From NCBI GenBank assembly GCA_013813265.1, contig JACCRY010000020.1:1-33796 (forward strand): 33,796 bases of DNA, written 5' to 3'. Position 1 is the first letter of the stretch. The number at the start of each line of letters is the position of its first letter. The position numbers and the translations under genes were made by a program. Source of the stretch: Parachlamydiaceae bacterium (GTDB lineage Bacteria > Chlamydiota > Chlamydiia > Chlamydiales > Parachlamydiaceae). Shown here in pieces: positions 1 through 33,796 of the stretch. The notes under the pieces were generated by a model. It had not been told where the DNA came from. It was given only the letters and a program-made list of their open reading frames with translations, and searched no databases.

Positions 1-452
1 CCAGGGCACATGAAATCAGAACAATTTTTTGAAATTTAAGTTTTTCTTGAAATTTATAGAGTTAATTGTAAGTCGTAAGCATAGAATCCTTCATCGCCGC
101 TGCGAGGGCATTAAGCTCAGAGATAACACTTCTTTGTAAAAACTTTATGTTCTATTAAAGCATGGGAGATCGATATATATATGGATAGGGATGGAATGGT
201 CTTGACCAATGTTGAATTTCTACACCCCAATGCCCTCTAATTACTTCTGCGATCCTTTCTGCAATAGGTTTTAGACTTGCAATATAATAAGTCGTCTCAC
301 TGCTCGCAACTGCTCATAATGTTGAGGTAATCCTCCTTTCTAAAAAAATTCGATTTCACAAATTTCTCCAAAAAAATGATACTGCGTAAATTTTTTATGT
401 AATTATTTGTAGATGTCTGCTAGCTTGTGTATTTACTCCGACATCCGAAATC
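1..452. other. Gene-free left edge with transposase debris
   Basis: No intact gene is visible. The stretch holds a minus-strand transposase remnant (listed separately) and A+T-rich sequence with many stop codons in all frames. A short minus-strand open stretch at roughly 70-150 follows the remnant but resembles no family I recognise. Together with the transposase fragment starting at 453, this edge looks like a decayed insertion-sequence landing area. Confidence 0.5.
155..313 (-). pseudogene. ISAs1-like transposase C-terminal remnant
   Basis: Read on the minus strand between two stops, this stretch encodes a peptide containing TTYYIASL, then AERIAEVIRGHWGVE, then QHW. The family pattern RYYISSL followed by a short spacer and then RGHWGIENSLHW is typical of the C-terminal part of ISAs1-family (IS4 superfamily) transposases. 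The match breaks down after QHW, where the following residues no longer fit the family, and there is no start codon and no upstream catalytic part. It is therefore a fragment left by an old insertion. The family call rests on the GHWG motif and its spacing to the YYI motif. Confidence 0.5.
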
Positions 453-893
453 ATGGCTTATATAGATAACACAAATTCTCCCAAATTCATTCAACTTCCA
501 ATCGCTGAAGTAGATGCTGCAGTTCTCATCCGGCAGCTTTCTAATGACAATTTTCATCTTCGTCAAGTAGTTGATAAGATGGCCAATACGTTGGCAATAC
601 AACAGGTATTGATCCAACAGCTCAGGGACGAAATTGCCAACCTCAAAGGACAGAAGCCAAAACCTAAGATTCCCCCTAGCAAGCTAGAAGGTCAAAACCG
701 CAAACCTGATTGGCACAAGAGAATTGGCCTACACGATAATCAAAGGAAAACAGTCTTATTTTCCATGTGGGTGAAAAGTGCTAAAAACCTTGATGCGCCA
801 TCTTTGCATAGTTGTAATTTACCTATTGCATTTAAAATTAGATTTGGTACAATCATTAGCGAATATAGCAGCTTACCTCGACTTTATGAGTAG
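453..893 (+). pseudogene. IS66-like transposase N-terminal remnant
   Basis: The 146-residue reading frame begins with a leucine-zipper-like stretch (residues about 25-63: LIRQLS, then LRQVV, then IQQLRDEIANLKG) followed by KPKPKIPPSKLEG. This is the arrangement at the start of many IS66-family transposases: a coiled coil, then a basic Pro-rich KPKIxPS segment. After about residue 90 (KPDWHKRI) the similarity stops and the rest reads like unrelated sequence, so the zinc-binding and DDE parts are missing. The product is probably non-functional. An unrelated short coiled-coil gene cannot be excluded. The nearby ISAs1 remnant supports the reading as insertion-sequence debris. Confidence 0.6.
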
Positions 894-946
894 TTGCAAT
901 TTACGGTTGTATAAATATCATTAAAATCCAATCTATTGGAACCATT

Positions 947-2188
947 ATGGAAATTTCAAGTCAAGCCCAATACGGACTACCCTTATTCGTTGATTGGCTA
1001 CCTTCAGTTAACAATAAAAATTCTGAACAAAAAAAATCGTTAGCCGAACGAATTTATGATTGTTTTTTAGAAACCGTGGCAACGAGTTTAATTGTTCTTG
1101 AGCTTGCGGGGATGACTTTAGCAACCCTTACCTTTTTACCACTTTTTTCTGAAGCCTTTACGGATGAATGGAGACGAATCTTTAATTATTTCTTCAACAA
1201 TGATGAAAAAAGTGTGATAGTTACTAACACTCATTTTGAGGAAGCTGATAAAGACGATGATCTAACTGATATACACGAAGAAGATGATCTATCCTCCATC
1301 CCTCAACAAATACTTGTTGCGCGTCCATCACAAGAACCTTCCAATCTTCAATTTGATGAAGCAAACCAATTTGTCATTCTTCCTAAAGAACTTCTCCACG
1401 AAATTTTTATGCAGCTTTCCCGCACACAAGTCTCATCAGTCGGTCAAGTCCGAAAACTTTTTTTCGAAGTAACTTGCAACCCTCATTTCATTATGTCTTA
1501 TCATATTGAAAACAACATACGATTCACCACAGAAAAAATTCTTAATTTGGTTGAAAGCAAAGGCCACACGCTTGAAATCTTAGATCTCTCTGGGCTTATT
1601 AGGTACACTTCACAAATTACATCACTTCAATTTAGCACGATTGTATCGAGATGTCCTAATATTCATACTCTTAATTTGGGACGAGTGGATTGGATCACAA
1701 GTGACCATGTAAAAGAAATTAAATCTCTCACAAAACTGACTAACCTTGATTTTTGGGAATTTTTAGATCTTAAAGATGAGGATCTCATTGATCTCCCATT
1801 TTCTCTTCAACAACTTAATCTACGGGACTGCAAAGGACTTTCGGGGAAGGCAATAGAAAATTTTAGGCCCTTGCACCAGCTTCGTATTTTAAACTTAACT
1901 GGATGCATTTCTGCAACGACGCATGGGCTAACCCAACTCGAAGACTTTCAAGAACTTGAAGAAATCTACCTTATAAGCACCAACATAAATGATGAGGCAA
2001 TGAAATCTCTTTCTCAATTAAAAAAATTGAAAGTTATTTTTTTGACTAATTGTGCTGCAGTAACCGATGTAGGAATAAATATCCTCTTAGAAGAACTACC
2101 GAGTCTAAATTTATTAGCTCTGAAAGGTTGCACTGTTTCAGATGATTTAAAGCAAAGTATAAAAAATGAGACAAAAATACGGTTGTAG
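947..2188 (+). CDS. F-box and leucine-rich-repeat protein, possible host-directed effector
   Basis: This is a 413-residue protein. Residues about 44-66 form a hydrophobic, possibly membrane-spanning segment. Residues 97-117 are strongly acidic (EEADKDDDLTDIHEEDD). Residues about 141-181 look like an F-box (FVILPKELLHEIFMQL, with hydrophobic spacing typical of Skp1-binding F-boxes). From about 208 to 400 there are leucine-rich repeats of the cysteine-containing/RNI-like type, for example LEILDLSG, IHTLNLGR, LQQLNLRDC and LRILNLTGC. F-box plus LRR is a eukaryotic ubiquitin-ligase adaptor layout, and amoeba-associated chlamydiae are known to encode such proteins. The family's known role suggests that it would recruit host SCF machinery to targets bound by the repeats; that this protein is secreted is inference. 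There is no classical signal peptide. It stands alone, downstream of transposase debris. Confidence 0.75.
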   Translation: MEISSQAQYGLPLFVDWLPSVNNKNSEQKKSLAERIYDCFLETVATSLIVLELAGMTLATLTFLPLFSEAFTDEWRRIFNYFFNNDEKSVIVTNTHFEEADKDDDLTDIHEEDDLSSIPQQILVARPSQEPSNLQFDEANQFVILPKELLHEIFMQLSRTQVSSVGQVRKLFFEVTCNPHFIMSYHIENNIRFTTEKILNLVESKGHTLEILDLSGLIRYTSQITSLQFSTIVSRCPNIHTLNLGRVDWITSDHVKEIKSLTKLTNLDFWEFLDLKDEDLIDLPFSLQQLNLRDCKGLSGKAIENFRPLHQLRILNLTGCISATTHGLTQLEDFQELEEIYLISTNINDEAMKSLSQLKKLKVIFLTNCAAVTDVGINILLEELPSLNLLALKGCTVSDDLKQSIKNETKIRL

Positions 2189-2301
2189 ACGGTTCTTAAT
2201 AAACTCTCATTCAAGCTGTTTACTGCCCTTTATCATCCCTAACACCATGCGAAAATCTGTATAGCTTCTTCAGGATTTTGCCCCTAATGTCCTCACAAGG
2301 C

Positions 2302-2988
2302 TTACCGTCGTACATGAAGGTATACATCTGCCCAGCCCCAAACAAAAGGGGCTTGAAATGTGTGAACCAACTCAAATAAGGCCCAATTCTGCAATTCCAA
2401 GTAATCGGTCAAGGGATAGCTGATCGTGATGATTTTTGATCCAGGAGCCATCTTTGCAAATTTTTTGATAAGATGCATGATCGTAGCCTCTTCCAAACAC
2501 GTTCCATAAAGATAGATCACTGTTGCATCTTTGTAATTAAATTCCAGAAAATTACCAGAGGAAAATCGCACGTTTTCGACAGTATATTTTGTTTTGATTT
2601 GATTAGCTTTTACGACAAATATGTCAATTTGTTCGATTCCGGTGACCCGACAATTCACAAAGGCTCCAAGCCAAAAACAAGACCGCCCACGTCCACAACC
2701 CAGCTCATAAACAACATCTTGTGCATTTAATTTACACTCCTTTGCAATTTGCGCCAGAGTCGTCAGTGGAGTTTCTCCATACACATAGGGATCTTCCTCC
2801 CCTTGTCGAATCAAATACTCTTTGCAAATCCTATATGGATTCAAAAACAAATAGCTCCGCAGCAGACTAAGATCTTGTTGCCTGAATTTTTTGTTTGGAT
2901 AAAAACGAAACACAACTTTGATGAACTCAAGTGCTTCATAAAAGAATGTGGTGGCACGGACCCAGAGCAGCTTCAAAAACTCGAGCAT
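2302..2988 (-). CDS. Class I SAM-dependent methyltransferase, substrate unknown
   Basis: This is a 228-residue protein. The glycine-rich SAM-binding motif I is clear at residues 92-102 (VVYELGCGRGR), followed by the expected acidic position in TGIEQ (116-120) and a post-I segment with FSSGNFLEF (142-150). The N-terminal 30 residues are hydrophobic and aromatic (LLWVRATTFFYEAL), so the enzyme may sit at a membrane. The layout resembles small methyltransferases with a DOT1-like core, but the substrate cannot be named. It starts 17 bases after the mgtE stop with GGGA-rich ribosome-binding sequence just upstream, so it is probably co-transcribed with mgtE. Confidence 0.75.
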   Translation of the reverse strand: MLEFLKLLWVRATTFFYEALEFIKVVFRFYPNKKFRQQDLSLLRSYLFLNPYRICKEYLIRQGEEDPYVYGETPLTTLAQIAKECKLNAQDVVYELGCGRGRSCFWLGAFVNCRVTGIEQIDIFVVKANQIKTKYTVENVRFSSGNFLEFNYKDATVIYLYGTCLEEATIMHLIKKFAKMAPGSKIITISYPLTDYLELQNWALFELVHTFQAPFVWGWADVYLHVRR

Positions 2989-3005
2989 CTTATTGTCCCT
3001 ATCCC

Positions 3006-4481
3006 TTATCCAAAAAAGCGATTGATTCCAAAAGCAACAAGAAAGAACATCAAAGTAGAAAGAACATCATTAAAAGCTGTCACTAACGGGCCTGAAGCGA
3101 CAGCAGGATCAATATGAAAGCGAGCAAAAACAAAAGGTGAGAATGCTCCAAGCGTTGTTGCAGTCATGCAAGCGGTAAGAATACCGCAACTGACTGTAGC
3201 TCCAAGAATCAACGGAGTTTTACCTAGATGATGGAATCCTACGTCTCCAAGCATATAAACAAATGTCCCACAAGTAATACCAAAAATAATACCAATGAGA
3301 AGTCCTATCCTAAGTTCACTCAGAATGGCTTTCCTCCGCGATCCCGGAGGAAGCTCCCCGGTTGACATCCCACGCACCAAAATGGTACTACATTGAAGTC
3401 CTACATTTCCGGACATCATATTAATCAACGGAACAAAGAAAGGGACAACACCAAACCAGGTGCGATCATTAAAGTGGGTTAACGCAGTCGCAGTAACAAG
3501 ACCTGCTAAAAGTGTCACAAATAGCCACGGAGCACGCCACATAAAACGCTTAAAGGTAGGCTCATGTTCGCTAATATCTTCTGCAGTTCCAGCAATTGTT
3601 GCGATAGTCTCCCCTGCGATATCTTCCATGGCTTCGACAACATCTTTATATGTGATCACTCCAATCAGATGATCTTGCTTATCGACCACCGGAAGAGCGG
3701 GAATTTCGTATCTTTCAACATAATCAATAACCTCTTCTCGGGGAGTTTCGACAGTCACCTTATGCAAAATTGGACGCATGACTTGTCTTAAAGGAATATC
3801 ATGGGAATTGACGATAAGATTTCTTCCAGGGACAAAGCCTGCTAGCTCTGCATCGTCATCTAATACAAAAATACGCCTTGTAAGATCAATACCTGGGTTA
3901 TCGCGGATTGAGGTGACGACTTCACCGATGGTTGTATTCATGTGGAACGCAAAGAACTCGTTTGTCATCAAACGGCCAGCACTATTTCGATCATGCTTTT
4001 GGAGATCACGAATGCGCGCAGCTTTTTTAACGTCTAATAGGTCCAAAACTCGTTTCATACGTCTGTCAGACATATTATCAAGCATAGACACGGCTTCATC
4101 GGGAGGCATATTTTCTAGAAGTGATTTAATCTCACGATCATCAATTTGCCGAAATATTGCAGTCCTTGTATTGCTCCCGGTGTGGATCATGAAAATAATC
4201 TTAGCATTGAGATCGGGAAGATTTTCATAGACAACTACCCGGGCATTCGGAGGCAACCGAGTTACAGCATAGGCTAAGTCAATCGGATCATGCTCACTTG
4301 CAATTTTGGCAATATCATGTAAAAGCAACTGCGATGTCTGCTTATGAAAAGCTGTTTCTAGCTTTTCATTTAGAACATCATCTAGTTGACTTGTCTTTGA
4401 ATCCGTCGAATAGTAATTATAGGCACCCTCATCATCGTGGTTGCTATTCTCACCATTCTCCGGATGGTAATCTGCCTTCAT
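3006..4481 (-). CDS. mgtE: MgtE-family magnesium transporter
   Basis: This inner-membrane channel imports Mg2+ and is gated by cytosolic Mg2+ through its soluble domains. From this start the protein is 491 residues. The order is MgtE_N superhelical domain (about residues 50-170), two CBS domains (about 175-300, with LPVVDKQDHLIGVITYKDVV in the second), then five membrane helices. The membrane part carries the family signatures NMMSGNVGLQ and DPAVASGPLVTAFND, the latter holding the conserved pore aspartate of the family. I chose the ATG at 4481 because GGGGAGGGG lies 5 bases upstream; a GTG 27 bases further out (4508) has no such site. The gene is divergent from typA and precedes a methyltransferase. 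Confidence 0.93.
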   Translation of the reverse strand: MKADYHPENGENSNHDDEGAYNYYSTDSKTSQLDDVLNEKLETAFHKQTSQLLLHDIAKIASEHDPIDLAYAVTRLPPNARVVVYENLPDLNAKIIFMIHTGSNTRTAIFRQIDDREIKSLLENMPPDEAVSMLDNMSDRRMKRVLDLLDVKKAARIRDLQKHDRNSAGRLMTNEFFAFHMNTTIGEVVTSIRDNPGIDLTRRIFVLDDDAELAGFVPGRNLIVNSHDIPLRQVMRPILHKVTVETPREEVIDYVERYEIPALPVVDKQDHLIGVITYKDVVEAMEDIAGETIATIAGTAEDISEHEPTFKRFMWRAPWLFVTLLAGLVTATALTHFNDRTWFGVVPFFVPLINMMSGNVGLQCSTILVRGMSTGELPPGSRRKAILSELRIGLLIGIIFGITCGTFVYMLGDVGFHHLGKTPLILGATVSCGILTACMTATTLGAFSPFVFARFHIDPAVASGPLVTAFNDVLSTLMFFLVAFGINRFFG

Positions 4482-4525
4482 ATATACCCCTCCCCGAGAA
4501 ACCACCACAAATCCATATTTTAAGG

Positions 4526-4554
4526 TTGAAACAATTGTTTCTTTAAAGTATTAT
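4526..4554 (+). promoter_or_regulatory. Sigma-70-type promoter of typA
   Basis: TTGAAA (4526-4531) and TATTAT (4549-4554) are separated by exactly 17 bases. Transcription should start near 4561, about 45 bases before the typA start codon. Both hexamers differ from consensus at only one or two positions. Confidence 0.6.
4528..4541. promoter_or_regulatory. Perfect 14-bp palindrome inside the typA promoter, candidate operator
   Basis: GAAACAATTGTTTC reads the same on both strands. It overlaps the -35 box and most of the spacer of the typA promoter and lies in the 124-bp divergent gap between mgtE and typA. Position and symmetry fit a dimeric repressor site, but no regulator is known from the sequence and the match could be chance in A+T-rich DNA. 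Confidence 0.35.
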
Positions 4555-4605
4555 TGTGCGTATAAACTATAAGACTCCAAAACTAAATTATTTACCAGAA
4601 GAAAG

Positions 4606-6447
4606 ATGACCATGTCAGAAGAAAAAAAGGGAATTTATCCTCCAGAAAAGATCCGTAACATTGCCATTATCGCTCACATTGACCATGGCAAGACCACGAT
4701 GCTTGACAGCATGCTTAAGCAGTCAAATGTATTTCATGATAAAGAGCTAGTGCCTGACCGAGTCATGGATTCTAACGATCAAGAGAAAGAACGTGGCATT
4801 ACGATCCTCTCCAAAAATACAGCAGTTCTCTATAAAGACTTTAAAATCAACATCATTGATACTCCAGGCCACGCTGACTTCTCCGGAGAAGTAGAACGTG
4901 TTCTGGGAATGGTTAATTCAGTTCTTTTATTAGTAGATGCTCAAGAAGGGCCAATGCCGCAAACTCGGTTTGTTCTCTCTAAATCATTGAAGATGGGGCT
5001 TAGACCTATTGTTGTTTTAAACAAAATCGATAGACCACATGCAAATCCTGATCGTGTTCTTGATATGACTTTCGATCTCTTCTCAGAATTAGGCGCAACA
5101 GATGCACAACTCGATTTTAGATATTGCTACGCTTCAGGGTTAACAGGTTTTGCCGTTCAACACGTAACAGATCCGCATGTCGACATGAAACCACTTTTTG
5201 ACTTGATCATTTCTGCTGTTGATGCTCCTAAAGGCTCCATTGAAAATCCATTCCTCATGCATGTGACAACTATCAGTTATGATGATTATGTCGGTCGACA
5301 GGCCTGTGGACGTATTTTAGAAGGAACAATTAAGAAAGGCCAACAAATCATTCATATTGATGAACACGGAAATCATAATAAATCCAGCATCACACGTATT
5401 GAAAATTACCTTGGACTACAAAAAATTGAAGTCGAAGAAGCAGGCGTGGGCGATATCGCCATTCTCTCCGGATTTCCAGAAGTCATGATCGGGGATACTC
5501 TATGCGACCCGTCGAATGTTGTCGTATTACCCCGCATTAAATTAGATCAGCCGACAGTTTCTGTGGGTTTCATGGTCAATAATAGCCCTTTCGTTGGACG
5601 CAGCGGTAAGCACGTTACGATGAATAAGCTAAGAGCTCGCCTAGAAAGAGAGAAACGTAGCAACATTTCCTTAAACATCGGACATCCGGATGATGGACAA
5701 GATAAAATTACTGTTGCTGGACGAGGGGAACTCCACCTAGCTGTTTTAATGGAAACGATGCGTCGTGAAGACTATGAATTTAGCGTTTCCAAACCTCAAG
5801 TTATTCTTCAAATGATCGATGGGGTCAAAAATGAACCTCTAGAAAGAATATTCATTGATGTTCCTGAAGAAAATTCTGGTATGGTCATTGAAGAGATTTC
5901 TAGACGGCGTGGAGAATTACAACATCTTGAAACTGACGAACATAACATTACGCACATGGAATTCTTAATTCCCACACGCGGTTTGATGGGATATCGCAAT
6001 GAATTCTTAACACAAACGCGCGGACTCGGAATTTTAACTTCCCTATTTGAAAAATATACACCTTGGAAAGGCGCAATACCTGGAAGATCTCGTGGAGTTC
6101 TTATCTCTATCGGACCAGGCAAGACAAATGCTTACACCAGCTTCAGCTTGCAAATGCGTGGTACTCTTTTCGTGTCCCCAGGTGAAGATGTCTATGAGGG
6201 CATGATCGTCGGTGAAAATAGCCGTGATAATGATCTAATCGTCAACATCACAAAGGGAAAAGAGCTTACGAACGTTCGGGCTTCAGGCAGTGATGAAAAA
6301 ATTATCCTGACGCCTCCGCGCAAGTTCACACTCGAACAATCAATCGACTACATTCAAGATGATGAACTCATTGAGGTTACACCAGACTGTATTCGGATGC
6401 GTAAACGCTATCTTACAGAAAATGAGCGTAAACGCCCACCTAAGTAG
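4606..6447 (+). CDS. typA: Ribosome-binding GTPase TypA/BipA
   Basis: This is a translational GTPase of the EF-G superfamily that acts on the ribosome in 50S assembly and stress adaptation. The protein is 613 residues, close to the usual 600-615. GTPase motifs are complete: G1 AHIDHGKTT (23-31), G2 within ERGITI (62-67), G3 DTPGHADF (85-92), G4 NKID (139-142) and G5 YASG (177-180). The later domains include [17 protein letters not shown] and the C-terminal BipA-specific region ending in KRPPK. Two in-frame ATGs lie 6 bases apart (4606 and 4612); the AGAAGAAAG stretch just upstream can serve either one. It has its own promoter and a downstream hairpin terminator, so it is probably monocistronic. 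Confidence 0.96.
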
Positions 6448-6498
6448 GAGTTTCTAGCTAGACCGAGAAATTTGAAGGATTTTTCAATATTATACAAT

Positions 6499-6530
6499 CG
6501 TCTCCCCGAGTCATCGAGGAGACGGTTTCA
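6499..6530 (+). terminator. Hairpin terminator after typA
   Basis: CGTCTCC (6499-6505) pairs with GGAGACG (6518-6524), with an inner CGA/TCG pairing, and is followed by a T-rich tail (GTTTCATTTC). It lies 51 bases after the typA stop. The T run is interrupted, so termination may be partial. Confidence 0.6.
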
Positions 6531-6580
6531 TTTCAAAGGGCCTTAGCCCCTTCGGCCCCAAAAGTTAGTAATCGTAAATA

Positions 6581-6640
6581 TACCCATCCGTATCTTAAAT
6601 GATCTCACGTCTTTGAGCCTTTGCTGCCTCTCCAAAATAT
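6581..6640 (+). repeat. Dispersed intergenic repeat, copy 1
   Basis: It begins with TACCCATCCG, continues with TTAAATGATCT, and ends in a segment with CTTTGAGCCTTTGCTGCC. The same order of words occurs at 7740-7800 (TACCCATCCGA, TTAATGATCTTTGCG, GCGCCTTTTGCTGCTCC). Each copy sits upstream of one member of a paralogous gene pair, so the copies may have been duplicated together with the genes. Confidence 0.5.
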
Positions 6641-6665
6641 CATGTTTTTGCACAAATTGTTTTTT

Positions 6666-6764
6666 GGAAACACAGAGGCACAGAGAACACAGAGAGGGCA
6701 CAGAGGTGGGAAATGTTTAAAGTCTCTTCAGTTTTATTTTTGCCCTCTGTGCCTCTATGTTTCC
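6666..6764. repeat. Long imperfect inverted repeat built from CACAGAG words
   Basis: The 20-base left arm (6666-6685) pairs with the right arm (6745-6764) with a single mismatch. The loop contains further ACAGAG and GGGCACAGAGG words that can also pair with the right arm. Sequences of this style (runs of ACAGAG and GCACAGAG) recur in intergenic regions of many environmental bacteria; that is from memory and not checked here. The arms lie just upstream of the promoter at 6793. Confidence 0.6.
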
Positions 6765-6792
6765 GTTAAAAAGATATAAAACATATATACCA

Positions 6793-6821
6793 TTGCTTTT
6801 AATTGTTAGACTAGCTATAAT
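6793..6821 (+). promoter_or_regulatory. Sigma-70-type promoter of the first paralog
   Basis: TTGCTT (6793-6798) and a perfect TATAAT (6816-6821) are separated by 17 bases. The predicted start near 6828 leaves a leader of about 55 bases before the TTG start codon at 6883. Confidence 0.6.
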
Positions 6822-6882
6822 AGGTTTGAAACGAAGTCACCCATTTAAGGAACAGTTAATCTAAAAATTTTAAGGTTTAATT

Positions 6883-7635
6883 TTGATACGCACACAACTT
6901 TTTTCATCTTTTATTAATGAGTATCCCAATTGGGAAACAGATGCCGCTGTAACTCAACCAAATAATAGCACATACAAAAGTATTCCTCGCTCTAGATACA
7001 ATAATACGCTAAATGTAAAAACTGGAGAAATTTTTTTAGGTGATGAAAGATACGTGATCTTTATTAAACATGTGGCCCTTTTAATTTTTCGCCCTATTCA
7101 ACTCACGTTTAAGACATTGTGGCATGCTTCATTGATAGGTCCATTAATCGTTGAGTTACATAATTTTCTCAATGATAAACAAACGTTTGAGCAATTTAAA
7201 GAAAACAACTTAAATTCTCTCTGTGACATTATACGCACTCCTATCTATGGAGTTGCTATGCTCACTGTCCACCTAGCCGGAATCATTCTAGGAATCTTTT
7301 GCCCAGAAACTCTTTATTACACAAGAGATCTTGTAGGACAACTTGAAAGAGAATTACTCAGACTAGACTGCGTTCAAAACACAGTCGCAAGTCTCTCTCC
7401 TTATGAAAGTTTATCTCCCTGTTTCAGCCCAATTAGCCACCTTATGATATTCAGAGACGTTAACAAAGAAAGTTTACCTATCTATGTTGATATTAACGAA
7501 TTTTTAGAAAATTCAGACATTTTTGAACCTAACTCTTGGGATTACTCCCCACAATTAAACTTAAAACAAGTTCAGCCCGAACAAAATTTGGATCCAAGTT
7601 TAGATGATCTTATCAAAAATGCAGTTCCCCGTTAA
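6883..7635 (+). CDS. Unknown membrane-associated protein, short paralog (TTG start)
   Basis: This is a 250-residue protein of a family I do not recognise. It aligns without gaps to residues 1-220 of the protein at 8271-9521; I count 129 identical residues in 220. The best conserved blocks are PNWE, VxTGEIFxGDERY, KTLWHAS, DIIRTPxYGxAML, AGIILGIFCP and YYTRD. Residues about 121-140 and 65-92 are hydrophobic and may enter a membrane. The start is TTG: the alignment places it exactly opposite the ATG of the paralog, and TAAGG sits at the same spacing upstream in both genes. The product ends near the point where the paralog continues for another 180 residues, so it is a short form or an old truncation. 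Confidence 0.7.
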   Translation: MIRTQLFSSFINEYPNWETDAAVTQPNNSTYKSIPRSRYNNTLNVKTGEIFLGDERYVIFIKHVALLIFRPIQLTFKTLWHASLIGPLIVELHNFLNDKQTFEQFKENNLNSLCDIIRTPIYGVAMLTVHLAGIILGIFCPETLYYTRDLVGQLERELLRLDCVQNTVASLSPYESLSPCFSPISHLMIFRDVNKESLPIYVDINEFLENSDIFEPNSWDYSPQLNLKQVQPEQNLDPSLDDLIKNAVPR

Positions 7636-7739
7636 GTTTACGAAGCCAACATCTAAGAGACCCATAATTTCATTTTTGGGTTAGCAATCTGGCTGGACAT
7701 TCGATCATGCTTCTTACGCAATCTAGTAAGCCTCAAGGC

Positions 7740-7800
7740 TACCCATCCGAGTTCTTAATGATCTTTGCGTTTTTTGCGCCTTTTGCTGCTCCTTTGCGTT
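7740..7800 (+). repeat. Dispersed intergenic repeat, copy 2
   Basis: It shares TACCCATCCG, TTAATGATCT and a run of TTTGCG/TTTTGCTGC words with copy 1 at 6581-6640. It ends in TTTGCGTTAAAAA, a style of intergenic sequence (reiterated CTTTGCG words) that recurs in many environmental bacterial genomes; that is from memory and not checked here. Confidence 0.5.
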
Positions 7801-8178
7801 AAAAAAAGCAATCTACTGACCTCATCGATAGAATTAAGGGTTCAAACTACGCTTAAAAAGCATTATTCAAAGCAGATCTGGCGGGTGAGCGCCGGGTTAT
7901 ATATAACTGCCGCGTTTAAAACTCTAAAAATGTCACGTGAGATAGAGGGGAACAACTAGTTCAAAATTCTGTCAACGTTGTCATTACTTATTTGCTCCTT
8001 CCACTGAACTGCTAGATTATCAAACCCTATGAAGAGTATTTCTTTCCCATTAATCAGATTATGTAGATCACAAGAAATCTATTGCTTATAAATCTCTAAG
8101 CGTATAGATTAATTACAACTACTGTTTGACCCCAAGAAAATACTAGTAAACATTAAAATTGAGACCATTACCTCCCTG

Positions 8179-8199
8179 AGTGAGCATTCACTTTTTTTT
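8179..8199 (+). terminator. Possible weak terminator upstream of the second paralog
   Basis: AGTGA and TCACT form a five-base-pair stem around the loop GCAT, followed by eight T. The stem is short and lies more than 540 bases from the nearest upstream stop codon, so its role is uncertain. Confidence 0.35.
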
Positions 8200-8270
8200 A
8201 AATGACCTTCTATGATGGACAAATGATAAACCATTAAGATAAATTATAATATCTAAATTAAGGAATTATT

Positions 8271-9521
8271 ATGACTCGTATTGAACTTTTTTCTGAATTT
8301 ATTCAGAAACATCCAAATTGGGAAAGTGAAGCCCTCATTACAGAAACTAATGACTGCATCTACAAAAATATGCCGCGCGATAATTATAATAATGTCATAA
8401 ATGTAGAGACGGGGGAAATTTTTAAAGGTGATGAAAGATATTCGATTTACGCTAAACACATCGCATCCCTAATTGGCCGTCCAATTCACCTCTGTATTAA
8501 AACATTATGGCATGCTTCGATTATTGGCCCTGTTCTATATGAATTAAAGATGCTTTACACTGGAGAACAAACCCAAGACCAATTTGAAGAAAATATTAAA
8601 AATTCTTTTATAGATATCATACGTACCCCCCTATATGGAATTGCGATGCTCGCTACACAGATTGCAGGAATTATTCTTGGAATTTTTTGTCCCAATGTTC
8701 TTTATTATACTCGAGATTATGTAGGGAGAATGGAAAGATATCTCCTTAGAGTAGAAGAACTGGATCAAGAGTATTGCAGTTTTTCTCCTTATAAAAGCAT
8801 AACTCCATGCTTCAGCCCGAATAGCCACTTCATGAGAGTCAGAGACGTTAGCAGAGAAAATTTCCCTATATATTCCGCCATTAACGACTTTTTAGAAAAT
8901 TCAGATTCTTTTGAGCGAAATTTCTTGGATTTCCGGCTACAACCGTCTGATTTGCAAAACATAAATACTAACCCTATTGAATTCTCTATTGAAGAAAAGC
9001 GGGAGATTATAGCCAATCTCCCCCTCTGGTTTGTGGGACATTTTCCTGAGTTTGTAAGAAAATTCTTACTGATGAATAATTATAGTAGTCTAATCGTTCA
9101 CGATTTGGATACAAAGACAGATGAAGAAATAGAACAGCTTTTTATGTCCCAGCAAGAGTCGCTATTCATGGACTTCGTTAACCCTCTTTCGCAAACGAGC
9201 ACAACCTTAAGGGCCCTAACATTACCGAAAGACGATCCCAAATTGGCTTTTATTGTAAATCATATCCTTCATCAAGCTTGGAAGAACGTGCTTTTAGAGT
9301 CTTCTGAAAAGAGGGCTTATGCAGCATCTAATAGTGGGATAATGACACATGATTCAAATGCAATTCTTGTAGATGAATTACGCGAAAATGTAAATCAGAT
9401 GACAGAAATCAATCGCAATTTCTGGGTTAATGAAGCTAAAAGCTGCGCACTTCACGAAAAACTCAAGATGTACGGCACTCAACCTTGGTTTACAATTGCG
9501 GTTAGCCTTCCAGATTCTTAA
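8271..9521 (+). CDS. Unknown membrane-associated protein, long paralog
   Basis: This is a 416-residue protein of a family I do not recognise. Residues 1-220 match the preceding protein at about 59 percent identity without gaps, including hydrophobic stretches near residues 62-92 and 119-142 and the block AGIILGIFCP. Residues about 235-416 form an extra mostly helical domain (EEKREIIANLPLWFVGHFPE, later NHILHQAWKNVLLES) that the short paralog lacks. There is no signal peptide. AAGGAATTATT precedes the ATG. The last 20 bases overlap the end of the convergent acetyltransferase gene. The pattern of tandem duplication and size variation is common for chlamydial lineage-specific membrane or effector proteins, but no function can be assigned. 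Confidence 0.75.
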   Translation: MTRIELFSEFIQKHPNWESEALITETNDCIYKNMPRDNYNNVINVETGEIFKGDERYSIYAKHIASLIGRPIHLCIKTLWHASIIGPVLYELKMLYTGEQTQDQFEENIKNSFIDIIRTPLYGIAMLATQIAGIILGIFCPNVLYYTRDYVGRMERYLLRVEELDQEYCSFSPYKSITPCFSPNSHFMRVRDVSRENFPIYSAINDFLENSDSFERNFLDFRLQPSDLQNINTNPIEFSIEEKREIIANLPLWFVGHFPEFVRKFLLMNNYSSLIVHDLDTKTDEEIEQLFMSQQESLFMDFVNPLSQTSTTLRALTLPKDDPKLAFIVNHILHQAWKNVLLESSEKRAYAASNSGIMTHDSNAILVDELRENVNQMTEINRNFWVNEAKSCALHEKLKMYGTQPWFTIAVSLPDS

Positions 9522-10332
9522 TGGCTTGCCATTTTGTGCGTGTATAAGCCACTTGAAAATTGTTTTTCTCTGCATTTCTCTGAGATTGGCTTCCGGGAGC
9601 TGCACACATCATTGCAAGAGTACAACCTTGCGCTGCAGCATAGCGTAACCGCGCATCAAGTAATGCACTTTGAGCTCCACGGTTGCGCCCTTCAGGAATT
9701 GTACTAGCTCCGGCTAGAAGCGCAACATGATCATATATGTAGAGCATCCCAGTTGAAATGGGCTTACCATTATGTTCAGCAATAAATGGTCGCGCACCTG
9801 CACAATGCGCAGCAATTTGGCCGAACTGACACATGAAATCTGTTAATCCCCCCGTTTCAGTACTCCACCCTGCAGCAGAAGTAAGGGCCCAAATCTCTTC
9901 TTCTCCTTTTTTAAGAATTCGCGTATTCATTTCATGTTTGGAGTCAGCAACCACGAAATCTTCTTTTGAAAGAATCTTATACATGACTGTCGTAAGCTCC
10001 ACAGGCTGATAGCCACGCTTATTCAATAGACCCATTAAAGAAGGACCCGACATCGGACTGACCTCATGAAAAACAGGCGCATTGTGTTGTTGGAAAAATG
10101 TTTCGATTAGCTCAAGTTCATTATCGGTGATTTCTTCAAATAAACCCAGCCCGAAAGTCTGTGTTAACGGAGAATCGACACCGTCGAACATCGCATATGT
10201 ACCGGCGACATCAATCCATTTTGCGGAACTTTCCGGAAACATCTGTGCGCGAGAAGTCACAAAATCTGCATTTGAAAGAGCTTCTACACGTTCAAGCCTC
10301 TGAGAGAGGGCTTTATCACAATATAACTTCAT
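9502..10332 (-). CDS. GNAT-family N-acetyltransferase
   Basis: This is a 276-residue protein. The acetyl-CoA-binding region lies at residues about 205-225: LAGASTIPEGRNRGAQSALL contains the R-x-x-G-x/A pattern of GNAT motif A, followed by a helix and AEKNNFQVAYTRTKW (motif B region, 254-268). The N-terminal half (about 1-130) is an extra domain seen in two-domain GNATs. The acceptor substrate is not evident. The family transfers acetyl groups from acetyl-CoA to amines of small molecules or proteins in the cytosol. TAGGATTCC just before the ATG can serve as ribosome-binding site. Its 3' end overlaps the convergent gene by 20 bases. Confidence 0.75.
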   Translation of the reverse strand: MKLYCDKALSQRLERVEALSNADFVTSRAQMFPESSAKWIDVAGTYAMFDGVDSPLTQTFGLGLFEEITDNELELIETFFQQHNAPVFHEVSPMSGPSLMGLLNKRGYQPVELTTVMYKILSKEDFVVADSKHEMNTRILKKGEEEIWALTSAAGWSTETGGLTDFMCQFGQIAAHCAGARPFIAEHNGKPISTGMLYIYDHVALLAGASTIPEGRNRGAQSALLDARLRYAAAQGCTLAMMCAAPGSQSQRNAEKNNFQVAYTRTKWQAIKNLEG

Positions 10333-10574
10333 GGAATCCTACTCTTGCAATCATAATTAAAATCATCCTAAACCTATTTTTCTTTTTCAGTGTCCAAGAT
10401 TTATACACATCCATTCCTGCTCTCCCATAGGGTTGGTTTTAATATACTAATTATGCAAAATAAATCATTTAAATCTACCTTTAATGAATGAAGAAATTCT
10501 TGTCATTCCCTACATCAATAAGTATATTCTGAGTATACACAACTATAAGGAGGAATATCATAGGTCATAACCTT

Positions 10575-12152
10575 TTATGCATACCAGGAATCGATTTCTT
10601 TTACTTCTGCATTTGCTTTTTCTTTTTTGTTCACATAATTGTCGAGTGCCTTCAAGAATAGTTCTATGTTATTCATTCTCCGATTCGAAAATTCTGGAGT
10701 GGAAATCATTGTGCTCTTATTCATTATAGGAGGGAAAATTCCCGGAAATTTTCTCATATTTTCGGAAAGGTGGGCCACATTTAGATCGTTAAATTCTTCA
10801 ATTAGCAACTTTATTTCGTCTACTCGTAACATTACTTCTTCCGTTGTAGCAAAAGCCGCATTTTGTCTAATATTCATACAAAGTTCTTCATAAATTTTTT
10901 CTTTTACAAATTTAGGCATGTTAAAAAATCTTGTTAATGTCATAGCTTGAGAATATTGACATTTCTGAGAAATGGAAGCTCCAAGCTTAGTGGAAAGAGC
11001 TTTTAGGACTTCATCATCTTTTGCTTTAAAATTTTGTATCACAACCGACGCACTCTTTTTTCCTCCTCTATCAGTGTTAGTATGAAAGTAAAGAAACTTT
11101 CCATCAGCTACAATAAAATCCTCAAGATAAGGTTCTCTTCTTAGGAAACTTTTGCTAATCTTCTTTTCCCAATTCCAAATTCCCCAGTCAGAACCATGGT
11201 CATATCCACAAATGAACTCCTTGTCATCTTTCATGCACAAGGATGAGGGAATTTTTTCACATTCAAGGGTAATAGAGCAATTGATTGTTTCTAAATTCCA
11301 GACCTTTATTGTCCGATCATAAGAACCTGAAAACAGTTTTTTATCGGCCATAATGAGGCAAGAAATTTTACCCGTATGTCCTTTCAAGGTTTTAGCAAAA
11401 TTCGACGTCTTTAAATCATAAACCCAGATACTCCCATCATCCTTTCCTAAAAAAATTTTCTCGTCAGCAACGGTAAAGGCAGTAGTCACGCTTTTGATGT
11501 CTGAGGATTTAAGGTCTAAGGTATTTAAACGATTTCCCGTCTTTAAATCTAGAATTACGACGCTCGTAGAACCCGTATAACTTGCAACAGCAAGACAAAA
11601 AAGTTTATTATCATTAATGACAATAGATTGTACACTGTATGGTAATTTTGCAAGAGGGGGAAGGGTTTCACCCGTCTTTAAACTCAAGCGTCCTATCCAC
11701 ATTGGAGGTTCTTCATCATCAACGGGATCATTCAAATTAAAAAGGAAAAAAAGAGTTTCATCAGCAACAGCCAGCATTTGTCCGTAAACGGGATAAGGAT
11801 CAGCAATATACTTCCTATCAATAATTTTTATCCAATTTTCAGTATAAACACCCTTTACAAGATTAGAGTTATAGATGCGGTTATCCTCATACATTTTTAT
11901 AAATAAGTTTCGTTGAGCTGGCTCCATTTTAAAGTCGCGAAGATATAATTTCATCCACAGGTTGTCATTAGATACCATTCGATGGATACTCTTGGAGAGC
12001 AAACTACAATTGGAGATTTCCTTAAGGGGAAGTTCCAACAGAATTGTATGAATGATGTCCTCAGGGATTGTTAAAAGCCTATATTGGTATTCTGGGAGCT
12101 CTACAAATGGCAATTTTTCTGTGTTTATACTTGCAGCACTAATTCTTAACAT
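10575..12152 (-). CDS. F-box/WD40-repeat protein, possible host-directed effector
   Basis: This is a 525-residue protein. An F-box occupies residues about 27-74 (LTIPEDIIHTILLELPLKEI, then LWMKLYLRDF). It is followed by a beta-propeller region from about 120 to 370. The clearest WD40 repeats are at 229-247 (ADEKIFLGKDDGSIWVYDL) and 252-287 (AKTLKGHTGKISCL, then LFSGSYDRTIKVWNL). The C-terminal 150 residues are helical and unassigned. F-box plus WD40 is the layout of eukaryotic SCF substrate adaptors such as Fbw7; in an intracellular bacterium it suggests a protein delivered into the host, which is inference. No signal peptide is visible. The gene appears to be transcribed alone. Confidence 0.8.
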   Translation of the reverse strand: MLRISAASINTEKLPFVELPEYQYRLLTIPEDIIHTILLELPLKEISNCSLLSKSIHRMVSNDNLWMKLYLRDFKMEPAQRNLFIKMYEDNRIYNSNLVKGVYTENWIKIIDRKYIADPYPVYGQMLAVADETLFFLFNLNDPVDDEEPPMWIGRLSLKTGETLPPLAKLPYSVQSIVINDNKLFCLAVASYTGSTSVVILDLKTGNRLNTLDLKSSDIKSVTTAFTVADEKIFLGKDDGSIWVYDLKTSNFAKTLKGHTGKISCLIMADKKLFSGSYDRTIKVWNLETINCSITLECEKIPSSLCMKDDKEFICGYDHGSDWGIWNWEKKISKSFLRREPYLEDFIVADGKFLYFHTNTDRGGKKSASVVIQNFKAKDDEVLKALSTKLGASISQKCQYSQAMTLTRFFNMPKFVKEKIYEELCMNIRQNAAFATTEEVMLRVDEIKLLIEEFNDLNVAHLSENMRKFPGIFPPIMNKSTMISTPEFSNRRMNNIELFLKALDNYVNKKEKANAEVKEIDSWYA

Positions 12153-12257
12153 AATTAAACCCTTGTAATAATTTTAACATTTATATAATCTTAAATATTA
12201 TAATAAAATGGTATTTTAAACAACATAAAAGCAAGATAGCATTTTAAACTACTTACG

Positions 12258-13418
12258 TCAATCGGGATGGAATAGTTTATCAATTTCATCTCGAACAATG
12301 GCTTCATATTGCTTTTGTTCTTCTTGTGGAATAAGTGTATAGCGAAAAATTTTGACTTGCGGGTCATCAAAAAGTGAGCCTGCGATTATTCGGGCTTGAA
12401 AATTTCTAAAAGTTCTAAAGGATCCTCCCTTTCTATTATGTTGAAATTCACTATAACTTTCTTCAAAGTTAGAATCATAAATAGGGTGTCGCCATCCGCC
12501 TCCAAAAGAAAGATATAAAAAATTAACTATATTTTTCTTAGGAAGAAAAATTTGATTAATAATCCCCCTGCTTGTATGAGGAGCTCTTTTGATTAGGTTT
12601 TCTATACAAATCGAAAGCTTTTCCCGTGGAAAAGAAAGAAAGTCAAAAAGCTCGTAAAAAATTTTAGAAACCCTTTTTTCATAAGCTTCTTCATCATCTG
12701 ATAAAGAAGATAAGCTTACAGAACAACCTGAAAGAAAGACTGCCATTGTGGAATCTTGTGGACAATATGTCTCCATTGTAAAATTTACCGAAAGAAGCTC
12801 TTTGCTAACTTCGGGAACAGTGTCATTAAGCAATTGAAATTTAGAAGGACTTTCTACATTTTCTAAGTCCTCCTCATCATCGTCATCATCGTCGTCAAAA
12901 TCATCATGATCTTCAAAGTCATAACGCACCTCATCTTCTCCCATCGAAATCCTTAAGCAATTCTCCTCATGATGTATCTCATTCGCCTTTATAGCCTCGT
13001 TTAAGTTATCGGGTGTAGTCCTAAATTCTTTAGCAAGTTCCTCATGAGTGAGCGTCATCGGAAACCGAGAAAAAAACTCTTCTCTAGTTTTTATTAGGTT
13101 TTGGGATGGAAAGCGCAAAAATTCAAACTCTTCTTTCGTCTGGCCAAAAAGTTTTCGATAAAGCTCTTTAGCAATGACTTGGTAGGCATAGAAAAGAGAA
13201 TCCTGAGCAGTTAAACATTGAATGTGGTCAGGATGAGCTTTTTCAACTCGATATATTTGAAGAAAAAGTTCTCTTATTTCTTCTCTTTGAGATGGTTCAA
13301 CTTTACAGGCATTTAGTGTCTTTTCTATATTAGTTTGATAAAAATCTTTTTCATTAGAGAAAACTAAACAGCAATTTATTGAAAAAATCAAAAACAAGAG
13401 TGACGTCCATTTTTTCAT
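12258..13418 (-). CDS. Exported protein of unknown function with an Asp-rich run
   Basis: From this start the protein is 386 residues. It begins MKKWTSLLFLIFSINCCLVFS, a classical signal peptide with a basic start, a hydrophobic core and a likely cleavage after FS. An in-frame ATG three codons upstream (13427) lacks any ribosome-binding sequence, whereas GGGT precedes the chosen start. Residues about 161-187 are very acidic, with seven aspartates in a row, a possible cation-binding or flexible linker. The rest shows no recognisable domain; conserved-looking blocks include EEFLRFPSQNL-like text and a C-terminal ARIIAGSLFDDPQVKIFRY. It is probably periplasmic or surface-exposed. It lies between the F-box/WD40 gene and sufE, with no sign of shared transcription. 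Confidence 0.6.
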   Translation of the reverse strand: MKKWTSLLFLIFSINCCLVFSNEKDFYQTNIEKTLNACKVEPSQREEIRELFLQIYRVEKAHPDHIQCLTAQDSLFYAYQVIAKELYRKLFGQTKEEFEFLRFPSQNLIKTREEFFSRFPMTLTHEELAKEFRTTPDNLNEAIKANEIHHEENCLRISMGEDEVRYDFEDHDDFDDDDDDDEEDLENVESPSKFQLLNDTVPEVSKELLSVNFTMETYCPQDSTMAVFLSGCSVSLSSLSDDEEAYEKRVSKIFYELFDFLSFPREKLSICIENLIKRAPHTSRGIINQIFLPKKNIVNFLYLSFGGGWRHPIYDSNFEESYSEFQHNRKGGSFRTFRNFQARIIAGSLFDDPQVKIFRYTLIPQEEQKQYEAIVRDEIDKLFHPD

Positions 13419-13617
13419 AAGACCCATAATATTTATATGTTTTTTTTAACTAAAGGAATAACAAGACTAGTTTATCGAATGACCGTAATAGAATCAACGT
13501 TTCTCTTTCTTTTCTCTAAATTCAAAAGAAAGGTAAAGAAGCCACGCGAGGGATCACGAAACGTCAATAGGATTCGTAGGGTTAATGCCAGGCTCTACAT
13601 TGAATGTCGAGCTACGT

Positions 13618-14061
13618 TTATTCCTTTGATTGTTTCTCACGCTCCAGAAGTAGCTTTAAACCCTCTTGTTTCATACGCAAATGAATGCTGTAAAGTCCGT
13701 TTGATCGACTGGGAGTGAGACTTGCACCGACGCCAAGTGCGTCCAAATAGGCGGGTGGACATGTAAGGATGACTTCAGGAGTTTCTCCATTATAGGCTTT
13801 GAAGAGAAGCATTGCGAGTCCGGCAGAAATTAGAGCGTTGGATTCCACTTCAAAAAAAACAGCTCCATCTTGTAGATATGCGTGAAGATAAACAAGGCTT
13901 TGACATCCCTGAACTATATTTTCGGGAATTTTATATTCAGGAGCTAGAGTAAATTGTTGCCTACCAAGTTCAATGAGCGCTTTATACTTATCTTCTTGAG
14001 TCTTATAGCTTTCGAAAATTTTCTTTATCTCTTCTTGTTTTCTATTGCATGATTCAAACAT
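13618..14061 (-). CDS. sufE: Cysteine desulfuration protein SufE
   Basis: SufE accepts the persulfide sulfur from SufS and passes it to the SufBCD scaffold. The 147-residue protein has the family length. The catalytic cysteine lies in VQGCQSLVYL (Cys53). LGVGASLTPSRSNGL (about 110-124) is the other typical block. AAAAAGGATAGTA provides a ribosome-binding site. Unlike the other suf genes it is not adjacent to the operon: a palindromic element of about 370 bp separates it from sua5, and a possible promoter lies upstream of that element. Confidence 0.92.
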   Translation of the reverse strand: MFESCNRKQEEIKKIFESYKTQEDKYKALIELGRQQFTLAPEYKIPENIVQGCQSLVYLHAYLQDGAVFFEVESNALISAGLAMLLFKAYNGETPEVILTCPPAYLDALGVGASLTPSRSNGLYSIHLRMKQEGLKLLLEREKQSKE

Positions 14062-14146
14062 TACTATCCTTTTTCTAAAATAAAAAGCATTCCCTTTTGG
14101 ATGCCATACTTCTCTTAATTACTTTTATCGTAACGTTGAAAGTCTA

Positions 14147-14516
14147 TCACCGCTACCCGCGGCTAACTAACTTAAATTACATTACCCCCGTTCCGCTAAC
14201 GCTTCACGCGGGGCTATTACGTTAAATCGCTACCGCGATCCATGACAAGTACTATATATGGCTTCTCGTCTATTTCGATCGCTATAGCGATTTACGTAAA
14301 ACCTCCCGTGCAGCGAAAGGTCGGAAGGCCTGAGGCGGAATCTGGGCTATTATGTTAATCGCTGCGAGATCCATGAAAGGTAATATATGGCTTCTAGTCT
14401 GTTTTTTATCGCGGTAGCGATTTAACGTAATAGCCCCGCGTGCAGCGAAAGGCCGGGAGGCCTGAAGCGGAACGTGGGGTAAACGCAATTAAATTAGTTA
14501 GCCGCGGTAGCGGTGA
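14147..14516. repeat. Palindromic repeat element with about 95-110-base inverted arms
   Basis: The left arm (14147-14239) and right arm (14408-14516) are reverse complements over nearly their full length. Both contain ACCGCTACC(C)GCGGCTAACTAA at the outer end and CACGCGGGGCTATTACGTTA at the inner end. The left arm lacks about 20 bases present in the right arm (the AGGCCTCCCGGCC part). No transposase is encoded, so this looks like a MITE-like or otherwise non-autonomous element. Confidence 0.7.
14236..14490 (-). repeat. Two tandem copies of a unit of about 125 bases
   Basis: The unit at 14236-14360 is repeated at 14365-14490. Shared words in order are GATCCATGA, ATATATGGCTTCT, TAGCGATTTA, CGTGCAGCGAAAGG, GGCCTGA and GCGGAA. 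The copies are diverged, so the duplication is not recent. They overlap the inverted-repeat arms. Confidence 0.65.
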
Positions 14517-14526
14517 AACAAGTTTA

Positions 14527-14555
14527 ATTATAGCAAAACTATCTTAAAAGCAAAA
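14527..14555 (-). promoter_or_regulatory. Possible promoter between sua5 and the repeat element
   Basis: On the minus strand TTTTGC (14555-14550) and a perfect TATAAT (14532-14527) are separated by 17 bases. If used, it would start transcription near 14520, run through the whole palindromic element and reach sufE with a leader of about 460 bases. The -35 box is weak. Confidence 0.35.
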
Positions 14556-14588
14556 CTTAGCTGTCAAACTTTATGCCCATGAAGGCGG

Positions 14589-15521
14589 CTATAAGCTAGC
14601 TTTTGTAAGCCTTTCAAGTAGGGTGGCATACAGACCTTCACTAGGAAGGTCTATATCCACAAAAACTTTTTCAACAGAACTTATATCAAGATCTCTCAAA
14701 ACTTTGTATAAATTTTCTGCAATCTCTTCAGGTTTCCCTGAATTCCCCATACAAATTACACCATTTCCTTCCGGGTAGGCCCTGTCGCTAAATCCAAGTA
14801 TCGTTTCTCCGCGAAGTACTCCACACTCATTCGTCAAAATCAATTTTGCCTTCGGAGCATAATGTCGAAAGAGTTGTCCTGGGCAAAGTGGAGCTGCATT
14901 AGCCTCTACCCCTCGAATTATTGGCAGATACCCTAAAACCGACTTAAAAACCTCTGGTGGCAATGCTCCCTGACGAATAATCTGCCATTCATCATCTAAA
15001 TAAATTAAAATTGTCGATTCAACTCCTAACGTAGGTCCAAAGCTTTTCAGAACAGGAAACTCTTGCCCAAAATCCTTTTCTACATGTTCAATTCGAGTTG
15101 CAGAAGGAGTTCCAGATAAATTTGCAGAAGGCATAACGAGCGGACCAGTCAATTTTAACAATTGAGCTGTTATGGGATGGTTGGGGACTCTAAAAGCAAC
15201 AGTCGAAAGGCCAGCACGTACAATTTCAGGAACTTTTTCAATATTTGCCTGGAGCACAAGAGTCATTGGGCCTGGCCAAAAAGCATCCGCCAGTAAAGAA
15301 AAACCTTCCAGCATAAATTGAAGGTATTCATAAATCGTTTCTTTGTCGGCAACATGAATGATCAATGGATTACTGCTGGGCCTTCCTTTCAGCTGAAAAA
15401 TTTCTTTTATAGCATCAGGATGTGATAGAGAGGCAGCAAGCCCATATACAGTTTCGGTAGGCACTGCGACTACAGATCCCTCTTTTAACAGCTCAATAGC
15501 TCTCTCAAGTGAAATTTCCAT
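14589..15521 (-). CDS. L-threonylcarbamoyladenylate synthase, Sua5 type
   Basis: The enzyme makes threonylcarbamoyl-AMP from threonine, bicarbonate and ATP, the first step of t6A37 modification of ANN-decoding tRNAs. The 310-residue protein has the YrdC core (about 1-195) with VPTETVYGL (20-28), KGRPSSNPLIIH (45-56), PSANLSGTPSATR (131-143), GVEST and RQGALP. It also has the extra C-terminal Sua5 domain, joined by the typical PGQLFRHYAPKA segment (214-225), so it is Sua5-like and longer than the short TsaC form. Its ATG follows the sufS TAA directly with no bases between, so translation is probably coupled. The symbol is left blank because both sua5 and tsaC are in use. Confidence 0.9.
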   Translation of the reverse strand: MEISLERAIELLKEGSVVAVPTETVYGLAASLSHPDAIKEIFQLKGRPSSNPLIIHVADKETIYEYLQFMLEGFSLLADAFWPGPMTLVLQANIEKVPEIVRAGLSTVAFRVPNHPITAQLLKLTGPLVMPSANLSGTPSATRIEHVEKDFGQEFPVLKSFGPTLGVESTILIYLDDEWQIIRQGALPPEVFKSVLGYLPIIRGVEANAAPLCPGQLFRHYAPKAKLILTNECGVLRGETILGFSDRAYPEGNGVICMGNSGKPEEIAENLYKVLRDLDISSVEKVFVDIDLPSEGLYATLLERLTKASL

Positions 15522-16754
15522 TTATCCCCTCAAAAGAGCAATGATCTCAAGAAGTATCTTTGCAAATGCATCTATTTCAGTTTTAGTATTATAAAATGCC
15601 AGTGAAGCTCTTGCTGTTGCGGGTATATTATAGAGCTCCAAGATTGGCTGTGCACAATGACGTCCTGTTCTGATAGCAACCCCTTTTAAGTCAAGCATTG
15701 TCCCAAGATCTAATGGATGAATACCTTCCATCGTAAAACTGATGATGGCTCCTTTTTTGGGAGCATTACCCACAACGGTAAGTCCCGGAATCGATTGAAG
15801 CTTTTCCGTCGCATGAAGCAAAAGTGAATGTTCATATCGCTCAATTTCTGACAACCCAATACCTGTCAAGTAATCTATAGCGGCTCCAAGCCCTAAAACT
15901 TCAGCAATCATCGGTGTTCCAGCTTCAAATTTCAAAGGGAGATCGTTGTACGTTGTTTTAATAAATGTAACCGTATCGATCATGTCTCCACCCCCTTGAT
16001 AAGGCGGCATTATCTCTAAAAGATCCCTTTTACCATATAAAACACCAACACCGGTTGGACCGCATAACTTATGACCTGAAAAGGCGTAAAAATCGACATC
16101 GAGGTCACGAACATCTAAAGGCATATGTGGAGCACCTTGAGCTCCGTCAACCAAAATTTTGGCACCTGCATCATGAGCTAGTCGAGCAAGTTCCTTAATC
16201 GGATTTATTGTTCCAAGGGCATTTGAAACATGAGTAACAGCAACTATTTTCGTTTTGTCTGATAACAACTGCTTGTAATCGTCGATAAGCAGCTCGCCTT
16301 GCTCATTGACTGGAATCACTTTGAGAGTCGCTCCGAATTGATCACACACAAATTGCCAAGGCACAATATTTGCATGATGTTCCATGGCAGAAATGAGCAC
16401 CTCATCCCCTGCCTTTATAAAAGCTCTTCCAAAACTATTGGCAACAAGATTAATTGCGTCCGTCGTTCCACGTGTAAAAATAATTTCTTCCGCATCTTCA
16501 GCATTTATAAACGCTTGTACCTTCGTGCGAGCTAGTTGATATTCATGCGTGGCATATGTCGCAAGTTCATACACAGCTCGATGAACAGTTCCATAGTGAT
16601 TCGTGTAGAAATCTGTAATGACATCGATGACGCTTTGAGGCTTCTGAGCTGTAGCAGCTGAATCAAAATAGATGAGTGGATGACCATGCATTGTCTTTCG
16701 TAGCATTGGGAAATCGAGCCGTAATTTGGCAAAATCGGGTTTGTGGATATGCAT
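15522..16754 (-). CDS. sufS: Cysteine desulfurase SufS
   Basis: This PLP-dependent class V aminotransferase-fold enzyme removes sulfur from cysteine and holds it as a persulfide for SufE. The 410-residue protein has the usual length. The PLP-binding lysine is Lys229 in FSGHKLCGPTGVG, and the catalytic cysteine is Cys367 in RTGRHCAQP, which is the SufS (group II) context. YFDSAATAQKP near the N-terminus is also typical. TAGGA precedes the start. It lies 41 bases after sufD and abuts the Sua5 gene. Confidence 0.96.
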   Translation of the reverse strand: MHIHKPDFAKLRLDFPMLRKTMHGHPLIYFDSAATAQKPQSVIDVITDFYTNHYGTVHRAVYELATYATHEYQLARTKVQAFINAEDAEEIIFTRGTTDAINLVANSFGRAFIKAGDEVLISAMEHHANIVPWQFVCDQFGATLKVIPVNEQGELLIDDYKQLLSDKTKIVAVTHVSNALGTINPIKELARLAHDAGAKILVDGAQGAPHMPLDVRDLDVDFYAFSGHKLCGPTGVGVLYGKRDLLEIMPPYQGGGDMIDTVTFIKTTYNDLPLKFEAGTPMIAEVLGLGAAIDYLTGIGLSEIERYEHSLLLHATEKLQSIPGLTVVGNAPKKGAIISFTMEGIHPLDLGTMLDLKGVAIRTGRHCAQPILELYNIPATARASLAFYNTKTEIDAFAKILLEIIALLRG

Positions 16755-16795
16755 AGAAAAATCCTATTATAACGTGACAGCGCCTTTGCATTGAT

Positions 16796-18139
16796 TCATA
16801 TCGGCTGCACGGTAGTTTCTTGCTTTATTATCTCAGGCCTTGCATAAAACCGCGTCCCGATCTGCTTACGCACTTCAGGCTGCCCAATGAGGTCCAAGAC
16901 CTCTTGACAAAACCCATGAACAAGCAATCTTTTAGCATCTGCCACAGGAAAGCCTCTTGACTGCATATAGAAAAGCTCTTCCTTTTCAAGCTGCCCTATC
17001 GTGGCACCATGAGAAGCTTTGACACTATCTGCAAAAATTTCAAGGTTGGGTTTACTTTCGGCAGTGGCCCCATCACTCAATAACAAATTACGGTTTAGTT
17101 GAAAAGCGTTTGTTTCCTGAGCAGCTTGTCTTACCATAATTTTGCCCTCAAAACTCGAATGGCCGGCATCATTAAGAACACCTTTGAAGAGCTGTCTCGA
17201 AAGGCAATTTGGAGCCTGATGATCGATAAAAATATGTTGATGGGTTTCACGCCTCTCTTCGAGCATCCACACACCACTAAGTGACACCTCAGACTGCTCC
17301 CCTATCAAAGTGGCGCGGTAATCATTACGTACCGTCTTGCTACCAGTTGTCACTCCAATCGATTTCAAAGTTGCAGACTTTTTTAACGTTGCGCGTAGAG
17401 CATCGAAGTGCCACTGATCTGCACTCTCATGAAAATTAGCTTGCACGTAACGTACATGCGCATTTTCTTCTAAAGAAATGTCCGTCCTCTGATTAATAAA
17501 ACCGTTTAAAGAAGAAAGAAAAGCATGACTCGAGAAAATTTCGATCTCTGTAGATGCTCCCGCAAAAACCTGCATTCTAGGCGCCACAAATGGATTCGGA
17601 ATGCGACTATCGACAACATGTAAAATTTGTACAGGCACAGTGCAAACTGTTTTTGGAGGCAAATAAAGAAAAAGTCCTTCGCCATGTAGAGCCAAATTTA
17701 AAAGCGCAAAAGGATCTAATTCCTCTTTGATCGATTTTCCAATCTGATTGGTCAAAAGGGAGCCATATGTTCTCATAGCCTCACTTAACCGCAAGACGAT
17801 CATTTTCTTCGGAAGAGCTAAAATACGTGAAAGCTCCGGAGTAAAATGCCCATTTACAAAAACCAATACTGATTCTTTGCATTCAGGATAGATATGAGTT
17901 TCTATGACTTCTTTTTCAAGACTTACTGGTTTTGCTTCTACATAAACTTGATTGTAGAGCTGCCCAAGTTTGACATAACGGAAAACTTCATTTTTGCGTG
18001 TTGGCAGTCCTACCTTACAAAACTGTTCCCATGCTGCAGCTTGCAATCCTGCAAGCGCAGTATCTTTTAAAGTCGAATTGTATAAAGTCTCTAACCGAGT
18101 GTGGAAGTCATCGATTTCCGAACGGATCTCCGTCATCAT
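16796..18139 (-). CDS. sufD: Fe-S assembly scaffold subunit SufD
   Basis: SufD is a beta-helix protein that pairs with SufB in the SufBC2D scaffold and supports cluster assembly and iron entry. The 447-residue protein is in the expected range. The C-terminal region carries the SufB/SufD signature: [20 protein letters not shown], then [21 protein letters not shown]. The start overlaps the sufC stop in ATGATGA, so the two are translationally coupled; the second ATG of this string is an equally possible start. The N-terminal part is divergent, as usual in this family. Confidence 0.94.
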
Positions 18140-18900
18140 TTTATAACTTCCTCTTCAGAGGAGACTGTTAACCAGTCATATCCACGCTTTTCAAGCTCTA
18201 GAGCGAGTTCTGCTCCACCTGATTGAACAATCTTCCCATCCAACATGACATGAACATATGTAGGTTTAATATAATCCAAAAGGCGCTGATAGTGCGTGAT
18301 TAACAAAAGGCCAATCGATTCATTCATGTAATTATTCACCCCATTAGCCACAATGCGCATTGCATCGATGTCCAAACCTGAATCAGTTTCATCTAAAATT
18401 GCCAATTCGGGAGCCAATAAAGCCATCTGCAAAATTTCATTGCGCTTCTTTTCGCCTCCTGAAAATCCCTCATTAAGATTACGCTCTTTAAATTCAGTCC
18501 TTATTTCCATAAGCTTCATTTTGGCATCCATCAGAGGCTCAAACTCTTCTGAAGAAACCTCAGTCTCTCCTGCCGCTTTTCGCTTAGCATTGTAAGCAGC
18601 TCGCAAGAATGACACATTACTCACACCTGGTATTTCGATTGGATACTGAAAGCTCATAAAAAGCCCAGCGTGAGCTCGTTGCTCAGGTTCCATTGTTAGG
18701 AGATCTTCGCCTTTAAATAAGATTGTTCCCTCTGTAACTTCATAGGACGGATGTCCTGCAAGTACCTTCGCCAGCGTGGATTTTCCTGCACCGTTTGGTC
18801 CCATGATTGCGTGGATTTCCCCAGCATTGATGACCAGGTTAACTCCTTTCAGGATTTCCTTCCCCTCAATAGACGTGCGCAAATTCTTTATTTCTAACAT
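18136..18900 (-). CDS. sufC: Fe-S assembly ATPase SufC
   Basis: SufC is the ABC-type ATPase of the SufBCD complex; ATP binding drives the conformational change that exposes the assembly site. It is soluble and not a transporter. The 254-residue protein has Walker [10 protein letters not shown] (34-42), the Q-loop region SFQYP (83-87), the signature [10 protein letters not shown] (146-155) in the form typical of SufC, Walker [13 protein letters not shown] (167-178) and the switch histidine in ITHYQ (201-205). It starts 1 base after the sufB stop and overlaps sufD by 4 bases. Confidence 0.97.
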
Positions 18901-18901
18901 T

Positions 18902-20338
18902 TTATCCTACGGAATTTTCTAATTTTAGTGTCAGCAGCTTCTGCGCTTCTGCGGCAAATTCCAAAGGCAATTCTCTGATAACGTCTTTGCAAAATCCATT
19001 GACGATCATGTTGATAGCATCTTCTTTTGAGATACCGCGCACTTGAAAATAAAACAGCTGTTCTTCATTCATTTTGGAAGTCGAAGCTTCATGCTCCACT
19101 TGGCTGGTTGAATTGCCAACTTCAATGTAAGGAAACGTATTTGCGGAACAGTTAGCTCCAACCAGCATGGAATCACATTGCGTATAATTACGTGCATTAG
19201 ATGCGCGTGGTACAACCTTGACAAGCCCACGATAGCTATTATGAGAAAAGTCAGCTGCAATGCCTTTAGAGATAATTGTCGATGTCGTATTTTTCCCAAG
19301 ATGAATCATCTTTGTGCCGGTATCTGCTTGCATCTTTCCATTTGTCAGAGCGATAGAATAGAACTCGCCTGTCGAATTATCTCCTTGCAAAATGCAGCTC
19401 GGATATTTCCAGGTAATTGCAGCTCCAACTTCGACTTGTGTCCAGGAAATTTTTGAATTAACTCCTTGACAGCGCCCGCGTTTAGTCACAAAATTGTAAA
19501 TTCCTCCTAGTCCGGTCTCTGGATTACCTGAATACCAGTTTTGCACTGTGGCGTACTTGATTTCCGCATTGTCTAATGCGATTAGCTCGACGACTGCGGC
19601 ATGTAACTGATTATTATCGTAAGCCGGAGCCGTACAACCTTCTAAATAGCTGACAAATGATCCCTCTTCCGCGATGATCAACGTTCGCTCAAACTGACCT
19701 GATTCCTTGTCATTAATACGGAAGTAAGTGGAGAGTTCAAGAGGTGAACGTACACCTTTAGGTATGTAAACAAAAGAGCCATCACTAAAGACCGCCGAAT
19801 TCAAAGCCGCATAAAAATTATCTCCAATCGGAACCACACTTCCTAAGTATTTTTCTACGAGTTCAGGATAAAGATGGATCGCTTCAGATATTGAACAAAG
19901 AACTACGCCCGCTTCGTCCAGTTTATGCTTAAAAGTTGTTCCTATTGAAACTGAATCAAACACCATATCAACGGCAACATTAGATAGACGCTTTTGCTCA
20001 TCTAATGGGATCCCTAACCGCTCAAAAGTCTTAAGTATCTCAGGGTCAACATCTTCTAATCGATTGACTGTTGCTTTCGTTTTAGGAGCTGAATAATAGG
20101 AGATGTTTTGATAATCAATAGGGGGGTATTCTGCGTTTACCCAGTGGGGTTCTTCCATTTCCAGCCATTTTCGATAGGCTTTTAATCGAAATTGCAGAAG
20201 AAAATCAGGTTCTCCCTTCTTTTCCGAGATGGCACGAACAACATCTTCGCTTAGCCCTTTCGGGAAACTATCGCTCTCCACATCCGTGGTAAACCCATAT
20301 TTATATTCAGGACTATTTTGAAATAGCGCATTACTCAT
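18902..20338 (-). CDS. sufB: Fe-S assembly scaffold subunit SufB
   Basis: SufB is the main scaffold on which Fe-S clusters form. The 478-residue protein has typical length. The core shows [13 protein letters not shown] (187-199) and [19 protein letters not shown] (297-315). [16 protein letters not shown] (391-406) contains Cys397, which corresponds by position to the functionally essential scaffold cysteine known in E. coli Suf[21 protein letters not shown] and VNGFCKDVI mark the C-terminal domain. GGAG lies 10 bases before the ATG. It is the first gene of sufBCDS-sua5 and has its own promoter. Confidence 0.97.
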
Positions 20339-20361
20339 AACTGATTTTCTCCATACATACC

Positions 20362-20390
20362 ATTATCATTATTTTTCTCATTGATTTCAA
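20362..20390 (-). promoter_or_regulatory. Promoter of the suf operon
   Basis: On the minus strand TTGAAA (20390-20385) and GATAAT (20367-20362) are separated by exactly 17 bases. The predicted transcript starts close to 20355, leaving a very short leader before sufB at 20338. Its -35 box overlaps that of the divergent ribosomal-protein promoter. Confidence 0.6.
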
Positions 20391-20409
20391 ATGGAATTAG
20401 AGTTATGAT
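20381..20409 (+). promoter_or_regulatory. Promoter of rplU-rpmA-obgE
   Basis: TTGATT (20381-20386) and TATGAT (20404-20409) are separated by exactly 17 bases. The transcript should start near 20416, giving a leader of about 95 bases before rplU. Confidence 0.6.
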
Positions 20410-20425
20410 GACTTCTTTAGCGCCA

Positions 20426-20473
20426 GCTCAATCTCTGAGCAGGCAACACATCGGCTTTGAAAACCATTAAGCC
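20426..20473 (+). promoter_or_regulatory. Two small hairpins in the rplU leader
   Basis: GCTCA/TGAGC (20426-20440, loop of five) and GGCTT/AAGCC (20453-20473, loop of eleven) can form in the untranslated leader. L21 leaders with autoregulatory structures are known in other bacteria; these stems are short and any regulatory role is speculation. Confidence 0.25.
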
Positions 20474-20509
20474 GTGACAAAATTGAACGAAAATTTAATA
20501 GGGGATTTC

Positions 20510-20860
20510 ATGTACGCCATTATCAAAACAGGTGGGAAACAATACAAAGTAGCGCTAGGTGACTTCATCGATGTCGAATTGTTAGAAGCAGATCTAGGCT
20601 CTGAAGTGCAATTTGAAGTACTTTTCGTTAGTGACGGAGAATCACAACAAGTAGGCGTGCCTCTTGTTGCCGGTGCTTCAGTTATTGGAGAAGTCATTGA
20701 TTGGGTCGCAGGACCAAAAGTAACTAGCGTTAAATACAAACCTAGCCATCGCGATTACCGTAAGTTCGGTCACCGCCAAAAGTATTCACGTGTAAAAATC
20801 ACCTCAATCAGCGGCGTTCATGCAGAGTCTAATCAACGACGCACTCACGCAAAGGTATAA
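20510..20860 (+). CDS. rplU: Large-subunit ribosomal protein bL21
   Basis: This is a 50S protein that binds 23S rRNA. The 116-residue product begins MYAIIKTGGKQYKV, the near-universal bL21 N-terminus, and ends with the KYKPSHRDYRKFGHRQKYSRVKI region. A frame open further upstream (from GTG at 20474) is not used: the family start and GGGGA six bases upstream fix the ATG at 20510. It is followed by rpmA after 12 bases and obgE, the common bacterial order. Confidence 0.96.
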   Translation: MYAIIKTGGKQYKVALGDFIDVELLEADLGSEVQFEVLFVSDGESQQVGVPLVAGASVIGEVIDWVAGPKVTSVKYKPSHRDYRKFGHRQKYSRVKITSISGVHAESNQRRTHAKV

Positions 20861-20872
20861 AGGAGCTTTAGA

Positions 20873-21124
20873 ATGGCACATAAGAAAGGTCAAGGATCTA
20901 CGCGTAATGGACGCGATTCACATTCAAAACGCCTCGGCATCAAAGTTGGCAATGGCCAGCTAGTAAAAGCAGGCAGCATCCTTTGCAGACAACGCGGAAC
21001 AAAATGGCATCAAGGTGCCAATGTTGGCCGTGGTAACGACGATACACTCTTTGCCCTCGCTGATGGCATTGTAGCTTTTAACAAAACAGATAAAACGAGG
21101 ATTTCAGTCCAGGCTGAAGTGTAG
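20873..21124 (+). CDS. rpmA: Large-subunit ribosomal protein bL27
   Basis: bL27 reaches the peptidyl-transferase centre with its N-terminus. The 83-residue protein begins [20 protein letters not shown] and contains the family block [28 protein letters not shown] precedes the start. There is no cleaved N-terminal extension of the Firmicutes type. Confidence 0.97.
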
Positions 21125-21125
21125 C

Positions 21126-22127
21126 ATGAAATTTACCGATCGCGTAACCATTCAATTGGCAGCAGGCAAAGGCGGCAATGGGGTCGTCTCCTGGCGCAAA
21201 GAAAAATTTGTTCCCAAAGGGGGGCCCAACGGAGGCAATGGCGGAAAAGGTGGTTCAATCATCCTTCAAGCTGACAACCAAGTTTATTCTTTAGAATGGT
21301 TCCGCAATCGGCGCATTTTAAAAGCTGAAAACGGAATGCCCGGAGCCTCCAGCGACCGTCAAGGTCGTGGCGGGGAAAATCTCATTCTTAAAGTCCCCTG
21401 TGGAACGCTTGTCAAAGATGCAGTGACCCATGAGATACTCTACGATTTAGTTGATAATAAGCAGAAAGTTATCCTCTGCGCCGGTGGTAAAGGCGGTAAA
21501 GGGAATGCTTGCTTTGCAACACCTACAAATCGCGCACCTAATATCTGGACGCCTGGTCTTGAAGGTGAGTCTGCTAACGTCGAGTTTGAACTCAAATTGA
21601 TCGCGGATGTCGGGTTAGTCGGTTTTCCAAATGCGGGTAAATCGACTTTGATTTCTGCCATTGCCGATGTAAAAGTCAAAATTGCACCGTACCCTTTTAC
21701 GACTTTGCAACCGAATTTAGGATTCATCCAACGTGAAAACTACACGCGTGTTTTTATTGCGGATATACCAGGAATTATCGAAGGGGCCCATCGCAACCGA
21801 GGTTTAGGCTTCGAATTCTTGCGCCACATCGAACGCACTAAGCTTCTTATCTATATGCTCGATGCATCTGGAATTGATGGTCGCTCTCCTACCGAAGACT
21901 TTAAAGTTCTGCGTGCAGAGTTGCTTGCTTACAATCCTGAGATGCTTGACCGCCCCAGCTTAGTTGTTCTCAATAAAATTGACTCAGATGAAGCAGCTGC
22001 AAACATCTATGAATTCAGGGAAACATTTGCGAATGAGCCCTTTATGAAACAGCATCTTTTTGAAATTTCAGCCGAACGGGGTGATGGACTTGAACAGCTA
22101 ACCAACGCTATCAAAGATCTTGCTTAA
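21126..22127 (+). CDS. obgE: Ribosome-assembly GTPase Obg
   Basis: This GTPase acts in late 50S assembly and in coupling growth to nucleotide levels. The 333-residue protein has the glycine-rich Obg fold (1-158; for example AAGKGGNGVVSWRKEKFVPKGG) and a G domain with G1 GFPNAGKST (166-174), switch I threonines (192-193), G3 DIPG (213-216), G4 NKID (283-286) and G5 SAE (315-317). The variable C-terminal OCT domain is absent, as in many Obg proteins of this length. It starts one base after the rpmA stop. Confidence 0.95.
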   Translation: MKFTDRVTIQLAAGKGGNGVVSWRKEKFVPKGGPNGGNGGKGGSIILQADNQVYSLEWFRNRRILKAENGMPGASSDRQGRGGENLILKVPCGTLVKDAVTHEILYDLVDNKQKVILCAGGKGGKGNACFATPTNRAPNIWTPGLEGESANVEFELKLIADVGLVGFPNAGKSTLISAIADVKVKIAPYPFTTLQPNLGFIQRENYTRVFIADIPGIIEGAHRNRGLGFEFLRHIERTKLLIYMLDASGIDGRSPTEDFKVLRAELLAYNPEMLDRPSLVVLNKIDSDEAAANIYEFRETFANEPFMKQHLFEISAERGDGLEQLTNAIKDLA

Positions 22128-22141
22128 CAGCATAGAAGTAG

Positions 22142-22190
22142 AGGCTTCCACGCAAATTGTACTAGCATGGAGGCCTATTCTTTCCTATTC
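22142..22190 (+). terminator. Hairpin terminator after obgE
   Basis: AGGCTTCCA (22142-22150) pairs with TGGAGGCCT (22168-22176) with one G-U pair, followed by ATTCTTTCCTATTCTTTT. It lies 15 bases after the obgE stop and should end the rplU-rpmA-obgE transcript. Confidence 0.65.
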
Positions 22191-22352
22191 TTTTATACCT
22201 ATTGCCTAATCTCTCCTCAAAAATAGTGAATTCAAGTACACTTAATTTAAAGCAACAAAACGTCTGTTTCGCACTCTCCGCGCTTAGCTCCTAAGGCAAT
22301 TTTTATTCTTTATGTTAAGAGTTTAAGCAAAAAAATTAACAAAAGGCTTAAT

Positions 22353-22748
22353 ATGAATGTCAAACCTACAGTTGATAACTATTCTGATCCATATGCACAA
22401 CAACTGTTAGAGCCATTGACTCCAACTCCCCCTCCTGAACCTATTGAGGAAGAAGTAATTTGCTCTCCCCTAATGTTTGAGGCAACAACTTTAGCACTTG
22501 TGGTAGGTCTAAGTTTTGTTGTAGGTTGTGTTGCAACTGCAATTTTTAGCGGACCTATTTTAGCAACAGGTCTATGGCTTGCCGCTACTGTCACAACTAT
22601 TGTTTTGATAAAGCTATCTATCACATGTATTGGAAAAAAACTCAATTGGCGCCCTTCCAATATCTTGCTACTACAGAGCATTGCGACCATTGCACTTGTG
22701 ATTCTTGCACGATTTGCCGCAATTTACTTAAGTATTCTCGGTAATTAA
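22353..22748 (+). CDS. Small membrane protein of unknown function
   Basis: This is a 131-residue protein. It has a Pro/Glu-rich N-terminal 35 residues (LTPTPPPEPIEEE) and then three predicted membrane helices at about 43-66, 68-91 and 103-128. The membrane part resembles that of the next protein: FVVGC in helix 1, then IGKKLNWRPSNILLLQS against IGVKLELKPSTISLMHA. AAAAGG sits upstream of the ATG. No known family is recognised; it is probably an inner-membrane or inclusion-membrane protein. The hydrophobic helices could also fit a chlamydial Inc-like protein, but the bilobed helix pair is not clear. Confidence 0.6.
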   Translation: MNVKPTVDNYSDPYAQQLLEPLTPTPPPEPIEEEVICSPLMFEATTLALVVGLSFVVGCVATAIFSGPILATGLWLAATVTTIVLIKLSITCIGKKLNWRPSNILLLQSIATIALVILARFAAIYLSILGN

Positions 22749-22872
22749 GGAACAAATATTTACTTTGAAAAATCAAGCTAGTAGATATAGTATTTAAGAC
22801 TTGAAAAATTAAGAAGAGTGGAAGAAAGTGTGATACACAGTATCAATAACCCAACTAACAAGTGAAATTCAA

Positions 22873-23499
22873 ATGATCGGTAGTACCTTGATAAGTGGCC
22901 CCAATTTTTTTCCTGGGATAGCAGATTATCTGAAATCTAATCATGAATCTGTAAAAGGAGAACCTCCTTCATTATGGGAAACTATAGCAGAAGTTCGAAA
23001 GACAGTTGACCTGTTTAGAGAAGAACATCTAAAACCATTAAAGAAGTCAATAGATGAAAATTTATTAAAGCCAATCAAAAACACGATAAAACCGATCCAA
23101 GATGTGCTTACAGAGTATCCTGCATTAAAAGTGTCTATTGGATTTGTTGTGGGTTGTGCTTATGGTTTACTTACGAGGGAGCCGGCTTTAATTAGAGGTG
23201 TGTATGGCGCTGGCTGTGTTGTGGGGGCGATAGCAGTGCGTTATGTAATTGATCAAATTGGAGTCAAACTAGAGCTGAAACCATCCACCATTTCTTTAAT
23301 GCATGCGTTTGGCTCCGCTTTAAGGTCAGCGGTTGGGTTGATTGCTGGAGTTGCCTTGGACATTTTTAAATCGATTAGTGGTTGGACCCTTATTGGCCCA
23401 TCTATAATGTTCATTTTGTCTTTAGTAGAGGTATATGATTTGAGATGCGAGGAAGAGCAAGCCGAGGCAGAATTGGCCGGCGTAAAATTAAATTCATGA
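22873..23499 (+). CDS. Membrane protein of unknown function, related to the preceding one
   Basis: This is a 208-residue protein. Residues 1-85 are soluble, with a helical, lysine-rich stretch (EEHLKPLKKSIDENLLKPIK). Residues about 88-190 hold three or four hydrophobic segments (SIGFVVGCAYGLL, GAGCVVGAIAVRYVI, SAVGLIAGVALDIF, GPSIMFILSLVEV). An acidic tail follows. The module FVVGC to ISLMHA is shared with the upstream protein, so both belong to one family. The ribosome-binding site is weak. It converges on the giant gene; a weak TACCGC/GCGGTA hairpin lies 63 bases downstream. Confidence 0.6.
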   Translation: MIGSTLISGPNFFPGIADYLKSNHESVKGEPPSLWETIAEVRKTVDLFREEHLKPLKKSIDENLLKPIKNTIKPIQDVLTEYPALKVSIGFVVGCAYGLLTREPALIRGVYGAGCVVGAIAVRYVIDQIGVKLELKPSTISLMHAFGSALRSAVGLIAGVALDIFKSISGWTLIGPSIMFILSLVEVYDLRCEEEQAEAELAGVKLNS

Positions 23500-23594
23500 A
23501 TCGCGCAAGACATCGAATAAAATCCGTATTTTGTATTTAGATAAATTAAGGCGCCCTCTCATACCGCTACAGCGCGGTAACAGTGTTAATTAAT

Positions 23595-23621
23595 AAAAAG
23601 CCCGGCATTTTAATGCCGAGC
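23595..23621 (-). terminator. Terminator of the giant gene
   Basis: On the minus strand GCTCGGCAT, a short loop and ATGCCGGGC form a stem with one mismatch, followed directly by five T and ATTA. It lies about 20 bases after the stop codon, the classical position of an intrinsic terminator. Confidence 0.8.
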
Positions 23622-23640
23622 TCCAGGAATTTACTCAGTA

Positions 23641-26600
23641 CTACTCAGCTTCAGGCTCTTTAGGCAACAAAAATGATAGAACCTGCTGGTCTTTAAAAAC
23701 AGCGGCCGCTCTAGGCCCCACGAACCATTGAAGATTATCAAGAAGATTCAGATCCTCCATTACTTTCTTAACTTTAGTCGTAAGATCTTTATTAAGCTCA
23801 TTTGAATCCACCTCTTTAGGATGATAAGCTTTTGTAAAGGACAGGAATTTCCAAATCATACGGCGAAGCTTTTCGTCGCTCTCAGCACTCGACACAAAAT
23901 CCCAAGCTTGCTGGCTCACTCCAAAGTAGAGAATCATAGAAACTACAATCTTCGTAAACATACGCGCAAGCCATGTAATAGGGGCAAGCCAAGGACTCCA
24001 AGTAGCGAAATAAGCATCAATCTCCTTCATAACTTTAGTTTTCAACCTTTTCTTAAAGAGGCCTTCTGCAATAGTTTCTTTACCTACTAAATTTTTGTTA
24101 TCAATAAGATGCTCTTCTAAGTCTTTATAAGCCGCTATATCTTCCAGATCAACCTCTTCATCTTCCTGACCACCTCCTAACAGATTGATAGCCAACAGGA
24201 TACGGCTATCTTTATTTGTTACTCGTCCTACTTGATTGCCCAAAGCTTCAACCACATTATTCCAAGTGATCTCTTGAGCAATTTCCGGAACAAGCAAGAA
24301 GCTTGCACCTTTGCCTGGAAACATGATCTCAGCAAGCATCTCGCCGGATTTCACTTCAAAATGCCATTTCCTAATTCTTGCTTTGAAGGCTTCATCGTTT
24401 TCGTCCTCATTTTGTAGCAACGTAATGCCTAATTTCTTAAGTGTCGTCGGAGTTAAATCCTCTAGCTGATCGTCAGTTAATTCAACATAGCCCTCAGCGT
24501 CGTCCATAGATCCAAGCATGGGCAAAGCTGCTGCTAAAGCTTCAGATAAAAATGTTTCGGAATCAAGAATGCCTACAACATTTGGTTGTGTCATGATCTG
24601 GGTAATATTCGCATTAAGGATCTTGATAAGGAAAGGGCCTAAGTCTTTTAACTTCCCATCCGAATTATAATCCCCGCCCAGCACCTCAAGGAAAACTTTC
24701 TCTAAATCATTTACAAATCCGCCATATCCGGACAATCCATCTCTTGAATTCACATTTTTTAGAGCAACTAGCTTCTCTTTAACATAGTTTTGCATCTTGA
24801 GGACATTACTGTCATCAATGTCAACAAGTGGTTGAATCTTAGTAGCAACATCATCGATTTGGACCATGTACTCCTTAAATATAGCTTCAGCAAGGAATTC
24901 ATGCGTGATGACATCATGAAGAAATTCAGGCAATAGTGCTTTACGAAGCTTTTCAGGAACGACCTCTTTTAGCCAACTTGCAGCTGTTTTCGTTAAATCT
25001 TGAGCGTCATAGGCTTCTATCATTCTTGCTAAAACTTCGAGGAGCTTCTTCTCAGGAGATTCCCCTTTTTTAACAAGGAACAACTGTGCTACGCATATAT
25101 TTACTAAGGCATGTGCACTTTCTTTGATGATACCTGAGGTCGTTTCATCTCTAAGAAGGTCTTTGGCAATTTCATTAAACAGAAGCGGCTGATCAAAAAT
25201 CTTCCCTTTTTTCTCAGAATACTCGTCAATGGTGGAATCAATAGAGGCACAAATAGTGCCTACCACTTTTGCTAAACCACCGAACTTTCCTTCTTGTAAG
25301 CCTGAAGCCTTGTCTAATTTTTCGATTATTGTGATTGCTTTGATGTGCTTACTTTGTAAATCGATTATCTTTTTGCAGGTATCATTTACAAAGGATTCTT
25401 CAACCATCTTAATAATACTTTCACGAGTAACGAATTCTTCGTCCTTATTTGTAAAAATTGTTTCCCAAGTTTCTTTTGGCAGGATTTCATCGACGATTTT
25501 TTGCGCAATGTCATGTTGATTTCCAGATACTTTAGGATGATATTCATTGAGAATCGATATCAATTTTTGTCTAATGTTTACAACAGAACTTTTCGTTGCA
25601 GAAAGGATCACGTTCCCATTTTCATCTTTTTCGGCAGGTTTTAAAAACTCACTGATTATAAGGTAAACCGCACGTTTGACCAAAGTCTCGCGAATCTGTT
25701 TGATATTTACATTCACTTTCGTCGTCAAAAATTCTCTAAGTAAGGAATTAATAAAATCTGGAAAACCAGCAATTAAAGGTTTTTGACGTTTTAAAGTAAG
25801 CTTTTTGAGATCGTCACAATGAGCTTTAAAATGATCGGATGCTTCTTCATATTGGGCAAGATCTTCAATACAAGCCTCTACATCAAAATGTTCAAAGTTC
25901 ACATTTGCTTTAAGTTTTTTTATCAATAAGTCGAGGTCTAATCCCTTTTTTTCTGAAAAAACCTCCCTAATTGCTTCAAAAATAGCTTTATAGGTAGGAT
26001 CAAAAAAATCTTCCTCTTTAAGCAATTTCAGGCCAATTAAGGCATTTTCTGGACTACTGAGGATAGATCCCAAAACTTGTACTTCACATTTTTTTGATGA
26101 AGATTTATCTTCATTAGCTAGGTCAGTAATGAATTCATTTATTTTATCAAGGACCATAACATCGATAAATGCAACTAAATCTGTAGAGGCTTTCTCAATA
26201 TTTTCTAAGCGCTTTTCATGCTCTTTTGAATCAATTAGTCCAAGACCTTCAAGTTTATGATGCTTGTTGACTGGACCGCGTGGCTCAGCTCTAATTAAAG
26301 GACGAATTGGCCGTTCAAGTGGATCGCGTTTACGATGGAGTGAACCTAGAGGAAGAACGTGAGTTTCCAAGTCTAAAGCTTGAAGAGACCGCTTTTTCGA
26401 TCGTTCTTCAGCAATGACCTCATCCACTAAAAGTTCCCCTTTCTCTGAGTTCCCTTGAAGAGGTGCTTGCAACTTATGTGCTAATTCAACATAAGGAACT
26501 GCAAATGTAGCCAAAAATCCCTTTGTGATGACCTTTCGTAAAAACTTAGGCATCAGCTCCTTCCAGCCTTCTTTTGGAATAAATAAGTCGATCGATCTAT

Positions 26601-29600
26601 AGGCTAATTCCCAATATATAAAGTTATAAAGATCTAGACTGACTTCTCGCATTTTCAGGCTTTCAGAATCCTGAATCTGTACCTTCAAGACAATTCGATC
26701 TTTTTCAATTATAAATGAATTCGAATACCCTATAATGGTCTCTTTCTCCAACAATGCAGGATCTTGAACTGCTGACAAGTATATCGCCAAATTAATATCT
26801 GAGATCTGTGAAAAATCTCTGCAAGTCAAAGATTTTATATTATTTACCAGGGCATTCAACTTATGGTAACTTTCTTGCACAGCTGGAAGGAGTTTATTCG
26901 ATTTAAGCGCCAATGGAGAACTGTTTTCAGAGCTATATGCAGATTCCTCAAGAAGGTCTGATTCAGTCAAAGACTTTATCAAAATTTCGGAATCAGAAAG
27001 ATCCGAAATACGCCCTGATAATAGTTTCCCGAGGATCGCATAGGCATACTTAATAGCTAAGTTTGTGACAGGCTTAACGCTGGAAGATTTCTCTTTTATC
27101 AACAAATCATTGAGAATCTCTTTCATCCAAAGTTCATCAGGTTTATCCTTAGCTTTAGGTTTGCAAAAATCTGCTAAAGCATCTTTTACTTTATTTTCTA
27201 TGAAACCAGCAGTATCATCCAAGTCATCACCTTTACCGACCTGCTCTTTTCCTGAATGCATGAGTTCTTTCATTTCAGCGGAAAACTCATTCCAATCTTT
27301 AAGGTAATCGAACAAAAGGCTTCCAACTTGTGCTCTTGTGAGGAATTTTCTAAATTGTTCCGGCACACGCTCGTTCCATAGTTCTTCAGGAACCAGTTGA
27401 TCCATCAAAACAATTACAGTTTCATTAAGGATCTGATTTGTTTGGACCCAAATGTAACACTGTTTGAAACTTACTTCCACTAATGGATCGCTCTTTTTTT
27501 CTTTTCGATAAGCAGCTAGATCATCTTCTGTAACAGTTTCTTCAAAAAATGTATCGTTTTCCAATTTAGCTTCAGCATCCTCTTCACCTATTAAATCCCA
27601 AGCCCTCTTAACGGCATCGATAGTTCCACAGCAGGTATTAGCAGCGTTTAAAAGGCTCCACAAAAGATCTGTTGCACGCTCCTCTGATGTCTTTTCGTCT
27701 TTAGGGTTAAGATGGAATGCAAAGATTGATTCAATAACATGAGGAACCGCATCCTTAATTAAATGAGCTATTTGACCATTTTTTTCTAATGCTTTGCCAA
27801 AAAACTTATCTAAGATTGAGAAATCAATCTGCCCTTTTTCTTTGTTTTCTGATTGTAATAATTTGCCAAACTTGATACTCGATAAACCCTTTTTCATTTT
27901 TTTGACAACCGCTTTAATGATAGGAAAAACTTTCTCTTTAATTCCCTCATCCAGCTTATATTGTTTAGCAGCCTCAGATTTATGATCAGCTGCAGATTTG
28001 AAAATGACTACTTTTTCAAAAATGTCAGAAATGTAAGGAACAATCAAGTTATCCCCCATCATTTCCCATAATTTAGACTTTCTGAACATAGGAGGAAGTA
28101 AAGAATTAAATAATTCTTGAGGTAAAAGTATAGAGGTGAGATCTCGAACAAGTGATTTAATCAAGAGTTCTTTGGCTTGTTCGATGAGTTGGTCTTTTGA
28201 ATTTTGTAATTTAACTTTAACGTTCAGATCTTTTGCAAATTTTCCAATTGCCCTCTGTAGGAACTCAATGTCATACTCGTCATTCCTCAAAAACTCAACA
28301 GTCTCCTTGATGTCGTCAAAACCCTCTATAGCCTTTTCAATCATTTTGCCAATTAAAAAAGGAAAGACGTCAACTGCTCCACGTTCTACATTGCAATGCT
28401 TTTGTATAGTCTTTGAGAGTACGGTCATCAAAATATCTTCTACTACATTTATAACCTTAGCCTTAGCCAATTCCTTACCAATCCCAACATTTTCACCATC
28501 TTTCGGTTTTTGTAGCAGATGAGATATCATCTCGTTAAGAAACGGATAGCCCAAATCAATAACTTCTTCGCCCTTGGATGCTTTCTCTTCAATCGTCGTG
28601 ATGAATCCTATGAGTAGCCCGTTAATAAAGTCGATCAACTCTGTAACATTCGCATCGATAAGATAAACGCGAGCCTTATCACCTTTTCCTTCCAGACGAT
28701 TTAAATGTTCATGCAACTCTAAGCTTTTTTCTCCAATTAACTTATAAAGTGGGTGGAAGACATTATTGGCAGGAAAAAAGGATGGGAAAAATGCAGAAAA
28801 TTTATCGGTATTTAATTCTTCGTCGAGCACCTTTCGAGCTATTCGGTCATAAATAATAACTTTTAGAAAATTTCGTGCTTCATCTTCCCAAGTTAGCGAC
28901 TCTCTAGCAAGAAGCGCTTTAATTTCTATGGAATTTGAATCTATCCACAGCTCATCAGTCTTCGAATATTCCTTCCATGTATTTAACACAGCCAATAACT
29001 CATCACGAGTCTGCAGTTCTTCATTAGTATGCCAAGCCATTTTGTAAAATCTTTGAGCCTCGATGAGCCAGTCTATACTCTGCCGGTCAAATAGTTTTTT
29101 AGCTTCTAACTGGTAGGGATTCTCATCCTTGGAGAAGTGGAGGAGATGCGTACATAAGCCCCCTCTTTGCATCTGATTGAATCGTTCTAAATAACTAATC
29201 AGAAGCTCCTGTGACTCCCCGCTTAGTTTATTTAATATCCCATCTAAAAGATTATTCCGACGTTCTTCGGCTGTTTCATTCTCCTTTGGAGTTAAGACAA
29301 CCGCTAAAATTGCTTTAATAGCCATTTTTATCTGGTTCGATATCACATCCCAAGCCCAAGAAATGCTTCCTTCATCCTCAATCCCCTCTCCTTTCAAAAG
29401 AACCTGATTGATGTTAGATGTTAAGAATTCTTTGTTTCTTTTATGCGTCAGAAAAGGAAATTCTAGAGAAAGTCCATCTTCCTGTAAGGACTCAATTTGT
29501 TTTTCAACAAGATAATCTGCGAATTCTGACACGCCCTCGTTCTGAACTAAAATGTCTTCGCTACTTTTTAGCTCAAGTCTCTTTTGAACTTTACAAAGCT

Positions 29601-30414
29601 CAACGCCATACTCGATAAATAATGCTTCTAAATCATCTTTACCAGGAATACCTGTTATTGTCTGAAATGCTTTAGAATAAAGTGCCCATTGAAGCAGATC
29701 AGATCTATTTTTACTATGTTCTTCATCAAAACCGATGTTTAGAAGAAAATTATTAAATAATTTCTTTAACTCAGTTTTAAGCTCTTCTACACCACCGGCA
29801 TATGGCCTTTGAGAGAGAACAATCATTTGGCCATTTTGAGAAGAAATCAAGTCTAGTTCTTGTGAGTCGCCATCCACAGATTCAATTAGCGCTGAACCAT
29901 CATTATCCACATTTTCATCCACGATAATTTTGGATTGGATATCTTCAGATTCAATTCCAAGGTCATATTTTAATAAATCATGCGTATACAATTCATCTAA
30001 AAGATTGGTAATTAAAAGTTTTGCAAAATCCTCGCTTTCTACAACTTGATTTTCTTCTCCCAGAATGGATCCCATAGCAAGAAGGACTTCCGCCATCAAC
30101 ACAGAAATGTTTTGAATATTTTCTTGATTTTGACAATTATCTTTACTTTTTAACTTTTTCTCGACAGCAAAACTAGCCAGATCCATTAAAAGATTTCCCC
30201 ACGAAGCGTCAATCTTTTTTATCCTCTCTAAATAAACGGGATTGTTTGGCTTAGTGGCCCAAGTAGCTACACTAGCCACAGGATTAGCAATCCAAGTCGC
30301 AGCAGTCGCAATCCAACCTTTCTCTTCAACTTTCGGAAGAGAAGTGACGGATGAAACAAGAGGACCTGTCGTACTCGTAGTAGAGGTCGTGTTAAGATTG
30401 CTTTGCATGGCCAC
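23641..30414 (-). CDS. Giant 2257-residue protein with a DnaB-N-like segment and degenerate repeats
   Basis: I recognise no family for the whole protein. It is acidic, almost entirely helical and lacks a signal peptide. Residues 5-20 are Thr/Ser-rich, and 33-57 hold a tandem TWIANP/TWATKP motif. A degenerate motif of the form P-x-E-L/W, a few residues, P-x-F-x-R/H, recurs near 764, 1008, 1279 and 1819, with weaker copies near 537 and 1645. A second motif (L-x-P-K, then T-x-EER, then LLxxxLN) occurs at 373-395 and 901-923. Residues about 1443-1543 resemble the N-terminal domain of DnaB helicase: VLGSIL, EEDFFDPTYKAIFEAI and LDLDLLIKKLK appear in that order. A basic Pro/Arg-rich stretch (1360-1386) precedes it. 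A hydrophobic segment lies at about 2140-2166. GGAG five bases upstream supports the start; promoter and terminator are both clear, so it is a single-gene unit. The role is unknown. Confidence 0.8.
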   Translation of the reverse strand: MAMQSNLNTTSTTSTTGPLVSSVTSLPKVEEKGWIATAATWIANPVASVATWATKPNNPVYLERIKKIDASWGNLLMDLASFAVEKKLKSKDNCQNQENIQNISVLMAEVLLAMGSILGEENQVVESEDFAKLLITNLLDELYTHDLLKYDLGIESEDIQSKIIVDENVDNDGSALIESVDGDSQELDLISSQNGQMIVLSQRPYAGGVEELKTELKKLFNNFLLNIGFDEEHSKNRSDLLQWALYSKAFQTITGIPGKDDLEALFIEYGVELCKVQKRLELKSSEDILVQNEGVSEFADYLVEKQIESLQEDGLSLEFPFLTHKRNKEFLTSNINQVLLKGEGIEDEGSISWAWDVISNQIKMAIKAILAVVLTPKENETAEERRNNLLDGILNKLSGESQELLISYLERFNQMQRGGLCTHLLHFSKDENPYQLEAKKLFDRQSIDWLIEAQRFYKMAWHTNEELQTRDELLAVLNTWKEYSKTDELWIDSNSIEIKALLARESLTWEDEARNFLKVIIYDRIARKVLDEELNTDKFSAFFPSFFPANNVFHPLYKLIGEKSLELHEHLNRLEGKGDKARVYLIDANVTELIDFINGLLIGFITTIEEKASKGEEVIDLGYPFLNEMISHLLQKPKDGENVGIGKELAKAKVINVVEDILMTVLSKTIQKHCNVERGAVDVFPFLIGKMIEKAIEGFDDIKETVEFLRNDEYDIEFLQRAIGKFAKDLNVKVKLQNSKDQLIEQAKELLIKSLVRDLTSILLPQELFNSLLPPMFRKSKLWEMMGDNLIVPYISDIFEKVVIFKSAADHKSEAAKQYKLDEGIKEKVFPIIKAVVKKMKKGLSSIKFGKLLQSENKEKGQIDFSILDKFFGKALEKNGQIAHLIKDAVPHVIESIFAFHLNPKDEKTSEERATDLLWSLLNAANTCCGTIDAVKRAWDLIGEEDAEAKLENDTFFEETVTEDDLAAYRKEKKSDPLVEVSFKQCYIWVQTNQILNETVIVLMDQLVPEELWNERVPEQFRKFLTRAQVGSLLFDYLKDWNEFSAEMKELMHSGKEQVGKGDDLDDTAGFIENKVKDALADFCKPKAKDKPDELWMKEILNDLLIKEKSSSVKPVTNLAIKYAYAILGKLLSGRISDLSDSEILIKSLTESDLLEESAYSSENSSPLALKSNKLLPAVQESYHKLNALVNNIKSLTCRDFSQISDINLAIYLSAVQDPALLEKETIIGYSNSFIIEKDRIVLKVQIQDSESLKMREVSLDLYNFIYWELAYRSIDLFIPKEGWKELMPKFLRKVITKGFLATFAVPYVELAHKLQAPLQGNSEKGELLVDEVIAEERSKKRSLQALDLETHVLPLGSLHRKRDPLERPIRPLIRAEPRGPVNKHHKLEGLGLIDSKEHEKRLENIEKASTDLVAFIDVMVLDKINEFITDLANEDKSSSKKCEVQVLGSILSSPENALIGLKLLKEEDFFDPTYKAIFEAIREVFSEKKGLDLDLLIKKLKANVNFEHFDVEACIEDLAQYEEASDHFKAHCDDLKKLTLKRQKPLIAGFPDFINSLLREFLTTKVNVNIKQIRETLVKRAVYLIISEFLKPAEKDENGNVILSATKSSVVNIRQKLISILNEYHPKVSGNQHDIAQKIVDEILPKETWETIFTNKDEEFVTRESIIKMVEESFVNDTCKKIIDLQSKHIKAITIIEKLDKASGLQEGKFGGLAKVVGTICASIDSTIDEYSEKKGKIFDQPLLFNEIAKDLLRDETTSGIIKESAHALVNICVAQLFLVKKGESPEKKLLEVLARMIEAYDAQDLTKTAASWLKEVVPEKLRKALLPEFLHDVITHEFLAEAIFKEYMVQIDDVATKIQPLVDIDDSNVLKMQNYVKEKLVALKNVNSRDGLSGYGGFVNDLEKVFLEVLGGDYNSDGKLKDLGPFLIKILNANITQIMTQPNVVGILDSETFLSEALAAALPMLGSMDDAEGYVELTDDQLEDLTPTTLKKLGITLLQNEDENDEAFKARIRKWHFEVKSGEMLAEIMFPGKGASFLLVPEIAQEITWNNVVEALGNQVGRVTNKDSRILLAINLLGGGQEDEEVDLEDIAAYKDLEEHLIDNKNLVGKETIAEGLFKKRLKTKVMKEIDAYFATWSPWLAPITWLARMFTKIVVSMILYFGVSQQAWDFVSSAESDEKLRRMIWKFLSFTKAYHPKEVDSNELNKDLTTKVKKVMEDLNLLDNLQWFVGPRAAAVFKDQQVLSFLLPKEPEAE

Positions 30415-30472
30415 TCCAAAATTTAAAAATATTCATATCACATTATCTGCAAGAAATAAATCTACAACCTAT

Positions 30473-30501
30473 ATTATATACTTTCAGAGGAATTAATTCA
30501 A
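30473..30501 (-). promoter_or_regulatory. Promoter of the giant gene
   Basis: On the minus strand TTGAAT (30501-30496) and a perfect TATAAT (30478-30473) are separated by exactly 17 bases. The transcript should start near 30466, about 50 bases before the start codon. Confidence 0.65.
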
Positions 30502-30607
30502 TCCCTATTATCTTTTAAATGTTAAATGCAAAGCAAAATATTTTTATATAACTTGAATGAAAAAAACTCATATTTTGGCTTGTTTGAATTATAATGTCTC
30601 TACAGGA

Positions 30608-30775
30608 TTAAAGGAAAAGATACGTGCACCATTGATCTTTGTCTGACCACAAAAGGCTAAAAATAGCTTCTTTTTGATCGGGGTGTGCAAGAGAGACTAC
30701 TAAATAAAGAGGTTCGAAAGAAGATTATCCATAGCTGAATAAAATTGGGATGAGAAACGAATCCCCTATTGTCAT
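30608..30775 (-). pseudogene. Possible gene remnant with an internal stop
   Basis: Read on the minus strand from an ATG, the frame gives MTIGDSFLIPILFSYG, then a TAA, then in the same frame SSFEPLYLVVSLAHPDQKEA followed by IFSLLWSDKDQW. The composition is protein-like on both sides of the stop, which is unusual for random A+T-rich DNA. No family is recognised. It may be chance. Confidence 0.25.
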
Positions 30776-30857
30776 TTTGGACGCTCCTACCTGACGAACT
30801 CCTCTTAATACAAGTGGCCCCTTGAGTCAATCATTTAAAAAAACTAATTCTTGCCTT

Positions 30858-30886
30858 TTTAATCGAAATTTATGTATCATTATAAT
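30858..30886 (+). promoter_or_regulatory. Promoter of the repeat-protein locus
   Basis: TTTAAT (30858-30863) and a perfect TATAAT (30881-30886) are 17 bases apart. The start would be near 30893, with GAGG shortly before the ATG at 30918. The -35 box is weak. Confidence 0.45.
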
Positions 30887-30917
30887 AATAAAATTTTAAT
30901 ATTAAATTGAGGTTCAC

Positions 30918-32388
30918 ATGTTGTCAACAAGTATAAGTTCTTTACCACCCCATTTTACTGGAATAAATCCAGATACAAATTTAATGAAACTTCAACTGGA
31001 ACCCTCGCATATGTTTGATGCTTCAACCGTTTTGGCTAAGATTCCTCCTCATGAAAGAGCGGATATAGTCGACCAGGTATTAACTTTGAAAGGGATCCAA
31101 GTGAAGAACGATCTTGGAGAATTTTTATCTCCATTGGCTCTTCTTGCAGGTTGTTTCTGCCATTTTTGAAATATTTAAAGAAGGAGTCCCAGGAGCTAAT
31201 TACATAGAAGTTATAGATTTACTAGCCTTAGCCTCTGAAAAAAATGAATTAGATCGTTTGATCAAGATCGCAAAAGAATGGTTTTTTTCATTCGATCTAA
31301 AGGAAAAGCATAAGCTAATTTTATCGGGGAATGAATCAGATTCAACGAACGGTGTTTATTTGTGTTGTATTTACGGCCTCAAAGCCGCCTCTGAAGAAAT
31401 TAACACAGAGGGCATTCAAAACCTAGTGAATCCTCTTTCTGAAAAAGAAAAAACGGATCTTGTAGAAGTGATTCACAAACTTCATTTGAAAGCTTTTGAA
31501 TTTCAGACAACTCTTCAGATCTTATTAGGAATTCCCCATGAAGAAAGATGGATGGTCGTGGATCAGGTATGTTCTTTGACCAAGATTCGAATGAGTGATG
31601 AAGATGGAATTCGGTTTACTTCTTTGAATGCTTTAAAAAAAATGGCCATAATAAGTCCTGCAAAAAGAAAAAGAGCTATGGAAATGCTCATGGATTTATT
31701 TGTTGCAGGAGTATCAAGGGCAAATTATACAAGTGTATTAGATTTTTTGATTGAAAAGCCTGAAAATCAATTAATTCCTATCATTCGAATAGCTAAGGCA
31801 GTGTTTTTTAATGCAGATTCTTCCTGTATTAAAGTGTTAAAGTGTCTTGCTGAAATACGCGGCATTGAAAATTTCTCCGAAGATAGACTCATCGCTTTTG
31901 AAAGCCTGAAAAATTTTGAAGGAATAAAAGGCTGTGATGATGGGAAGAAAATCATCTATAAAATTTTATTTGGCCACGAGAGAACCATACCACAGTGCGC
32001 GTTTGATGTGCCGGGACAAGATCCTGAGCTTTTCTGTTGGATGGCGAAACTTATCAAAGAAAGTAATGATCAAGATCTTCAAATGTGCTTTCAAACGTGG
32101 ATGAAAGAAAATGCAGCCCTTGTAAAATTCTATCATGCCTGCAACATACTTCTTACATCTCATCAGAACATAAAAAAACTATCTTCGCAAAAAATCTTTG
32201 TGGGTTATGTTACACGACAAGAAAAGCCATTTCCAAAAAATTTGCCAGGTAAGCATATTCCTCAAAACAAAACTTCTATTAAAAACATTAAATCAGCGAT
32301 TAAATACTTCCTTGATTTTAAATTTAATTCTGATAATGGGGAAAATGTCACGATTTTTCAATGCACAACTACAGCTTTTTTTATTTAA
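30918..32388 (+). pseudogene. Helical-repeat protein gene broken by a frameshift near 31150
   Basis: The first frame (30918-31169) gives 83 residues and the next frame (coding from about 31145 to 32388) gives about 410. Together they hold two copies of one repeat. Copy 1 begins VLAKIPPHERADIVDQVLTL in the first frame and resumes as VVSAIFEIFKEGVPGANYIE in the second. Copy 2 is continuous (ILLGIPHEERWMVVDQVCSL to LFVAGVSRANYTSVLDFL). Aligning them shows that copy 1 lacks about ten residues exactly where the frame changes, which fits a small deletion. The second frame's own ATG (31114) lies upstream of the break, so a separate gene is less likely. The C-terminal part ends in FQCTTTAFFI at a run of seven T, overlapping the methyltransferase frame. 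I recognise no family for the repeat; HEAT-like helical folding is a guess. Confidence 0.6.
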
Positions 32389-33182
32389 AGAATCCTGATC
32401 GCACTTATGATGAATACAAAATATCAGATGATATTCCTTTTATAATTAAAAATAACAGTAAACGAATTAATTTACGATGGCCAGAATCAGAACTGATTAG
32501 TTCGATGATTAAATACCTCTTGAATGGAAATAATTATGAAACAATACAGGAAGACAAACGTCCTATAATGGATCAAGACTACACTCCCGTTCTACCAAAT
32601 GAATATTGGGACTTTTGGCATGTCGAATCTAATTTTGATGTTTATCAAAATCAAATTTATCCGATGATCTCCAATGCGGTTTTAACTATTTTAGAGGCGC
32701 GGAAAGACAACAGCACACTTCCTACTATCCTTGATATAGGAGGGGGCGCTGGACATCTGGCTTGCTCTATCTTTAAAGCGTATCAAAGATCCTTGAATTA
32801 TATTTTGCTTGAAAAGAACGATGTAGAGATCGGACATGCCCGGCAATGTCTCAATAATTTAAGCGCTGTCGTCAAGACGGACATTGTCAAAGACCCGATC
32901 TTTTATCAAGATGAAGCAAATTCTAAGCCTTTGGAATTTAACTCCATTGATATTGCCATCGCTTCAGGGGTGCTAACACGACAGGTTTTAAAAGATAAAG
33001 AAGAGTCGTTAAGCACTTTAAATAAAATTTATCTGTATATCAAACAAGGCGGTTTCATCATTTTGTCAGGAAGAACGGCTTCATATATTGCTGCCAGTGA
33101 TTTACTGAACGCGGGTTTCGAGGTGCTTAATAGGAGCCTCCCCCGATCCTCAACACAATTTTACATAGCCAGAAAAATTTAA
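32361..33182 (+). CDS. Class I SAM-dependent methyltransferase, possibly the C-terminal part of the preceding gene
   Basis: The open frame encodes up to 273 residues. SAM motif I is ILDIGGGAGHLA (123-134), with YILLEKND (147-154) supplying the acidic motif II residue and FNSIDIAIASGVL (193-205) at motif IV. The substrate is unknown; the C-terminal layout (LYIKQGGFIILSG) fits small-molecule or protein methyltransferases. The ATG at 32361 has no good ribosome-binding site and lies within the end of the upstream frame. One additional T in the seven-T run at 32386 or nearby would fuse the two frames into AFFYLKNPDR, so the original product may have been a repeat-methyltransferase fusion of about 750 residues. 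The domain call is firm; the gene's independence is not. Confidence 0.65.
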   Translation: MHNYSFFYLKNPDRTYDEYKISDDIPFIIKNNSKRINLRWPESELISSMIKYLLNGNNYETIQEDKRPIMDQDYTPVLPNEYWDFWHVESNFDVYQNQIYPMISNAVLTILEARKDNSTLPTILDIGGGAGHLACSIFKAYQRSLNYILLEKNDVEIGHARQCLNNLSAVVKTDIVKDPIFYQDEANSKPLEFNSIDIAIASGVLTRQVLKDKEESLSTLNKIYLYIKQGGFIILSGRTASYIAASDLLNAGFEVLNRSLPRSSTQFYIARKI

Positions 33183-33190
33183 CGAACAGA

Positions 33191-33210
33191 GTTCCCCATT
33201 AGTGGAGAAC
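33191..33210 (+). terminator. Possible terminator after the methyltransferase
   Basis: GTTCCCCA and TGGAGAAC form an 8-bp stem with one mismatch around TTAG, 8 bases after the stop codon. The tail (TTATCATAAA) is only weakly T-rich. A second perfect 7-bp hairpin (CTTTCAG/CTGAAAG) follows at 33224-33245. Confidence 0.45.
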
Positions 33211-33323
33211 TTATCATAAAGCTCTTTCAGGTGCTGCCCTGAAAGGGCACACCACCAATGTCTAGCCCTTTCTAGGCATTCGCATCTAGCTAAGCAATTT
33301 CTAGAAAAATTGTCCCTGAATTT

Positions 33324-33739
33324 GGGCTACAGCCATTGGTTGTCTGGCCTATGGTGTTGATTTGAACCATAATTGAAACATTTTCCCAATGTCAAATTTT
33401 GTCCCATTTTTGAAATCGCGAAAGCGATGGCAGCATGTAGCCATGGGCGTGCGATTAAAAAGAAGGACAAAATTTGATATTGCATATGGCTAGCAATTAT
33501 GGCTCAAATCAACACCCTATGTCAGGCCTGACATCAATGCCTAAGTTAAGGAACATTTGAGCCAGGGCCTGCCTAAGGAAGGTTTTGAGCTAAGGAACCC
33601 ACCATTTTCGCCTAAACTGAAATCTCATCTCACAGGCCTTGGTGTCAGGCCTGACATTCTGACATTTGGCGCGATGCCTCTAAAAGTATCACTAGAGGCA
33701 AATATCAGAATGTCAGGCCAGACACCAATGGCTTAGCCG
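33324..33739. repeat. Nested inverted-repeat element of about 416 bp, MITE-like
   Basis: The outer ends match as inverted repeats: AGCCATTGGTTGTCTGGCC (33331-33349) against GGCCAGACACCAATGGCT (33716-33733). Inside, 33349-33420 and 33451-33521 are reverse complements over about 70 bases (shared GTGTTGATTTGA and CAAATTTTGTCC). 33641-33726 form a long hairpin with GGTGTCAGGCCTGACATTCT at its base. TCAGGCCTGACA occurs twice. No protein is encoded. The rest of the gene-free stretch 33183-33796 shows only two small hairpins after the methyltransferase and no coding sequence. Confidence 0.6.
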
Positions 33740-33796
33740 CTTTTCAAAAATCTATTCGCGAAGCAATTTTCTATCAGTCTCTTTAGTTGGCCATTA

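Follow-up and report, generated by a model that had tools for sequence, protein, structure and literature searches.

A DnaB-type helicase head, as recognized by profile searches and structure prediction, is embedded in the middle of a giant helical tandem-repeat protein of a Parachlamydiaceae bacterium. It resides in a 108-residue (324-nt) insertion at residues 1437–1544 (positions 25783–26106, minus strand) of the window, the 33,796-nt stretch of DNA analysed here. The insertion is absent in five of five homologues that can be aligned across the site. The DnaB N-terminal domain, DnaB_N, occurs almost wholly at the starts of helicases, and the primase DnaG carries a structural relative at its C-terminal end. 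A motorless helicase head placed mid-chain in a giant protein is a new architecture of this known domain.

DnaB_N match and predicted fold of the insert

The host gene is an open reading frame on the minus strand at 23641–30414, encoding 2257 amino acids counted from a GTG codon. Because the homologues begin with MQS or MQP, the ATG at residue 3 (30408) appears to be the likelier start codon, giving a protein of 2255 amino acids at 23641–30408. Within it, the Pfam profile PF00772 (DnaB_N) matches residues 1439–1537 (25804–26100, minus strand) over profile positions 4–102 of 103, with a score of 54.4 bits (E = 1.4e-14; cut-off 23), and a whole-genome profile search placed DnaB_N at the same position with 58.5 bits. 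The NCBIfam model for DnaB, TIGR00665, aligns residues 1440–1544 with model positions 5–109 of 435 (32 bits vs 385), and the restriction of the alignment to these positions indicates that only the N-terminal part of DnaB is present. A phmmer search of the PDB retrieved Aquifex DnaB (E = 5.9e-5). The whole source genome contains exactly three DnaB_N matches, namely the chromosomal dnaB (a 490-aa frame), the giant protein, and the C-terminal part of DnaG. Judged by these profile statistics, the match in the giant protein is far beyond chance.

Beyond DnaB_N, a Pfam scan of the whole giant protein returned zero families above cut-off. Neither DnaB_C, a Walker A motif, a helicase core, nor any other ATPase family was found anywhere in the 2257 residues with Pfam and NCBIfam, and Pfam gave no match to a zinc-binding or Toprim primase domain. 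The DnaG of this genome is encoded by a separate gene.

An AlphaFold2 model of residues 1431–1553 reached a pLDDT of 82 and a pTM of 0.73. The underlying alignment included 30 DnaB heads, so that the fold match depends in part on the sequence match. In a Foldseek comparison with the PDB, the best matches were all DnaB (TM-scores of 0.66–0.79, normalized to the model; probability 1.00), with E-values of at least 0.006, a modest level that we take to reflect the small size and helical nature of the domain. A second structural aligner superposed the predicted insert on DnaB N-terminal domains with a Z-score of 15.9, followed by T4 gp41 (9.8) and the DnaG C-terminal domain (6.8), with unrelated entries at about 3. 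The structures 1JWE and 3GXV, which are isolated DnaB heads from E. coli and from H. pylori, match the insert model. A model computed from host homologues only, with no DnaB rows, gave the same helix order within the insert at a pLDDT of about 30–53. When host homologues and DnaB heads were aligned together, the host rows came out misaligned, and this alignment was left out of structure prediction. Together with the profile matches, the models assign the insert a predicted DnaB head fold. The original prediction of a DnaB N-terminal-like segment at 25786–26088 (residues 1443–1543), followed by neither a Walker A motif nor a helicase core, is thereby confirmed; its coordinates fall inside the true insert.

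Similarity to the canonical domain (PF00772; 1JWE, 4ESV, 2R6A, and 3GXV) extends over the whole length of the profile, the helix order, the predicted fold, and the hydrophobic core, with hydrophobic residues kept in 28 of 35 hydrophobic columns. In contrast to that domain, the insert lies mid-chain in a non-helicase protein without an ATPase domain, retains a single one of six conserved glycine or proline columns, and consists of the head plus the first hairpin helix, the second hairpin helix apparently being absent. The conserved Gly-Gly and AGTSA-type (hairpin-start) motifs at the head–hairpin junction are also missing. These losses weigh against a canonical use of the insert. With the head cut after the first hairpin helix and both motifs lost, dimerization of the usual kind, through which the primase site is displayed, is unlikely, although the head might still bind on its own. 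The C-terminal helicase-binding domain of DnaG resembles the insert in presenting a DnaB_N-like fold, structurally related to the DnaB head, on a non-helicase protein. Its structural match is much weaker, however, and the giant protein lacks primase domains; a DnaG origin of the insert is disfavoured by the Z-scores (6.8 vs 15.9).

Host protein family and anatomy of the insertion site

The giant protein is a member of a small family that evolves quickly, is confined to Chlamydiota, and consists of mostly helical tandem-repeat proteins ranging from 852 to 2322 amino acids. Its membership is evident from homology across the C-terminal 700 residues and from the repeat modules. An alignment search of 234 Chlamydiota genomes identified clear homologues in three genomes beyond the source (one each in G001 and G086, and three in G085, which is SZAS-7) and weak homologues in a fourth (G102); a conserved-peptide scan of 84,980 species recovered the same members and nothing beyond. 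The same-genus homologue is recorded as Parachlamydiaceae bacterium MGR_bin328, and the others come from Chlamydiales bacterium bin.577 and from SZAS-7, which carries the record label Verrucomicrobia, yet is assigned to the same order as the source genome. These proteins share the same modules and are homologous over most of their length, but they lack DnaB_N.

Secondary structure prediction describes the giant protein as mostly helical, and AlphaFold2 modelled the host region poorly (pLDDT 51). BLASTP did not detect internal repeats, whereas profile–profile comparison did. Module A (residues 1405–1700; 25315–26202, minus strand), with the insert removed, matches module B (residues 1700–1960; 24535–25317, minus strand) with a probability of 98 (E = 1e-13). 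Probabilities of up to 95 were obtained for matches of preceding regions to module B; some of the high values between adjacent regions stem from overlapping boundaries. At the level of profiles, the comparison shows what appears to be an array of degenerate tandem modules. In one homologue (L058:1583–6211, minus strand), the equivalent of module B matches DUF445 with an E-value of 1.6e-8, barely above the cut-off, and the whole-genome scan score was lower and sub-threshold. This match would provide a possible link between the orphan family and a known family of helical proteins. The N-terminus of the giant protein is rich in Ser, Thr, and Gln and has no evident signal peptide, as might be expected of a type III secretion substrate.

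The insertion interrupts the helix 1–helix 2 loop of module A, and the equivalent loop in module B has no insertion. The five alignable homologues run gap-free across the site, from a helix ending near DLA.ED or DLG into a helix starting LP.FLD.LIK. The flanks align closely, the third SZAS-7 copy reading DLAKED-KPL where the giant protein has DLANED, the 108 additional residues, and then KPL. Host homology resumes at residue 1545, the insert ending within the first hairpin helix, and the G+C content of the insert is the minimum of the gene (31% vs about 38%). A 7-base TCAAAAA match close to both ends of the insert was considered as a possible duplication and rejected, being too short and AT-rich.

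Five homologues, one of them of the same genus, continue uninterrupted past the site, so a clean insertion is the best description of the DnaB_N segment, and the alignments make it almost certain that a domain was inserted in frame into the inter-helix loop. It is important to consider that the source is a draft genome of 256 contigs, so that the assembler might have joined the insert to the gene; a DnaB_N–haemagglutinin chimera in another draft genome, described below, could be a comparable error. Such an artefact is nevertheless highly improbable, since both junctions are in frame within a single 2263-codon open frame, the insert is flanked by host homology on both sides, and the assembly contains its DNA only once. 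For an authentic insertion, the absence of the insert from the same-genus homologue and from more distant ones makes a single gain in the lineage of this species the apparent simplest history. Recruitment of the domain into a non-helicase protein within one lineage, as originally proposed, is thus supported by the profile match, the fold, and the clean absence from five homologues.

Other genes in the window were inspected as well. A 525-aa protein at 10575–12152 (minus strand) combines an F-box-like N-terminus with WD40 repeats, which are eukaryote-like domains, and a 413-aa protein at 947–2188 (plus strand) shows, by eye, an F-box followed by leucine-rich repeats. Two adjoining, similar proteins at 6883–7635 and 8271–9521 (plus strand) contain paired hydrophobic segments and look, by eye, like proteins of the inclusion-membrane type; neither has a Pfam match. 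Similar sequence motifs recur in two overlapping open frames at 30915–32388 (plus strand), where the frame apparently shifts between about 31105 and 31166; a frameshift or a sequencing error may have split a single gene there. A short frame at 453–893 (plus strand), without a Pfam match, resembles by eye an N-terminal remnant of an IS66-type transposase. Anti-phage defence families were looked for, and none was found.

Distribution of DnaB_N among Chlamydiota and possible donors

Of the giant-family proteins in the 234 genomes of Chlamydiota, only that of the source genome contains DnaB_N or the insertion. The PF00772 matches in these genomes lie mostly in frames of about 470–540 amino acids, the normal helicase size, with some of 600–1160 amino acids. 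Two of the long frames (908 and 1163 amino acids) were read as candidates for further fusions, and both proved to be DnaB with one or two inteins. Intein-bearing chromosomal DnaB of Chlamydiota lies at L128 and L129, with two inteins within one gene of G141.

Apart from these frames, the only settings of PF00772 are the giant protein and a chimera in the draft genome G028. The latter (L035:1896–5021, minus strand) comprises 1041 amino acids and joins a complete DnaB head in frame to a partial filamentous-haemagglutinin-like protein. Its contig is plasmid-like and also encodes ParA, and a 2666-codon frame at another place in G028 resembles the tail of the chimera. The chimera is like the giant protein in carrying a motorless DnaB_N in a large unrelated protein, but it is a terminal fusion with a complete, well-conserved head (101 bits). 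Its probable components are a plasmid dnaB that has been cut short and a fragment of an adhesin, which may have been brought together by rearrangement of a plasmid gene or by faulty assembly.

The nearest relatives of the insert are this chimera and accessory Chlamydiota helicases, at 32–35% identity. Examples of the latter are proteins, as at L007 and L042, that have a DnaB head before an ATPase core that looks RepA-like, and proteins of this type probably stem from mobile elements. A recent copy from the genome's own dnaB was rejected, the identity being 26% with no DNA match, and no DNA copy of the insert was found elsewhere in the source assembly. A search for plasmid and phage donors gave no credible match, with viral contigs reaching 25–28% identity. 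In a tree of the domain, the insert sits on an extremely long branch that does not place it with a particular donor.

Possible roles of the inserted helicase head

Based on these data, a simple model would suggest that the lineage of this species acquired a fragment of a helicase gene, chromosomal or plasmid-borne, in a single event. The head would fold by itself, as the isolated E. coli and H. pylori heads do, and its ends would be compatible with a helix–loop–helix site; it would therefore project from the scaffold without disturbing it. Its present role, of which we are less sure, would be that of an add-on bulge for protein contact or self-association rather than primase or helicase binding at the replication fork. 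On balance, the evidence tips modestly towards an autonomously folded bulge that serves as a protein-binding or self-association module and is possibly only tolerated.

The main rival holds that the insert is a neutral passenger: a helicase gene fragment that entered a tolerant loop in frame and is now drifting, its frame kept open solely by the need for the remainder of the protein. Confinement to one lineage, the strong divergence with loss of most conserved glycines and prolines, and the 713 downstream residues that require an open frame are all consistent with such a history. However, the hydrophobic core pattern (28 of 35 columns) and a full-length, 54-bit profile match have been kept despite a best identity of about 32%, which makes a purely passive insert unlikely.

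Alternatively, the folded bulge could contact or mimic the replication machinery, the head binding the helicase-binding domain of DnaG or the N-terminal collar of DnaB and thereby tethering, sequestering, or sensing it. The same head fold binds primase in DnaB (PMC12418098, PMC12278352); for DnaB and DnaG of M. tuberculosis, a binding strength of 0.2 micromolar is reported (PMC12278352). The source genome encodes a DnaG with a recognizable C-terminal domain, the hydrophobic core pattern of the insert is retained, and fragments that consist of the head alone are known to fold (PDB 1JWE and 3GXV). Against this, primase binds at the interface between DnaB N-terminal domains (PMC12418098), and helicase loaders bind the LH–DH module, beyond the segment found in the insert (PMC9912922). 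Given these positions and the lost junction motifs and second hairpin helix, canonical assembly is unlikely, and five other copies of the host protein manage without the insert. A replication contact or mimic thus seems improbable, and the specific proposal that primase or helicase docks onto the giant scaffold through a co-opted helicase head is decidedly doubtful.

The giant protein nonetheless represents a clear natural case of the reuse of a replication domain, with the empty site visible in its relatives. If the insert still binds primase or helicase, the protein would represent a new type of replication partner, and a true docking site would link a lineage-specific structural protein to chromosome replication. 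If it does not, the protein would indicate that a helicase head can act as a generic folded insert.
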